NCBI GenBank assembly: GCA_035765895.1 | Contig: DASTWL010000008.1 | Location: 1 to 64,000, forward strand | Reading direction: 5' to 3' | Length of the DNA: 64,000 bases | From: Verrucomicrobiia bacterium | GTDB lineage: Bacteria; Verrucomicrobiota; Verrucomicrobiia; Limisphaerales; DSYF01 | Shown: positions 1 to 64,000 of the stretch, piece after piece | How the letters are laid out: every line of letters starts with the position of its first letter | How positions within the stretch are numbered: position 1 is the first letter of the stretch | Made by a program: the position numbers and the translations under genes | Notes under the pieces: generated by a model | What the model was told of the DNA's origin: nothing | Databases searched by the model: none | The model's input: only the letters and a program-made list of their open reading frames with translations

Positions 1-319
1 GGCTCCGGGCGGCCGCTCTTTTTTGGCTTCAGTGGATCCACCTCCTTGCCATCAGCCAGACACGGCCATTGTCAGCCACATCTTAAAACCATTTTTCAGG
101 ACCGACTATGTATGACGGCTGGGGAACGCAGTTGTGAACGGCACACGCCAACCAAGGCAGCAGCCATGCCAAGAGATTAAACGCTGAATTGGCTTCTCGG
201 CTGTTGAACCAAGCGAAAGCACAGCCTACTCCAACTTGATGAGTCATCCGTGATCGAGAAACTGGAAATCTCGTGCCCGTTCAAGGCACTTCTGAGGTTA
301 GAAGACAACCGTAATTGTT
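1..319. other. Gene-free left edge
   Basis: No convincing coding region, RNA gene or strong hairpin is visible here. Base composition is clearly less GC-rich than in the genes after position 800. It may be decayed sequence or the upstream region of the small gene that follows. Confidence 0.4.
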
Positions 320-670
320 ATGGCGGATAAATCATTTTGGATTACTAGCTTTGAGGCTGAACAAAGCATTGAGAATCGACTGTCAGCCGCGGGAGAGGAT
401 TTTCACGGCCCGGAAATTGTTATTAGAAGACTGTCGGCACTTGCATCGTTCTTGGACCGGAATGGTTTGGCGACTCGGCGGCTTACAAACGCCGAAGGAC
501 AAGTTGATAAGGACTTCGTCCTAGAATCTGCTGATCTGACTTCTCGTGGGCTCCACGTAATCCGTTGTGGATATGAAAAGTGGCAGCGTCGGGCAAAAAC
601 TCCAGAAGATGTAACGCCCCTTGAGAAGGAATTGGCAAAATTGCAGAGAACAGAGAACAATCGTTCATGA
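320..670 (+). CDS. Small hypothetical protein, 116 aa
   Basis: An ATG-started ORF of 116 residues that I do not recognise. The product is soluble and charged, with no signal peptide or membrane segment, and ends in a Lys/Glu-rich helix-like tail. Codon use and GC content are lower than in the neighbouring core genes. Together with the gene-free, lower-GC upstream sequence this suggests an accessory gene. No clear ribosome binding site precedes the ATG. The opposite-strand reading frame across the same bases looks like a shadow. It could be a real accessory gene or a chance ORF. Confidence 0.4.
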   Translation: MADKSFWITSFEAEQSIENRLSAAGEDFHGPEIVIRRLSALASFLDRNGLATRRLTNAEGQVDKDFVLESADLTSRGLHVIRCGYEKWQRRAKTPEDVTPLEKELAKLQRTENNRS

Positions 671-801
671 CGCACGGCTACGTCGCCGGGCAGGGAACCC
701 GAATTTCCTTTGCCCGCGGAAGCCGTCCGTTGAACACCGGCGAACCTGCGAAATGAAGACGTGTTCCGCTGCGCAACGAAAGCCAACGCCAACTGTGCCG
801 C

Positions 802-1308
802 TCAGCCATTTTGCCCCAGCTGGAGCCGTGCATCCTCTTCGAGCAGGGTCTTCAAGTTGGACCAGTTGGCCTCGTTCATGTCGTTGAAGGCATTCAGGTA
901 AACTGCCACCACCTCGTGCGGATACTTGCCGAGCAGCAGTTCCACGGCGACCTTCAACTTTGCGTCCTCCATGGTTTCGGGCAGGTTCTCGACGACGCCG
1001 TCCTCGTGGGCGATGCCGAGCGAGTTCAGGAAGTCCACCAGCATGTCCTTGTATTTCTTGATGAGCCACGTGCGGAGCAGCGTGCCGGCGACCATTTCGA
1101 GGTTCGGCCGGTTCAAGGCCGCGACCATGGTGGCGTGGCGTTGCGGGCGCGCCTGCCGTTCGAGAAAGACCGGGCGCAACCGGCGGGCTTCGGCCACGGC
1201 TTGCAGCGTGGCCTTGTAGGTGGACCGTTCCGCTTCGTAGGTCCAGTTCAGGATGTCATTCGCCAGTGAGGGCGACATGAAACCCAGCAGTTCGTGTGAG
1301 GTCAGCAT
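802..1308 (-). CDS. Conserved-looking hypothetical protein, 168 aa
   Basis: A 168-residue soluble protein, probably all-helical, with no signal peptide or membrane segment. Family not recognised. It begins 'MLTSHELLGFMSPSLANDIL' and contains a long charged helix around residues 40-60. It lies 47 bp downstream of lpxI on the same strand, so the two may be co-transcribed. Codon use is GC-rich like the core genes, which favours it over the plus-strand ORF in the same place. Function cannot be assigned. Confidence 0.7.
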   Translation of the reverse strand: MLTSHELLGFMSPSLANDILNWTYEAERSTYKATLQAVAEARRLRPVFLERQARPQRHATMVAALNRPNLEMVAGTLLRTWLIKKYKDMLVDFLNSLGIAHEDGVVENLPETMEDAKLKVAVELLLGKYPHEVVAVYLNAFNDMNEANWSNLKTLLEEDARLQLGQNG

Positions 1309-1355
1309 CGTAAATTCAAAATCTCAGTTCGGTGTCCCGGGTGGGCGCGCGACAG

Positions 1356-2177
1356 TCAGCCCACAGTCAGGACGGAGAGCTTATTTTTTTGGGCCAGTGC
1401 CTCGCAAGCCTCTTGTTCCAGAAGCAGGGACCGGCCAGCTTCAAAGGCCAGCACGGCCACACCGGCCCGGGCGCAGGTTTCCAGCGTCTCGGGGCCGAGG
1501 CAGGGAATGTCGAAGCGCATGTCGTGGTGTTCCTTGGCCACCTTGACCGCCACGGCGCCGCCGTCCTGGCCCGCCAGTTCGCCGCCGCGGGCGAGACAGC
1601 GGTCGGTGCCTTCAAAGCCCTCGACGGCCAGCACCGTGCCGCGTTTGACGACGACCGTCTGGCCGATTTCCAGCCGGGAAACTTCCTTCGCAATGCGCAG
1701 GCCAAATTGCACGTCGTCCGCATGTTCAGCCGTGAGCCGGGGGCCGAGCGTGAAGCCGGAACCGGGCATGAGGGAACGCAACCACGGCGTGGCTTCCACC
1801 AGTTCCACGCCGTCTTTCTTCAGTTCCTCGCCAATGGCCGCAAAAATGGTGTGGGCGTTCTTCTCCTTCAGCTTGAACAGCAGGGCGACGGCGCGCAGAT
1901 CGGGCCGCAGGTCGTAAAGGTTCTTCGGCGCGATTTGGCCGGCCATGACGCACTGGCGGACGCCCCGGTCCGTGAATGCCCGGATCATCTTCGACAACTG
2001 CCCAACGCGAAGCCACACGATGTCGTCCACCAATTCGGCCAGCGCGGGATCGGTTTCCCCTTCAAAGGCCACGGCCACCAGCCGTTTGACCCCGGCCTGC
2101 CGTGCGCCGCGGGCCAGGGCCAGCGGCAGGGAGCGGTTGCCGGCGATGAGGCCGAGCGATTCGGGGGGCTGGTTCAT
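1356..2177 (-). CDS. lpxI: UDP-2,3-diacylglucosamine diphosphatase LpxI
   Basis: Member of the LpxI (formerly DUF1009) family, which hydrolyses UDP-2,3-diacylglucosamine to lipid X in lipid A synthesis and replaces LpxH in some lineages. Seen: an N-terminal 'LGLIAGNRSLPLALA' motif, a central 'VMAGQIAPKNLYDLRPD' stretch, and the C-terminal 'HHDMRFDIPCLGPETLE' segment, which carries the Asp region known to be essential in the family. The ATG at 2177 gives 273 aa, normal for the family. A GTG 18 bases upstream would only add six residues. The usual lpxA/lpxB neighbours are absent. This gene implies an LPS-type outer membrane. Confidence 0.9.
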   Translation of the reverse strand: MNQPPESLGLIAGNRSLPLALARGARQAGVKRLVAVAFEGETDPALAELVDDIVWLRVGQLSKMIRAFTDRGVRQCVMAGQIAPKNLYDLRPDLRAVALLFKLKEKNAHTIFAAIGEELKKDGVELVEATPWLRSLMPGSGFTLGPRLTAEHADDVQFGLRIAKEVSRLEIGQTVVVKRGTVLAVEGFEGTDRCLARGGELAGQDGGAVAVKVAKEHHDMRFDIPCLGPETLETCARAGVAVLAFEAGRSLLLEQEACEALAQKNKLSVLTVG

Positions 2178-2501
2178 AAGCTCGAAATGGGGCACGATTC
2201 AACCAACTGTTGCAAAACCGGGCATGGCCGGCCGCCGCCACGTTCGGAAGAGCCCGCCGGCCGGCGCGGTTTATTCCGCCGCTGTCTCGCAGCGGTGCAA
2301 AGGCCGTCTAAAATAGGGCCAAAGCCGGCCGGTTGTAAACCGGTGAGATGCAGCCAAAAGCGCGGGGCAGGCAGGCGGCAACCAATTTTGCACCGCTGAC
2401 TTACCATGGCTTGAGGGTTGCTGCGCAGAATCAAGCGCGGTTTTGAGAATCAGCCGGTCGGCTGTGATTCTGCCGCCGTGGTCTCAGGCTCCAGCATCGC
2501 C
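2178..2501. other. Divergent intergenic region with inverted repeats
   Basis: About 320 bp between lpxI and the divergent histidine kinase gene, presumably holding both promoters. A 12-bp sequence, CAGCGGTGCAAA, at 2290-2301 recurs in inverted orientation at 2397-2408. Inside the pair is a short perfect palindrome, CCGGTT-GTA-AACCGG, at 2329-2343. No known riboswitch or RNA family was recognised. Confidence 0.4.
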
Positions 2502-4277
2502 ATGAGCGAAATCAGTCAAGCAACTTTGATCAATAGTCCGGATGACGTGGAAAGTTCCGAGCCCGCCTTGACGGGCCGGCCCAGCGTGTCTTTGCCGGGC
2601 ATTTCCGTGGCGCTGCTCGCGTTGCTGGTGGTCGTCACCCTGGTGGGCGGTTACTCGCTGCATGTGGAGGTGGCGAAACTTTTGTCCCAGCCCGGCCTGG
2701 TCGGCAGCACGGCCAAGGTGGACCAGGATATCCACCGGCGAATTCAGGATCTCAGCGACTGGCAGCTCAGTGCCACCTTGTTCACCGCGGGCATCGGGGT
2801 GGTTCTGATCGCGCTGGCGGCGGCGGCCTTGAAGCGGGCCCGGCGCGAGTGGGAGGGCGAATGGGACGAGCGCAGCGCCCGGTGGTCCGAATTGGTGCGC
2901 GATTTGAAAACGCAGCTCGGTGAAAAACGCAAGGTCGAGATCGGACTCAAGGAACAGCAGTTCGACCTGCAGGCGAAACTCGCCACGCTCGCGAAGTCGC
3001 ACACACAGTTGCAGGAGGAGATGAACCGCTTGAAGGTTGCCGAGGAGGTGTTCTCCCATCAACGGCGCGAACTGGTGCGCTCCAAGGACGTGCTCGAATT
3101 GCACGTGCAGGCCCGCACCCAGCAGTTGCAAAAACTTCAGCGCGCCTATGAATTGATTTTGAATTCGGCCGGCGAAGGCATCTGCGGTCTGGACGGCGAG
3201 GGCAAGGTGACTTTCGCCAACCCGGCCGCGGCCAAAATGCTGGGCACCAAGGTTTCCGAGCTGGTGGGCAAAACGGCGCAAACCGTTTTCCCGCACCTCG
3301 TGCCCGGCGGCAATGCGGCCGGGGCAGGCGAGGGCAACCAACCCTCGGTGGTGACCGTCACCCGCACCGACCAGACCCGCTTCACGGCGGAATACGTCCG
3401 CACACCCATCCGGGAAAACGAGCGCATCATCGGCGAAGTGCTCATGTTCAAGGACATCACTGAACGCAAACGCTCCGAGGAAAGCCTTGCCCAAAAGGCG
3501 GCGGAGCTGGCGCGTTCCAACGCCGAACTGGAGCAGTTCGCCTTCGTGGCCTCCCACGACTTGCAGGAGCCGTTGCGGAAGATTCAGGCGTTTGGCGACC
3601 GCCTCAAGGCCAAGTGCGACGCGGTGAACCTGCAGGATGGCCGGGATTATCTGGACCGGATGCAAAACGCGGCGGCCCGCATGCAGACGCTGATTTACGA
3701 CCTGCTCACGTTCTCGCGCGTCATTAGCCGCAACGAACCATTTGTGCCTGTCGATCTCAAGCGCGTGACGCAGGAAGTCATCGGCGATCTCGAAGTGCGC
3801 ATCGAAAAATCCGGGGCGAAGATTGAACTGGGCGACCTGCCCACCATCGAGGCCGATGCGCCCCAGATGCGGCAACTGCTGTTGAATCTCATCGGGAACG
3901 CCCTCAAGTTTCATGCGCCCGGCAAATCACCCGTGGTGGAGGTGTCGGCGCGCATGATTCCCGCGCCGCTGGACGCGAAGGGGCCGGTGGGCTCCGAGGC
4001 ACCCAGTCACTCCGCCGGGACAACTTACTGTGAACTCACCGTCAAGGACAACGGCATCGGGTTCGATGAAAAATATCTCGATCGCATTTTTGCGGTGTTC
4101 CAGCGCCTGCACGGGCGTCAGGAATACGAAGGCACCGGCATCGGGCTGGCGGTCTGCCGCCGGATCGTGGACCGGCATGGCGGCCGCATCACGGCCCACA
4201 GCAAGCCTGGCGAAGGCGCGACTTTCATTGTCACGCTGCCGGCCAGCGCCGTGGCGAAAACCAAGGGCGACGAATGA
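2502..4277 (+). CDS. Membrane-bound PAS sensor histidine kinase
   Basis: A 591-aa sensor kinase. Two membrane segments lie near residues 30-50 and 88-110, separated by a short periplasmic loop. A long coiled coil runs to about residue 210, followed by a PAS domain (about 215-330). A HisKA dimerisation domain has the phospho-acceptor His352 in 'FAFVASHDLQEPLRKI', and the C-terminal HATPase has a 'GTGIGLAVCRRIVDRHGG' lid. The 'SHDLQEPLRKI' type is close to bacteriophytochrome-like kinases that pair with small Rcp1-like regulators, and such a regulator follows with a 4-bp ATGA overlap. The start at 2502 was chosen over 2418 because the extra 28 residues are unlike the family. The signal sensed is unknown. 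Confidence 0.88.
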   Translation: MSEISQATLINSPDDVESSEPALTGRPSVSLPGISVALLALLVVVTLVGGYSLHVEVAKLLSQPGLVGSTAKVDQDIHRRIQDLSDWQLSATLFTAGIGVVLIALAAAALKRARREWEGEWDERSARWSELVRDLKTQLGEKRKVEIGLKEQQFDLQAKLATLAKSHTQLQEEMNRLKVAEEVFSHQRRELVRSKDVLELHVQARTQQLQKLQRAYELILNSAGEGICGLDGEGKVTFANPAAAKMLGTKVSELVGKTAQTVFPHLVPGGNAAGAGEGNQPSVVTVTRTDQTRFTAEYVRTPIRENERIIGEVLMFKDITERKRSEESLAQKAAELARSNAELEQFAFVASHDLQEPLRKIQAFGDRLKAKCDAVNLQDGRDYLDRMQNAAARMQTLIYDLLTFSRVISRNEPFVPVDLKRVTQEVIGDLEVRIEKSGAKIELGDLPTIEADAPQMRQLLLNLIGNALKFHAPGKSPVVEVSARMIPAPLDAKGPVGSEAPSHSAGTTYCELTVKDNGIGFDEKYLDRIFAVFQRLHGRQEYEGTGIGLAVCRRIVDRHGGRITAHSKPGEGATFIVTLPASAVAKTKGDE

Positions 4278-4741
4278 CCATTTCCAAGCAGTTGATGATT
4301 CTGATGGCGGACGACGATCCCGACGATCGTTTGCTCGTCAAGGACGCCCTTGCCGAGTGTCATCCCGAGCATCGGCTCGCCGAGCGGGTGCGCTTTGTCG
4401 ATGACGGCGAGGAACTCATGGATTACCTGGTGCGTCGGGGGAAGTTCACCGATCACGCCAGCAGTCCCCGGCCCGATTTGATCCTGCTCGACCTGAACAT
4501 GCCGCGCAAAGACGGCCGGGAGGCGCTGCGGGAAATCCGCGCCCATCCCGAATTGCGGCGCATTCCCGTGGTTGTCTTCACCACTTCCAAGGCGGACACG
4601 GACATTTCCCTGATTTACGATCTGGGCGCGAATTCCTTTGTCACCAAGCCGGTGGCCTACGACGCGCTCGTCAACACCCTGGACGTCATGTCCCGCTACT
4701 GGCTGGGCATCGTGGAACTGCCGTCAATGTCGTGCCGCTGA
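4274..4741 (+). CDS. Single-domain response regulator (Rcp1/CheY-like)
   Basis: A stand-alone receiver domain of 155 aa. The acidic pocket is in 'LMADDDPDDR', the phospho-acceptor is Asp73 in 'LILLDLNMPRKDG', the Thr switch is in 'VVFTTSKAD' and the conserved Lys is in 'SFVTKPVAYD'. The long insertion after the first helix ('YLVRRGKFTDHASSPRPD') is typical of Rcp1-type regulators. There is no output domain, so it probably passes phosphate on or acts by protein contact. Its start overlaps the upstream kinase stop by 4 bp, and the hybrid kinase begins 4 bp after its stop, so the three are almost certainly one operon. Confidence 0.9.
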   Translation: MTISKQLMILMADDDPDDRLLVKDALAECHPEHRLAERVRFVDDGEELMDYLVRRGKFTDHASSPRPDLILLDLNMPRKDGREALREIRAHPELRRIPVVVFTTSKADTDISLIYDLGANSFVTKPVAYDALVNTLDVMSRYWLGIVELPSMSCR

Positions 4742-4745
4742 AACC

Positions 4746-7505
4746 ATGACCGAAATACCGCATATCAAACTTCTGTTGGTGGAGGACGACGAGGACGACT
4801 ACATCATCACGCAGGGGCTGATCGCCGATCTCAAAGGGCGCGCCTTCACGCTCGATTGGGTGCGGACCTACGAGGCCGGGTTGCGTGCCATGACCGAAAA
4901 CCGGCACGACGTCTGCCTGCTGGATTACCGGCTGGGCGCGCACGACGGACTCGAACTCATGAGCAAGGCCATCGCTGGCGGCTGTCAATCGCCCATCATT
5001 CTCCTGACCGGCATGGGGGAACATGAAGTGGATGTGGCGGCGATGAAGGCCGGCGCGGCCGACTATCTGGTCAAGAGCGGCCTGAATGCGAGCCAGCTCG
5101 AGCGTTCGATTCGTTACGCCATCGAACGCAAACGCGCGGCGGCCCAGGCGGCATTTGACCAGGCCCGCCTTTCCGCGTTCGGCGCCGACGTGGGGCTGGC
5201 GTTGACCGGTTCCGCCACGCTGCCCGAAATGTTGACTGACTGTGCCAAGGCGATGGTGCAATTCTTGAACGCCTCCCTGGCGCAGGTCTGGGTTTACCAC
5301 GCGCAGCAGAAACAATTGCAGCCGGTGGCGGCCTTTGGTCCCGCACTGACCGGGCCGGATGCCGCGCCGCCACCGGCGCTGACGCTGGACCTGCCCGGAC
5401 TGGCGCAGGGCAAAGCCGTCTTCGTGAAGGACCTGCACGCCGGTCAAACCCTGGCCGATCCGGAATGGGTGGCGCGCCACAATCTCGTTTCCTTCGCCGC
5501 GCTGCCCCTGCGGCTGGAGGATCGGTTTGTCGGGTTGATGTCACTTTTTTCCGATCAGCCGCTGGCGGAAACCATCCTGCAGGAACTGGGCTCGGTGGCG
5601 CATGGCGTCGCCCTGGCCATCGACCGCAAGCGGTTCAACGAGGCGCTCACCGACAGTGAAGGCAAGTATCGCGCGGTGGTGGAGTCCATTCGCGAGGTCA
5701 TCTTCCAGACGGATGAATTCGGGCACTGGACGTTTTTGAATCCGGCCTGGGCCGAGGTCACCGGCTTTTCCGTGGCCGAATCGCTGGGCACGTTTTTCAT
5801 CGATTACCTGCACCATGATGACCGCGAGGAGAACCGCCACATTTTCCTGCAGCTCGTCGAGCGCCGCATGGAGTATTGCCGTTACGAGGCGCGGTTCCTG
5901 ACCAAGGACGGCCAGACCCGCTGGCTCGAAGTCTATACCCGGGTGCGGCTGGGCCACGACGGCGCGTTGCTGGGCACGTCCGGCAGCCTGAACGACATCA
6001 CGGCCCGCAAACAGGCCGAACTGCAGATTCAAAAGCTGGCCGCGTTTCCGCGGGTCAATCCCAATCCCGTGCTCGAGTTCTTTCGGGATGGTTCGCTGAG
6101 TTACGCCAACGACGCCGCCCGGAAAATGGTCGAATCACTCGGCCAGCTCACGCTTGCGTCCATTCTGCCGCCGGGCTTCGGCGACATCATCAAAAGCTGC
6201 CTCGCCTCGGGGCAGAATCATTACCGCGAACAGGTCAACCTTGCCGGGCGCACGTTGACCTGGTCCTTCTTCCCCGTGCCGGCGAACGACGTGGTGCATT
6301 GCTACGGCGCCGACGTGACGGACATCGTCAACTTGGAGGCCCAGTTCCGTCACGCCCAGAAGCTCGAATCGGTGGGGCAGCTGGCCGCCGGCGTCGCGCA
6401 CGACTTCAACAACATTCTCACCGTCATCCAGGGTTACTCGGACCGGTTGCTGACCCAGTGCAAGGACGACGCCTCCGTGACACACCAGGTCCGCCAGATC
6501 GCCGACGCGGCCAAGCGCGCGGCCAATCTGACGCGGCAGTTGCTGGCTTTCAGCCGTCGCCAGGTCATCCAACCCAAGGTTCTGGATTTGAATTCGCTGA
6601 TCCGGAACATGACGTCGATGCTCGCACGCCTGCTGGGTGAGGACATCCGTTTGAAGGTCGAGTATGCCGACGGACTGCCCAACACCGAAGCCGACGCGGG
6701 CATGATTGAACAGATCATCATGAACCTCGCCGTGAACGCCCGTGACGCGATGCCCCAGGGCGGGCTCCTCAGCCTGAGCACCGCGGTGGTGACTGTTTCG
6801 GACGAAGCCGCCCGACAGCATCCGAACGCCCGGCCCGGCGAGTTCCTGTGCCTGCGTGTCAACGACACCGGATGCGGCATGAACGCCGAAACGCTCAGCC
6901 GCATTTTTGAACCGTTTTTCTCGACCAAGGAGGTGGGGAAGGGCACCGGGCTGGGGTTGGCAACCGTTTACGGCATCGTCAACCAGCACGCCGGCTGGAT
7001 CGAAGTCACCAGCAAGGAATGGGTCGGCACCACGTTCAACATCTACCTGCCCGTGTATGACGGCGTGGCGCAGCCCGGCGGCGAAACCACCTTCCTCACG
7101 CACGAAGTCAAAGGCGGCCAGGAAACCATCCTGCTGGTCGAGGACGAGCCGGACCTGCGGGAAATGGTCCGCGAGATTCTCATCGGTTACGACTACAAGA
7201 TAGTCGAAGCCGCCAGCGGCGTGCATGCGCTGAAGATGTGGGACGAGGCGGACGGCCGGATTGATCTGCTGCTCACGGACATGGTCATGCCGGACGGCAT
7301 GAACGGTCGCGAACTCGCCATCATGTTGCGCAAGCGCAAGCCTGATCTGAAAGTCATCTACACCAGCGGCTACAGCGCGGATCTGATTACCGGCGACGCC
7401 GACAAGCTCGACGGCTTGTTTCTCTCCAAGCCCTATCGTCCTCCGGAACTCGCCGCCATGGTCCGCGCCTGCCTGGATGGCGCGGCGATGGTGCCCGCAA
7501 CATGA
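4746..7505 (+). CDS. Hybrid histidine kinase REC-GAF-PAS-PAS-HisKA-HATPase-REC
   Basis: A 919-aa cytoplasmic hybrid kinase. Order: N-terminal receiver with Asp60 ('VCLLDYRLGAHDG'); GAF domain from about residue 135; PAS/PAC domain from about residue 300; a second, divergent PAS-like segment (about 430-535); HisKA with His552 in 'LAAGVAHDFNNILT'; HATPase with 'NLAVNARDAM' and 'GTGLGLATVYGIV'; and a C-terminal receiver with Asp845 in 'LLLTDMVMPDG'. The start at 4746 sits 4 bp after the preceding regulator; an upstream ORF extension reads through that regulator in another frame and was rejected. Two receivers flanking one kinase core suggest a node of a phosphorelay with the two upstream genes. 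No DNA-binding output is visible. Confidence 0.88.
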   Translation: MTEIPHIKLLLVEDDEDDYIITQGLIADLKGRAFTLDWVRTYEAGLRAMTENRHDVCLLDYRLGAHDGLELMSKAIAGGCQSPIILLTGMGEHEVDVAAMKAGAADYLVKSGLNASQLERSIRYAIERKRAAAQAAFDQARLSAFGADVGLALTGSATLPEMLTDCAKAMVQFLNASLAQVWVYHAQQKQLQPVAAFGPALTGPDAAPPPALTLDLPGLAQGKAVFVKDLHAGQTLADPEWVARHNLVSFAALPLRLEDRFVGLMSLFSDQPLAETILQELGSVAHGVALAIDRKRFNEALTDSEGKYRAVVESIREVIFQTDEFGHWTFLNPAWAEVTGFSVAESLGTFFIDYLHHDDREENRHIFLQLVERRMEYCRYEARFLTKDGQTRWLEVYTRVRLGHDGALLGTSGSLNDITARKQAELQIQKLAAFPRVNPNPVLEFFRDGSLSYANDAARKMVESLGQLTLASILPPGFGDIIKSCLASGQNHYREQVNLAGRTLTWSFFPVPANDVVHCYGADVTDIVNLEAQFRHAQKLESVGQLAAGVAHDFNNILTVIQGYSDRLLTQCKDDASVTHQVRQIADAAKRAANLTRQLLAFSRRQVIQPKVLDLNSLIRNMTSMLARLLGEDIRLKVEYADGLPNTEADAGMIEQIIMNLAVNARDAMPQGGLLSLSTAVVTVSDEAARQHPNARPGEFLCLRVNDTGCGMNAETLSRIFEPFFSTKEVGKGTGLGLATVYGIVNQHAGWIEVTSKEWVGTTFNIYLPVYDGVAQPGGETTFLTHEVKGGQETILLVEDEPDLREMVREILIGYDYKIVEAASGVHALKMWDEADGRIDLLLTDMVMPDGMNGRELAIMLRKRKPDLKVIYTSGYSADLITGDADKLDGLFLSKPYRPPELAAMVRACLDGAAMVPAT

Positions 7506-7524
7506 TGTCCCGTCCCGGCCGGCA

Positions 7525-8970
7525 TCAGCGGCGTCGGACGGGAATTTTCTCCGCGAGTTCCTCGGCCGGATAGGTCCAGATCTCGGCCAGGGTCGGGTGG
7601 TAATGCGGCATCGCCGCCAGCTCGTGAACGGTCATGCGTTTGGCCATGGCGGCCGTGATTTCGTGGATCAGTTCGCCGCCGGCGGGGCCGACGCAGGCGC
7701 CGCCCAGAATTTCTCCCGTGCGCGGATTGGCGAGCAACTTCACAAAACCATCCAGTGCTTCCATGATGAGTGACTTGCCGTGGTCGTTGAAGGGATAGCT
7801 GGCCGTGAGGCAGGGCACCCCCGCGGCGGCGGCCGTCTTCTCCGTCAGGCCGACGATGGCGACTTGTGGGTCGGTGAATACCACGCTCGTCAGCAGCCGG
7901 TAATCGGTCTTCCTGGGCTTGAGTGGCCGGGCGATATTATGTGCGGCGATCTCCCCCTGTTGGATGGCGATGTGCACGATTTCATGCGGCCCGGTGCAAT
8001 CGCCGGCCGCAAAGATGTGCGGCACGCTTGTCTGCATGCACTCGTTGGTGATGACGCGGGCACCGTCGAGCTTAACGCCGGCGTCGCCCAGACCGAGCCC
8101 GGCGGTGTTGGGCGTGCGACCGAGGGCAAACAGAATTTCGTCCGCTTTGACCCGCATCCTTTTGCCCGCGTGGGCAAAAGTCACCGTTTTGCCGCGGCGC
8201 TCGCGGCGGGCGTCCAGCAACTGCGTGTCGGTGAAGAGTTGAATGCCGTCGCGTCGCAGCGCCGTCTCCACCGCGGCGGCGGTATCGGGATCAAATTCGC
8301 GCAAAATGTGCGGGCTGCGCTGAATCATTGTCACCTTCACCTCGAAACGGGCCAGAAACTGGGCGAGTTCGCACGCAATCGCGCCGCCGCCGAGCACGAT
8401 GACTGAGCGCGGCAGCTTCTTGAGCGTCAACATGTCGTCGCTGGTGAGGCAGCCCACCTCGCCCAGCTGGGGCAGGGGCGGCGCCGAAACTGTCGAGCCG
8501 GTGGCGATGACGAAGTGCCGCGCATGCAACGTGCGGGAAGAGCCCCGCTTCACCCCTTCCCCCAACGCCTGCACCGGACTCAAGGTCAGCGTGTGTGGAT
8601 CGAGGAAGCGGGCGCGGGCGCGGAGGAATTTGAACCGGGCATTGGCCAGTTGCTGCCGGCGATGGCTCGCGAAGTCCTCGATCATCCGGTCCTTGCGCGC
8701 CATGACCTGCGCGAAATCGAAGCCCGCCCGTGGCACGCGCAGCCCCCACGTGCGGGCGTGGCGGGCGAGATGCAGCACTTCGGCGGCGTAGAGCAGGGCT
8801 TTGGACGGCATGCAGCCGCGCAGGATGCACAATCCGCCCACTTCGGCGCCGCCTTCGATGACCACCGTTTTCAACCCGGCCGCCGCCGCCGTGCGGGCCG
8901 CCGCAAAGCCGCCGCTGCCCGCGCCCAATATGGCCACGTCGTAATCATGTCTCCGTTGCGTTGCACGCAT
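7525..8970 (-). CDS. Pyridine nucleotide-disulfide oxidoreductase (dihydrolipoamide dehydrogenase/mercuric reductase-like)
   Basis: A 481-aa class I flavoprotein disulfide reductase. It has an N-terminal FAD-binding 'DVAILGAGSGGFAAARTAA', the redox pair Cys48/Cys53 (CX4C, 'GGLCILRGCMPSK'), an NAD(P)-binding 'VIVLGGGAIACELAQFLARF', an FAD 'IFAAGDCTG' motif and the C-terminal catalytic 'HYHPTLAEIW' with the His-Glu dyad. No lipoyl-enzyme genes adjoin it, so a role in 2-oxoacid dehydrogenase complexes is not supported by context; mercuric reductase-like or soluble transhydrogenase-like enzymes look similar. The start at 8970 was chosen because residues upstream of 'MRATQRRHDYDVAILGAG' overlap the neighbouring gene on the other strand and do not resemble the family. 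Confidence 0.85.
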   Translation of the reverse strand: MRATQRRHDYDVAILGAGSGGFAAARTAAAAGLKTVVIEGGAEVGGLCILRGCMPSKALLYAAEVLHLARHARTWGLRVPRAGFDFAQVMARKDRMIEDFASHRRQQLANARFKFLRARARFLDPHTLTLSPVQALGEGVKRGSSRTLHARHFVIATGSTVSAPPLPQLGEVGCLTSDDMLTLKKLPRSVIVLGGGAIACELAQFLARFEVKVTMIQRSPHILREFDPDTAAAVETALRRDGIQLFTDTQLLDARRERRGKTVTFAHAGKRMRVKADEILFALGRTPNTAGLGLGDAGVKLDGARVITNECMQTSVPHIFAAGDCTGPHEIVHIAIQQGEIAAHNIARPLKPRKTDYRLLTSVVFTDPQVAIVGLTEKTAAAAGVPCLTASYPFNDHGKSLIMEALDGFVKLLANPRTGEILGGACVGPAGGELIHEITAAMAKRMTVHELAAMPHYHPTLAEIWTYPAEELAEKIPVRRR

Positions 8971-9057
8971 GCGGCCAAGATGGGAGACGTAGGCGGCCGT
9001 GGCAAGGGGCGCGTGTGGTGATTGACTTTGCGGCATGCCTCGAAAATCTTTCCGCCG

Positions 9058-9483
9058 ATGAACGACATTGTTTTTCCCCGCAGCCCGCGCGAGACGATGG
9101 ATGGCTGGATGCACCTGCCGCGTTACGTGGACAAGGTTCGCCTGCACCTGGCGGGCAAACTGCATCCGGACTACCAGGCCAATTTCGGCAAGGGCTTCGA
9201 CGGCATGTGGCTCGCGGCGGCGGGCCTTACGCATGAGCAGTTCATCGCCGTCGTGAAGCAGACCCTCACCGATGGCCAGGTGTGCGACTGGGTCCGGCAG
9301 AACGTGAAGCGTTCGTTTGCGGAAAAGGCCGCGCATCGTGACGACATTCTTTCGCGTCCCAAACCTGACGACGTCGCGGCGCAAGACCGGCTGAAGTTGC
9401 GCAAGGAGCAGGCTGGCATCGGCTACCGTGAGGACGTAAAAACGTTCGTCGATCTGATCGACGCCGACGAGAAGCGGATTTGA
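9058..9483 (+). CDS. DUF5069-like hypothetical protein, 141 aa
   Basis: A 141-aa soluble protein resembling the DUF5069 family, small uncharacterised proteins found mainly in Verrucomicrobiota and relatives. Features: 'FPRSPRETMDGWMHLPRYVD' near the N-terminus, then a 'HPDYQANFGKGFDGMWLAAA' stretch. No membrane segment or signal. The start at 9058 is preferred over 9022 because the first 12 extra residues are unlike the rest. It lies divergent from the reductase gene, with starts 87 bp apart. Function unknown; the family assignment is from pattern memory. Confidence 0.65.
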   Translation: MNDIVFPRSPRETMDGWMHLPRYVDKVRLHLAGKLHPDYQANFGKGFDGMWLAAAGLTHEQFIAVVKQTLTDGQVCDWVRQNVKRSFAEKAAHRDDILSRPKPDDVAAQDRLKLRKEQAGIGYREDVKTFVDLIDADEKRI

Positions 9484-9494
9484 GCTGACGGCGG

Positions 9495-10508
9495 CTACTC
9501 GCCACCGTTGCCAACGAATTCCCGGTAACGTTCGGCGAGGCCGGCCTGGTCGGCGGTGCCCGTGTGGAGGAGGACGCGGTAGCGGAAGGTGACGCTGCCA
9601 CCCGCGGCAATCTTCAGATCGCCGACGTGCGCATCGGAAAGTTTCTCAAACGCGTGCTGGCCGAAGGGATTGGCCGCGAACAGGCCGTAATCGCGAACCA
9701 TCCACCAGGTCGGGAAGCGCGGATTTTGTGGATGATCGAAGATGGCAATGCCGGCTGGCCGGCCATTGACCAGCCCGGAATAGTCACACCAGCGGGCGCG
9801 CTTGCCCCAGGCTTCGAGGTCGCGCACGCCTTCGCTGTTGACGATGTGTGCCGAGGGGTTGCGGCTGCCATCCGCGCGGGTGACCCGCATGGATTCCGCC
9901 ACCCGGATTGCCATCGTGCCCTCCTTGGTGTCACCCAACACGAGGTCGCCATGATCGGCGTGCAGGGTAATTTCCACATCAAACATTCGCACGGTCGCCG
10001 GGGTTTTGTAGAAGGTCAGCGTGCGATCGTCAGTGCAGACCACCTGGCCGTCGGGACGCACCCAACGGTTGTGACTGGCAATGATGCCCTTGTTTTGACC
10101 GCCACGGATGGCGGTGAACTTGTCATGCACAATGCGCCCGGTGCCGGATGACTCCGTCCAGAAATCCACCCCGTTCACCGATCCATGTCCAAACCACACC
10201 GAGCGATGATGCGGATGGTCGTGCTCCTCGCCGGGGGGATTGTTGAAGGGATAATTGCGCGTCATCCCGTCGCCGGTCGGACCGGTCAAGGGATACAGGC
10301 AGGGCTTGGGCACGCCGTTGAAGCGATATTCGGTGAAGGGAAGACCGTCGATGGACACGCTCAGCTTGCCCGCCTGGGAACTGATCTGGACGCCGGTGAC
10401 CGGCGACGGTTCCAGGGTCACGCACCCCATGAAACCCGCCGACAGGCACAGGGCCGTCAGGAGGACGAATCGGCCGTCCGGCTTGAGCAATGACATCAGT
10501 CTGCGCAT
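9495..10508 (-). CDS. DUF6807 (PmoA-family) putative lipoprotein
   Basis: A 337-aa exported protein of the DUF6807 family, sometimes labelled 'methane oxygenase PmoA' although it is not a methane monooxygenase subunit. The N-terminus is a hydrophobic signal ending 'CLSAGFMGC', consistent with a lipid-modified Cys. The core has the family's 'NNPPGEEHDHPHHRSVWFGH' His-rich motif near residue 115, a 'GIAIFDHPQNPRFPTWWMVRDYG' region, and a C-terminal beta-rich domain. Members are common in planctomycetes and verrucomicrobia beside sugar-degradation genes and may bind carbohydrate, but no such neighbours are present. Start alternatives at 10562, 10508 and 10496 differ only before the signal core. 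Confidence 0.75.
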   Translation of the reverse strand: MRRLMSLLKPDGRFVLLTALCLSAGFMGCVTLEPSPVTGVQISSQAGKLSVSIDGLPFTEYRFNGVPKPCLYPLTGPTGDGMTRNYPFNNPPGEEHDHPHHRSVWFGHGSVNGVDFWTESSGTGRIVHDKFTAIRGGQNKGIIASHNRWVRPDGQVVCTDDRTLTFYKTPATVRMFDVEITLHADHGDLVLGDTKEGTMAIRVAESMRVTRADGSRNPSAHIVNSEGVRDLEAWGKRARWCDYSGLVNGRPAGIAIFDHPQNPRFPTWWMVRDYGLFAANPFGQHAFEKLSDAHVGDLKIAAGGSVTFRYRVLLHTGTADQAGLAERYREFVGNGGE

Positions 10509-10582
10509 GACGCGCCGAAGAATGCCGGCGAAGGTCCGAATGACAAGCCCCAAGCGGGCCACGTGGATGGGGGTGCGAGGAC

Positions 10583-10620
10583 GCTTGCAAATTAACTATA
10601 TGCCTATACAGTAATTAACG
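10583..10620. promoter_or_regulatory. AT-rich imperfect palindrome, possible promoter/operator
   Basis: A short AT-rich island in GC-rich DNA between two divergent genes. Its core ACTATAT-GCC-TATACAGT has half-sites that match in inverted orientation except for one base, inside outer AATTA/TAATT arms. It also contains -10-like boxes (TATACA, TACAGT). It may control the DUF2892/RND genes downstream or the DUF6807 gene on the other side. No regulator gene lies next to it. Confidence 0.3.
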
Positions 10621-10669
10621 AAGCGGCGCCCGGTTGCCGTTGGCCGGGCAAAAAAACTGTGACGAGACT

Positions 10670-10891
10670 ATGAAAATGGAAAATGCCATCCGCATTATGG
10701 CGGGAACGATGGTGCTGATCAGCATCAGCCTGGCGCATTGGGTGAGCGAGTGGTGGTTGCTGCTGGCCGCGTTTGTCGGCTGCAATCTGATTCAATCCGC
10801 GTTCACCGGATTCTGCCCGGCGGAAAAAATCTTTGCCCGCCTGGGCATTGGGAAATCCGGCACGTCCTGTTGCGCATCCACCTCCTCGTGA
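10670..10891 (+). CDS. DUF2892 (YgaP-like) inner-membrane protein
   Basis: A 73-aa protein of the DUF2892 type: 'MENAIRIMAGTMVLISISLA' forms the first membrane helix, followed by a second helix ('WWLLLAAFVGCNLIQSAFTG') and the family-typical 'FTGFCPAEKIFARLGI' with a conserved Cys. Such small proteins often sit with rhodanese, thiol-redox or metal-resistance genes. Here an RND efflux pair follows about 200 bp downstream on the same strand. The ATG at 10670 was chosen because the family starts with this 'MENA/NRIIR' pattern. A C-terminal Cys pair ('TSCCAS') is visible. Confidence 0.8.
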   Translation: MKMENAIRIMAGTMVLISISLAHWVSEWWLLLAAFVGCNLIQSAFTGFCPAEKIFARLGIGKSGTSCCASTSS

Positions 10892-11089
10892 TGGTGCAGG
10901 GTGGGGAGCCAATGCGTTCGGGGGGCAGAACGAGATGCGGGGGGCGATAAAGTCCGTAGGTGTGAACTCCTGCTGGCGCCAACGCCCGTTCGGCACACGT
11001 TCAGCCCGGCGCGGGTGCGCCGGCCATCACCAACGGTCCTGAATCCCTCCACCGAGGATATCCTCAACCAGAATCATGACCTGTTTGCA

Positions 11090-12121
11090 ATGCTTATGAC
11101 TGTCAAAGAACTCCACGCCATGCTGGCCATCGGCTTGCTGGCCGCGGCCGGCTGCGATCATCGGCCAACTCCGGCAGATGCCGCATCGCTCCCGCCGGCG
11201 ACGGTGAGCATGATCGTGGCGAAAACCACTCCTTCGCCGGCCATTGAAGAGGTCGTGGGCACCGTCCGCTCCAAGACCCGGGCAGTCATCGAAGCGCGGG
11301 TGGGCGGGCGCATCGAGGAATTGGCGGTGAGCGCGGGGCAGTTGGTCAGGAAGGGTGACTTGATTGCGCAGCTGGATGTGCGCGAGGTGCAGGCCCGGCT
11401 GGACCAGGCGCGCGCGACGCTGGAGCAGGCGAACCGTGATTTGGAGCGCTTCACCGCGTTGATCAAGCAGAACGTGCTAACCAAGGCCGAATACGATGCG
11501 GCCGAGGCGCGGCAACGCGTGGCCAAGGCCGCGGTGGACGAAGCGGAAACCATGCTGGGCTACGCGCGGGTCGTCGCGCCGTTTGACGGCGTGATCACCC
11601 GCAAGATCGCCGACGTGGGCGATCTGGCGGCGGTAGGGCGGGGCATTGTGGAACTGGAAGATCCCGTGGCGCTGCGCGTGGAAGCCAATGTGCCCGAGGG
11701 GCTGATTAACTTCATCAAGCTTGGCGCCAGGCTGCCAGTGTCGGCCGCCGAGGCCCACCGCCCGATTAGCGGGACCATCAGCGAAGTGGCGCCCGCCGCC
11801 GATCCCGCCAGCCGGACCTTTTTGGTGAAACTGGATTTGCCGGCGGGATCAGATCTTCGCCTCGGCCAGTTCGTGCGGGTGGCCGTGCCGTTGGGCGAGC
11901 GCAACGCGTTGCGGCTCCCGACCAACGCCGTCATCGTGCGCGGGCAGATGGAAATGGTGGTGGTGGATCACGATCACATGGCGCAACTGCGCTTGATTAA
12001 AACCGGCCGCCGGACGGGAGGTGACGTGGAGATTGTCTCGGGACTCGACGACGGCGAGCGCGTGGTGGCCGAAGGCGCGGCCGGATTGCAGGATGGCCAA
12101 CCGTTGCGGGAGAAACCATGA
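11090..12121 (+). CDS. RND efflux periplasmic adaptor (membrane fusion) lipoprotein
   Basis: A 343-aa membrane fusion protein linking an RND pump to the outer membrane. The N-terminal signal ends in a lipobox ('IGLLAAAGC'). A lipoyl-like half motif ('[20 protein letters not shown]') is followed by a helical hairpin (about 110-165), the second lipoyl half ('[20 protein letters not shown]'), then beta-barrel and membrane-proximal domains. It ends in '[20 protein letters not shown]'. Start at 11090 (or the in-frame ATG at 11096) places the signal correctly; the longer ORF adds an implausible extension. Its stop overlaps the permease start by 4 bp. No TolC-like outer membrane factor is in the window. 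Confidence 0.88.
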
Positions 12122-15100
12122 GCGAACCCCGGCAGAACGAAGGCGGCGGGCCGGGGATTGCCGGACGCATCGCCCGGCTGTTCGTCAACTCCAAGCTGAC
12201 GCCGCTTATTGTCATCACGTCCGTGTTGCTGGGCGTGGGCGCCATTCTGCTCCTGCCCCGTGAGGAGGAGCCGCAGATCAAGGTGCCGATGATTGATGTT
12301 CTCGTCTCGATGCCGGGCTCCGGCGCCAAGGAGGTTGAGGAACGCGTCACCCGCCCCATGGAGAAGCTGCTCTGGGAGATTCCCGGCGTCGAATACATCT
12401 ATTCCACGTCGAGCGAAGGCCAGTCGCTGGCCATTGTGCGCTTCAAGGTGGGGGAGGACATGGAACGCAGCCTGGTAAAGTTGAACCAGAAGCTGCAAAT
12501 GAACTACGACCGTATTCCGCACGGGGTGTCCCAGCCGCTCATCAAGCCGCGATCCATCGACGATGTGCCCATCCTCGCGCTCACTTTTCACAGCGCCCGC
12601 TATGACCATCTCACCCTGCGCCGGCTGGTGGCGCAGGTGGACGACGCGGTCAAGCAGGTGCCGCAGGTTGCGGAGACGACGTTGATCGGCGGCGCGCGGC
12701 GGCAGGTGCGCGTGCAACTGGATCCCATCAAGCTGGCGTCCCGCGGGCTGAGCCCCGCGGGCATCGTGCCGATGTTGCAACAGGCCAATCGTCAGCTGGC
12801 GGCGGGCGAGTTGACCAGCGACAACCACGAGGTGGCTGTCGAGACCGGCGCCTTTCTAACGAGCGCGGCCGATGTGGGCAACGTGGTGGTGGGCGTGTTC
12901 GGCGGGCGGCCGGTTTACCTGCGGGAGGTGGCGACCGTCGTTGATGGGGCGGAGGAGCCGGGTCAGTATGTCTTTTTCGGGCAGGGCGCGGCCGTTGCCC
13001 AAGCGGCCGGAGAACAGCCAGCGGTGACTTTGAGCATCGCAAAGCGGCCCGGTGCCAACGCGATTTCCGTGGCACACGCGGTGTTGAAAAAGGTGGATAC
13101 CCTGAAGGGGCGGATCATTCCCGCGGATGTGCTCATCACGGTGACGCGCAATTACGGCGAAACCGCGGCGGATAAATCCAACGAATTGCTGCTGCACATG
13201 GGCATCGCCGTGGTGGGCGTGATGGTCCTCATCTGGTTGACGCTGGGCTGGCGCGAAGCGGGCATCGTGGGCATCGCCATTCCGGCGACACTGGCGCTCA
13301 CGCTGCTCGTTTTCTATCTCGAAGGCTTTACGCTCAACCGCATTACTCTGTTCGCGCTCATTTTCAGCATCGGCATCCTGGTGGACGATGCGATCGTGGT
13401 GGTGGAGAACATCGTCCGGCATTTTCATCTGCCGCACAACCGGGGGCGCACGTGGAGCAGCATTGCGGTGGAGGCCGTCGGTGAAGTTGGGAATCCGACG
13501 ATTCTCGCCACGTTTGCGGTGATTGCCGCGGTGTTGCCGATGGCGTTTGTGGGCGGCTTGATGGGGCCCTACATGCGGCCGATTCCCGTGGGCGCCAGCG
13601 CGGCGATGTTGTTCTCGCTGATGGTGGCGTTTGTCGTCACGCCGTGGGCGTCGATTCGCATTCTGCGCTGGGGCCGCAAATATTCCTGCCTGACCGGGGG
13701 CGCCGCGTGCGTCACCGAAGGGCAGACGCCGCACGGGCATTTTGAACACGAGGAGGATTTTTTCACGCGACTCTACCGGAAATTGATGGGTCCGCTCATC
13801 GCGCGGCGCCGGTGGCGGCATGTGTTTCTGGCCGGCATCACGGTGCTGCTGCTGCTGGCGTGTGCGCTGGTCGGCGTGGGGTGGGTCAAAGTCAAAATGC
13901 TTCCGTTCGACAACAAAAGTGAATTCCAGGTGATTCTGAACATGCCCGAGGGCAGTTCGCTCGAACGCACGGCGGAAGCGGTGCGTGCAATTGCCGCGGC
14001 GGTGCGCACCGAGCCGGAGGTGACGGACTACGAGGTTTATGTGGGGGTGGCTTCGCCATTCAATTTCAACGGACTGGTGCGGCACTACTTCATGCGGCGC
14101 GGGGCGAACATCGCGGATTTGCAGGTCAACCTCGTGAACAAGCAAGACCGCCGCGCCCAGAGCCACGACATTGCCAAACGGGTCCGGCCCCGTGTCGCGG
14201 CCATCGCCGCACGTTACGGCGCCCGTGTTGCGGTGGCGGAAGTGCCGCCCGGTCCACCGGTCCTGCAAACCCTCGTGGCTGAGGTTTACGGACCCGATGA
14301 AGCCTCCCGCCACGCGCTGGCCCGCAAGGTGATCGACGTGTTCAAGCAAACGCCCGGCGTGGTGGATGTCGATTGGTATATCGAGGCGGATCAGCCCAAA
14401 GCGCGTTTTGTCATCGACAAGGAAAAGGCGGCCCTGCACGGCATCAGTGCCGAGACCATTTCGCAAACGCTGCGCATCGCCGCGGGCGGCGAATCCGTTG
14501 ATCTGGTTCATCAACCGCACGAGAAGGAGGATGTGGATCTGGTGCTGGAATTTCCGCGGTCCCTGCGGTCCACGCCGGAGGATCTTCTCGCCATCCGTGT
14601 GCGTTCGGGCGACGCCAATGGACTGCCCGAGCCTGGCGCGACGGGACAGGCGCCGTTGGTGCCGTTGCGCGAACTCGTGAAGGTCGAACACACCATCGCG
14701 GACAAGAGCATCTACCACAAAAATCTGATGCCGGTGACTTATGTCATTGGGGACGTGGCCGGAGTGGTGGAGAGTCCCGTGTATGCCATTCTCAAAATGA
14801 ACGAGGCATTGCGCCGGTTGGATGCGCGTGAATTTGGCGGCTCCGTGCCGGCGGTGAAAATCTACAACGCGGTCCAGCCCTTCACCGAATTCCAGCCGGC
14901 CATCAAGTGGGACGGCGAATGGCACATCACCATCGAGGTGTTTCGCGATTTGGGAACCGCCTTCGCTGCGGTGCTGGTGTTGATCTACGTCCTGATGGTG
15001 GGCTGGTTCCGCTCGTTCCTGACGCCGGTGATCGTCATGGCGGCCATTCCGTTTTCACTGGTGGGCATCCTGCCCGCGCACGGAGCCATGGGGGCGTTCT

Positions 15101-15453
15101 TCACCGCCACCTCCATGATCGGTTTCATGGCGGGAGCCGGCATTGTGGTCCGCAATTCCATCATTCTGGTGGATTTCATCGAGTTGCGCCTGCGGGAAGG
15201 CATGCCGCTGGCCGAGGCGGTGGTCGATGCGGGGGCGGTGCGTTTCCGACCCATGCTATTGACGGCGCTGGCCGTGGTGGTGGGCGCGGCGGTGATTTTG
15301 GCGGATCCCATTTTTCAGGGGCTCGCGATTTCCTTGATGGCTGGTGAAGTGGCGTCGCTCTTCATCAGCCGCATGGCGGTGCCCATCTTGTATTACATGG
15401 CCTATGCGAAAGGCGGCCGCGTGCCGGGACGGGGGACGGTAGAATCAAACTGA
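12118..15453 (+). CDS. RND-family efflux transporter permease
   Basis: An 1111-aa RND permease, slightly longer than AcrB. It opens with a cytoplasmic stretch and first helix ('[20 protein letters not shown]'). Two large periplasmic domains follow, each before a block of membrane helices. Helix 4 contains '[22 protein letters not shown]', with the Asp pair used for proton relay in the family. An insertion around residues 525-550 carries two Cys and a His-rich '[10 protein letters not shown]' segment. The C-terminal half has '[21 protein letters not shown]'. Subtype (metal or multidrug) cannot be told reliably; the translocating Asp residues and the acidic/His loop do not decide it. Translationally coupled to the adaptor by ATGA. 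Confidence 0.9.
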
Positions 15454-15525
15454 GAAACGGCGCGGCGAGCTGAATGCCGGCTTATGACCGCGTGGGAACG
15501 GTGTTGGGCGAGGAGCCGCGACGCT

Positions 15526-15762
15526 TCAGTGCTTCCGGGCCTGGGAATCGGTGGCCTGCTCCAGTTGGTGCTGTTCCTCGGCGAAATGTTCGGCTTCCTT
15601 GCCGATGACGCGCGAGACGAGGAAAAGGCCGAACATTACGGCGCCGACCGGCAGCGGCACATACAGCAGCGGCATGGCGTCCGCCTGCCGGGTCACAATG
15701 GCCATGATGCCGACGCCGAGCAGCACCAGTGACAGGGTCAGGTAAATTTTCGAGTTCTTCAT
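15526..15762 (-). CDS. Small two-helix membrane protein, 78 aa
   Basis: A 78-aa hydrophobic protein with two probable membrane helices ('IYLTLSLVLLGVGIMAIV' and 'LLYVPLPVGAVMFGLFLV') and a charged C-terminal tail rich in Glu, Gln and His. Family not recognised. Two adjacent ATGs (15765 and 15762) are both possible; an upstream start at 15801 adds residues with no membrane character. It lies about 90 bp downstream of the DUF1573-cytochrome gene on the same strand, so it may be part of that respiratory or thiol-redox unit. Convergent with the RND permease. Confidence 0.6.
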   Translation of the reverse strand: MKNSKIYLTLSLVLLGVGIMAIVTRQADAMPLLYVPLPVGAVMFGLFLVSRVIGKEAEHFAEEQHQLEQATDSQARKH

Positions 15763-15852
15763 CATGTTAGGCGCTTCACTTTGGGCAAACGCGTGGGCCA
15801 TGCATACCCGAACGCAGTTCCGGGCGCAATGTCGCAGTCCGCGCCCGGCCGG

Positions 15853-16749
15853 TCAATTCCGGGGGCGAACGGCGGCCTGGGTGGTCACCGGCTTTGCGGG
15901 CATGGCCTTCGACAGATAAGCCACAAGGGAGTCGATTTGTTGGGGTGTCAGGATGCCCCCCGCCGACTGGGCAAACGCCGGCATCAGCGAACCTTCCTTG
16001 CCGTGAGTGATCCAGTTCCGCCAGTAATCTTCGTTGCGCTCCGTTTTGGCGACGTGCAGGTCCGGGACCATGCTGGCGCGGTGCTCCGCCTCGTGGCAGA
16101 CGCCGCACACGGCCGCATAAAGTTCCTTCCCTTCCTTGTTCTTGGCGGGTTCGGCATGGCAGCTGGCGCAATCGCCCTTGAACACGGCCTGCCGGTCCGC
16201 CCGGGCCAGCATCATGTTTTGCTCGCGCATTCCGGGGGCGGTTGACGCCGAACTGGGCATCGGGAGAATGATCGTCCGCACCAGCAGAAACTTGGTGCCC
16301 TTGTCCGTGGCCACGGTGATGGACTTGATGACCGTGCCGCTCTTGCCGGCGAGGTTCATGTTGATGTGAATCTCACCATTGGCTCCGGGATCCAGTTTCC
16401 AGGGCATTGGCGGCAGCTGGGCGGTTGTGCAGCCGCACGAGGTATGCACCGACACGATGGTGACGGGCTCCTTCGACACGTTGGTCAGGGCGAAGGTGAA
16501 TTGGGCGGCCGGTTCGCCGAAGGTGACATTCGTGGCCTTGTCGTTGGCGTCCCACGCCACGACGTCGTTGGGCAGCGCCGCGGCATTCGGCGCCGCGGCA
16601 GGCGGTGGCGGCACGGCGGGAGGCAGGAACGGGACCACGGGCGGGGCGGGGGCGGCGGTGGGCGCCGGCGGAGAAACTTGCGCGACGGCCGTCAGGCAGG
16701 CCGTGCCGAGAAGGCCCACAGCGAGCACCTTCGAGAGAAAGCTTTGCAT
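15853..16749 (-). CDS. Exported DUF1573 domain fused to two-CXXCH cytochrome c
   Basis: A 298-aa exported protein. Residues 1-23 form a signal peptide, followed by a Pro/Ala-rich linker (26-58). A DUF1573 immunoglobulin-like domain has the hallmark 'VHTSCGCTTAQL' around residues 101-111. The C-terminal part has two haem c motifs, CASCH (194-198) and CGVCH (215-219), then 'SLMPAFAQ', whose Met is a likely axial ligand. The two CXXCH motifs are only 16 residues apart, which is unusual for a dihaem protein; one may be degenerate. Likely a periplasmic electron carrier or sensor. Followed by a small membrane protein on the same strand. Confidence 0.82.
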   Translation of the reverse strand: MQSFLSKVLAVGLLGTACLTAVAQVSPPAPTAAPAPPVVPFLPPAVPPPPAAAPNAAALPNDVVAWDANDKATNVTFGEPAAQFTFALTNVSKEPVTIVSVHTSCGCTTAQLPPMPWKLDPGANGEIHINMNLAGKSGTVIKSITVATDKGTKFLLVRTIILPMPSSASTAPGMREQNMMLARADRQAVFKGDCASCHAEPAKNKEGKELYAAVCGVCHEAEHRASMVPDLHVAKTERNEDYWRNWITHGKEGSLMPAFAQSAGGILTPQQIDSLVAYLSKAMPAKPVTTQAAVRPRN

Positions 16750-16771
16750 GGCTTTTGAAGCTAACGAATAA

Positions 16772-16799
16772 CCCCGTTTGGCGCCAGCACCAAACGGGG
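16772..16799 (-). terminator. Rho-independent-type terminator after leuA
   Basis: A perfect 10-bp stem (CCCCGTTTGG / CCAAACGGGG) with an 8-base loop, lying 11 bp past the leuA stop codon and before the next gene on the same strand. On the minus strand it is followed by the T-rich TTATTCGTT. It should separate leuA from the DUF1573-cytochrome gene. Confidence 0.75.
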
Positions 16800-16809
16800 C
16801 CCGGCCAGG

Positions 16810-18477
16810 TCAACTCCGATTCAGCGCACTCAGCACGGCACGGATCGATGCCAGCTCGATGTTCGTGTCCACACCCGCGCCCCAGCGCAGACGGCCGTCC
16901 GCGTGCTTCACCTGGATGTAGGCGATGGCGGAAGCGGTTTCGCCCGCGCTCAAGGCGTGTTCACTATAGTTGGCGATCTCAAATTTCGCGGTCCCGGCGG
17001 CCGTGAACGCCTGCACGAGGGCGGCGAGCGGACCGTTGCCTTCGCCGGATATCTCCACTGGCTTGCCATCACGCAGCAGACGCGCCCGGCAGCGGACGAC
17101 GCCGTTGCGGCTCTCGGTTTCAAACCCTTCGAGCTGCCACGGAAAATCGCGTTCGATGTATTCCCGCCAGAACATCGCCTTGAGTTCTGCGCCGTGGACC
17201 TCGCGGCCGAGGCGGTCCACTTCGTCGTTGGCGATGGGGCCAAACTCCCGCTGCATGTCCTTGGGCAGCACGACGCCGAATTCGGATTCGAGCAGGTAGG
17301 CCACGCCGCCCTTGCCGGACTGGCTGTTCACGCGGATGACTTCGCGATATTCGCGGCCGATGTCCGCCGGATCAATCGTGAGATACGGCACATCCCAGTG
17401 CGAACGCCCGCCTTTTTCCCATTCGGCCAGGCCCTTCTTGATGGCGTCCTGGTGCGAGCCGCTGAAGGCGGTGAAGACGAGTTCTCCGGCGTAAGGCTGG
17501 CGCGGCGGCACGGTCATGCCGGTGCAACGCTCGTAAACGTCCACGACGGCATTCAAATCCGAGAAATCCAGCTTTGGCTCGATGCCGTGCATGTAAAGGT
17601 TCAACGCCACGGTGACGATGTCCAAATTGCCGGTGCGTTCGCCGTTGCCGAAGAGCGTGCCCTCGACGCGCTCGGCGCCGGCAAGCAGGCCCAACTCGGT
17701 TGCGGCCACTCCGGTGCTGCGGTCGTTGTGCGTGTGCAGGCTGATGATGAGCGAATCGCGGTTCTTGAGATTGCGGCACATCCACTCGATCTGGTCGGCA
17801 TACACGTTCGGCATGGCGACCTCGACGGTGTCCGGCAAATTCAAAATCATCTTCCGCTCTGGCGTGGGCTGCCACACGTCCATGACGGCTTCGGATATTT
17901 CCTTGGCGAATTCCACCTCGGTCATGCTGAAACTTTCCGGCGAATACTGGAGCATGACCTCGGTGCCCTTGAGCCGGGGCAGGCGGTCCTTGATCATCTG
18001 CGCGCCCTTCACCGCGATGGCTTTGATTTCGTCCTTCGATTTCCCGAACACGACGCGGCGCTGGGCGGGCGAAGTCGAGTTATACAGGTGGATGATGACC
18101 TTCTTGGCACCGATCAACGATTCGACGGTGCGCTCGATCAAATCCTCCCGTGCCTGCACGAGCACCTGCAACCAGACGTCGTCCGGGGCGCGCTTCTCTT
18201 CGATGAGACGGCGGTTGAAGGTGAACTCCGTGTTCGAGGCGGAGGGGAACCCGACTTCAATTTCCTTGAAACCGCATTTCACGAGCGTGTGAAACAGCTC
18301 GAGCTTCTGCGACACGTTCATCGGCACGGCCAGGGCCTGGTTGCCATCGCGCAGGTCCACGCTGCACCAGCGGGGCGCGTGGGTGAGGACACGATTGGGC
18401 CATTGCCGGTCGGGCAACGCCACCGGCGGGAACGGTCGGTATTTCGCGGACGGGTTCTTGTGCATTGCGGTTTTCAT
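16810..18477 (-). CDS. leuA: 2-isopropylmalate synthase
   Basis: A 555-aa LeuA of the actinobacterial/fungal-like group (type 2), which condenses acetyl-CoA with 2-oxoisovalerate, the first committed step of leucine synthesis. Seen: 'KYRPFPPVALPDRQWPNR' at the N-terminus, the metal-binding 'CSVDLRDGNQAL', 'VGFPSAS', 'LIISLHTHNDRSTGVA' with the HxH pair, and 'GTLFGNGERTGNLD'. The C-terminal part is the LeuA allosteric domain, ending 'GVDTNIELASIRAVLSALNR'. It stands alone, without leuB, leuC or leuD. A leader peptide and attenuator lie upstream and a terminator follows, so it is a monocistronic, leucine-regulated unit. Confidence 0.95.
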   Translation of the reverse strand: MKTAMHKNPSAKYRPFPPVALPDRQWPNRVLTHAPRWCSVDLRDGNQALAVPMNVSQKLELFHTLVKCGFKEIEVGFPSASNTEFTFNRRLIEEKRAPDDVWLQVLVQAREDLIERTVESLIGAKKVIIHLYNSTSPAQRRVVFGKSKDEIKAIAVKGAQMIKDRLPRLKGTEVMLQYSPESFSMTEVEFAKEISEAVMDVWQPTPERKMILNLPDTVEVAMPNVYADQIEWMCRNLKNRDSLIISLHTHNDRSTGVAATELGLLAGAERVEGTLFGNGERTGNLDIVTVALNLYMHGIEPKLDFSDLNAVVDVYERCTGMTVPPRQPYAGELVFTAFSGSHQDAIKKGLAEWEKGGRSHWDVPYLTIDPADIGREYREVIRVNSQSGKGGVAYLLESEFGVVLPKDMQREFGPIANDEVDRLGREVHGAELKAMFWREYIERDFPWQLEGFETESRNGVVRCRARLLRDGKPVEISGEGNGPLAALVQAFTAAGTAKFEIANYSEHALSAGETASAIAYIQVKHADGRLRWGAGVDTNIELASIRAVLSALNRS

Positions 18478-18507
18478 TGTGTTGTTTTGGGCCGTCGGCG
18501 GCGAGGC

Positions 18508-18541
18508 AAAACAAAAACCCCACCGCCATCAGGCAGTGGGG
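18508..18541 (-). terminator. Attenuator terminator in the leuA leader
   Basis: On the minus strand CCCCACTGCC (18541-18532), a TGAT loop and GGCGGTGGGG (18527-18518) form a 10-bp stem with one wobble pair, followed by TTTTTGTTTT. It lies between the leader peptide stop and leuA. Its 5' arm can instead pair with a segment at the end of the leader peptide gene (18582-18571, GGCAGTCGGGGT), giving an antiterminator. This is the layout of an amino-acid attenuator. Confidence 0.85.
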
Positions 18542-18566
18542 TTTGGGAAAATCGTTTTGGATGAAC

Positions 18567-18635
18567 CTAGACCCCGACTGCCACGCTGCCCAGCAGCAGC
18601 GCGTTCAGCGAAAGTCGCAGGTTCGTGTTGTTCAT
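18567..18635 (-). CDS. leuL: leuA leader peptide (22 aa, Leu-rich)
   Basis: A 22-codon ORF, ATG at 18635 to TAG at 18567. Six residues are Leu (positions 6, 8, 10 and 13-15), including three consecutive CTG codons; Val occupies positions 18, 20 and 22. The Leu run overlaps the first of three alternative stems (CGCTGC at 18601-18596 with GCAGCG at 18589-18584). A ribosome stalled for lack of Leu-tRNA should mask that stem, let segment 2 (18582-18571) pair with segment 3 (18541-18532) and prevent the terminator. The mechanism is known from leu operons of enterobacteria; its operation here is inferred from sequence. The symbol leuL is by analogy. Confidence 0.82.
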   Translation of the reverse strand: MNNTNLRLSLNALLLGSVAVGV

Positions 18636-18644
18636 CGCGGACGA

Positions 18645-18673
18645 AAGGTAGGCAGCGGACGCCGGACAGTCAA
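18645..18673 (-). promoter_or_regulatory. Promoter of the leuA leader
   Basis: On the minus strand TTGACT (18673-18668) and TACCTT (18650-18645) are separated by exactly 17 bp, a good sigma-70-type match. The leader peptide ATG begins 10 bases after the -10 box, so the transcript would have almost no 5' untranslated region. Confidence 0.6.
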
Positions 18674-18767
18674 AGCGATTCTTGTGCGATGCCGCATGTA
18701 AAAGCGGAGGGACGTTGTGGAAAGGCTGGCAAATTCAGTCCCTGGGGCTTGCCTCCTCCAGGTGGGA

Positions 18768-19463
18768 TTACGCCTCCGGCAACGACAGCAAGCGCCATTG
18801 GCCGGGCTCCAAATCGCCCAACTCGAATTCGCCAAAACGGCTCCGGTGAAGGCGGGTGACTTCGCAGCCCTGACTGCCGAACATGCGCTTGACCTGATGG
18901 TAGCGGCCTTCGGTCAGTTCGAGCCGGGCCTCACGTGGCGAAAGAATTTCCAATTTCGCGGGCCGACAGGGCTTGTCCTCGCCGTCAAGCCGCAGCGTTC
19001 CGGCGGAGAACAACGGCACGAGGGCCGTGGACAAATCCGCATTGACCGTCACCTCGTAAACTTTCGCCACCTTGTGCTTGGGCGATGTCCAGCGATGCAC
19101 CAGTTCGCCGCAATCGGTCAGCAGCAGGACGCCGGTGGCGTCCTTGTCGAGCCGGCCGATGGTGGTCACGGGCGGGTTGCGGCGGCCCCAGCGCGGCGGG
19201 AGCAAATCGTAAACCGTCGGTCCTTCGCCGGCGTCGTGGGAGCAGACGTAGCCCGCGGGTTTGTGCAGCAACGCGAGAATGCCGGCCGGACAATCCACCG
19301 GTTCGCCATCCACATGCACGAGGTCGGGGGCAAATTTTCGGCTCGCATCGATTACCGCTTCACCATGGACCGTGACGCGGCCCTGGCGAATCCAGCTCTT
19401 GGCTTCGCTGCGGCTGCAATAGCCGTAGTTGGCGAGGATTTGATCGAGGCGGCGCGGTTGCAC
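18768..19463 (-). CDS. rsuA: RsuA-family 16S rRNA pseudouridine synthase
   Basis: A 231-aa pseudouridine synthase of the RsuA/RluB/E/F group, which isomerises specific rRNA uridines. It has an N-terminal S4 RNA-binding domain ('RLDQILANYGYCSRSEAKSW'), then the catalytic domain with 'LLHKPAGYVCSHD', the active-site 'TIGRLDKDATGVLLLT' containing the catalytic Asp, and 'LTEGRYHQVKRMFGSQGCEV'. Length and the single S4 domain fit RsuA (position 516 of 16S rRNA in E. coli), but RluE-type specificity cannot be excluded. It follows the RRM protein gene, whose terminator lies between them. Confidence 0.85.
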   Translation of the reverse strand: MQPRRLDQILANYGYCSRSEAKSWIRQGRVTVHGEAVIDASRKFAPDLVHVDGEPVDCPAGILALLHKPAGYVCSHDAGEGPTVYDLLPPRWGRRNPPVTTIGRLDKDATGVLLLTDCGELVHRWTSPKHKVAKVYEVTVNADLSTALVPLFSAGTLRLDGEDKPCRPAKLEILSPREARLELTEGRYHQVKRMFGSQGCEVTRLHRSRFGEFELGDLEPGQWRLLSLPEA

Positions 19464-19510
19464 GCGGGACGAATACCAGAGGCGGCGGTGCGGGCCAACG
19501 CGATTGACAA

Positions 19511-19544
19511 AGAAAAAGCGGAGCCTGAGGAATCAGACTCCGCT
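19511..19544 (-). terminator. Terminator after the RRM protein gene
   Basis: On the minus strand a 13-bp stem (AAGCGGAGTCTGA / TCAGGCTCCGCTT, one wobble pair) with a TTCC tetraloop is followed by TTTCTTT. It starts 20 bp past the RRM gene stop and ends about 50 bp before rsuA. A strong intrinsic terminator. Confidence 0.85.
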
Positions 19545-19564
19545 TGGGTTGAAAAGGCTTTGGC

Positions 19565-19930
19565 TTAGTAGCGTTCGCGGCGTTCGCCGCCGCCACCGCC
19601 ACGGAAATCGCGGCGCGGGCCACGGTCACCGCCACGGAATCCACCACCACCACCACCACCACCACCACCCGGAGGGCGATCTTCGCGCGGACGGGCAATG
19701 TTGACGGTCAAGGGGCGGCCATCGAGTTGGGCGCCGTGCATGGCTTCAATCGCCTTCTGGGCTTCCTCGGGGGTGCTCATGGTGACGAACCCGAAGCCGC
19801 GGGGGCGGCCCGTCATGCGGTCCATCATCAGGTTGGTTTCCAGCACGGTGCCGTGGGCGGCAAACGCGTCCTGGAGGTCGTTCTCAGTGGTTTTGAAGGA
19901 AAGATTTCCTACAAACAACTTGGTGCTCAT
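19565..19930 (-). CDS. Glycine-rich RRM RNA-binding protein
   Basis: A 121-aa RNA-binding protein with one RNA recognition motif (residues 1-80): RNP2 'KLFVGNLSF' and RNP1 'RGFGFVTM'. The C-terminal tail is disordered and Gly/Arg-rich, with a run of ten Gly followed by RGG-like repeats. The architecture matches cyanobacterial and verrucomicrobial Rbp proteins, which act as RNA chaperones, often in cold. The poly-Gly run is coded by a GGT/GGC triplet repeat (CCACCACC on the plus strand). It is flanked by its own terminator, so likely monocistronic. No clear promoter was identified; long untranslated leaders are common for such genes. Confidence 0.92.
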
Positions 19931-20277
19931 TTGATCTTACTGTCGGCGACTAACCTTGCTTTCTCCACACTGTTCCCGACTGCCGGGTTTCAAATCATCA
20001 CTGAACGGAGTTCACTTGAAGATTCACCATGCCGTGGAAGCAACTAGCTATCTACCAGACGGGCTGACGCTGACAGGCCCGGCCGAAAAATGCAAGCACC
20101 ATTCGCGCAGCTTTTTGCGACCATAAATTGTCCACTGGGCGGGCCGCAAATGCCCGCCGGGCCGGGACTTCGGCCCAAGGCAACCCCCGTTAAAGCGGGG
20201 TTAATCAGCGTATCAGCGAACCGACTATCTGTGGGCGCCGCTTGGCGTAACTCCCTTGCTTCGTGTAAACTGCCCGC
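19931..20277. promoter_or_regulatory. Divergent region before cydAB with clustered hairpins
   Basis: About 350 bp between the RRM gene and cydA. Three inverted repeats stand in a row around 20130-20205: GGCGGGC/GCCCGCC, GGGCCG/CGGCCC and CCCCG/CGGGG. A promoter-like TTGGCG (20242-20247), 18 bp, TAAACT (20266-20271) sits just before the cydA start, leaving only 9 bases to its ATG. No known regulator site was recognised. Confidence 0.4.
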
Positions 20278-20280
20278 GTG

Positions 20281-21645
20281 ATGGATGTTTTGACGTTATC
20301 CCGCATCCAGTTCGCGGCGACCTGTTCGTTTCATTATCTTTATCCGCCCCTGAGCATCGGGTTGGGGGTGGCCCTCGTCATCATGGAGGCCTTGTGGCTC
20401 AAGACGGGCCAGACCATCTACCATCAGATGGCCCGTTTCTGGACCAAGATTTTTGCGCTGACGTTTGCCATTGGGGTGGCGACGGGCATCGTGCTCGAAT
20501 TCGAGTTCGGCACCAACTGGGCCACCTACTCGCGATACGTTGGGGACGTGTTCGGCAGCGCGCTGGCGGCGGAGGGCATTTTCGCGTTCTTCCTCGAATC
20601 CGGTTTTCTGGCGGTGCTGTTGTTCGGCTGGAACAAGGTCAGCCGCGGCGTGCACTTCTTTGCGACGTGCATGGTTTGCCTGGGGGCCCATTTCAGCGCC
20701 ATCTGGATCATCGTTGCCAATTCCTGGCAGCAGACCCCGGCGGGATTCCACATTGTGGGCGAGGGGCTGCGCGCCCGGGCGGAGATCACTGACTTTTGGG
20801 CGATGGTTTTCAACCCCTCCTCGATGGACCGGTTGTCCCACACCTTGTGCGGGGCCTGGCAGGCGGGGGCGTTTCTGGTGGTCAGCGTGAGCGCGTGGTA
20901 TCTGCTCAAGCGGCGGCACGAAGCGTTCGCCCGGCAGTCGCTCAAGGTCGGGCTCGGCATGGCGCTCGTGGCATCCGTGCTGCAAATCGTGACGGGCCAC
21001 GAAAGCGCCATGGGCGTCATCGAGAATCAGCCGGCCAAAATGGCGGCCTTCGAGGGGCATTACGAAACACAGGAAATGCCCATGTATCTGTTCGGCTGGG
21101 TGGATGAACAATCGGAGCGCGTTGAAGCCGGACTTGCGCTGCCCAAACCCATGAGCCGGATGATTCTTGGCTCTGACCAGCCCATCAAGGGATTGAACGA
21201 ATTCGCCCCGGCAGACCGGCCGCCGGTCAACGCGTCGTTTCAGTTTTATCACGGCATGATTGCCATCGGCATGGCGTTGATGGCCATCGCGGTTTTGGGC
21301 GTGGTGCAATGGTGGCGGGGCCGCCTGTTCCAGCAACGCTGGCTGCTGTGGCTGATGGTGCTTTCCGTGATCGGCCCGCAGCTGGCCAACCAGTTTGGCT
21401 GGTTCGCCGCCGAGGTCGGCCGGCAGCCCTGGGTGGTTTATGGCTTGCTGCGCACCTCCGCCGGCCTGTCCGCGGCGGTCAAGGCCAACGTCGTGCTGAC
21501 GTCGCTCATCATGTTCACTCTGATTTACCTGCTGCTTTTTGCCGCGTTCGTTTATTTGCTGAACGACAAAATCCAGCACGGTCCCGATGAGGCGGACCTG
21601 CAACCGCACGGCAAGCTGGCCCTGCCGCTGAAGGACAAGGCATGA
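20281..21645 (+). CDS. cydA: Cytochrome bd ubiquinol oxidase subunit I
   Basis: CydA, about 454 aa. Haem ligands expected from the family are visible: His18 in 'CSFHYLYPPLSIGLG' and His187 in 'RLSHTLCGAW'. The quinol-site region 'ENQPAKMAAFEGHYETQE' is present. The loop after it is short, as in the short-Q-loop class of Bacillus type rather than the 522-aa E. coli form. The enzyme oxidises quinol and reduces oxygen to water with high affinity, so it fits microaerobic respiration. GTG at 20278 immediately precedes the chosen ATG. It overlaps cydB by 4 bp. No cydX-like or cydCD genes are nearby. Confidence 0.95.
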   Translation: MDVLTLSRIQFAATCSFHYLYPPLSIGLGVALVIMEALWLKTGQTIYHQMARFWTKIFALTFAIGVATGIVLEFEFGTNWATYSRYVGDVFGSALAAEGIFAFFLESGFLAVLLFGWNKVSRGVHFFATCMVCLGAHFSAIWIIVANSWQQTPAGFHIVGEGLRARAEITDFWAMVFNPSSMDRLSHTLCGAWQAGAFLVVSVSAWYLLKRRHEAFARQSLKVGLGMALVASVLQIVTGHESAMGVIENQPAKMAAFEGHYETQEMPMYLFGWVDEQSERVEAGLALPKPMSRMILGSDQPIKGLNEFAPADRPPVNASFQFYHGMIAIGMALMAIAVLGVVQWWRGRLFQQRWLLWLMVLSVIGPQLANQFGWFAAEVGRQPWVVYGLLRTSAGLSAAVKANVVLTSLIMFTLIYLLLFAAFVYLLNDKIQHGPDEADLQPHGKLALPLKDKA

Positions 21646-22676
21646 ATTACCCTGACTGGCTCGATTTGAACGCGGTGTGGTTCGTCCTCGTGGGCGTGCT
21701 GTTCACGGGTTATGCGCTGCTCGATGGTTTTGATCTCGGCGTGGGGGCCTTGCATCTGTTCACGAAAAAGGATGACGAGCGCCGCATCATGCTCAACGCC
21801 ATCGGCCCGGTCTGGGATGGCAACGAAGTCTGGCTGGTGACCGGTGGCGGCGCGCTTTTTGCCGCGTTCCCGGCGGTGTATGCGACGGTGTTCTCCGGTT
21901 TTTACCTGGCCTTCATGCTGTTGCTGGTCGCGCTCATTTTTCGCGCCGTGGCCATTGAATTTCGCAGCAAACAGCCGATGCGCTGGTGGCGGCAGATGTG
22001 GGATGTCGGCTTTGCGACGGGCAGCGTGTTGTCCAGTTTCCTGATCGGCGTCGCCATGGGCAACATCGCCTGGGGCATTCCCATCGATGCGCACGGTGAG
22101 TTTGCCGGCACGTTTCTGGGGCTGCTGAACCCCTACGCCATACTGCTGGGCGTCACCACCGTGGCGCTGTTCACGATGCACGGCGCGCTCTACGTGGTGA
22201 TGAAAACCGAGGGCGAACTGCACGACAAGGTGCGCGGCTGGGTCAACAACTGCATCATCTTTTTCATCATCTGCTACGCCGTGACCACCATGGCCACGCT
22301 GCTCTACGTGCCGCACATGGCGGCGCGGGTGCGGGCGCATCCGTGGTTGTTCAGCGTGGCGCTCGCCAACATGCTCGCCATTGCGAACATCCCGCGGGAG
22401 ATTCATCACGGCCGGGATTTCAACGCCTTCCTTTCCTCCTGTGCGGCCATGATTGCACTCATGACCTTGTTCGGCCTGGAAATGTTCCCGCACATGGTGT
22501 TGAGCAACCCCGACGCGGCCAACAGCCTGACCATTTACAACGCCGCCTCCTCGCGCAAGACCCTTGGCATCATGCTGACGATCGCCCTGATCGGCGTGCC
22601 GATTGTGCTGACTTACACGGTGAGCATTTACTGGATTTTCCGCGGCAAGGTGAAGCTCGACAAAACGAGTTACTGA
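21642..22676 (+). CDS. cydB: Cytochrome bd ubiquinol oxidase subunit II
   Basis: CydB, 344 aa, with about eight or nine membrane helices. Family hallmarks: 'VLFTGYALLDGFDLGVGALH' near the N-terminus, 'IGPVWDGNEVWLVTGGGALF', and 'PYAILLGVTTVALFTMHGA'. The start overlaps the cydA stop (ATGA), so the two are translationally coupled. The next gene downstream converges from the other strand, so the operon is just cydAB. Confidence 0.95.
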   Translation: MNYPDWLDLNAVWFVLVGVLFTGYALLDGFDLGVGALHLFTKKDDERRIMLNAIGPVWDGNEVWLVTGGGALFAAFPAVYATVFSGFYLAFMLLLVALIFRAVAIEFRSKQPMRWWRQMWDVGFATGSVLSSFLIGVAMGNIAWGIPIDAHGEFAGTFLGLLNPYAILLGVTTVALFTMHGALYVVMKTEGELHDKVRGWVNNCIIFFIICYAVTTMATLLYVPHMAARVRAHPWLFSVALANMLAIANIPREIHHGRDFNAFLSSCAAMIALMTLFGLEMFPHMVLSNPDAANSLTIYNAASSRKTLGIMLTIALIGVPIVLTYTVSIYWIFRGKVKLDKTSY

Positions 22677-22773
22677 ATGCGGGGAAGGCTCGAACTGCCT
22701 GGTCGTGGATGGCCGGAGCTTGAGCCGGGAGAGGTTGTTCGTTTCCGGACGTCCGCGGCAACGCGGGCCGTCT

Positions 22774-23103
22774 TCAGTCCACCGCGAGCAATTCCACCTC
22801 GAAGATCAACGTCGCGTTCGGGGGAATGCAGCCGGGGTAGCCCTGTTCGCCGTAGGCCAGCGGGGCAGGAATCGTCAGTTTCACCTTGTCACCCACGCGC
22901 ATCGTCGCGACGCCCTGATCCCAGCCCGCAATGACCTGGCCCGCCCCAAGCACAAACTGGAACGGGTCGTTGCGGTCCACCGAGCTGTCGAACTTCTCGC
23001 CGGTGGTGAGCCAGCCGGTGTAATGCACCGTGACCGCGGCGCCCCGGCGCGCGGCCGGACCGTTGCCGGTCGTGAGTTTTTCGATTTGTAGTGCCGTGGC
23101 CAT
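22774..23103 (-). CDS. FKBP-type peptidyl-prolyl cis-trans isomerase
   Basis: A 109-aa single FKBP domain without signal peptide, so cytoplasmic. It catalyses proline isomerisation in protein folding. Typical elements are '[18 protein letters not shown]', '[22 protein letters not shown]' and '[29 protein letters not shown]'. The length equals the minimal FKBP12-like domain. On the same strand, about 50 bp downstream of an uncharacterised gene, possibly transcribed with it. Confidence 0.93.
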
Positions 23104-23157
23104 GCGTCAGTGTCGTGTGTCGATGATGCGCGCGTCAATGTCCGGTTCCGCGCCGTC

Positions 23158-23868
23158 TCAGGCCGCGACGGCGGCCGGTTTCTGCGCCTTGAGCGGCCGC
23201 AGCACCTTGACCGGTTCCGGCGTCTTGTAATGTCGTTTCAAGCCCGCCTCGCTCAACATCCCGGCCGGCACCCGCGCGACAAATTCCGGGAAGCTCCGTT
23301 CCACGCGGTCGCGCAGGAGCTTCTGGCCCTGCTTCGAGGCCCAAAACTCTTCCTCCACCTTGGCCACCGCGATGCCGGCTTCCTCGGCGGAAAGATTCTC
23401 GCGTTTGGCCAGCAGCCAGACCAGTTCCGGATCGCCGGGCAGGCTCACGGGGAAGGGGACAAACTTCAGCGTCACCTCCGGCTCGCCGTCGCCGTCTTCG
23501 CCCAACGGACGCACCTTGATGTGGCCCTGGAATTGCGAGCCATCCGGGAGCGCCACCTCGACCGCCAGCGCCTTTTCCTTCCGGTCGGGCTTGACGGTGA
23601 TGTCACCGTTGCCGAACGACGCGGCGAGTTGCAGGCGCACGTCATCGATCGATTTCTCCTCCAGATCGGGCAGCTCGACGCGGTCGCAAAACTTTTCAAA
23701 CGCCGTGACGCGGGACTTGGCCTTCAGCTCCTGCTCCACCGCCTCGTAGATCCGTCCGGCGATTTCCGGATCGGGCGCGGCCTTGGGCAGCACGCGCTTC
23801 AGCAGTTCCAGCAACGCGGCTTCGTCGTTCTTCTTCGGCTTGGATGAATTTTTCGTTTTCTTGCTCAT
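23158..23868 (-). CDS. Uncharacterised soluble protein, 236 aa
   Basis: A 236-aa protein that I do not recognise. The N-terminus is Lys-rich and probably disordered ('SKKTKNSSKPKKNDE'); a helical segment follows, then a beta-rich middle with 'ITVKPDRKEKALAVEVALPD' and 'GHIKVRPL'. The C-terminal part is basic. The start at 23868 was preferred because the longer ORF adds a low-complexity extension. Good codon bias argues that the gene is real. It lies upstream of the FKBP gene on the same strand. Function unknown. Confidence 0.65.
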   Translation of the reverse strand: MSKKTKNSSKPKKNDEAALLELLKRVLPKAAPDPEIAGRIYEAVEQELKAKSRVTAFEKFCDRVELPDLEEKSIDDVRLQLAASFGNGDITVKPDRKEKALAVEVALPDGSQFQGHIKVRPLGEDGDGEPEVTLKFVPFPVSLPGDPELVWLLAKRENLSAEEAGIAVAKVEEEFWASKQGQKLLRDRVERSFPEFVARVPAGMLSEAGLKRHYKTPEPVKVLRPLKAQKPAAVAA

Positions 23869-24081
23869 GATGCGGCCAACACGGGCCGCTGTTTTGCCTG
23901 AACCGGCGGCGCATCGCAACCGGGTTCTGAAAATATTTTCAAATTTGAAACTCAAGAAATCAGGAAGGGCTGAATTCGCGCTCCCGCCAAGGAACCCGTG
24001 CTGACCGCCGGTGGAGCCGGGCGGTTGTTCAGTTGCAAACCTGCCGGCCGAAATGCCTCCCGATTCCCGGGGCCAGATCAA

Positions 24082-24561
24082 TCAGGAAACGTTTACCACC
24101 CGGTATTTGTTCTGCGAGCCGGGCAGGGTGAGCTTGAGCACGTCGCCCTGTTTTTTGCCCGCCAGTTGCGCACCCAGCGGCGATTGGGGCGTGATGACGA
24201 GAATCTCGTGCCCGCCGAAGGCCACCTCCGTGCCGCCGGCACGCGGGCCGATGAAGTAAAAGCTCCGCTCGCGGCCCTGTTCGAGTTCGACCAGCGCCCC
24301 GACGTCAATTGGGTCGCCGGGCTGGAACGCACGCGCCCCGAGCTTCTGAAACTCCTGCACGGCGGCTTCGAGCTCGGCGATCTGCCGGGACTGGCCGCGC
24401 GCGAGATACGAGGCTTCGAGCCCGCGGGTGTCGTATTTGTTCTCGGCCTTGCTGGATTCATGCGTCGCCTCGGCGCGCGAGGCGTGGGCGGCGTTGAGGT
24501 AAACCTGCAACTCCTCGCCCAGCCGGGCGACGATGGCTTCAATGACCGCTGGTTTGTTCAT
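24082..24561 (-). CDS. GreA/GreB-type transcription factor
   Basis: A 159-aa protein of the GreA/GreB family. It has an N-terminal helical coiled-coil part (residues 1-75) with the Gre-like 'SRAEATHESSKAENKYDTRG' region, and a C-terminal FKBP-like Gre domain with 'GALVELEQGRERSFYFIGP' and 'ITPQSPLGAQLAGKKQGDVL'. The last motif is the family signature. The acidic coiled-coil tip needed for transcript cleavage in true GreA is not clearly conserved, so it may be a divergent Gre-like factor that binds in the RNA polymerase secondary channel. It stands alone, with DMT transporter and uncharacterised genes either side. Confidence 0.82.
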   Translation of the reverse strand: MNKPAVIEAIVARLGEELQVYLNAAHASRAEATHESSKAENKYDTRGLEASYLARGQSRQIAELEAAVQEFQKLGARAFQPGDPIDVGALVELEQGRERSFYFIGPRAGGTEVAFGGHEILVITPQSPLGAQLAGKKQGDVLKLTLPGSQNKYRVVNVS

Positions 24562-24689
24562 GCAAATTTACGGGCCGCAGCCGCAATGGGGGAAAAGTTT
24601 TACGCGAACGGCGCCAATGGTGGCCAATGCAAAATCAATTCGTGAAAATTCGCGCCATGGGCGCAACCCCGGTTTGCGCTTGTCGGATT

Positions 24690-25586
24690 TCATCCCAGCA
24701 GCGTGATGACGATGCCCGCGAGCACACCCAGCACGGCCAGCACCTTGCGCCGGTTGCACACCTCGCCGAAGAACAGCAGCCCGCCCGTGAACGCCACCAG
24801 CGTGTTGCCGCGCCGCAGGCTGGCCACGAGGGAAATCAACGCCGCCGGATCGCGCAACGCGCTGAAGTAAACGTAATCCGACACCAGCAGCGCCAGCGTC
24901 AGCCCGACAATGCTCCAGCGCCAGTGGAATTCGTGGCGGGTCCACCAGCGCAGCTTCCAGCCGATGGCCAGCGGCAGGAACAGCAGCGCCAGGTAAATCG
25001 AAAACCACGCCTGCACCGTGGGCGCGTCAAAGCCCGCCCGGCCCAGCAGGTATTTGTCGTAAAGCGTGCTCGCCGCGCCCAGCAGCATCCCGAGCACCGC
25101 CCAGCCCACCCACTTGTTGCGGTGAAAATGGATTCCCTCACGCTGCCCCGCCACCGACAACACCAGGAACGAACCGAGCGTCACCGCGATGCCCACCATT
25201 TCCAGCGCCGTCGGCCGTTCGCCGAGGATGAGCAGGGCGCCAAAGAGCGTCCACACCGGTGCGGTGGCGCGGATGGGCGAGGCGATGGAGAGTGGCAGAT
25301 GTTTCAACGCGAAATAGGTGGCCACCCACGAGCACGCCACGATGAATGATTTCAACGCCAGTTGCAGGTGCTGCGGTGCGGACAGCGGCGCGACCGTGAA
25401 CATCGCCGGCAGCAGCTGCGGCTGGGCGCGTTGCAGGAGGATGAGCGTGCCCCACAATCCGGCGCTGACCACGTTCGCGAGAAACAACACCGGCAGCACG
25501 GCGTTCTGGTGGACAGCGTGCTTGGTGCAAAGTTCATAGAGGCCGAGAAAAAACGCGGCGACGAGGCTGGCGACAACCCAATGCAT
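24690..25586 (-). CDS. EamA-family (DMT) transporter
   Basis: A 298-aa integral membrane protein with about ten helices in two EamA repeats. The first starts 'VVASLVAAFFLGLYELCTKH'; the second includes 'WAVLGMLLGAASTLYDKYLL'. The motif 'SIASPIRATAPVWTLFGALLILGERPT' is typical of the drug/metabolite transporter superfamily. Substrate unknown. No regulatory or enzyme gene adjoins it. A second EamA protein in the window (59254-60177) is only distantly similar. Confidence 0.82.
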   Translation of the reverse strand: MHWVVASLVAAFFLGLYELCTKHAVHQNAVLPVLFLANVVSAGLWGTLILLQRAQPQLLPAMFTVAPLSAPQHLQLALKSFIVACSWVATYFALKHLPLSIASPIRATAPVWTLFGALLILGERPTALEMVGIAVTLGSFLVLSVAGQREGIHFHRNKWVGWAVLGMLLGAASTLYDKYLLGRAGFDAPTVQAWFSIYLALLFLPLAIGWKLRWWTRHEFHWRWSIVGLTLALLVSDYVYFSALRDPAALISLVASLRRGNTLVAFTGGLLFFGEVCNRRKVLAVLGVLAGIVITLLG

Positions 25587-25784
25587 CGAAGGCGGCGAAG
25601 TGTGGCAGCGTCAGCTTCTGAGGCAAGTGCAGACATGCAAATGGGCCATTGACGCCGATTGATTTGCCAATAGTCTTTCCCACTCGTCGCCGCAGGCAGT
25701 ATTCAGCGCCCCGGCTCCTGCGGGGTTGTATCCAATCTCCCTCCGTTCAGTGACGGCCATTTGGCCGGCGAACAATTTGTTTCC

Positions 25785-27395
25785 ATGCTCAACATTCGTG
25801 AACTGAAAATGACGCTCGGCGGGCGCACGCTCTTCGAGAATGCCTCCTTTGGTGTCAACTACGGCGACCGCGTCGCACTCGTCGGCCCGAACGGCGCGGG
25901 CAAGACGACGCTCTTCTCCATCATCCTCAGGCAGCGCGCACCCGACGCCGGCGTCGTGGAACGCGATGAATGGACCATGGTCGGTTATCTCCCGCAGGAA
26001 GGTGAAGCGCACGGCGACGAAACCATTCTCGATGTCGCCACGGGCCGCGTGGAGGAATTGCCGCAACTCGAGGCGCGCCTGCATGAACTGGAGAAGGCGG
26101 GCGATGTTTCGTCACCCGAATACCTCGAAGCACACGCGAAACACGACAAGTTGAATGATCCGGAAGTCGAGACAAAGGCGAAGAAGATGTTGCGTGGCCT
26201 GGGCTATCGCGATTCAGACTTCAACCGCAAGGCCAGGGAAATGAGCGGTGGCTGGATCATGCGGGCGCGTCTGGCACGGTTGCTGGTCATGGAGCCGGAC
26301 CTCCTGCTGCTCGACGAACCGACAAACCACCTCGATTTGATGGCGTTGCTCTGGTTGCAAAATTACCTGAAGAACTATTCCGGCGCCGTGCTGCTCATTT
26401 CCCATGACCGCGAGTTTATGGACGAGATCATCACGCAGGTGCACGAGATCTCCGAGAAGAAGCTCATCGCTTACACGGGCAATTACTCCGATTACCTCCG
26501 CCAGCGCGAGGAGCGTTACGAACAGCAGCTGGCCGCCTACAACAACCAGCAGAAGGAGATCAAGGCGTTGCAGGAATTTGCCGACCGTTTCCGCTCGGTG
26601 ACCTCGAAGGCGTCTCAGGCGATGGCCAAGCTCAAGCAGATCGAGCGCATGGAACTCATCGAGAAGCCGCTCGCGCCGCGCAAACCGTTCCGCTTCCAGA
26701 TTCCGCCGCCGCCACGCGGTGGCCAGCGCGCCGCGACGCTCAAGGGCATTCACATGGCCTATGGCGCGACCAAGGTCTATCAGGGGCTTGATCTCCAGAT
26801 CGAACGCGGTGAGCGCACGGTGCTCGTCGGGCCCAATGGCGCGGGGAAGTCCACGCTGCTCAAGATTCTGGCGGGTGTCGTGGAATTCCAGCAGGGCGAG
26901 CGCGACCTCGGACACAACGCGAAGATCGGTTACTTCAGCCAGCATCGCGCTGCCACGCTCGACCCCGAGCGTTCCGTGCTGGACGAAGTCATCGCCAGCG
27001 CGCCCATGATGCGGGATGACGAAGCGCGCGCCGTGCTCGGCTCCTTCATGTTTCGCAAGGACGACATTTTCAAGCAGACCAAGGTGCTCAGCGGTGGCGA
27101 GAAGAGCCGTTTGAATCTCGTGAAGTTTCTCGTGGACCCGCCGAATCTCCTGCTCATGGACGAGCCCACGACGCACTTGGACATCCACACGGTCGAATCG
27201 CTCACGCTGGCGCTCGAGCGTTACGAAGGCACGCTCGTCTTCATCTCCCACGACGTGCATTTCATCCGCAAGCTTGCGACGAAGGTGCTGCACGTGAACG
27301 CCGGCCAGGTCTCGATTTATGCCGGTGGCTACGACTATTTCCTGGAGAAGACCAACGCCCTCGAAGACGCCCGCGCCGCTCTGACGGCGGCTTAA
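25785..27395 (+). CDS. ABC-F family ATPase
   Basis: A 536-aa ABC-F protein: two ABC ATPase domains in tandem without membrane helices, acting on the ribosome as translation factors in this family. Walker A motifs are 'GPNGAGKTT' and 'GPNGAGKST'; Walker B are 'DLLLLDEPTNHLD' and 'NLLLMDEPTTHLD', both with catalytic Glu; signatures are 'MSGGWIMRARLA' and 'LSGGEKSRLNL'. A charged linker around residues 240-310 contains the interdomain P-site motif. There is no Uup-like C-terminal extension. Subgroup (EttA, YbiT or other) cannot be fixed by eye. The ATG at 25785 is preferred to the TTG at 25761. Confidence 0.9.
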   Translation: MLNIRELKMTLGGRTLFENASFGVNYGDRVALVGPNGAGKTTLFSIILRQRAPDAGVVERDEWTMVGYLPQEGEAHGDETILDVATGRVEELPQLEARLHELEKAGDVSSPEYLEAHAKHDKLNDPEVETKAKKMLRGLGYRDSDFNRKAREMSGGWIMRARLARLLVMEPDLLLLDEPTNHLDLMALLWLQNYLKNYSGAVLLISHDREFMDEIITQVHEISEKKLIAYTGNYSDYLRQREERYEQQLAAYNNQQKEIKALQEFADRFRSVTSKASQAMAKLKQIERMELIEKPLAPRKPFRFQIPPPPRGGQRAATLKGIHMAYGATKVYQGLDLQIERGERTVLVGPNGAGKSTLLKILAGVVEFQQGERDLGHNAKIGYFSQHRAATLDPERSVLDEVIASAPMMRDDEARAVLGSFMFRKDDIFKQTKVLSGGEKSRLNLVKFLVDPPNLLLMDEPTTHLDIHTVESLTLALERYEGTLVFISHDVHFIRKLATKVLHVNAGQVSIYAGGYDYFLEKTNALEDARAALTAA

Positions 27396-27397
27396 GA

Positions 27398-27680
27398 TTG
27401 TGTGACATTACCCACAAAGATGTCGCACTTCGGGCTGGGCGGGTGGCATCAATCAACCGCGGAGATGCCGGGATGCGGAAGACCAGTTCCCCTCCTTGGA
27501 GGGGCCAGGGGTGGGTGGGATTGGCCACAGAGGAACAGAGGTTGAATCCACCTCCGCGCCTCTGCGGTGAAAGTCGCCTGGCGGTTCGTTCAAGCTGTGG
27601 GGGAGCACGGAAGGCGACCGCGAAGCGGGCGAGCCGCACGTTTACCTCTTTTGCCCCCAATGCCGCGAATGCGAACGGAT
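27398..27680. repeat. Long direct repeat, copy A
   Basis: About 283 bp that recurs, in the same orientation and nearly base for base, at 28282-28572. Shared landmarks include 'ATCAATCAACCGCGGAGA', the palindrome CCCCTCC-TT-GGAGGGG, 'GGTGGGATTGGCCACAGAGG' and the end 'TGCCGCGAATGCGAACGGAT'. Two short indels separate the copies. Pieces resemble the 'accgcagagacgc' intergenic repeats common in Verrucomicrobiota. Confidence 0.9.
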
Positions 27681-27824
27681 GCCGGTGAAGTGGCAGAATC
27701 TTAAACCACAGATGAACTCAGGTGGACACGGATGAACATCAACGGGGTTCAAAGCACTCAGCCCAAGGCGGGGGAGTCTTCAACTCACCGCAGAGACGCT
27801 GAGGCGCGGAGCAGTTTCCCGCGC
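27681..27824. repeat. Fragments of dispersed intergenic repeats
   Basis: Non-coding. Contains 'AAACCACAGATGAACTCAGG' followed by 'TGGACACGGATGAACATC' (27703-27740) and 'CACCGCAGAGACGCTGAGG' (27785-27805). These are like the dispersed intergenic repeats of Verrucomicrobiota and Planctomycetota genomes. Confidence 0.5.
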
Positions 27825-28193
27825 TCAAAGCGTCATCATGACTGCTTGGAGATCGATTCCGGCAAACTCCGCTGAGTATTGGCAGCGGTTGCAGGAATAG
27901 GGAAGCACCCGCTTGATGGAGGTCATTGGTAACTTGCAACTGGGGCAAAACACCCGCTTCTCATAACTGCCGCTGCCGGTCCGTTTGAACAGTGCGCCCC
28001 GGTGCTCGACAAACGAGGTCGAAACCGAATTGTTCGCGAGAGCGCGATATGCGCTGCCATATCCTGCCTGCAGTTGCGCCACCTGATCTTCCAATGTCCG
28101 CGCTTGATCTCGTGCCAATTCAAGCCGCCCCCGGAGCATGGAGTTCGGCCCCTGGTCATTGATGATGGATTGAATGTAGGCGGCAAGACCCAT
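27825..28193 (-). CDS. Small zinc-ribbon protein, 122 aa
   Basis: A 122-aa protein with a helical, possibly coiled-coil N-terminal half ('RLELARDQARTLEDQVAQLQ') and a C-terminal zinc ribbon: two CXXC pairs in 'CPSCKLPM' and 'YSCNRC' spaced as in small metal-binding knuckles. Function unknown. The start at 28193 was chosen; in-frame ATGs further up (28292, 28412) run into the flanking repeat. The gene is bracketed by the two long direct repeats, which suggests it arrived, or was duplicated around, as part of an accessory unit. Base composition is lower in GC than the core genes. Confidence 0.55.
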   Translation of the reverse strand: MGLAAYIQSIINDQGPNSMLRGRLELARDQARTLEDQVAQLQAGYGSAYRALANNSVSTSFVEHRGALFKRTGSGSYEKRVFCPSCKLPMTSIKRVLPYSCNRCQYSAEFAGIDLQAVMMTL

Positions 28194-28281
28194 GGCGATG
28201 ACTTCTTTCTGTTGTTTTACTGTGCCCAACCGCTTGGCCGGGCGCTCAATTGAGCACTTATTGAACAATCTCAATCGCAGC

Positions 28282-28572
28282 TTGTGTGCCATAACCCAAG
28301 AAGATGTCACACTTCGGGCCGGGCGGGTGACATCAATCAACCGCGGAGACGCCGGGACGCGGAAGAGCAGTTCCCCTCCTTGGAGGGGCCAGGGGTGGGT
28401 GGGATTGGCCACAGAGGCACAGAGAACGCAGAGATTGAATTCACCTCCGCGCCTTTGCGGTGAAAGTGGCCTGCGGTTCGTTCAAGCTGCGGGGGGAACA
28501 CGGAATGCGACTGCGAAGTGGCGAGCCGCACGTTGACCGCTTCTGCCCTCAATGCCGCGAATGCGAACGGAT
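28282..28572. repeat. Long direct repeat, copy B
   Basis: Second copy, about 291 bp, of the repeat at 27398-27680, starting about 884 bp further on. The pair flanks the zinc-ribbon gene and lies just before the AIPR gene. No target-site duplication or transposase gene was seen. The 208 bases after it, up to 28780, show no further feature apart from presumably holding the AIPR promoter. Confidence 0.9.
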
Positions 28573-28780
28573 TCCTGCGACGTAGATGAGCGCCAGTTTT
28601 TTCAATATTGTTGTTGCACGATCTGAATGATGTGGGTAGGTGTTCTTCCAGTTGCAGTGCGAATGCCCCGTCGGCAAGTAGTGCGCAACCCTCGATTAGA
28701 GTAAGCGGTTTGTGTCAGAGTGAGCTAAGTGTTGCTTGCCTGAAAAACTTCTAGTCGCAGCGAAACCGCGGAATGTCAAA

Positions 28781-30079
28781 ATGACTAGTCCACATACTAG
28801 TGTAGTTAGCAGCGACACCTCCGTTCAGATCCCCGCTCATCCTGACCAAGTCCGTGTCTTGGTCGACCCAATCGAACCAAAGTCAAAATCTAGGGCAATC
28901 CTCTGCCTGCCGGTTAACACGGTATTTGATTGCGGTCTCAAGGAATGGCTGGGGGCAAACGTGCGCGAGCAGAAAATGGGGTCTTCAATTGCAAAAGACA
29001 TCATTCGCACGCTGGACGAGCGTCCCGACACCATGCATCCGCTCAATCGTGGAATTACAGTGCTGTCGAACGGCTTTCGCTACGACTCGCAAAGTAAAAC
29101 CTTCACGATCCTGCTTCGAGATCCAAAGCGCCACGGCGTTATTGATGGAGGCCATACTTTCCGCGCGATCGAACAAGTTGTTCAAAAGCGGCTCGACGCT
29201 GGTCTTGAGGCGCCAAATGCTTTTGTGCATGTCGAAGTGCTTGCTGGTTACGACGAGATCGCTTCGGACATTATCTCCGCAAGGAATTCGGTCGCTGCGG
29301 TTCGTGATTCTGCTATATATGCGCTTGAAGGAGTCTTCGACGATATTCGGCATCACCTGCGCAAAGCGAAAATAGAAGACTTGATTGCATTCCGGCAAAA
29401 CGAGCAGAACAAGAAGATGACCGTCGAAGAAGTTCTGGCGGTTTGCACGCTGTTTCACCCGACGTATGCCGATGGCAGCAGCCACCCGATGAAGGCATAC
29501 ACATCGAGAGCAAGCTGCGTTGAGCTCTACCATGATGAATGGCAGAAGGCTCACTCCAAATCACCAGATTCAACCGCATGGAAGAAGGGTTTTGGAAAAA
29601 TCATTCATCTTGCACCGGACCTCCTCCGGTTCAGCGAAGAAATCGAGATGGAGGCCGACGAGGCTCGCCGTCGCATTGGCGGACTCCAAGCTCTGAAAGC
29701 AACTGAAGAGAAGGAAAACGGGACAAAGGACGGCAAGTCTCGTGGTCGTGCGATGAAGGAGTTGTCAGGCCCGCGTGAATTGCCGATCACAGGAAAGACC
29801 GTTAAGTCTGGTTGGCCAACCGGCTACCTGTATCCCATCGTTGCAGCGATGCGTCCACTGGTTGATTACTCTGGAGAAGTTGCAAAATGGAAAGTTGCTG
29901 ACCCAATGCAGGTTTGCCGAGCCATCAGCAATGACTTGGTTAAGACGTTACTTGCCTACGCTGAAGAATACGGACGGAAACCAAACGCTGTGGGCAAGAG
30001 TCTACTGTGCTGGAAGAGTCTTTACGATACTGTCGAGGTTGGTTTGTTGCGCGCACAGGCACAAATTGGCAAACAGTAA
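28781..30079 (+). CDS. AIPR-family (abortive infection/phage resistance-like) protein
   Basis: A 432-aa cytoplasmic protein resembling the AIPR family, whose members include abortive-infection phage resistance proteins. The family-like motifs are 'PLNRGITVLSNGF' (about 87-99) and 'VIDGGHTFRAI' (about 120-130); in the usual form these read N-RGI-T and NGGQT. The remainder is mostly helical with a Lys/Glu-rich stretch near residue 315. GC content is visibly lower than in flanking clpB and the ABC-F gene, and repeats lie on both sides, which suggests transfer. The ATG at 28781 is preferred over TTG at 28736. No partner toxin, nuclease or methylase gene is adjacent, so defence is an inference. 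Confidence 0.7.
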   Translation: MTSPHTSVVSSDTSVQIPAHPDQVRVLVDPIEPKSKSRAILCLPVNTVFDCGLKEWLGANVREQKMGSSIAKDIIRTLDERPDTMHPLNRGITVLSNGFRYDSQSKTFTILLRDPKRHGVIDGGHTFRAIEQVVQKRLDAGLEAPNAFVHVEVLAGYDEIASDIISARNSVAAVRDSAIYALEGVFDDIRHHLRKAKIEDLIAFRQNEQNKKMTVEEVLAVCTLFHPTYADGSSHPMKAYTSRASCVELYHDEWQKAHSKSPDSTAWKKGFGKIIHLAPDLLRFSEEIEMEADEARRRIGGLQALKATEEKENGTKDGKSRGRAMKELSGPRELPITGKTVKSGWPTGYLYPIVAAMRPLVDYSGEVAKWKVADPMQVCRAISNDLVKTLLAYAEEYGRKPNAVGKSLLCWKSLYDTVEVGLLRAQAQIGKQ

Positions 30080-30098
30080 TCACTGTTAGATTTCAAGC

Positions 30099-30132
30099 GC
30101 CCAAGGTTGGCTGGTCACAGCCAGCCTTGGGC
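30099..30132 (+). terminator. Strong hairpin after the AIPR gene
   Basis: A 15-bp stem (GCCCAAGGTTGGCTG / CAGCCAGCCTTGGGC, one wobble pair) with a GTCA loop, starting 19 bp past the AIPR stop. It is not followed by a T run but by a tandem AGCTTCCGCTATC repeat, so termination strength is uncertain. Confidence 0.6.
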
Positions 30133-30551
30133 TTCCGCTATCAGCTTCCGCTATCAAACTGGGGCATCTTGTTCCACTTTTCGCTGGCGTGGCACAGTGT
30201 TTGGCACACTCGCTGTCACACTTTCTGGGGAAAGCACACCCTTTTTCAGCCCTTTAGGCTTTCGAATCTTTGGCATGGAGCGTGATTGTCTGGTCGATGG
30301 ATAAAAGTTGATGATCGATGGATGCATGCGGCGAGGAAATCCGCGTTTCAACCGTGTTCATCGGTGGCTGAAAACGGTTGAGGGGTTTTGGCTGATGGTT
30401 GATGGCCTGACACCGGGAAAAGACAGGATTAACAGGATGGACAGGATTTCCCGGTTGGGACCGGGCTTCATTCAATCCAGCATCATCTTGTTAATCCTGT
30501 CCGGCATCGTCCCTTGAATTTTTGGCGTTTGGATTTAATTGATTAACAGCT
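30133..30551. repeat. Non-coding stretch with dispersed repeats
   Basis: No gene. Contains a tandem 'CTTCCGCTATC' pair, a 'CCGTGTTCATCGGTGGCTGA' element near 30351, and an 18-bp inverted repeat: GACAGGATTAACAGGATG at 30422-30439 and its near-complement (one mismatch) at 30484-30501. The 'GACAGGATTAACAGGAT' sequence is a type of dispersed repeat seen in many Verrucomicrobiota. The clpB promoter should lie at the right end; no CIRCE-like element was seen. Confidence 0.6.
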
Positions 30552-33152
30552 ATGCAAATGGATCGGCTCACCATCAAGGCGCAGGAGGCGTTGCAGGCGG
30601 CGCAGAACCTCGCGCGCGAATTCTCCCATCAGGAACTGGATTCCGAACATCTGCTGCTGGCGTTGACCCAGCAGCCGGAGAGTCTCGTGCCGGAATTGCT
30701 GGAGAAGCTCGGCGTCGCCACCCCCAAACTTACCGCGGACCTCAACCAGGAACTCGCCCGCCGTCACAAGGTGCAGGGCGGCGCGGACACGTTCGCGGGA
30801 CAGACGTTGCGCAAGGCACTCGATGCCGCCGAGACGGAGGCGCGCAAGCTCAAGGATGATTACATCAGCACGGAGCATCTGCTTCTGGGCATCGTGGAAA
30901 CCGCCGGCGGGTCGTTGAAGAAGACGCTGGCCGCCGTGGGGCTGAACCGCGACGCGGTGCTCAAGGCCCTGATGGAATTGCGCGGCAATCAGCGGGTCAC
31001 GGATCCGAATCCGGAGGACAAGTTCCAGGCGCTGGAGAAATACGGCAAGGATCTCACGGCCCTCGCGCGGCAGGGCAAGATTGACCCGGTCATCGGCCGC
31101 GACGAGGAAATCCGGCGCGTGATGCAGGTGTTGTCGCGGCGGACAAAGAACAATCCGGTGCTCATTGGCGAGCCGGGCGTGGGCAAGACGGCCATCGCGG
31201 AGGGACTCGCCCGGCGCATCGTGAGCGGGGATGTGCCGGAGTCGCTCAAGAACAAGCGGCTCGTGGCGATGGACATCGGCGCGATGATCGCCGGGGCGAA
31301 GTATCGCGGCGAATTCGAGGACCGGCTCAAGGCGTTCCTCAAGGAAGTCACGTCGAGCGAGGGAAAAATCATCCTGTTCATTGATGAGCTGCACACGATC
31401 GTTGGCGCGGGCAAGGCCGAGGGTGCGGTCGATGCCGGCAACATGCTCAAGCCGCAACTGGCGCGTGGGGAACTGCGCTGCGTCGGCGCCACCACGCTGG
31501 ACGAATACCGCAAATACATCGAGAAGGATCCGGCGCTGGAACGGCGATTCCAGCCGGTGCAGGTCAGCGAACCGAGCGTGGAGGCGACCATCGCGATTTT
31601 GCGCGGCTTGAAGGAGCGTTACGAAGTCCATCACGGCGTGCGCATCCAGGACGGCGCGCTCGTGGCGGCGGCGACGTTGTCCAATCGCTACATCACCGAC
31701 CGTTTTCTGCCCGACAAGGCCATCGACCTCGTGGACGAGGCCGCGTCGCGGCTCCGCATGGAGCTGGATTCGCTGCCGACGGAGATTGACCAGTTGGAGC
31801 GGCAGGTGATGCAGCTCGAGATCGAGCAGAATGCGTTGAAGAAGGAGAAGGACGCCGCGTCGCAGGAACGGTTGCAGAAGCTGGAACATGATCTGGCGAA
31901 CTTGAAGGAAAAGGCCGGGACGCTGAAGGCGCAGTGGCAGAACGAAAAGGCGTCCATCAACGCGGTGGGCATCATCAACAGCCAGCTGGAGCAGGCAAAG
32001 CTGGAGCTGGAAAAGGCGCAGCGCCAGGGCGACCTGAATGCGGCGGCGCAGATTCAATACGGCAAGATTCCCGAGCTGCAAAAGAAGCTGGCGGCGGCGG
32101 AAAAGGCGTTGAAGGAGAAGCCCAGCGACCACCGGCTGCTACACGAGGAGGTGACCGATGAGGAAATCGCCGAGGTTGTGGCGGCGTGGACGGGCATTCC
32201 GGTGTCCAGGATGCTGCAGGGCGAACGCGAAAAGCTGGTGCACATGGAAACCCGGTTGCAGGAGCGCGTGATTGGCCAGCGGGAGGCGATCGAGGCCGTG
32301 GCCAATGCGGTGCGCCGTTCGCGCAGCGGTTTGCAGGACCCCAACCGGCCGGTGGGCTCCTTCATTTTCCTCGGCCCGACGGGCGTCGGCAAAACCGAGA
32401 CGGCCCGCGCGCTGGCGGAATTTTTGTTCGATGACGAGAACGCCATGGTGCGCATCGACATGTCGGAATACATGGAGAAGCACGCCGTGTCGCGGCTGGT
32501 GGGCGCGCCGCCCGGCTACGTGGGCTACGAGGAGGGCGGGCAGTTGAGCGAAGCCGTCCGGCGCCGGCCCTACAGCGTGGTGTTGTTCGACGAGATCGAA
32601 AAGGCCCACCACGACGTGTTCAACGTGCTGTTGCAGGTGCTGGACGACGGGCGGTTGACGGACGGGCAGGGGCGCACGGTGGATTTCAAGAACGCCATCG
32701 TCATCATGACCAGCAACATCGGCTCGCCGGTCATCCAGGAATTTTACGCGGGCAACCGCGGTTCCGTGAAGGACGAGGCCGAGCTGGAACGCGTGGTCAA
32801 AATGGAATTGAAGGCGAACTTCCGGCCGGAATTTCTCAACCGCGTGGACGACATCATCATCTTCCACAGCCTCAGCGAGGCGCAGATCGGGGAGATTGTG
32901 GACGTGCAGTTGCGGCAGGTGGCGGCGCGGCTGGCGGAGCAAAAGGTGACGCTCGAACTCACGCCCGGCGCGAAGAAGCTCATCGCGAAGGAAGGCTACG
33001 ACCCGCAGTTTGGGGCGCGTCCGCTCAAGCGGACCATTCAGGACCTGGTGCTCAATCCGCTGGCGACCAAGCTGCTCAAGGGCGAAGTCAAACCGGGCGA
33101 CCGCCTCAAGGCCGTGGCACAATCCGGGGAACTGTGGTTTGAGCAGGCCTGA
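30552..33152 (+). CDS. clpB: ATP-dependent disaggregase ClpB
   Basis: An 866-aa Hsp100 chaperone that, with DnaK, dissolves protein aggregates after heat stress. It has an N-terminal Clp_N double repeat (residues 1-145), a first AAA+ module with Walker A '[15 protein letters not shown]' near 205 and Walker B '[14 protein letters not shown]', the long coiled-coil middle domain (about 405-525) that distinguishes ClpB from ClpA and ClpC, and a second AAA+ module with '[15 protein letters not shown]' and '[20 protein letters not shown]'. Length matches the family. An internal start for the short ClpB isoform was not examined. Convergent with the Wsp operon. Confidence 0.97.
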
Positions 33153-33163
33153 GCGGCCCGCTT

Positions 33164-35711
<2,548 letters not shown>

Positions 35712-35718
35712 CGTTGCC

Positions 35719-36723
35719 TTATCCGGGCTGGAATATATTCGCCAGACGCGGACCGATTTTGTCCAGCGCCAAAATTTCGCTGGCCGCCTTCAAATCCGCC
35801 GCGGCCTTGGGCATGCCGAAGACCGCGCTGCTCTGGCGGTCCTGGGCAATGGTGTGGTGGCCGCTCTCCCGCAACAAACGCAGGCCTTCCGCGCCGTCCC
35901 GGCCCATCCCCGTGAGCAGGATGCCAACCACTTCACCCTTCCAGAAATGTGCGACGCTCTTAAGAAACACGTCCACCGATGGCCGGTAGGAATAATCCAC
36001 GGGCGACCGCGTGTAACCCAGCCGCGTGGCGTTGGTGAACACCAGATGCTCCTCCCGTGCGGCCACCAGAACCGTTCCGGGTTCCGGACGGTCGCCCTCC
36101 TCCGCGAGGCGGACGGGGAGATGACAGTGCTGGCCGAGCCACGACGCCAGTCCTGCCGTGAACTGGGGATCCACGTGCTGAATGATGACCACCGCGGGGG
36201 CAAAGTGCGCCGGCAGCGCCTGCAAGATGCTGGCAATCGCCGCCGGCCCGCCCGCCGAGGCGCCGATGACCACCAGGGATTCCCGGGCGCGTGGTCCGGC
36301 CGGCTTGGTGTTGCCGTTGGCGGCCACGCGCGTCACGAGCTTGCTGATCTTGTCGAGCTTCTGGAGCAACGGCTGTCCGCCGTCGAGGCTGCCGCCGGGA
36401 TTGAGCACGGGCACGCTGACCGCGTCCAGCGCGCCGGCGCCCATGGCCTCGAACACCTGTGCCGTGTCGTCATGAATGTTCGCGCTCACAATGACGATGG
36501 CGCACGGGGTGGCGGCCATGATGCGGCGCGTGGCTTCGGCGCCGTTCATGTCGGGCATGACGAGATCCATCAGGATGGCGTCCGGCCGGTCCTGGGCACA
36601 ACGCGCGACGGCATCCGCGCCCGAGCGGGCGATCCAGGCGACCTCATGACGGCCGTTGCTGAGCACGGTTCGGCGCAGGGCCTCGGCCGCAAACAGCGTG
36701 TCGTTGACGATGCCGATTCTCAT
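35719..36723 (-). CDS. wspF: CheB/WspF-type protein-glutamate methylesterase
   Basis: A 334-aa CheB-family enzyme that removes methyl groups from the receptor, here WspA, after phosphorylation of its receiver. N-terminal receiver with Asp53 in '[13 protein letters not shown]'; C-terminal methylesterase with the catalytic Ser in '[13 protein letters not shown]', His in '[11 protein letters not shown]' and Asp in '[14 protein letters not shown]'. Start overlaps the wspE stop by 4 bp. In Pseudomonas, loss of WspF locks the pathway on. Name given from operon position and homology. Confidence 0.92.
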
Positions 36724-39080
36724 TCTTCGGGTTCGCCGATCAGGTCGGTCACGGCGTGCAACAAGGTTTCATCGTGGAAACTGCCCTTCGTCAGATAATA
36801 GTCCGCGCCGGCCTGCAAGCCGCGGAGGCGGTCCTCCTCGCGATCCTTGTAGGACACGATCATTACGGGGATGGACTGCAATTGCGGATCCTTTTTGATG
36901 AGTTCCGTCAGTTCGATGCCGTCCATGCGGGGCATGTCCACGTCCGAAATCACCAGGTCGTAGGTGCCGGCGCGGACGGCGTTCCAACCGTCGGCGCCGT
37001 CCACGGCCACCTCGACCGCATAACCGCGGCCCGACAGGAGCTTGCGCTCCAGCTCGCGGACGGTCAGCGAGTCGTCCACCACGAGGACGTGTTTGCGGCG
37101 GGTTTGAGTGGACATCAGGGCCTGCTGCGGCACGCCGGCCAGCCGGCCGGAGGAAATCAACTTCTCCACCGAGCGGACGAGATCATCCACGTCAATGATC
37201 AACACGGGCGAACCATCCTCCATGAGCGCGGCGGCGCTGATGTCCTTCACCTTGCCGAGGCGCGGATCGAGGGGCTGGACGACCAGCTCGCGTTCGCCCA
37301 GAAACTTGTCCACCACCAAGCCGTAACGGCTCTTGCGTTCGCCGAGGATGATGACCGGAATTTCCGCCGGCAGCGTCGGGCGTTCGCCGCAATCGAGCAC
37401 CTGCTGGGCGGACAACAGCCCGATGGCCTCGTCGTTGAAGCGGAAGGTGAGGTGCCCCTCGATGCTTTCAACCTGGTCGCGGCGCAGGTGGCGCGTCCGC
37501 ACGATCTGCGACAACGGCAGCGCGTAGGGTTCGCCCGCCACCTCCACCAGCAGCGTCCGCAAGACGGACAGCGTGATGGGGAGCTGGAGCATGAACCGCG
37601 TGCCGCGGCCCGGCTCGGTGTAAACGCGGATGTTGCCGCGCACGCCCCGCACCATGTTGTGCACGACATCCAGCCCGACGCCGCGCCCGGAGATCTCGGT
37701 CACGGCATCCTTCAACGTGAAGCCGGGGAGGAAGAGGAACTGCAGCAGCTCCGCCTCCGTCAGGCGGCTGGCGGCGCCCGGGGGCAGCAGCTTGCGGTTC
37801 ACCACGATGTCGCGGACGCGTTCCGTGGCGATGCCGCCGCCGTCGTCGCTTACGGTGATCAACAACATGCCGGCGGCGTGGCGCGCTTCGAGGCGGATGA
37901 CGCATTCGTCCGGCTTGCCCGCGCGGCGGCGGACTTCGGGCGGTTCGCAACCGTGGTCCACGGCGTTGCGCAACAGATGGCCCAGCGGCGCTTCAAGCCG
38001 GTCGAGAATGTCGCGGTCCACCTGGGTGTTCGCGCCGGTGATTTCGAGGCGGACCTCCTTGTTCAAACTGCGCGCGATGTCCCGCACCATGCGCGGAAAA
38101 TGGCTGACGCCGTCCGCGAACGGCCGCATGCGGGTGCGCAACGCCTCCAGATACAAACGATGGGTCAGGTTCACGCACCGGCGGTCGAACATGTCCAGGT
38201 CCAGCAGCCGGTCGCCGAGAAAGCTGCGACATTCGGTGGCGCGCTGGAGTGCCGTGTGAAGCTTCTCGGCCGCGCGATCGGGCAGCGGCTGGTCGGCCAG
38301 CGATTCCCGCAGCTCTTCGATGACTTCGAACAAATCCGTCTGCATCCGCTTCAGCCGCGTCATGGAATCGGTGAAGGGACGAATCCAGCGGGCCTCCACC
38401 AATGACTCCCCGGCCAGGCCCAGCAGGCGGTTCAGGTTCTCGGCGTTCAACCGCAGCACGCGCTCGTGATTGCCCGCCTGTTTCGGCGTGCCCGCGACGG
38501 CTTCCGCCTCCACCACGTCCGGTGCCGGCGGTGCGGGCTCCGGTGGTTGGGGAGGTGGTGGTGGCGGGCTGGGCAGGGCTGCCGAAGGTGGCGGTGCGGC
38601 CGGCGGGACCGCCGGAGGAGCGGGAGGCAGTGCGGCCGGTTCTTCGCGCGGGGCCGGTGGGGTGGCAGTGGCGGCGGCGCTGAGGTCGGACAAGAATTGC
38701 TGCACTTCGGCGGCATGGCTTTGCTCCCAGGTCGCCAGCCGTGGTTCATCCGTCATCGCAAGCTGGGACAGCAAATCCACGCCCTTCAGCAGCCGGTCGA
38801 TGTGCGCGCGGCCGAGGGTCAGGGCGCCGCGCTGGGCCGCCACGAAGCAGTCTTCCATCGCATGGGCCACGCGCACGCCGACGGCGACGTTGATGATGCG
38901 GGCGGCGCCCTTGATGGAATGGGCGGCGCGCATGAGGTTTTCCAAAATGACCGGCGAGGCGTCGCCGCGCTCGATTTGCAACAGCCCCTCGGTCAGCGTG
39001 GCGCACTGGGATTCGGCCTCGACCCGGAACAGGTCGAACATCGAGAAGTTGCTCAAGTCCTCTGAGGCGCGCTTGTTCAT
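36720..39080 (-). CDS. wspE: CheA-type hybrid kinase with receiver (WspE-like)
   Basis: A 786-aa chemosensory kinase. It has an HPt domain with phospho-accepting His54 ('RAAHSIKGAARI'), a Pro-rich linker (about 150-210), a dimerisation part, an HATPase ('LRNAVDHGCEPPEVR', 'GRGVGLDVVHNMVRGV'), a CheW-like regulatory domain and a C-terminal receiver with Asp in 'DLVISDVDMPRMDG'. CheA fused to a receiver is the WspE arrangement. The ATG at 39080 overlaps the wspD stop by 4 bp. Signal from WspA should drive phosphotransfer to its own receiver, to WspF and to the operon's output kinase. Confidence 0.93.
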   Translation of the reverse strand: MNKRASEDLSNFSMFDLFRVEAESQCATLTEGLLQIERGDASPVILENLMRAAHSIKGAARIINVAVGVRVAHAMEDCFVAAQRGALTLGRAHIDRLLKGVDLLSQLAMTDEPRLATWEQSHAAEVQQFLSDLSAAATATPPAPREEPAALPPAPPAVPPAAPPPSAALPSPPPPPPQPPEPAPPAPDVVEAEAVAGTPKQAGNHERVLRLNAENLNRLLGLAGESLVEARWIRPFTDSMTRLKRMQTDLFEVIEELRESLADQPLPDRAAEKLHTALQRATECRSFLGDRLLDLDMFDRRCVNLTHRLYLEALRTRMRPFADGVSHFPRMVRDIARSLNKEVRLEITGANTQVDRDILDRLEAPLGHLLRNAVDHGCEPPEVRRRAGKPDECVIRLEARHAAGMLLITVSDDGGGIATERVRDIVVNRKLLPPGAASRLTEAELLQFLFLPGFTLKDAVTEISGRGVGLDVVHNMVRGVRGNIRVYTEPGRGTRFMLQLPITLSVLRTLLVEVAGEPYALPLSQIVRTRHLRRDQVESIEGHLTFRFNDEAIGLLSAQQVLDCGERPTLPAEIPVIILGERKSRYGLVVDKFLGERELVVQPLDPRLGKVKDISAAALMEDGSPVLIIDVDDLVRSVEKLISSGRLAGVPQQALMSTQTRRKHVLVVDDSLTVRELERKLLSGRGYAVEVAVDGADGWNAVRAGTYDLVISDVDMPRMDGIELTELIKKDPQLQSIPVMIVSYKDREEDRLRGLQAGADYYLTKGSFHDETLLHAVTDLIGEPEE

Positions 39081-39793
39081 GCCAGACTTTGGTTGAGCGC
39101 CGGGAAGAGCAGGGCGGAGTCGAGGTAAATTACGAGGCGCCCGTGCCACGTGAGCACGCCCTTGGTGTAGCTGGTGCCGGACTTGGACAGGGTGGCGGGC
39201 GGTTCGCGCAACTGGTCGGCCTCGAAGCGCTCGATGCCATGCACCTCATCGACGGGAATCACGAGCCGCTGCGACTCCCAACTGGTCACCAGCAGCCGTT
39301 GATACGCCAGTTGCCCGTGGTTGGGCGCAGGGGTGTGGGCGAGCCCGAGCACGCGCGCCAGCGAAACGCACAACAGCAGTTCGCCCCGCACATTCACGAG
39401 GCCGAGCAGCGACGTTTTCCGCCGGTGCGGCATGGAGTGGAGCCGGCGTTGTTCGGCGACCTCCTGAAACACCACCGTCGGGAGCGCGAGCCATTCCGGA
39501 CCGATGCGGAACAACACGACCGAGAGGGTGCCCGGGCTGACCGTGAATTTGGGCCGGGCAAAATGCGCGGCCCATTCCTGCCGGTAGCCCGGCGTGAGGG
39601 CTCGTTCGAGCAGCAGGGCGCCCGCCTGCGCATACACCGGGCAATTGCGGCAATGCGTGTGTTTCGCCAGTTCCGGACACGAGCCGTCGCCGCGCACGCC
39701 GATCCGGCTCCAGCAATCGTCCACGCTGACCGGCAGGCCCGGCGTCGCGGTGGACGTCGTCAGCGGCAGTTCGGTTTCGGAGCGTTCAGTCAC
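39077..39793 (-). CDS. wspD: CheW-like coupling protein with N-terminal Cys motif (WspD-like)
   Basis: A 238-aa CheW-family scaffold. The C-terminal two thirds form a CheW domain ('LSVVLFRIGPEWLALPTVVF', 'SLLGLVNVRGELLLCVSLAR'). The N-terminal extension carries four Cys: 27, 39, 48 and 51 ('DDCWSRIGVRGDGSCPEL', 'HCRNCPVY'). I recall a similar segment in WspD proteins, so it may be a conserved metal or Fe-S site, but its function is not known to me. The two CheW-like proteins of Wsp operons link WspA to WspE. Confidence 0.9.
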   Translation of the reverse strand: MTERSETELPLTTSTATPGLPVSVDDCWSRIGVRGDGSCPELAKHTHCRNCPVYAQAGALLLERALTPGYRQEWAAHFARPKFTVSPGTLSVVLFRIGPEWLALPTVVFQEVAEQRRLHSMPHRRKTSLLGLVNVRGELLLCVSLARVLGLAHTPAPNHGQLAYQRLLVTSWESQRLVIPVDEVHGIERFEADQLREPPATLSKSGTSYTKGVLTWHGRLVIYLDSALLFPALNQSLA

Positions 39794-39799
39794 GGCACG

Positions 39800-41023
39800 T
39801 CAGGTTTCGAGTTGCAGGCGCTGGGCCCGGCGGCGCAGGTTGCGCGCCACGCCCGTCCGGCCTTCCTTCTCCGCGAGCAGCGCCATTTGCAGGAGCGACT
39901 CGTAGTGGTTCGGGTCCAGATACAGCGCCTTGCGATAAAATTCCCGGGCGGTCGGGCTGCCCTTGGCGTCGTGAATCACGCCGAGCAGGTAGAAGGCCTG
40001 CACGGAACCGCCATGCCGTTCGAGGTGCAGGTGGCACAGCCGTTCGGCTTCGGCCAGCTGGCCCGAATCGGCCAGTTCGCGCGCGGAATCCAGACTGGCG
40101 GCCGTGGCCGGCGCCGGCCGGGGCGGCGCGGGCACCGGCGGCGCGGCGGGCGCAGGCTTGAAGCCGGCCGGCTTGTGATGGATGCCGTGACGGTCATGCC
40201 GCGCGGTCGTCGGGCGCGGCCGTTGGGTCTGGTGTTCGTCCGTCCGGCGGCAGGCGAAGGCCATCGGGAGGTTGACGGTGGTGAAATGGTTTTCCAGTGC
40301 GAGCGGCACTTCGGCGGGACCGACGAACAGGGTTCCGCCCGGTGCCAGCAGTTTCTCCAGCCGGGTGAAGGCCTGCCGCTGCGTGGCACGATCAAAATAG
40401 ATCAGCAGGTTGCGGCAGAAAATGTAGTCAAAGCGCAGGTTGTTCAGCGTGAATGTGTCGCCCAGCAGGTTGGCCTGCTGGAAAATCACGTTGTCGCGGA
40501 TGTTGGGCTTCACCCGGTAACCGTCGCCTTCGGGGAGGAAATGGCGGTCGCGAAACTTCACATCCTGCCCGCGGAAGGAATTGCGCCCGTAAAGCCCGGC
40601 CATGGCCTTTTGCAGCATGCGCTCGCTGAGATCCACGCCGCTCACGGCAAACCGGTGGGGGGCGATGCCTGCGTCGAGCAGGGCCATGACGATGGAATAC
40701 GGTTCCTCGCCGGATGAGCAGGGCAGGCTGAGGATGTTGACGCGCCCGGTCGGGTGGGCCGGCAGCCAGTCGGTTTGGATCATGCCGGTCAGCGCGCCGA
40801 AGGCCTGCCGATCGCGGAAGAACCAGGTTTCCGTAACGACGACCGCCTCCACCAGTTGATTCCACTCCTGCGCGGAGGTGTGCAACAGATGTTCGTATTC
40901 CGCCACCGACGCGACGGCCGCGGCCTGCATGCGGAGACGGACAATGCGCTGGAGCGAGGAACTGCCGATGGACTCGGCGTCCAACCCCATGCTTTCCCGC
41001 AGGCGTTGTTCAATTCGGTGCAT
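39800..41023 (-). CDS. wspC: CheR-type methyltransferase with C-terminal repeat (WspC-like)
   Basis: A 407-aa protein: a CheR SAM-dependent glutamate methyltransferase ('RVNILSLPCSSGEEPYSIVM', 'FDYIFCRNLLIYFDRATQR') followed by a Pro/Ala-rich linker (about 275-325) and a C-terminal TPR-like pair ('AEAERLCHLHLERHGGSVQA', 'YRKALYLDPNHYESLLQMAL'). It methylates the WspA receptor. The WspC form with TPR is known in Pseudomonas. The start at 41023 overlaps the wspB stop by 14 bp; the longer ORF from 41116 adds a Cys-rich stretch read in the wrong frame of wspB. Confidence 0.9.
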   Translation of the reverse strand: MHRIEQRLRESMGLDAESIGSSSLQRIVRLRMQAAAVASVAEYEHLLHTSAQEWNQLVEAVVVTETWFFRDRQAFGALTGMIQTDWLPAHPTGRVNILSLPCSSGEEPYSIVMALLDAGIAPHRFAVSGVDLSERMLQKAMAGLYGRNSFRGQDVKFRDRHFLPEGDGYRVKPNIRDNVIFQQANLLGDTFTLNNLRFDYIFCRNLLIYFDRATQRQAFTRLEKLLAPGGTLFVGPAEVPLALENHFTTVNLPMAFACRRTDEHQTQRPRPTTARHDRHGIHHKPAGFKPAPAAPPVPAPPRPAPATAASLDSARELADSGQLAEAERLCHLHLERHGGSVQAFYLLGVIHDAKGSPTAREFYRKALYLDPNHYESLLQMALLAEKEGRTGVARNLRRRAQRLQLET

Positions 41024-41486
41024 TTGTCGCGGCGGCTGCCGGGGCAAACAACAGCCGTTGCAGTTCCTCAGGCAGCAATTTCTGCTCCTGAATCCACTGA
41101 ATGACGCCGTGTTCATCCATCAGAATCGGTCCCAGATACGGCACTGAACCGGGCGGCAGCCCGGGCTGGATGAAATCAGACGGTTCCTTGCGCAGCACCG
41201 TAGTCGCATGTTCGGCAATGAGCCCCAGCAGCGGGGTTGGTTCGGCGCTGGCGCGGGTGCGCACAATCAGAATGCGCGTGCTCAGGCGTTCGGTGGCCGG
41301 CTGGCCGGTGGTCAGTTCTGACAGGTCCAGGGCCGGCACGGCCTGGCCGCGGTAGTTGAAGAGGCCGGCGATGCCGCGCGCGGCCCGCGGAATGGGCTTC
41401 AAGCTGACCATCGGAATCACCTCGACCACACGTTGCGCCTCAATGGCGTAACGGTCCGTCCCAATTTGGAACAGCAGGAATAACAT
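41010..41486 (-). CDS. wspB: CheW-like coupling protein (WspB-like)
   Basis: A 158-aa single CheW domain linking receptor and kinase. Motifs: 'LFLLFQIGTDRYAIEAQRVV', 'IPRAARGIAGLFNYRGQAVP' and 'ALDLSEL', with a C-terminal Ala-rich tail. It lies 100 bp downstream of the receptor gene and overlaps wspC, so is part of the operon. The gene has the second position in the A-B-C-D-E-F order of Pseudomonas. Confidence 0.9.
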   Translation of the reverse strand: MLFLLFQIGTDRYAIEAQRVVEVIPMVSLKPIPRAARGIAGLFNYRGQAVPALDLSELTTGQPATERLSTRILIVRTRASAEPTPLLGLIAEHATTVLRKEPSDFIQPGLPPGSVPYLGPILMDEHGVIQWIQEQKLLPEELQRLLFAPAAAATNAPN

Positions 41487-41586
41487 GATTCAGCGCCCTC
41501 CGTCCGGCGGCGGTGCGGCGACGCCACACACCGGAGACACGCAAGCTGCCGTGTCTCCCGCGAACCCCGTGTCGGGCTGCCTTGGC

Positions 41587-43200
41587 TCAACCATTCGACC
41601 TCTCCGTGCCTTTTAATTTGAAGCGGGCGACGGCATTTTGCAAACCGCGCGCCGCCTCGTTGAGCTGCTCGATGGCGAGATTCGACTGGCGCAACGACTC
41701 GGCCGTCAACTGCGCGGCTTCATTTAATTGCGCCAGGGTTTCGCTGATCTGCTGGGCACCGGTGGCCTGCGCGTGCATGCCTTCATTGACAGTGTGGAAG
41801 CGCGGCGTCAGGGTCTGCACCTGGTGAATGATCTGGGCCAGATGCGTGCCGACCTGCCGGACTTCCTCCACGCCGCGCCGGACTTCCTCGGAAAACTTGT
41901 CCATGCCCATCACGCCCGCGGCCACGGCGGACTGCATTTCCTTCACCATCTTTTCGATGTCGTAGGTTGCGACGGCCGTCTGGTCCGCGAGCCGCCGGAT
42001 TTCCATGGCCACCACGGCGAAGCCGAGGCCGTATTCGCCGGCCTTTTCGGCCTCGATGGCGGCGTTGAGCGAAAGCAGATTCGTCTGGTCCGCCACCTTG
42101 GTGATGGTGGTGACCACGGTGTTGATGTTGGCGGTTTTTTCGCTGAGCACCGCGAGCTTGGACGTGATGGAGCCCGAGGCGTCCATGATCTGCCGCATGG
42201 TGGACTCCATTTTGCCAATGGCGTTCTGGCCGGTGCTGGCCAGCTCGGCCGTTTCCTCGGACACGTTGCTCACCTCGTTCATCGTCTTCACCAGCTCCTT
42301 GGAGGTGGCGGAGATCTCCTTGGAGGTGGCGCCGATCTCGGCCGTCGTGGCGGCGATTTCGTTGGCGGTGCTTTGCTGTTCCTTGGCCGTGGCGGCGATT
42401 TCCGTGGCGGTGCTGTTCACTTGAATGCCCGAGCGCTGCACCTGTCCGACCAGCACGGAGAGCTCATCGGCCAGCTTGTTGAGGCCGTTGCCCACCACGC
42501 CGAATTCATCCTGCCGTTGCAGGTCGATGCGCCGGGTGAAGTCGCCGCGCTGCATCTGTTCCAGCGCCCCGACGAGCACCTGCATCGGCGTGGTCACGCT
42601 GCGCGACTGAAATCGTGCCAGCACAAAGGCGGCGATGAGGAGCGCCAGGCCGATGCCGATCTGCCAGTTGATGTAATTATGCGACGTGCCCAGCGCTTCG
42701 CTGGCCGCGGTCTCGGCGTTGGCGCCGAGTTCAGCCAGCAGTTTGTCCTGCTGCTCCTGCAGGACCGGGAAATTTTTGGCGTAATACGCCGCGGCATTCG
42801 TCGGGTCGGTGGCGCAGAGGGCAAGCACCTGCCGGTTGAAGGGCGTGAGGTTCTGTTGGGCGAAGTCACGTGCGCGTTTCAGACCGGCCAGCACCGGCGG
42901 GTAAGGCTGATACGCCGCCTGCATTTGATCGAGGGTGGCATTCAGGGCGCGTTCCTGTTCGTGGGTGCGTTTGCCGTCCGTATCGAGATCCCGCTGCAAC
43001 AGCGCTGCGCGGCTGACATCAACGAGCCCGCGCAGGCCGGCTGCCACCTGTTCCTCCACCCGGCCGAGCGCGGTGCTTTGTTCTTCCGCCCGGGCGGCGG
43101 CGCGCTCCATCCAGAGGGCGAAACCGCTGCCCAGCAGCAGCAGGAAAATCAGCAAACCGACCGCGAGGTTGAGTCTTTGCCAGATGGACAAGTTGTTCAT
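41587..43200 (-). CDS. wspA: Methyl-accepting chemotaxis protein (WspA-like)
   Basis: A 537-aa receptor: membrane helix at about 14-30, a periplasmic four-helix-bundle domain (about 31-180), second membrane helix near 185-200, a HAMP segment, and a cytoplasmic coiled coil. The hairpin tip carries 'KVADQTNLLSLNAAIEAEKA' and 'GFAVVAMEIRRLADQTA'. In Pseudomonas, WspA senses surface contact or membrane stress; here the signal is unknown. The start at 43200 is chosen because the longer ORF (43263) adds 21 residues before the real N-terminus. First gene of the Wsp operon, 90 bp after the last of four permease genes, so readthrough from them is possible. Confidence 0.92.
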   Translation of the reverse strand: MNNLSIWQRLNLAVGLLIFLLLLGSGFALWMERAAARAEEQSTALGRVEEQVAAGLRGLVDVSRAALLQRDLDTDGKRTHEQERALNATLDQMQAAYQPYPPVLAGLKRARDFAQQNLTPFNRQVLALCATDPTNAAAYYAKNFPVLQEQQDKLLAELGANAETAASEALGTSHNYINWQIGIGLALLIAAFVLARFQSRSVTTPMQVLVGALEQMQRGDFTRRIDLQRQDEFGVVGNGLNKLADELSVLVGQVQRSGIQVNSTATEIAATAKEQQSTANEIAATTAEIGATSKEISATSKELVKTMNEVSNVSEETAELASTGQNAIGKMESTMRQIMDASGSITSKLAVLSEKTANINTVVTTITKVADQTNLLSLNAAIEAEKAGEYGLGFAVVAMEIRRLADQTAVATYDIEKMVKEMQSAVAAGVMGMDKFSEEVRRGVEEVRQVGTHLAQIIHQVQTLTPRFHTVNEGMHAQATGAQQISETLAQLNEAAQLTAESLRQSNLAIEQLNEAARGLQNAVARFKLKGTERSNG

Positions 43201-43290
43201 GATCGTTTGGAAGCCATCTCCGAGTTGTCGGCCCAATCTGACGTTGCCAGCCCTTGAAAACAAGGAAGTTCTGGGGCCGAAAGACGGCCT

Positions 43291-44820
43291 TTACGGGGCG
43301 GGCACCGCGGACCGCGCCAGCGCCAGTTGCCGGAAATCCGCGCGCAGTTTCGAGCCGAAAACGGCAATTAAGACGATGTCCACCAGAAAGCCCACGCCGC
43401 AGACGACGGATGGCAGGACCAGCACGAACAGGATGGTGGCGCCCGCGGCGAGGTGCGGCTTGCGCATGGTCAGGGCCAGCCACATTCCGAGCCAGCCCAT
43501 CGCAAAGAAGTCGAGCACGCCCTCGAGCATGTAAAACAAGCCCACCACCCCCATCACTCCCAATCCGGGGAGCACGCCATTCAGCGGATCGGCATGCCGC
43601 AGCAAAATGTAAAGCGCGGCCAGCAGCGAACTGCCCGCCGCGAGCAGGCACGGCGGCAGGAAAACCCGTTTCAGCATCGCCCATTGCGCCCGGACGAGGT
43701 CGGCCGAGCTGACGGGCGCGGCCAGCAACAGTTCAAAGGCGCCCGTCCGCCGGCTTTCGGCAAAGAACCGCGTCGCCTGCACCGCGAAAAGGAGCTTCAC
43801 GGGGAAGAACAGCATCCGGCCGTAGATCGCCACGATCATCAGTGTTTCCCACGATTGCAGATAGCCTATCGCCACCATGCCCAATGCCCACAACCCGGCA
43901 ATGACCCACGCCGCGCCGCGGGCGAAGAGCGATTCGCCGATCACCCAGCGCAGCGGCTCGCGACCCAGCAGTTCGCGGCGGCGTTGCACGCGCGTTCCCG
44001 CGGCGCGCAGGCCGAGTCGCTCCAGGAGATTGCTCCGGTGCGTGGCCTGCGGACGATCCTGCCACGCACGCGGCAGGCGCCAGCTCGCCAGGCCAATCAT
44101 CAACCACGCAATGCCGTGCGACACGCCGAGCGCCTGCCAGAACGCGTGCGGTTGCCGCGCGTAACGGGCGGACATCGCGCCCCAGTAGGCGTCCGCCGGA
44201 CTGAACCCATGCAGCCATGCGGTGACGGCCGTCCCGCCGATCTGGTTGACCACCCTCTGTGCCATGGGCAGCACCACGCAGAGAAATCCCAGGATCGTTC
44301 CGGCCAGCAGCATGGCGCGGCCCGCCTGGTGGCTCAACGTGGAGGCCAGCAGGCCGGTGGCGAGCGAAAAGAACAGCAGGTTCAGCAGCGCGAGACTGAT
44401 GCGCCACAGTTCGCCGCCGGTCACGCCACCGAGCAGCAGGGGCAGGGCGGCCGCTGGAATGATGGCCAGCAGGCCGTAACCCAGGTGGATGAATTGCGAG
44501 GCCAGCTTGCCCAGCACCACATCGTAGCCCTGCAAATCGGTCAGGAACAGCAGGCCGAGCGTGCCTTCGCGTTTTTCCTCGCTGATGCAATCCGCGGTGA
44601 CAAACACGCCGGCCAGCAGGCACAGGGTGAAGGCGTAGCCCGTCATGATGCTGAAGAATGCGGAGCCCTGGCTGGCGCCGCGGGAGAGGAACATCATGAA
44701 CGGCAGCACCACGCCACTGATCAACATCGCCACCGCCGCGACCACGAGCCGGATGTAGCGGTTGGCGTTGCGCCGCGCGCCTTCGCGGAGCTCCCGTTCA
44801 ACGATGGGCAGAAACGTCAT
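43291..44820 (-). CDS. Internally duplicated ABC-2-type permease, paralogue 1
   Basis: A 509-aa membrane protein with about twelve helices in two halves, each with an ABC-2 permease motif: 'ADCISEEKREGTLGLLFLT' (about 76-94) and 'ESRRTGAFELLLAAPVSS' (about 353-370). These motifs lie near the interface with an ATP-binding subunit in known ABC-2 transporters. It starts 'TFLPIVERELREGARR', as do the other three. No ATPase is near. The start at 44820 is 22 bp after the stop of paralogue 2. Substrate unknown. Confidence 0.82.
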   Translation of the reverse strand: MTFLPIVERELREGARRNANRYIRLVVAAVAMLISGVVLPFMMFLSRGASQGSAFFSIMTGYAFTLCLLAGVFVTADCISEEKREGTLGLLFLTDLQGYDVVLGKLASQFIHLGYGLLAIIPAAALPLLLGGVTGGELWRISLALLNLLFFSLATGLLASTLSHQAGRAMLLAGTILGFLCVVLPMAQRVVNQIGGTAVTAWLHGFSPADAYWGAMSARYARQPHAFWQALGVSHGIAWLMIGLASWRLPRAWQDRPQATHRSNLLERLGLRAAGTRVQRRRELLGREPLRWVIGESLFARGAAWVIAGLWALGMVAIGYLQSWETLMIVAIYGRMLFFPVKLLFAVQATRFFAESRRTGAFELLLAAPVSSADLVRAQWAMLKRVFLPPCLLAAGSSLLAALYILLRHADPLNGVLPGLGVMGVVGLFYMLEGVLDFFAMGWLGMWLALTMRKPHLAAGATILFVLVLPSVVCGVGFLVDIVLIAVFGSKLRADFRQLALARSAVPAP

Positions 44821-44842
44821 GGCGGGCGGTTCGAATTGCGGT

Positions 44843-46507
44843 TCAGGAATCCGTTGGCGTGTTCGTGCCGGAACCAAACAGGCGCTGCCACAACGAGGGC
44901 GGCGGCGTGTAGCGCGCGGTGGCCCGCGCCCGGAATTCCATTTCGAGCCGGGACTTGGCGTGCATCCCAAACAGCGCATCCACCGCCAGGCCGATGACCA
45001 GCCACGCGATGATGAAAAATCCCTCGGCCACATTCGGGCCCGGTCCCGAGAAACTGGCGATGGCGATGAACATCAGGAAGCCGGCGTAAAGAATCCACGG
45101 CAGCGCGAGAATGCGCACGACCGCGGCGGTGTTGGCGCGATTGGCGTTGCGCGCGGTGAGACTTTGCCACAGCCCCACGTAGAACAGCGCCGCCAGGTCG
45201 GCCACGAGCATGATCAGGCCGCACAACCAGGTGAGCAACCAGCTGCCTTCGTCGCCGCGCACGTCGCGGCTGGTCAGCCCCACCATGAGGAAAACCACCT
45301 CCAGGGAAATCACCGTCACCACCGGCCAGAGGAATTGGCGGCAGAGGGCGAGGAACTGCCCGCGCAAAATGTCCGCCACGTCCAGCGGCGTGGACAACAG
45401 CAGTTCGAGGGCGCCGATCCGCCGGTCCTCGGCCAGTTGCGCGCACACTTCGCCGGCAAACCAGCCCTTGAGAATCGTGTTCAGCAGAATCGCGGTGGCG
45501 ATGTAAGTTGCCGGGTTCGTCCAGTCGTCCTTAAACTTCAGCCAGCCCCAAATCCAGCCGCAGCCCAGCACGCCAATGACCGCCCAGACCAGCGCGGGTT
45601 TCAAGCGCGAGCGCGCTGCCAGCCAGAAGAACGCGTTCACATCCAGCAGCCGTTGACGGAAGGCCTTGCGTTCCTTGCTGTCACCGAGCGTCCAGCGCAG
45701 CCAGCGGTCGCGCCAGCGCAGGCGGGCGACCGTGGCCGCCTTGTCCTGCCACGAACGCGGCACAATCGCGCACGACAACACCAGAAACAGCCAGGCGAGC
45801 CCGTGGGTGAAGGCAAGCGAGTTCAGGAATTCGCCGGCATGTCCGCGGTAAGTGGCGGCAAACGCGAGAAAGAACGCGTAGCCTGGGCTGGGAATCAGCA
45901 GCATCTGCGGCGGCTGCTGCCAGTTGTAATAGCCGGCGAGGATGGCGCCCATCAGTGGCAGCAGCCCGGCGAAGCCGAGCACGATGAACATGCACAACCC
46001 GGCGGCGTTGCGCGCGGATTTCGTCAATGCGGAGGCGAGCATGCCGGCGGCGAGCGAAAAGAACAGCGTGTTCAGCAGCACCGCGGTGACGCGCCAGAAT
46101 TCCACCGCGGTCACGCCGCCCATGAGCAGCGGGATGGCCAGCATCGGCAGGATGGCCACCAGCCCGTAAAACGTGTTCAGCGAGCTGGCCACCAGCTTGC
46201 CCGCCACCACATCGAAGCCGCGCAGGTCCGTCAGGAACAGCAGGCCCAGCGTGCCGTCGCGCTTCTCCTCGGCCAGACAATCCGCCGTGGCCCGCGCGCC
46301 GGCGCCAAGGCAGAACAGTTGGGCAATGATGGTGAGCGCCACGAACATCACCATGCTCAGGGCAGCCGGCGGCTCGCGCCGCCACATCACGTAAATCCAG
46401 GTGCCGATGATGATGACGGCCAGCGCAATGCCGGACCGCAGCCAATACGTGCTGCGGCGGCGGGCGGCCACGCGCAATTCGCGGTCAACAATGGGCAGAA
46501 ACGTCAT
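44843..46507 (-). CDS. Internally duplicated ABC-2-type permease, paralogue 2
   Basis: A 554-aa paralogue of the neighbouring permeases. Halves carry 'ADCLAEEKRDGTLGLLFLT' (about 75-93) and 'EDRRIGALELLLSTPLDV' (about 360-377). N-terminus 'TFLPIVDRELRVAARRRST'. Its start overlaps the stop of paralogue 3 by 4 bp (ATGA), so they are translationally coupled. The C-terminal tail is longer and polar, about 50 residues. The four copies are clearly divergent, so the duplication is old rather than a sequencing artefact. Confidence 0.82.
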   Translation of the reverse strand: MTFLPIVDRELRVAARRRSTYWLRSGIALAVIIIGTWIYVMWRREPPAALSMVMFVALTIIAQLFCLGAGARATADCLAEEKRDGTLGLLFLTDLRGFDVVAGKLVASSLNTFYGLVAILPMLAIPLLMGGVTAVEFWRVTAVLLNTLFFSLAAGMLASALTKSARNAAGLCMFIVLGFAGLLPLMGAILAGYYNWQQPPQMLLIPSPGYAFFLAFAATYRGHAGEFLNSLAFTHGLAWLFLVLSCAIVPRSWQDKAATVARLRWRDRWLRWTLGDSKERKAFRQRLLDVNAFFWLAARSRLKPALVWAVIGVLGCGWIWGWLKFKDDWTNPATYIATAILLNTILKGWFAGEVCAQLAEDRRIGALELLLSTPLDVADILRGQFLALCRQFLWPVVTVISLEVVFLMVGLTSRDVRGDEGSWLLTWLCGLIMLVADLAALFYVGLWQSLTARNANRANTAAVVRILALPWILYAGFLMFIAIASFSGPGPNVAEGFFIIAWLVIGLAVDALFGMHAKSRLEMEFRARATARYTPPPSLWQRLFGSGTNTPTDS

Positions 46508-48129
46508 GGGCAGTTGTGTTGCAGGGCGGGTGGGGGATGGTTTGGGGAGGCGCGGATCCAGTTGAGCAGGCGTTCCCGCCAGCGCCGGTCGCGCGTGCGA
46601 AATTCCCGATGCAGCCGTTCACTGGCCCAACCGATGAACAGGACATCTTTCACCACCAGCAGCGGCGGCGCGAGGAACGTCCAAATCTGAAGTCCCAATG
46701 CGCTGCCTGAGAGCAATGTGGGCAGCAAACAGAGGACAGCAAAGGGCGCCACGGTGACCAGGGCCACCGCGCCGCCAACGATGGCAAAGGAGCTGTGCAA
46801 ACGCGTCGCCAGCCACAAACTTGCCATGCCCACCGCCAGAATGCCCAGCACCGTGTCCGCCGTGGCGCAGCCACCCGACAGCAGTTGCATGATTTCGTGG
46901 TGCGGGGACGCCTGGATGAACCCCACGATGACCAGAATGGCGCCGCCGAGCACGAGGTAAAGCGGCCCACGGAGCAACCGGACCAGTGCGAGCCGTTGTT
47001 CGCGGAGAATGCCGCGCGCGCCGACCGGCGTTACCAGCAACAATTCCAATTCGCCGCTCTGCCGGGCTTCAAACAGGAACCGGCTCGCCACGAAGGCAAA
47101 CAACCCCTGGCTGGTCAGCGCAAACGCGAGCGCAAAGCCGGCGCCCGCCAGCGCGGAACCATACCGGAGGATGGCAAACACGCTGGCCAGCGAACCAAGA
47201 AAGGAAATGCCCGCCGCCAGCCACGCCAGTTTGCGCTGGCCGGGCAGTCGCAACATTGCCCGCGCCACCGGTGCGAAGGCGCGGCGCCGGTTCGCGCGGT
47301 TGAGCAGCACCACGCGGGTGGCGCCCACCAGCCGGCGCATCGCCGGCGCCCTGGCCTTCAAGGCCCGCGTCAGATGAATCTTCCGCCAGTTGCGTGCCAG
47401 CGCGTGGTGGGCGGCGAGCAGGAACAGGATTGTTTCGAGGAACGTGCTACCCAGCGCGCTCCAATACGTCAGCGGATCGGCCGTGTAGTTTGCGGCCCGG
47501 GCGGAAAGGAACGCGCCGATCGGGCTGAAGAAAAACAACGGCACGCGAAGCCACAGGAAGGTCGCTGCGCCCAACACCAGCGGTCCCAGGGTCAGGCCGG
47601 TCAGCACGCCCAGCGCGCCGATCATGGCGTGAAATTGACTGTGCGAATGCACGGAAATCAAAAGTCCCACGGCCAGCGCCAGCAACAGCGTGGTCAACAG
47701 AACCAGCGCCATGCGCGCCACTTCGCCGCCGGTCACGCCGCCGGCCACCAGCGGAAGCATCAGCAGCGGCGCCAGACCCAGCAGGGCGTAGAAGGCCACC
47801 AGCCCGGTCACGACGTATTTGCCGAGCACGACATCCAGCCCCTTCAACGACGTCAGGAACAGCAGCCCCAGCGTTCCCTCCCGGCGTTCGCGGCTGATGC
47901 AGTCCGCGGTGAGGAGGGAGGCGCTGAAGGCCAGGACGAGGCCCAGCATGGAAAGCATGTTGAACGAGCCGCGGCCCACCTGCGCAGGACTCACCGCGAC
48001 CAGCCGGGCGTTGAACCATTGCAGGCACGCCATGACGGCGAAGCCCGCGACGATCGCGCGCAACCACCAGGTGCTCCGGCGAAAAGCCGCCACGCGCAGT
48101 TCGCGTCCTACGATGGGGAGCAAGGTCAT
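46504..48129 (-). CDS. Internally duplicated ABC-2-type permease, paralogue 3
   Basis: A 541-aa paralogue. Motifs: 'ADCISRERREGTLGLLFLT' (about 75-93) and 'EARQSGELELLLVTPVGA' (about 354-371). N-terminus 'TLLPIVGRELRVAAFRRST'. The ATG at 48129 fits the shared N-terminal pattern; the longer ORF from 48231 overlaps paralogue 4 and was rejected. Thirty-one bases separate it from paralogue 4. An unusual stretch of Arg/Ala around residues 265-300 may be a cytoplasmic linker between halves. Confidence 0.82.
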   Translation of the reverse strand: MTLLPIVGRELRVAAFRRSTWWLRAIVAGFAVMACLQWFNARLVAVSPAQVGRGSFNMLSMLGLVLAFSASLLTADCISRERREGTLGLLFLTSLKGLDVVLGKYVVTGLVAFYALLGLAPLLMLPLVAGGVTGGEVARMALVLLTTLLLALAVGLLISVHSHSQFHAMIGALGVLTGLTLGPLVLGAATFLWLRVPLFFFSPIGAFLSARAANYTADPLTYWSALGSTFLETILFLLAAHHALARNWRKIHLTRALKARAPAMRRLVGATRVVLLNRANRRRAFAPVARAMLRLPGQRKLAWLAAGISFLGSLASVFAILRYGSALAGAGFALAFALTSQGLFAFVASRFLFEARQSGELELLLVTPVGARGILREQRLALVRLLRGPLYLVLGGAILVIVGFIQASPHHEIMQLLSGGCATADTVLGILAVGMASLWLATRLHSSFAIVGGAVALVTVAPFAVLCLLPTLLSGSALGLQIWTFLAPPLLVVKDVLFIGWASERLHREFRTRDRRWRERLLNWIRASPNHPPPALQHNCP

Positions 48130-48160
48130 GCGCAAATTTGTGCGCGAACCGGGCGGTGGC

Positions 48161-49696
48161 TCAAGCGCTTTCCGTCGCAAATTGCCGGCGCTCCAGCCGG
48201 ATCCGCAGCCGCACCCAGAGAAAGCAGACAATCACGAGCTGCACCAGGAGGGACCGCAGCGCCAGCGGCACCGCGAGGCCCACCAGCAGCGTCAGCAGCA
48301 GCGCCGTGAGAAAATTGCGGCACACCAGCGAAAAGTAGAGGCCCACAACCGGCACCGTGATGAAGCGGACCGCCAGCCGCAGCATCGTCGGAAAATCATC
48401 GTCCATCCGGTGCAACGCGGTGGACAGGTAGGTCCAGCCCAGCAGCAGGAACACCATTGCCGGCAGGAACTGGCCCCACAAGCCGCGCAGCCGGCCGAGG
48501 ATGATTTCCCCTTCGCGCAGCGGACTCACCAGGAGCAGTTCCAACACCCGCGACTCGCGTTCGCGCCGGAAGCTCAACGAGGCGTTGATGGCCATGCTGA
48601 CTACCAACGTCCAGCCGAGGATGTCATGACAGGTGGCAAAGGAGCGGGTGTAAAAATTCGAGTCTGTGAGGAGCAGGCTGTAGGTCGAGATCATGGCGGC
48701 CAGCCAGCCCCACACCACCAGCCGTCCACTCCACGTGCGTTGCTCCAGCCAGCCCACGGGATTGTGCTCCAGCTTGTGTTTCATCCAGCGTCGCAGCAGG
48801 CCGAGCATGACCACCGGCGTGCACAGGCGCTGGCGCCACCGGACCAGCCACGGCGGCGGCGGCGTTTCCTGCCAGCGGCCCGCCATCAGTCGCGCCGCCG
48901 TCAGGAGCGCGAGGCCCAGCACCAACAAGGCCATCAGCAACGCGCTTCCGCTGGTGAACAAAATGGACCGAAACGTCGCCACCGAAGTCGCGCCGATCAC
49001 CGGCCCAAAACCGCTGCGATAGTAAAACCCGCTCATGAACAGTGCAGGGTTCAGCCCCGCGGCAACCTGTGCGCCCACCTCCGCCCAGCTTTCCGAATTC
49101 CAAAAAGGATTGCCCGGGAGGAACACGGTGAGTGCGCCGCCGAGTCCCACGCAGAACAGGAAGGCCAGGCCGCCGGCGAACAGATACGCCAGAATCAGGG
49201 CCCGCACCCACGACCGGCTCAAGGCCGATGCCAGCATGCCGGCCGTGAGCGCCAGCACAATGGCCCCGGCGTTCAACAGCAACGAACTCGCCGCCTGCTG
49301 CCAGCTCACACCACCCATCAGCAGCGGCAGAGTGACGATCGGCACGGCCGCCGCCAGCAGCGATGCCGCCCGCAACGCGTGCGTCAGGCCTTTGGCCATC
49401 ACGATGTCATGCGCCCGCAGCGGGGTGAGAAACAGCAGTCCCAATGTGCCTTCGCGGCGTTCGCGGCTGACACAGTCCGCCGTCAGCAACGGCACCAGCA
49501 CCCAAATCGCCAATTGCAACGTGCCGTGCAGTGCGGTGAACAACCGGCCGCCGTCCTCGGCGCGCAGCCGGTGTCCCAGCGTCAGGAAAATCGCCGCCCC
49601 CAGGACTGCCCCCGCTCCCAGCACGCGCAGCCAGTAGGTGAAATCGTGCCGTGATTCCGCCCGCAGCTCGCGGATCAAAACGGGCAGGGCATTCAT
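48161..49696 (-). CDS. Internally duplicated ABC-2-type permease, paralogue 4
   Basis: A 511-aa paralogue and first of the series in transcription order. Motifs: 'ADCVSRERREGTLGLLFLT' (about 73-91) and 'RERESRVLELLLVSPLRE' (about 377-394). N-terminus 'NALPVLIRELRAESRHDF'. The region upstream (49697-50291) holds no ATPase gene, although ABC-2 permeases normally need one. The series may depend on an ATPase encoded elsewhere. Confidence 0.82.
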   Translation of the reverse strand: MNALPVLIRELRAESRHDFTYWLRVLGAGAVLGAAIFLTLGHRLRAEDGGRLFTALHGTLQLAIWVLVPLLTADCVSRERREGTLGLLFLTPLRAHDIVMAKGLTHALRAASLLAAAVPIVTLPLLMGGVSWQQAASSLLLNAGAIVLALTAGMLASALSRSWVRALILAYLFAGGLAFLFCVGLGGALTVFLPGNPFWNSESWAEVGAQVAAGLNPALFMSGFYYRSGFGPVIGATSVATFRSILFTSGSALLMALLVLGLALLTAARLMAGRWQETPPPPWLVRWRQRLCTPVVMLGLLRRWMKHKLEHNPVGWLEQRTWSGRLVVWGWLAAMISTYSLLLTDSNFYTRSFATCHDILGWTLVVSMAINASLSFRRERESRVLELLLVSPLREGEIILGRLRGLWGQFLPAMVFLLLGWTYLSTALHRMDDDFPTMLRLAVRFITVPVVGLYFSLVCRNFLTALLLTLLVGLAVPLALRSLLVQLVIVCFLWVRLRIRLERRQFATESA

Positions 49697-50291
49697 GGCT
49701 TCAGGCAGGGTAACGACGGTTTGCTCCGGAGCCTAATTCGGAGCCGTCGTCTGACAAGCTTGAATGAGCGGCGGGGGGGCGCCAAATTGCGCGAGTTGCC
49801 CAATCACCGCCCGTCTCCGGGTGCGCATCAGGCCACTTGAATGACGTCCTTAGCCGCGCTGGTAGTTGGCCGGGCACCATTGAAAACCGATCGCGCGCAG
49901 ACGAACCTGTGGCATGAAACCCGGTGAAATCATGATGCCAGAATTGTCCGTTGCGCTCGTCATCCGGGTGAGCGGTGGGGAACACTTTGAAACCGCGCCG
50001 TGCACGCACACGGGTGATTTACAAACCGGTTTGCAGGCAGCGGACGCCGACGACCTTGAGCCGTGCCATTGCACGCGCGCTTTCACGCATCCATTCAGCC
50101 TGCCGGACGTGAGCCGCTTCGGTGTCCGTCTGCCGCAGTGACACATTGTGCGCGGCTGAACTTGCCGAACCAGGGCGCGGGCTTATGTTGACTCAGGCCG
50201 ATGTGACTCAGGCGGGAAGCAAAAGCGACCCAGCGGATGCCCGATAGCCACATCGGCCGAGTGCTTTTCCTGGCCGGCCGCTCGCGCCGGT
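49697..50291. other. Gene-free stretch upstream of the permease series
   Basis: About 600 bp without a convincing gene. ORFs on both strands here have poor composition and no recognisable domain. The stretch must carry the promoter of the permease operon, but no clear match was found. No strong repeat was seen. Confidence 0.35.
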
Positions 50292-51398
50292 TCATCTGTC
50301 GTTGGGCTTTGACGTTCGCTGGTCCGCCAGCCAATCCAACACAGGCTGCACGAGTTCATCGAAGTGATACGGCACGGTTTCGTGGGTTGCCCCGGCAATC
50401 GTGAGCAGCGTGCTGCGCGGCGCGGCCCGGGCGAACAAGGCGCACACGTCGGCCGGCGGCGCAATGTCGTCTTCGGCGCCGGCGATGAACAACGCCGCCA
50501 CGGGGTCGCGCGCCAGCACATCGATCGGATTCAATTCCGCCGGCCCGACTCCGAGAATGCGCGGCAGTTGTTTCAGGCCGGCCCTGGGAAAAATGCGCGG
50601 CAGGCACGGTGCATACTCCGCGCAAATGTTCAGCACTGCATTGGACAGCATGGCGTATGGCGCGATGGCGACGACGCGTCCGACCCGCGGGTCCGTGGCC
50701 TTCCACCGCAGCGCGAGCGCGGCGCCGTAGGATTCCCCGAGCACCGCCACGGGTGCGGGCGCGGCCGCGTGCCGGGTGAGTTCGTCCAGCAATTCGCGCA
50801 AGTCATTGGCTTCCCGCACCCCGAAGAAAATTCGTTCGCCGCTCGAGGCGCCGTGGCCGCGCAAATCCACCAGCACGGTTTGTCACCCATGTTCCGCCAA
50901 CAGCAGGGCCCACGGCAGCATCGCGAACTGTGCTTCGCCGTAACCATGCAGCAGCACCACCGTGCCGCGCGGCGACCGGCTCCAGGTGTTCGCCGCCCCG
51001 GGAACCTCGGCGTCGAAATTGTATTGCGCCCGCTCATGCCGGGCAGCGGTCCAGTTGCTGCTGGTGACCGTCAGCCGGTAATCGGCCGGCGGGACAATGC
51101 GGTATTGCAGGCGTGCGGGCGGTGGACCGACTTCGATTTCCTGCGGTGGGAAATGGGTCAGCAATTTGTCGTCAAAAGCGAGAAAGACGCGGGCTTGCGG
51201 AGCCAGCCACGACGGATAGGTGTTCGGGGCCTGCACCATGCGCCGGGCGACATAGCCGCCGCAGCCGGTGGCGGTCAGCGCGACGCCCAGCGTGGCCAGC
51301 CCGCGCAACATCCAACTGCGCCGCGGCGGAAGCAAACGAAGGAGACGGCGGATGGCGGCGATGATTGGAAACTTCGCGAAGCGGCAACCTTGAGCCAT
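50292..51398 (-). pseudogene. Alpha/beta-hydrolase lipoprotein gene with in-frame stop
   Basis: An uninterrupted alpha/beta hydrolase reading except for one in-frame TGA at 50885-50883, which splits it into 171 and about 197 residues. The first part has a lipobox-like signal ('ALTATGCGG') and the oxyanion segment 'GTVVLLHGYGEAQFAM'. The stop falls in 'LLLAEHG-stop-QTVLVDLRGHG', where Trp (TGG) or an aromatic residue is usual. The second part has the nucleophile 'VLGESYGAAL', Asp in 'IAGAEDDIAPP' and His in 'AGATHETV'. A single G-to-A change would explain it. Elsewhere TGA is used as a stop, so recoding is unlikely. It may be a pseudogene or sequencing error; the start may be 51398 or 51311. 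Confidence 0.8.
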
Positions 51399-52347
51399 GG
51401 TGCCGCGAAGCTAGTCGCGTTGCGCTTCCCGGGCAAGCGGGTCGCGCAATGGCGGTCGTTGCCGTTCAGTTCAAACCGGAGCGGGGGATTCCCATCGATG
51501 CAACGCGCGGGTGTAATCGCGGCACAGACGTTCCCACCGGTGGCGGTCCCGCGGATGTATTTTGCGCCCGCACAGGCTCAGAAACGAACTGATCCAGTGA
51601 CTCTCGGCCAGCACGCGCAGCCGCTGACGACGGCGTGTGGCCATTTCCGGACGTGAAGACGGTGACGGCGAAGCCGGAGACGAAGATCGATTGGCATGCA
51701 TTGCTCTGTATTTGCGGCGCGGCCCGCCGGCGGGCGAACCCTTGCCTGCAAAATTGAAAAGCAGTTCTCAGTCCAACCACGGCCGCGTGCCCGGAGCCAC
51801 ATTTTGTTCGCACCGCTGGCAAAATTCGGGTGGCCGCGATTTTGAAGGGAGAATTACGACGTTCAGATGCGATGGGGTTGATGCCAGATGGAAGAAGCCG
51901 CGCGAGACGCGGCTGGGTCGAACACGGTCTGGCCGGGGGCAGGGAACGGGCGCATCTCAGTGTGTTGCACAGTCGCTCCCCCCGGCAATTTCATTGGCAC
52001 CCGGCTTCAGCCGGGTGGATTCATGGACGACGGCGGAAAAACAGTTTCAACCACTTATGCCAGGCTGAAGCCAGATGCCAATGGGAGCGTGCGCGAAACG
52101 GAGATGCGCCGCAGGGAGCCGAGCGAGGATCGGTGACTCGCGGTGGTATTGCCTGCTCCCAAGTCTGCGATGCCTCGGCCGCGCCCGTTATTGCCGACGG
52201 CGGCGGCTTCACCGCGCCGCGGTTCATTCGCCGTTTCACGCGTCCAGCCTGTGCAAAATGTCGCTGATCAGCACCGCCCCCGGGTTGGCCAAAACGGCAG
52301 CCACGGGGCAGGGTCGCCCCAACCTCTTGTTGCAGTGGTGGAAAGAG
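51399..52347. other. Long gene-poor region with palindromic repeats
   Basis: About 950 bp without a convincing gene. A short minus-strand ORF (51471-51644) reading '...LAESHWISSFLSLCG...' is the only one with plausible composition and is weak. Around 51880-52080 there are REP-like palindromes. No ABC ATPase, RNA or transposase was recognised. Base composition is mixed. Confidence 0.4.
51998..52080. repeat. REP-like palindromes
   Basis: CACCCGGCTTCAGCCGGGTG (51998-52017) is a perfect 20-base palindrome apart from its central two bases. A related, inverted form, ATGCCAGGCTGAAGCCAGAT (from 52057), follows within 40 bp. 'GATGCCAGATGGAAGAAGCC' near 51881 may be a third degenerate relative. Arrangement as head-to-tail inverted pairs resembles bacterial REP/BIME elements. 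Confidence 0.6.
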
Positions 52348-52422
<75 letters not shown>

Positions 52423-52583
52423 TTCAGCACTGTCGGAGCCGGTGTGGATGAACCCGCCCCATGCCGACCCGAGCGGGACGGCGCCCGTAGGTAACCCGAC
52501 TTCACCTTGTCTCGTCAAGTTGAACATTCCGGCCATGGCGTGTGCGCGGCTGGAGTCAACCGGCCTGGCGCCGGTCCGCGTTC

Positions 52584-54227
<1,644 letters not shown>

Positions 54228-54395
54228 ATACCAAACTTGTCGCTCACGAATACCGAACCCTGCCCGGACAGTCCACCTTGTTATGGCGCGCCCGGCCGCG
54301 ACAAGGGATGTTGTGTGCGGTCGAGCGCGGGCAGACGGCGAAATTTCGACGCACAATTCTGGTCGATTTGCCGGCCGGATGGACTAGGTTCGGGC

Positions 54396-54761
54396 ATGAT
54401 TTTGGTGACCGCGAATCAGGCCAGGCAACTGCTGTTCCTTGGTTACATCGGGACGGTGACGCGGGAGGAATTGCGCCAATGCCGCGCTGATCTCGAAGCC
54501 GAACTGGCCCACCTGAAGCCGGGCTTCCAACTATTGGTGGATCTCACGCACCTCGCCGCCATGAGCACTGCGTGCACGGACGAAATCGGGCGCAACATGG
54601 AGATGCTGGACCGGTGCGGCGTCGGGCTGGTGGTGCGGGTGATTCCCGATCCCTACAAGGACATTGGGATGAACATCCTCACGCTTTTTCATTATCCGCA
54701 CCACCCGCGCGTGATCACCTGCGACAGCATGGCGGAGGGCGCGCGGGCGGTCTGGCTTTGA
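54396..54761 (+). CDS. SpoIIAA/STAS-like small protein, 121 aa
   Basis: A 121-aa cytoplasmic protein with the alternating beta-alpha pattern of SpoIIAA-like (STAS) folds: 'LLFLGYIGTVTREELRQC', 'FQLLVDLTHLAAMS', 'VGLVVRVIPDPYKDIGMN'. A phosphorylatable Ser in the classical site is not evident. Probably a conserved uncharacterised member. The ATG at 54396 was chosen; the longer ORF (54114) runs back over pgi. No anti-sigma or phosphatase gene adjoins it. Confidence 0.65.
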   Translation: MILVTANQARQLLFLGYIGTVTREELRQCRADLEAELAHLKPGFQLLVDLTHLAAMSTACTDEIGRNMEMLDRCGVGLVVRVIPDPYKDIGMNILTLFHYPHHPRVITCDSMAEGARAVWL

Positions 54762-54849
54762 ACCGGTGCGCGGCACGGATTTCTTCGCGGCCTGCCGGGC
54801 GCGGCATGAAGTGATTGCAGTTTGACGTGCCGTGGTTTTGACTGGGCCC

Positions 54850-55491
54850 ATGTCGTCAACACGCTCCACCCTCGACACCACCTTCATTCCGGCTGCCGAC
54901 CCGTCTTCGCGGGCCTTGTGGATCATGCTGCATGGGCTGGGTGACAGCGTGGACGGTTACCGCTGGATGCCGGGGGTCTTTGAACTGCCGTGGATGAATT
55001 ACCTGCTCGTCAACGCGCCGGACCATTACTTCAGCGGCTTTTCCTGGTTCGATTTTGAAGGCAATCTCGTGCCGGGCGTCGAGCGCAGCCGGGGGCTGCT
55101 CTTCAAAATGCTGGATGCGCAACGCGATGCGGGCTTCCCCAGCGGACAAACCATCCTTGGCGGCTTTTCGCAGGGCTGCCTGATGTCCATCGATGTTGCC
55201 TGCCGCTATCCGCAACGGCTCGCCGGTGTCGTGGGCATCAGCGGCTTTGTGTGCGAACCCGAAAAGCTCGTGCAGGAATTGTCGCCCGTCGCCCGCGAAC
55301 AGAAGTTGCTGGTTACCCACGGCACGCACGATTCATTGCTGCCCATTGACGATGTGCGTGGCCAGGTTCAGACGCTCCAGGGTGCCGGGCTGAATATTCA
55401 ATGGCACGAGCTGGCCAAGGAACACACCATCGCCGGCTCGGTCGAAATCAATCTGATTCGCGATTTTGTGGTGGGCTGCTTCGGGCGCTAG
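54850..55491 (+). CDS. Carboxylesterase/phospholipase, alpha/beta hydrolase
   Basis: A 213-aa esterase of the phospholipase/carboxylesterase (YpfH/Est-type) family. Features: 'WIMLHGLGDSVDGYRW' oxyanion-hole motif, the nucleophile elbow 'LGGFSQGCLMSIDVA' (GFSQG), catalytic Asp in 'LVTHGTHDSLLPIDD' and His in 'ELAKEHTIAGSVEINL'. There is no signal peptide, so probably cytoplasmic. The substrate is unknown. The ATG at 54850 fits the family; a GTG-type start at 54832 adds six residues. Confidence 0.88.
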   Translation: MSSTRSTLDTTFIPAADPSSRALWIMLHGLGDSVDGYRWMPGVFELPWMNYLLVNAPDHYFSGFSWFDFEGNLVPGVERSRGLLFKMLDAQRDAGFPSGQTILGGFSQGCLMSIDVACRYPQRLAGVVGISGFVCEPEKLVQELSPVAREQKLLVTHGTHDSLLPIDDVRGQVQTLQGAGLNIQWHELAKEHTIAGSVEINLIRDFVVGCFGR

Positions 55492-55535
55492 AAAAAGCGC
55501 CTCCATGCCCGGGCCGGCACGTCTTCGTCCGGTGC

Positions 55536-55736
55536 CTACTGGGCGAACCAGATTTGCTGCGGCCGGGCCAGCGGTTTGGGCGTCCACACCAGGGCGCCAT
55601 CCACGGCGGCGCGCATCCGGGCGAACCACCACGCGGCCCGCTCGGCGCGGTTTGGCGTCCGGCCGGGCAGGGTCGTCCGGCGGGCGCCGTTCAATCCGAG
55701 TTCGAGCTGTTCGGTGGCAATGCGGTTGTTGTTCAT
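55536..55736 (-). CDS. Small conserved-looking protein, 66 aa
   Basis: A 66-aa basic protein ('TEQLELGLNGARR', then 'RAERAAWWFARMRAAVDGA'). No membrane segment. I believe that similar short proteins occur in Verrucomicrobiota, but this is from memory. Its start, ATG at 55736, lies about 54 bp from the right-hand inverted-repeat element, whose orientation would place the element upstream of this gene. Function unknown. Confidence 0.55.
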   Translation of the reverse strand: MNNNRIATEQLELGLNGARRTTLPGRTPNRAERAAWWFARMRAAVDGALVWTPKPLARPQQIWFAQ

Positions 55737-55789
55737 AACGCCACCAGTCTCGCTGAAGGGGTGGGACATTCACGGACCCAGCGAATAAC

Positions 55790-55939
55790 TTTTCGGGAGT
55801 ATGTATTTAACGCAAACGAGCCGCCACGTTGGCATTGTGGATCGTTTGGATAGTTCAAATGCTCGAAGATTTCGGATAACAACCTTCGGGGGCTGCGGCC
55901 TGAGGTGCTAATTTGCGTTATCTACATACTCCCGGAAAA
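55790..55939. repeat. 150-bp element with 27-bp inverted terminal repeats
   Basis: Left arm 55790-55816 and right arm 55912-55939 are inverted copies with a few mismatches. The core reads CGGGAGTATGTA in both, followed by TAACGCAAA toward the inside. The 95-bp middle has no ORF. The right arm has one extra base. The size and layout resemble a miniature inverted-repeat element or a paired regulatory site upstream of the 66-aa gene. No target-site duplication was seen. Confidence 0.7.
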
Positions 55940-56001
55940 TTCGAAACGGTGCCGGCCCGGCCGGTCCGGATCCAACGGGCGCCGCGTTCCGGCCGCGAAA
56001 A

Positions 56002-56415
56002 TCACTCATCCGAGATGCGGCGGCGAAAGGCCTTTTTCGTGGCGTGCTGGCGTTTGGTTTCCACGTTGCGGGCGCGCGCGGCGAGACTGGGGCGACGTTT
56101 CTGGCGGCGCAGTTTTTCGCGTTCGGCCTGCCGGGCTGCGGCGGCAGCCTGGCGGCGTCCGGCGATTTTATCGAGCAGCAGCTTGCGGGCGATGAAGCGG
56201 TTGAGCCCCTGCTGGCGCGTGTCCTGACATTTGACCTGAATGCCGGTCGGGCGGTGGAGCAGCATGACGCACGTGGCCACCTTGTTCACGTTCTGGCCAC
56301 CGTGGCCGCCGGAGCGGACGAAGGATTCCTCGAGGTCCGTTTCGTGCACGCCCAGCGCGGCCATGCGTTGCGCAAGCTGGCCTTCCTTTTCGAGGCTGAC
56401 GGGGAATGCGCCCAT
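56002..56415 (-). CDS. Peptide chain release factor-like protein (RF-1 domain, GGQ)
   Basis: A 137-aa protein with the release factor catalytic domain only. It has '[20 protein letters not shown]', which keeps the GGQ that triggers peptidyl-tRNA hydrolysis, and a basic C-terminal tail ('[20 protein letters not shown]'). It lacks the codon-recognition domains of RF1 and RF2, so resembles ArfB/RfH-type ribosome rescue factors, which hydrolyse peptidyl-tRNA on stalled ribosomes. The ATG at 56415 lies 5 bp after the aroC stop, so likely co-transcribed with aroC. Confidence 0.85.
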
Positions 56416-56420
56416 AGTGA

Positions 56421-57503
56421 CTAGGTGCCGCATTGCGCGCGGTGGCGCAAGGCGTGATCCACCAGCACGAGCGCGGTCATGGCCTCGACCATGACCACGG
56501 CGCGCGGCAGCACACACGGATCGTGCCGGCCGCGGCCTTTGAGGGTGGTATTTTGGCCGGACACATCCACCGTGTCCTGCTCATGCATTACGGTGGCCAC
56601 GGGCTTGAACGCGGTGCGGAAGTAAATTGTTTCGCCGTTGGAAATGCCGCCCTGCACGCCGCCCGAACGATTGCTCATGGTGCGCACGTGGCCGCCGACG
56701 TTGCGGAATGGGTCGTTGTGTTCGCGCCCGGTGAGCAGCGTGCTGCCAAAGCCCGAGCCAATCTCGAAGCCTTTGGTGGCCGGCAGGCTCAGCATGGCTT
56801 TCGCGAGGTCCGCTTCGAGGCGGTCGAACACGGGTTCCCCCCAGCCGGCGGGCACCTTGCGGGCCACGCACTCAACGACGCCGCCCACGGTATTGCCCTC
56901 GTTCCGCATCGTTTCGATCAGCGCAATCATCCGTTCCGCCACGGCGGCGTCCGGGCAGCGCACGATGTTCGACTCGACCTGGGCGAACGTGACGTGTTCG
57001 CGATCGATGGCGGCAGCGATGTCCTTCACCGATTGCACGTAGGCGAGGATCTCGATGCCGAAGTGCTGGTGGAGAATTTTTTTTGCAATTGCGCCGGCGG
57101 CGACGCGGCCGATGGTTTCGCGGGCGCTGGTGCGGCCGCCGCCCGGCCAGGCGCGGATGCCGAACTTGGCCTGATACGTGTAATCCGCGTGTGACGGCCG
57201 GAACTTGGTCGCCATTTCGTTGTAAGCCTCGGAACGCTGGTCCTCGTTTTTCACCAGCAGGCTGATGGGCGTGCCGAGTGTTTGCCCTTCGAATGTGCCG
57301 GACAGGATGGTGACGGTGTCGGTTTCCTTGCGAGGGGTGACGATTTTGGATTGCCCCGGCCGGCGCCGGTCGAGGTCTGGCTGGATATCCGCCTCCGTGA
57401 GCGGCAGTCGGGGCGGGCAGCCGTCCACAACCACGCCCACGCCGCCGCCGTGCGATTCGCCCCAGGTGGTGACGCGGAAAAGCTGGCCAAAGGTGTTTCC
57501 CAT
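56421..57503 (-). CDS. aroC: Chorismate synthase
   Basis: A 360-aa AroC, converting EPSP to chorismate with reduced FMN, the last shikimate step. Signatures: '[20 protein letters not shown]' at the N-terminus, '[20 protein letters not shown]', and '[20 protein letters not shown]'. Length and all three signature regions match the family. The start at 57503 is the ATG of the family N-terminus ('[13 protein letters not shown]'). Followed by the release factor-like gene. Confidence 0.96.
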
Positions 57504-57613
57504 GCCGCAAGGGTGCGGAAAAATTGCGGGCCGGTCAACCGACGGCATTGCCCGGCTCCGGGGCGGTGGGACGCCAGCCTTGCGCGCCGTCCGATTCGCC
57601 GGACACTGTGGGC

Positions 57614-57991
57614 ATGGACATCAAGAACTTGAACGACGTTCCCGCCTTCATCACCAGGGACGGTTCAGAAATCCGGGAGTTGCTGGCCCATCGAAATTCC
57701 GTCATCCGTCACCAGAGCCTGGCCGAAGCCCGGCTGCCCGTAGGTGGCAGCACGCAGGAACATTATCATCCCCGCGCCGAGGAAATTTACTTTATCACGA
57801 GTGGCACGGGGCGCCTGCGGATGGAAGGCGAGGAACGCGACGTGCGGGTGGGTGATGCGATCGCCATCCCGCCTGGCCGGCGGCACAAGTTGTGGAACAC
57901 CGGGAGCGAAACCTTGCGCCTGCTTTGCTGCTGCGCCCCGGCTTACGAGCATGACGACACGGTCATCACGGAGCCGGCCAGGCAAGGGTGA
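57614..57991 (+). CDS. Cupin-domain protein, 125 aa
   Basis: A 125-aa single-cupin beta-barrel protein. Metal-binding motif 1 is '[21 protein letters not shown]' in part (His-X-His and Glu), and motif 2 is '[15 protein letters not shown]'. It may be a mannose-6-phosphate isomerase-like or unknown-substrate cupin; substrate cannot be assigned. The ATG at 57614 was chosen since the longer ORF adds residues from the aroC upstream region. About 60 bp separate it from the next gene. Confidence 0.8.
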
Positions 57992-58049
57992 GCCATGGTT
58001 TGGCCAAAAGTGGATTGACCTGCGCGCGGCGAGGGGCTTTGCTCCCGTC

Positions 58050-58412
58050 ATGCGTTTGACGATTCAACTCCTTGCGGTGGCGGCACTGGCGGCGGTTTCT
58101 GGTTGCGCCAGCAAAGCGCCAAAGTTTGCTGACGGGCCGGGGACCGGTCCATCCGCGGCCGGTAACGCTCCCATCGTCAAGCCTTCGGACATGCTGGCCG
58201 GCAAGGTGATTGCCTTCAACGTCGTGGGGCGCTTTGCCGTGTTGAATTTCCCCGTGACGCGCATGCCGGCCGTGGGGCAGAAGCTGTTTGTTTACCGCGA
58301 CGGCTTGAAAGTGGGCGCCGTCAAAATCACCGGCCCGCAAAAGGATGACAACATTGTCGCGGATCTTGCGGACGGCGAAGCCAAACCCGGGGATGAGGTG
58401 CGTGACCGGTGA
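58050..58412 (+). CDS. Small lipoprotein, 120 aa
   Basis: A 120-aa exported protein. Signal peptide with lipobox ('LAVAALAAVSGCASK'), Cys at about residue 19. The mature part is beta-rich ('GKVIAFNVVGRFAVLNFPVT', 'QKLFVYRDGLKVGAVKITGP') and ends 'GDEVRDR'; the pattern resembles a small SH3-like or FlgT C-terminal-like fold, by eye only. Function unknown. Same strand as the cupin, 58 bp downstream, possibly co-transcribed. Confidence 0.7.
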   Translation: MRLTIQLLAVAALAAVSGCASKAPKFADGPGTGPSAAGNAPIVKPSDMLAGKVIAFNVVGRFAVLNFPVTRMPAVGQKLFVYRDGLKVGAVKITGPQKDDNIVADLADGEAKPGDEVRDR

Positions 58413-58445
58413 TGTCGCTGCGGGCGCGCCAGCCGGAGCGGCTGG

Positions 58446-58772
58446 TCAATCTTCCTCGCCGCGTTCCTTCAGCGGTTTGACCGTTTTGGGCAGGGCTTGT
58501 TTCTGGTAGGGGGAATGCAGGTTGAAATAAATCCCGCACAGCGGCCGCGGGGAATCACTCTGGCTCAAAATCACCGTCACTTGACCATCCAGCGCGATGC
58601 CGTGCCGCATGCCCTCGCCGCGGGTTTCATACGCGCGAATGGCCTTTTTCATCAGGGAGCGCAATGACTCCTCGAATTCGCCCGACGACTTCTCGAGGCA
58701 GACGATGAACTTGTCGTAAGCCTTGAGCGCGGCGGCCATTTCGGTTTGAAACTGGTCAACGGTCACGGGCAC
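58446..58772 (-). CDS. Hypothetical protein, 108 aa
   Basis: A 108-aa soluble protein with a helical N-terminal half ('EMAAALKAYDKFIVCLE') and a beta-rich second half. No family recognised. It lies 59 bp downstream of the ferredoxin gene and on the same strand, so it may extend the lepB-led operon. Codon use is like that of the core genes. Confidence 0.6.
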   Translation of the reverse strand: MPVTVDQFQTEMAAALKAYDKFIVCLEKSSGEFEESLRSLMKKAIRAYETRGEGMRHGIALDGQVTVILSQSDSPRPLCGIYFNLHSPYQKQALPKTVKPLKERGEED

Positions 58773-58831
58773 ACCATACGTTCAACCGGCGGAAGGGCCA
58801 AGCGAAAGGAGCAGGGCGCTTCCGGCCGGGA

Positions 58832-59254
58832 TTAAAAATTCGGGTTCCGCGCGAAGGCGTGTTCCGCCACCGGCCGCCCGCCGATGAGATGCTCCTGGAT
58901 GATGCGCTCCAGCACGGCCGGCGTGCAGGTGTGATACCAGATTCCCTCGGGATAAACGACCGCGATCGGTCCCTGGGTGCAGACGCGCAGGCAACTGGCC
59001 TTGCTCCGAAAGACCAGCGGTTCGGGGCCGTCGAGCTGGAGCTCCTTCAGCCGCGCCTTGAGGAAATTCCACGAGGTCAACGTCTGCTCGCGCGGCGCGC
59101 ATTTGGGCTCCGCGGCATCCGTGCAGAGGAAAATGTGCCGGCGATATTTTTCGATTCCGAGCGCGGCGACAGCTCCGTTCAATTGTTCGTTTGCGGCCAT
59201 GAACAGCCCCGTCATGGTTTCAGCGTCCCGGGCGAACGCCAACTCGAAAATCAT
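58832..59254 (-). CDS. Thioredoxin-like [2Fe-2S] ferredoxin
   Basis: A 140-aa protein of the (2Fe-2S) ferredoxin type found in the C-terminal parts of NuoE-like and CbiX-associated proteins. Four Cys occur in the expected order: '[14 protein letters not shown]' and '[18 protein letters not shown]', which should ligate a [2Fe-2S] cluster. '[20 protein letters not shown]' follows, typical of the family. The start ATG at 59254 shares one base with the upstream EamA stop (TGATG), though an internal Met is also possible. Electron partner unknown. Confidence 0.8.
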
Positions 59255-60177
59255 CAATGATGCCGCGTGAGAATCAACCCCACGACGCCGCCCACGGCGA
59301 GGATGGACCCGACGGCGGCGCGCGGGCGGACGCGTTCGCCCTCAAAAACCCGCGCCATGGGAATAACGAGGATGGGCGTGGTGGCCACGATCACCAGCAC
59401 CTGCGCCGCGGGAATGCGCGCCAGCGCCCATTGCATGCAACTGACGCCGAGGGTTTGCCCGGCCAGACTGTTGCCGATGATCCAGCCCCAGGCCCGGCGG
59501 CGTTCGGGAGTGGCCATCGCCAACAGTGGCCCCGCCGTTGTGGAGCGGTTCCTGGACTGGCGCAGCCGCAGCGCCAGGTAGAACAGCAGCGAAACCCCCA
59601 GGCCGCCCAACATGCGTTGAAAACCGGCTGTCAGGCCATCCAGGTTGGTTTGGTGGGCGTGCAGGATTTCATAAGCCTTGCGGCTGATCACCGCGCCGGC
59701 CGCGGTTGCCGCGGCGCCAAAGGCGGCCAGGGCCATTCCCGGCCCGAGCGTGCGCGCGTGCGACCGCACTTCGTCGAGCGTGCCCAGCGCGGTGACCACG
59801 CCGGCCAGGATGGTGATGCTTAACACGCCCTGGAGCAGGGAGAACGTCGTGCCGAGCCACAGCCATTCAATCAAGGCGGCGAACACGGCCATCAGGCATT
59901 GAACGCATAGCGAGGCGATGCGCGGTCCCAGCATCGGCAGGGCATGGTAAATGGCAAAGTCGCCGAGCCCGACCCCGATGGCCCCGCTCAGGGCGAACCA
60001 GCCGACCACCCCGCCGCTCAACCCGGCGCCAAACGTGAAGGCAAACAGGCTGAGAAATACGGTGGCCAGAATGACGCGCCAGAAGTTGGCCTCCAGCGAG
60101 CCGGCCAGCTTCGCGGCGCGGTGGCCGAAGATGACCGAGGTGGCAAACAGCGCGGCGGTGAGGACGGCGAAGATCAT
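59254..60177 (-). CDS. EamA-family (DMT) transporter
   Basis: A 307-aa protein with about ten membrane helices and two EamA repeats; the first begins '[20 protein letters not shown]' and the second '[20 protein letters not shown]'. Also visible: '[20 protein letters not shown]'. Substrate unknown. The ATG directly abuts the stop of the upstream NTF2-like gene (TGAATG), and its own stop overlaps the ferredoxin start. The order lepB, NTF2-like, EamA, ferredoxin with tight junctions suggests one operon. Confidence 0.82.
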
Positions 60178-60675
60178 TCAGGTCAGCGTGCGCACCGTCT
60201 CCACCCGCACAATGAGCCATTGGCCGTCGCTCTTGCGGAAGTAAAACTTCAATTCCTGCACGAAGAAATCACGATCGCCGGCCAGGCGAGCCTCCCCGGT
60301 CAAATCGACCGTGGCCGACGTCCGGTCGGGCGCGAGTTGAATGTTCAGATCCACGAATTTGACCTGCAGCCCGGGCAACGTCGTGCGGGCACCGAGCGCC
60401 GCCTGGGTCAATTCATCGCGGCCGCTGAAGGTCTGGCGCGGGTGCCCGGGCGTGTCCACGCTGATTTCCACCCCGGGCGCAAAGTAACCGCCCAGTTGCT
60501 GCACGTTGGCGATGCGCGCCAGCTGGCCTTCCTGCGATGTGAAGGAGACCAGCGCGGCCACCTTGGTGAGATGTTTGCGAATGATGGTTTCCGGACCCGG
60601 GAAGAGCACGGTCCACAGCCACACGCCGAGGCCGATGAACGCCGCCAATAGGACCAGCCGCAAGGTCAGTTTCAT
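60178..60675 (-). CDS. Membrane-anchored NTF2/SnoaL-like protein, 165 aa
   Basis: A 165-aa protein with an N-terminal membrane helix ('LRLVLLAAFIGLGVWLWTVL') and a C-terminal domain of NTF2/SnoaL-like pattern: 'RIANVQQLGGYFAPGVEIS', 'TFSGRDELTQAALGA', and an alternating 'FFVQELKFYFRKSDGQWLIV'. No catalytic residues can be proposed. It overlaps lepB by 4 bp (ATGA). Function unknown. Confidence 0.7.
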   Translation of the reverse strand: MKLTLRLVLLAAFIGLGVWLWTVLFPGPETIIRKHLTKVAALVSFTSQEGQLARIANVQQLGGYFAPGVEISVDTPGHPRQTFSGRDELTQAALGARTTLPGLQVKFVDLNIQLAPDRTSATVDLTGEARLAGDRDFFVQELKFYFRKSDGQWLIVRVETVRTLT

Positions 60676-61187
60676 AACATGATTTTCCCGAGAATGCGCT
60701 CCCGTTTGGCAATCCCAAACGTGTGATCCTGCATCGGCATGGAGCGGTTGTCGCCCACCACGAAATATTCATCCGCGCCAAGCGTGACCGGTGCCCGCTC
60801 CCAGTCCGAAACCAGCTTCAAATACGGTTCGTCAAGCGGTGTGCCGTTCACCACGATGCGGCCGCGCTGGAACGCGATGGTTTCGCCCGGCAGGCCAACC
60901 ACGCGTTTCAGCAGCATCACGCTTTTCCCGGCGAACCGGATGCCGACCACGTCCCCGCGTAGCGGCTCGTGCCGCCAGTAGGCGAGCCGGTTCAGAAAGT
61001 TGACACTGTGATTGTGATATGTCGGCTCCATGCTGCCGCCCTGCACGCGGATGGGCAGAACGCAGCCCTTGAAGACCAGAATCGTCACGGCCGCCAGCAC
61101 GAGGCCGCGAACCAACGTGACGCGCGGGTTGCGGCCAATGGTCAGGCGGCGCAACCAGCCAATGGTTTGCTGGGATGGGGAACTCAC
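60672..61187 (-). CDS. lepB: Signal peptidase I
   Basis: A 171-aa type I signal peptidase that cleaves signal peptides of exported proteins at the outer face of the membrane. One membrane helix (about 27-43), catalytic Ser52 in 'VQGGSMEPTYHNH' and general-base Lys94 in 'VMLLKRVVGLPGE'. 'GDNRSMPMQDHTFG' is the conserved box E region. It is a short family member with little insertion. The start is GTG at 61187. First gene of a tightly spaced operon. A second, longer lepB may exist elsewhere. Confidence 0.92.
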   Translation of the reverse strand: MSSPSQQTIGWLRRLTIGRNPRVTLVRGLVLAAVTILVFKGCVLPIRVQGGSMEPTYHNHSVNFLNRLAYWRHEPLRGDVVGIRFAGKSVMLLKRVVGLPGETIAFQRGRIVVNGTPLDEPYLKLVSDWERAPVTLGADEYFVVGDNRSMPMQDHTFGIAKRERILGKIML

Positions 61188-61283
61188 CGAGCGCTGTGTG
61201 GTTAAATACCGTTACCCGCTGAGAGTTGCGCCCCGGATGCATTGACTCAAGCCCCGAGTCGGGCTGGGGCGGCGCGGTTCAGG

Positions 61284-61676
61284 TTAGCTTTTGCCGGTCG
61301 ATGAGGATGGCGGCATGGTGGGGTTCGGTGGTGTTGGTGGCTGGGTGAGCGAGGTCAGGTCGTCATCGTCCGGGATTTCAAGCGTTTCGGCAAAGTCCCG
61401 GCCGCTGCGTTCGAGAATCTTCCGCACCTGGGGCGACACCCATTTGCGCGGCCGCTGGCTGTGCTCCTGGGCGGCCTGCCTGAGACGGTAATGGCCCAGC
61501 CCATCGGTTTCGATGAGCCCTTCCTCCAGCAAGCGGGAGATGACCGGATAGGCCCATTGGGGTTCCTCCCGAAACCGCCGCTTGCCGCCGGCGCGCCGGG
61601 CGATTTCACGCGCGGACAGATAGTGCCGGGGCCAGCTTCTCAAATAATCGCAAATCTGACGTTCGTCGGAATCCAT
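61284..61676 (-). CDS. Winged-helix-like hypothetical protein, 130 aa
   Basis: A 130-aa protein with an N-terminal winged-helix-like region ('RQICDYLRSWPRHYLSAREI', 'YPVISRLLEEGLIETDGLGH') and a disordered Pro/Ser/Thr-rich C-terminal tail. It may be a DNA-binding protein, but no operator was identified. Function unknown. About 100 bp lie between it and lepB, and it is probably separate from that operon. Confidence 0.6.
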   Translation of the reverse strand: MDSDERQICDYLRSWPRHYLSAREIARRAGGKRRFREEPQWAYPVISRLLEEGLIETDGLGHYRLRQAAQEHSQRPRKWVSPQVRKILERSGRDFAETLEIPDDDDLTSLTQPPTPPNPTMPPSSSTGKS

Positions 61677-61775
61677 GCAATGGTGGGGACTCGGGAATGC
61701 TTCCGGTGCCGGGCGAATTGATTCGGCGCGTAATGCCGTAATCCGGTGCGGTGGACAAGCACAATCGGTGGTCGG

Positions 61776-62729
61776 TTAGAGCTGCTTGGCGATGAATTGT
61801 TCGAGCTTCACGGTGTCGGCCGCGAACAGCCGGATGCCTTCGGCGGTCTTTTCCGTCGCCATGGCGTTCTCATTCATCAGCCAGCGGAAAGACTTCTCCG
61901 TGACGACCAGCCGGGACATGTCGCTTTGTCGGGCAGTTTCGGGACTCAGCTTTCGCGCCACGGTCCCGGAGCCCTGCTGCAATTCGCCGAGCAGGGCCGG
62001 GCTGATCGTCAGCAGGTCGCAGCCGGCCAGTTCGAGAATTTCCCCCTTGTTGCGGAAGCTCGCGCCCATCACCTCCGTCGGGTGACCGAACTTTTTGTAG
62101 TAGGTGTAAATCTCCTTCACGGAGGTCACGCCCGGATCGTCCGCCGGCGCGTAAGCCTGATTCGTTTTGGCCTTATACCAGTCGAGAATCCGGCCGACAA
62201 ACGGCGAGATCAACCGGGCGCCGGCCTCGGCGCAGGCGACCGCCTGGGCCAGGGAGAACAGCAGCGTCATGTTGCAGTTGATGCCGTCGCGTTGCAGCAC
62301 CTCCGCGGCGCGAATGCCCTCCCAGGTGGAGGCAATCTTGATCAGGATGCGTTCCCGCGGGATGCCGTGCTGCGCATACAACGCGATGAATTTATTCGCC
62401 TTCTTGACGAGGCCGTCCGTGTCGAAGGACAGGTTGGCGTCGGTTTCCGTGGAAACGCGGCCGGGCACGATCTTCAGAATCTCCCCGCCAAACAAGACCA
62501 GCAGCCGGTCCACGATTTCCTTCACCAGTGCGTCGCCCGCAAGGTTCGTTTGCCGGGCATCGGCCATGGCCTTTTCGAGGACGGGCGCGTATTCCGGCAT
62601 GGTGGCCGCCTTCAGGATCAGCGACGGATTCGTGGTCGCATCCTGCGGCGCATATTGTTTCAGCGTGGCGAAGTCACCGCTGTCGGCGACGACGGTGGTG
62701 AACTGCTTGAGTTGATCGAGTTCGTTCAT
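61776..62729 (-). CDS. tal: Transaldolase
   Basis: A 317-aa transaldolase of the E. coli TalB type, transferring dihydroxyacetone units between sugar phosphates in the pentose phosphate pathway. Seen: '[18 protein letters not shown]', the Schiff-base Lys in '[19 protein letters not shown]', '[20 protein letters not shown]', and '[13 protein letters not shown]'. Full length. Divergent from the epimerase gene, whose start is 129 bp away. Confidence 0.95.
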
Positions 62730-62858
62730 ACGGCATCAGATCAGAATTCGGCATTGACCGGACAGGCCCATCATCGGCCCGTTGCGCGGTGAGCGCAACC
62801 CTGCTGTTCGCACAGCGCAGGCTGGCAATCGCCCGCGCGAACCCTAAACTGACGGCAC

Positions 62859-63890
62859 ATGGCAACCCCTTGGGAAACGGTGCAGCAACAATTGTCCGCC
62901 GCGCCGCGCCGCTGGCTCGTGACCGGCGCCGCGGGCTTCATTGGTTCGCACCTGGTGGAATGTCTGCTGCGGCTCAACCAGCACGTGGTCGGGCTCGACA
63001 ACTTTGCCACCGGCAAACCCGCGAACCTCGATGAAGTGCGCGCCGCGCTCCCGGCCGCACAGTGGGCCCGCTTTCAACTGCAGCAAGGCGACATCTGCGA
63101 GCCGGCAGACTGTCAGCGCGCCTGCGCGGACGTCGAACTGGTCCTGCACCAGGCGGCGCTCGGCTCCGTGCCGTGGTCGCTGCACGATCCGCTCCGCACG
63201 CACGCCAGCAGCGTGACCGGTTTTCTCAACATGCTCGTGGCCGCCCGCGATGCCGGTGCCCGCCGGTTTGTTTACGCGTCCAGCAGCGCCGTCTATGGCG
63301 ATTCCGTCGAACTGCCCAAACGGGAGGACCACATCGGCCAGCCGCTTTCGCCTTACGCGGCGGCCAAGTGGATGGATGAAATCTATGCCGGCACCTTTGC
63401 CCGGGCCTACGGGATGGCGACGGTCGGGCTGCGTTACTTCAACGTCTTCGGCCCGCGGCAGGATCCCCGCAGCGCCTATTCCGCTGTCATTCCGCGCTGG
63501 GTCGCGGCGCTCGTCCGGGCGGAACCGGTCTTCATCAACGGCGACGGCCACACCAGCCGCGATTTTTGCTACGTGGCCAACGTGGTGCAGGCGAATGTGC
63601 GCGCGGCGTTGACGGACAATCCGGCCGCCCTGAATCAAATCTACAACGTGGCCGTGGGCGAGCGAACCTCGCTGAACGAACTGTTCGCCGCCCTGAAGGC
63701 GGAACTGGAAACGCGCGGCGTCGCGGTGGCCGGCGCGCAGCCAGCGCATCAGGAATTTCGGGCCGGGGACGTGCGGCATTCGTTGGCCGACATCGCGAAG
63801 GCGCGCCGGCTGCTCGGCTATGAGCCGGCGTTCAACCTCGCGGCCGGACTCAAACCCGCGATGGACTGGTATCTGAAGAACCTGCGGTGA
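62859..63890 (+). CDS. NAD-dependent sugar-nucleotide epimerase (WbpP/TviC-like)
   Basis: A 343-aa extended short-chain dehydrogenase. NAD-binding '[17 protein letters not shown]' (21-37), catalytic Ser/Thr region '[11 protein letters not shown]', and YXXXK at Tyr166 ('[11 protein letters not shown]'). '[20 protein letters not shown]' and '[14 protein letters not shown]' are typical of UDP-GlcNAc/UDP-GalNAc 4-epimerases. The extra N-terminal helix ('[13 protein letters not shown]') resembles WbpP/TviC. It likely supplies a sugar nucleotide for LPS or exopolysaccharide. A -10-like TAAACT (62845-62850) sits 8 bases before the ATG. Confidence 0.88.
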
Positions 63891-63912
63891 ACACCGTCGG
63901 CGCCGCGGCCAT

Positions 63913-64000
63913 TCATCCGTCGGAACGCATGGGCCAGTGGGCGGCGACCATGGCCTTGTAGCCGCCTTCAATCGAAGCGCAATTCCAATACCCCAAACGG
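63913..64000 (-). CDS. C-terminal end of a gene cut by the window edge
   Basis: On the minus strand a frame runs from the window edge to a TGA at 63915-63913. It reads '...LGYWNCASIEGGYKAMVAAH...', ending 'MRSDG'. The last residues have a rhodanese-like or transferase-like look ('GGYKAMVAA'), but 29 codons are too few to assign a family. Convergent with the epimerase. Confidence 0.4.
   Translation of the reverse strand, partial: RLGYWNCASIEGGYKAMVAAHWPMRSDG

Follow-up and report, generated by a model that had tools for sequence, protein, structure and literature searches.

A probable leader-peptide attenuator of leuA conserved across a verrucomicrobial order

Introduction

Is transcription of leuA in Verrucomicrobiota controlled by a leader peptide that senses leucine? 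The question is raised by a stretch of the Verrucomicrobiia genome GCA_035765895.1 (order Limisphaerales), in which a short leucine-rich open reading frame (ORF) and a terminator hairpin separate leuA from its neighbour. The window analysed here comprises positions 1 to 64,000 of contig DASTWL010000008.1. An initial annotation, made from the letters of the window, read this arrangement as an attenuator of the trp/leu type. Attenuators of this type in enterobacteria combine a leader peptide rich in the regulated amino acid with four RNA regions (1–4) that form mutually exclusive antiterminator and terminator stems ahead of a biosynthetic target gene. Leader-peptide systems were known only from Proteobacteria and Actinobacteria until a survey in 2010 added Firmicutes (PMC2965389). 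In the open-licence PMC literature, a limited source in which absence is no proof, we found no paper on leader-peptide attenuation of this kind in Verrucomicrobia.

Results

Anatomy of the leuA leader in the window

The element occupies the minus strand, to which all window coordinates refer, between the end of an upstream gene on the same strand (18768) and the start of leuA (18477). The leuA gene (16810–18477) encodes a 2-isopropylmalate synthase of 555 amino acids and of the TIGR00970 type, scoring above the NCBIfam cut-offs for both TIGR00970 and NF002991. Read directly from the sequence, a -35 element TTGACT (18668–18673) is separated by 17 bp from a -10 element TACCTT (18645–18650), which ends 9 nt before the start codon of a leader ORF (18567–18635). 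This ORF, MNNTNLRLSLNALLLGSVAVGV, runs for 22 codons from ATG at 18635 to a TAG stop, and six of its codons specify leucine, three of them consecutively. Region 2, GGCAGTCGGGGTC (18570–18582), adjoins the stop codon and would form the 5' arm of the antiterminator by pairing with region 3, AAACCCCACTGCC (18532–18544); within these arms, GGCAGTCGGGGT (18582–18571) is complementary to CCCCACTGCC (18541–18532). Region 3 also supplies the 5' arm of the terminator, whose 3' arm is region 4, GGCGGTGGGGTTT (18515–18527), and the resulting hairpin (18544–18515) has 13 pairs and is followed by the T-rich tract TTGTTTTG (18507–18514). Direct reading of the minus strand thus confirmed the coordinates given for the proposed attenuator upstream of leuA. 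The stop codon and the terminator are separated by a spacer (18545–18566), the first bases of which, GTTCAT (18566–18561), are able to pair with the start region ATGAAC (18635–18630). Just 5' of the terminator stem, both in the window (18566–18545) and in relatives, lies a near-constant ACGATTT / GAATTT string; no pairing that we found explains it.

The element recurs across the order and precedes LeuA

Relatives of leuA were gathered from whole genomes and contigs, the closest named contigs belonging to Verrucomicrobia subdivision 3, Limisphaerales and Pedosphaera, and most are preceded by a leader of the same design, such as MNRNLNLLLTNALLNGAAVGF followed by a stop codon. We parsed 157 elements with homologues of the leader ORF, of which the 124 below 90% identity form the non-redundant set used for all anatomy statistics. 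A covariance model built from the elements of 26 relatives gave a single strong match in the window's own genome, namely the window element itself at 119.6 bits. Within the order, matches were found in 267 of 320 genomes, representing 107 of 118 genera and including 138 of the 154 genomes of good quality. A sample of 388 genomes across the phylum yielded only two strong matches, both within the order. Matches from outside the order were near background, and the two from the same class (L246 and L248) resembled simple terminators located behind unrelated genes when inspected. Judged by these matches, the element is specific to its clade and nearly universal within its order. Nearly all relatives have this arrangement at the corresponding position, which takes the window element beyond chance, and the prediction that leader ORF and stems would be conserved in related genomes is borne out across the order.

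Downstream sequence of 250 bases or more was available for 115 elements, and in every one of them the gene that follows encodes LeuA. The encoded proteins fall into two classes: 87 belong with the LeuA of the window, and 28 form another class that shares about 28% identity with it. The two representatives of this other class that were tested belong to TIGR00973 (leuA_bact). The sharing of one leader by two LeuA families suggests gene replacement or duplication with retention of the leader. Two genomes (G099, loci L146 and L147; G133, loci L134 and L145) carry one copy of the leader before each class, and loci L149–L159 are also among those grouped under the same leader preceding TIGR00970- and TIGR00973-type LeuA. 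In the window's own genome, no leader of this kind stands before hisG or trpE. Searching the leader against the 4227 families of Rfam, leader and T-box families included, gave no match, the best chance match reaching 18 bits where 55 were needed, and permissive E-values added only matches at chance level.

The leader has the features of a coding sequence and is very probably leaderless

Across the 124 elements, the leader ORF is 19–25 codons long, mostly 21–24, and begins with GTG in 102 cases and ATG in 22. Leucine makes up 30% of the residues after the start, a mean of 6.5 per roughly 22 codons drawn from all six leucine codons, and often occupies codons -8 to -10 and -13 to -17, counted from the stop. 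Stop codons vary among TGA, TAG and TAA, and indels within the ORF in a MAFFT alignment are of 3 or 6 nt. These properties bear on whether the RNA is translated at all: a leucine riboswitch or a protein-binding leader might merely resemble an ORF, and the strong constraint at the RNA level described below would suit such an element. We consider this very unlikely, since the ORF is open in nearly every element with its start codon at an almost fixed distance from the promoter, the stops are variable, leucine is specified so often and by every available codon, the indels preserve frame, and Rfam returned neither a riboswitch nor a T-box.

The promoter is regular as well. TTGAC occurs within -40 to -30 of the leader start in 108 of 124 elements (about 0.5% expected), mostly 34–39 nt before it, and the end of a TAnnnT motif lies 6 nt from the start codon in 53 elements and 7 nt in a further 10, figures that are somewhat inflated because start codons were picked partly by promoter score. 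A pyrimidine (C or T) occupies position -1 in 85% of the promoters, and +1 would be the purine of the start codon; the excess pairing between the start region and the spacer, discussed below, also starts at +1 and not upstream. Given this promoter (TTGAC, 17 bp, TAnnnT) 6–7 nt before the start, with a pyrimidine at -1 and a purine at +1, the leader mRNA is very probably leaderless, its start codon lying at or near +1. In Streptomyces lividans, which has leaderless leader peptides, transcription starts on average 6.3 nt after the -10 element (PMC8079986). The initial annotation had proposed a nearly leaderless RNA, with about 10 bases between the -10 box and the leader start; the spacing is 9 nt in the window and usually 6–7 nt in relatives, and the 124 aligned promoters strengthen the leaderless reading for the family beyond what the window by itself would suggest.

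Antiterminator and terminator are conserved with compensatory change

Region 2 has the form GGC-AGT-C-GGG-TTC just 5' of the stop codon and faces GAACCC(C)ACTGCC in region 3. We tabulated this 2:3 pairing at 13 positions, where most core pairs are kept in 89–98% of elements and one position is a conserved mismatch. At this position, stop-7, 113 of 122 elements have a pyrimidine as the third base of a Val codon; it faces C and stays unpaired, although the codon could end in G and pair without changing the residue. In at least 113 of 122, the Ala codon whose third base lies at stop-10 ends in A or G, both capable of pairing. These two synonymous sites are thus under selection on RNA pairing, which at stop-7 means selection for a mismatch. 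The effect of the mismatch is probably an antiterminator less stable than the terminator, whose stem begins 16–25 nt after the stop codon, mostly 17–22, in the 124 elements.

The initial annotation had called for a check of covariation in the two alternative stems. We compared the duplex energy of each element's own arms with that of arms exchanged between species, using 75 elements below 85% identity and 5000 permutations. Own arms paired more strongly for the terminator (3:4, z -15.7), the antiterminator (2:3, z -6.6, 0/5000) and the start region with the post-stop spacer (z -5.9, 0/5000), with control combinations mostly near 0 and two weak values of -2.0 and -2.4. These z values are upper estimates, elements being treated as independent apart from the redundancy filter. 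In a replication with 39 further elements, the corresponding values were -7.0, -5.2 and -1.9 (173/5000 for start:spacer). A stricter cut at under 75% identity (19 elements) gave -2.6 for start:spacer and -2.1 for 2:3, and under 70% identity the five sequences left gave no power. Compensatory change is therefore found in both alternative stems, and the comparison supports a mutually exclusive antiterminator and intrinsic terminator conserved in the family.

The terminator by itself is little proof of regulation. Scanning the stretch returned 2 terminator-like sites against 0.9 expected; such sites are not rare, and this one might simply end the upstream gene, with a leucine-rich ORF beside it by accident. 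That explanation is scarcely credible in view of the order-wide conservation, the compensatory change seen in both of the mutually exclusive stems, and the conserved promoter directly before the leader.

A long hairpin is predicted to protect region 2

Folded without the terminator, leader and spacer formed a single extended hairpin, and in 99% of elements region 2 was paired with upstream leader bases. In the window, the minimum-energy form of this hairpin extends from 18624 to 18563. Its 5' arm, region 1 (18595–18624, codons 4–14), contains both leucine clusters, and its 3' arm (18563–18590) holds region 2, the stop codon and the first bases of the spacer. The stem of the leader's CTG run described initially is present, but only as the tip of this much longer predicted structure. 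When synonymous codons were resampled from the pooled leaders, the folding energy rose from -33.3 to -27.8 kcal/mol (sd of means 0.31), a cost of 5.5 kcal/mol or about 18 SD, which indicates that synonymous leader codons are chosen for the predicted RNA fold. The model suggests that this protector stem (1:2) would hide region 2 in an untranslated leader. Typical members carry GAACCTGCTGC, spelling Asn-Leu-Leu, in region 1 as a sequence mimic of region 3, which may be why Asn precedes the first leucine run. An earlier definition of 1:2 pairing, restricted to the 24–27 nt that precede region 2, showed no sign of compensation in the swap test; in the long fold, region 1 starts further upstream.

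Bases of the start region pair with the spacer in 94% of predicted folds. This frequency is unremarkable by itself, as it remains 84–87% after either side is swapped between species, and the evidence for the pairing consequently rests on energies. Swapping the spacer weakens the fold by 1.2 and swapping the start region by 1.6 (sd 0.20); on these grounds the pairing is most simply modelled as the base of the protector hairpin. In the window, the minimum-energy form uses GAACCT:AGGTTC, with ATGAAC:GTTCAT as the alternative. Column covariation in a fixed register revealed no outstanding start:spacer pair, because the register slides.

The same pairing could instead act in the antiterminated form. 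There, start:spacer and 2:3 would coexist as an H-type pseudoknot and the free leaderless 5' end would help to hold the ON state, an arrangement consistent with the compensatory signal in the 75 elements, with excess pairing that begins at +1, and with the fact that start:spacer crosses 2:3 with loop lengths that would permit a pseudoknot. We regard the pseudoknot as improbable, since the pairing nested at the base of the protector is predicted so widely that it accounts for the signal without one, the signal weakens in the independent set, and no column pair stands out as the register shifts. More broadly, it is a tentative suggestion, and rather unlikely, that the 5' end of the leaderless mRNA is a structural part of the switch, its start codon pairing with post-stop bases as protector base or in a pseudoknot. 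If true, such pairing, whether by blocking late ribosome loading or through a pseudoknot, would make initiation a checkpoint of attenuation.

Predicted operation of the switch

The anatomy, its conservation, the compensatory changes, the selection on synonymous codons and the identity of the target gene lead us to consider it highly likely that the element is a ribosome-mediated transcription attenuator of the trp/leu type, and so a leucine sensor for leuA; translation of the leader, stalling and the response to leucine are what we infer from them. RNA polymerase would start at, or a few nucleotides from, the leader start codon, and a ribosome loading at the 5' end would translate the leucine-rich leader while the remaining leader RNA is synthesized. 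With ample Leu-tRNA, the ribosome would reach the stop codon and cover region 2, so that 3:4 forms and transcription terminates. With scarce Leu-tRNA, it would stall on the leucine codons in region 1 and leave region 2 free to form 2:3, blocking the terminator and allowing leuA to be transcribed. In the absence of a ribosome, the whole leader would fold into one hairpin from start codon to post-stop spacer, region 2 would be hidden and the terminator would form.

We modelled ribosome positions by masking footprints in the 124 elements and folding each RNA as far as region 3. A ribosome on the stop codon prevented 2:3 in every one of the 124 elements, whereas one on the first leucine codon allowed it in 100% and one on the last in 56%. 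A stall at the last leucine codon thus frees region 2 only in part in this model, which counts against the attenuator reading. Only 85 of 124 elements have a terminator whose stability exceeds that of the antiterminator, and folds of the completed RNA are dominated by the terminator nearly always. Since the terminator so regularly wins in the finished RNA, the switch would have to be kinetic, its outcome settled while the RNA is still being made, which is also how comparable attenuators work.

A probable sister attenuator precedes ilvB

In the window's own genome, ilvB (locus L256, G000:C68; 36429–34630, minus strand) is preceded, at about 36540–36670, by the leader MFGIVQQVTVALALVVTARAADGACRD with its stop codon, followed by the terminator AAGAACCCACGGCTG-gcaa-CGGTCGTGGGTTTTT. 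Its promoter, TTGACC-17-TAGCTT, ends 8 nt before the ATG. A Val-rich leader and a terminator were found at 27 of the 30 ilvB loci examined, this one included, the exceptions being L261, L263 and L270; most of these leaders are clearly one sequence type (relatives L259–L287) with an ORF rich in Val, Leu and Ile. The ilvB and leuA leaders are alike in promoter type, in a leader rich in branched-chain residues and in a conserved terminator, the ilvB start lying mostly 7–10 nt after the -10 element. They differ in that the ilvB leader is Val-rich rather than Leu-rich, has another stem sequence and scores 17 bits with the leuA model. By these features, ilvB has a probable second, parallel branched-chain attenuator with a near-leaderless start in most sampled relatives. 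A string resembling the ACGATTT / GAATTT of the leuA leaders, GATTTCGAC, sits before the ilvB terminators.

Discussion

The conserved leader peptide, antiterminator, terminator and promoter geometry across the order support the trp/leu reading first proposed for this locus. The long protector hairpin, the conserved mismatch of the antiterminator, the two LeuA families and the sister attenuator of ilvB go beyond that model. The element shares with the enterobacterial leu and trp attenuators an amino-acid-rich leader, regions 1–4, exclusive stems and a biosynthetic target gene. It differs from them in being another RNA family, as its lack of an Rfam match indicates, in a start codon at or near +1, in a region 2 that lies inside the leader ORF and adjoins the stop codon, and in a protector hairpin that reaches towards the start codon. 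A precedent for a leaderless leader peptide is trpL of Sinorhizobium meliloti, where the attenuator RNA begins with the ATG of the leader ORF, although that system differs in amino acid (tryptophan), lineage (Alphaproteobacteria) and sequence (PMC7298713).

Actinobacterial leuA leaders, including leuL1 of S. lividans, likewise place a Leu-rich leader before leuA, leaderless in S. lividans (PMC1262725; PMC8079986). The actinobacterial LEU element has no intrinsic terminator, and a pseudoknot has been proposed for it, with a base stem between the run of Leu codons and the Shine-Dalgarno sequence of leuA (PMC1262725). The order's element, in contrast, has a conserved intrinsic terminator and antiterminator, and by the LEU criterion it falls outside that group. 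A different leuA leader occurs in Verrucomicrobiaceae contigs (L048–L053 and L067), with the peptide MT..ALLLLSLRLT.G before the stop codon and with CCCTGCGACTTACGCNAGGGTAGGCGGCCCGCGTTTCCTCGTCATGC, lacking a U-tract terminator; it has TTCCTCGTC in common with an actinobacterial leuA upstream region (L104) and may be a leader of the LEU-element kind from outside Actinobacteria. Leu codons (Leu-Arg-Leu, CTNCGACTT) enclose a string, CGACT(T), in the window (18620–18612), in L083, L111 and L100, and in the Verrucomicrobiaceae leaders, a recurrence that spans leuA leaders from Alphaproteobacteria, Burkholderia and Verrucomicrobiota.

The mechanism proposed here is of a known kind. Its novelty lies in the phylum, in an RNA family that Rfam lacks, and in the service of one leader to two types of LeuA. 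That the same leader stands before enzyme families of about 28% identity implies that regulator and enzyme were recombined or exchanged while the putative leucine response was kept. For Verrucomicrobiota, the family adds an order-wide attenuator, and its more than 120 natural variants are available for the quantitative study of attenuation from leaderless RNA. The family and the ilvB attenuator together suggest that translation-coupled termination may govern how members of the order make branched-chain amino acids.
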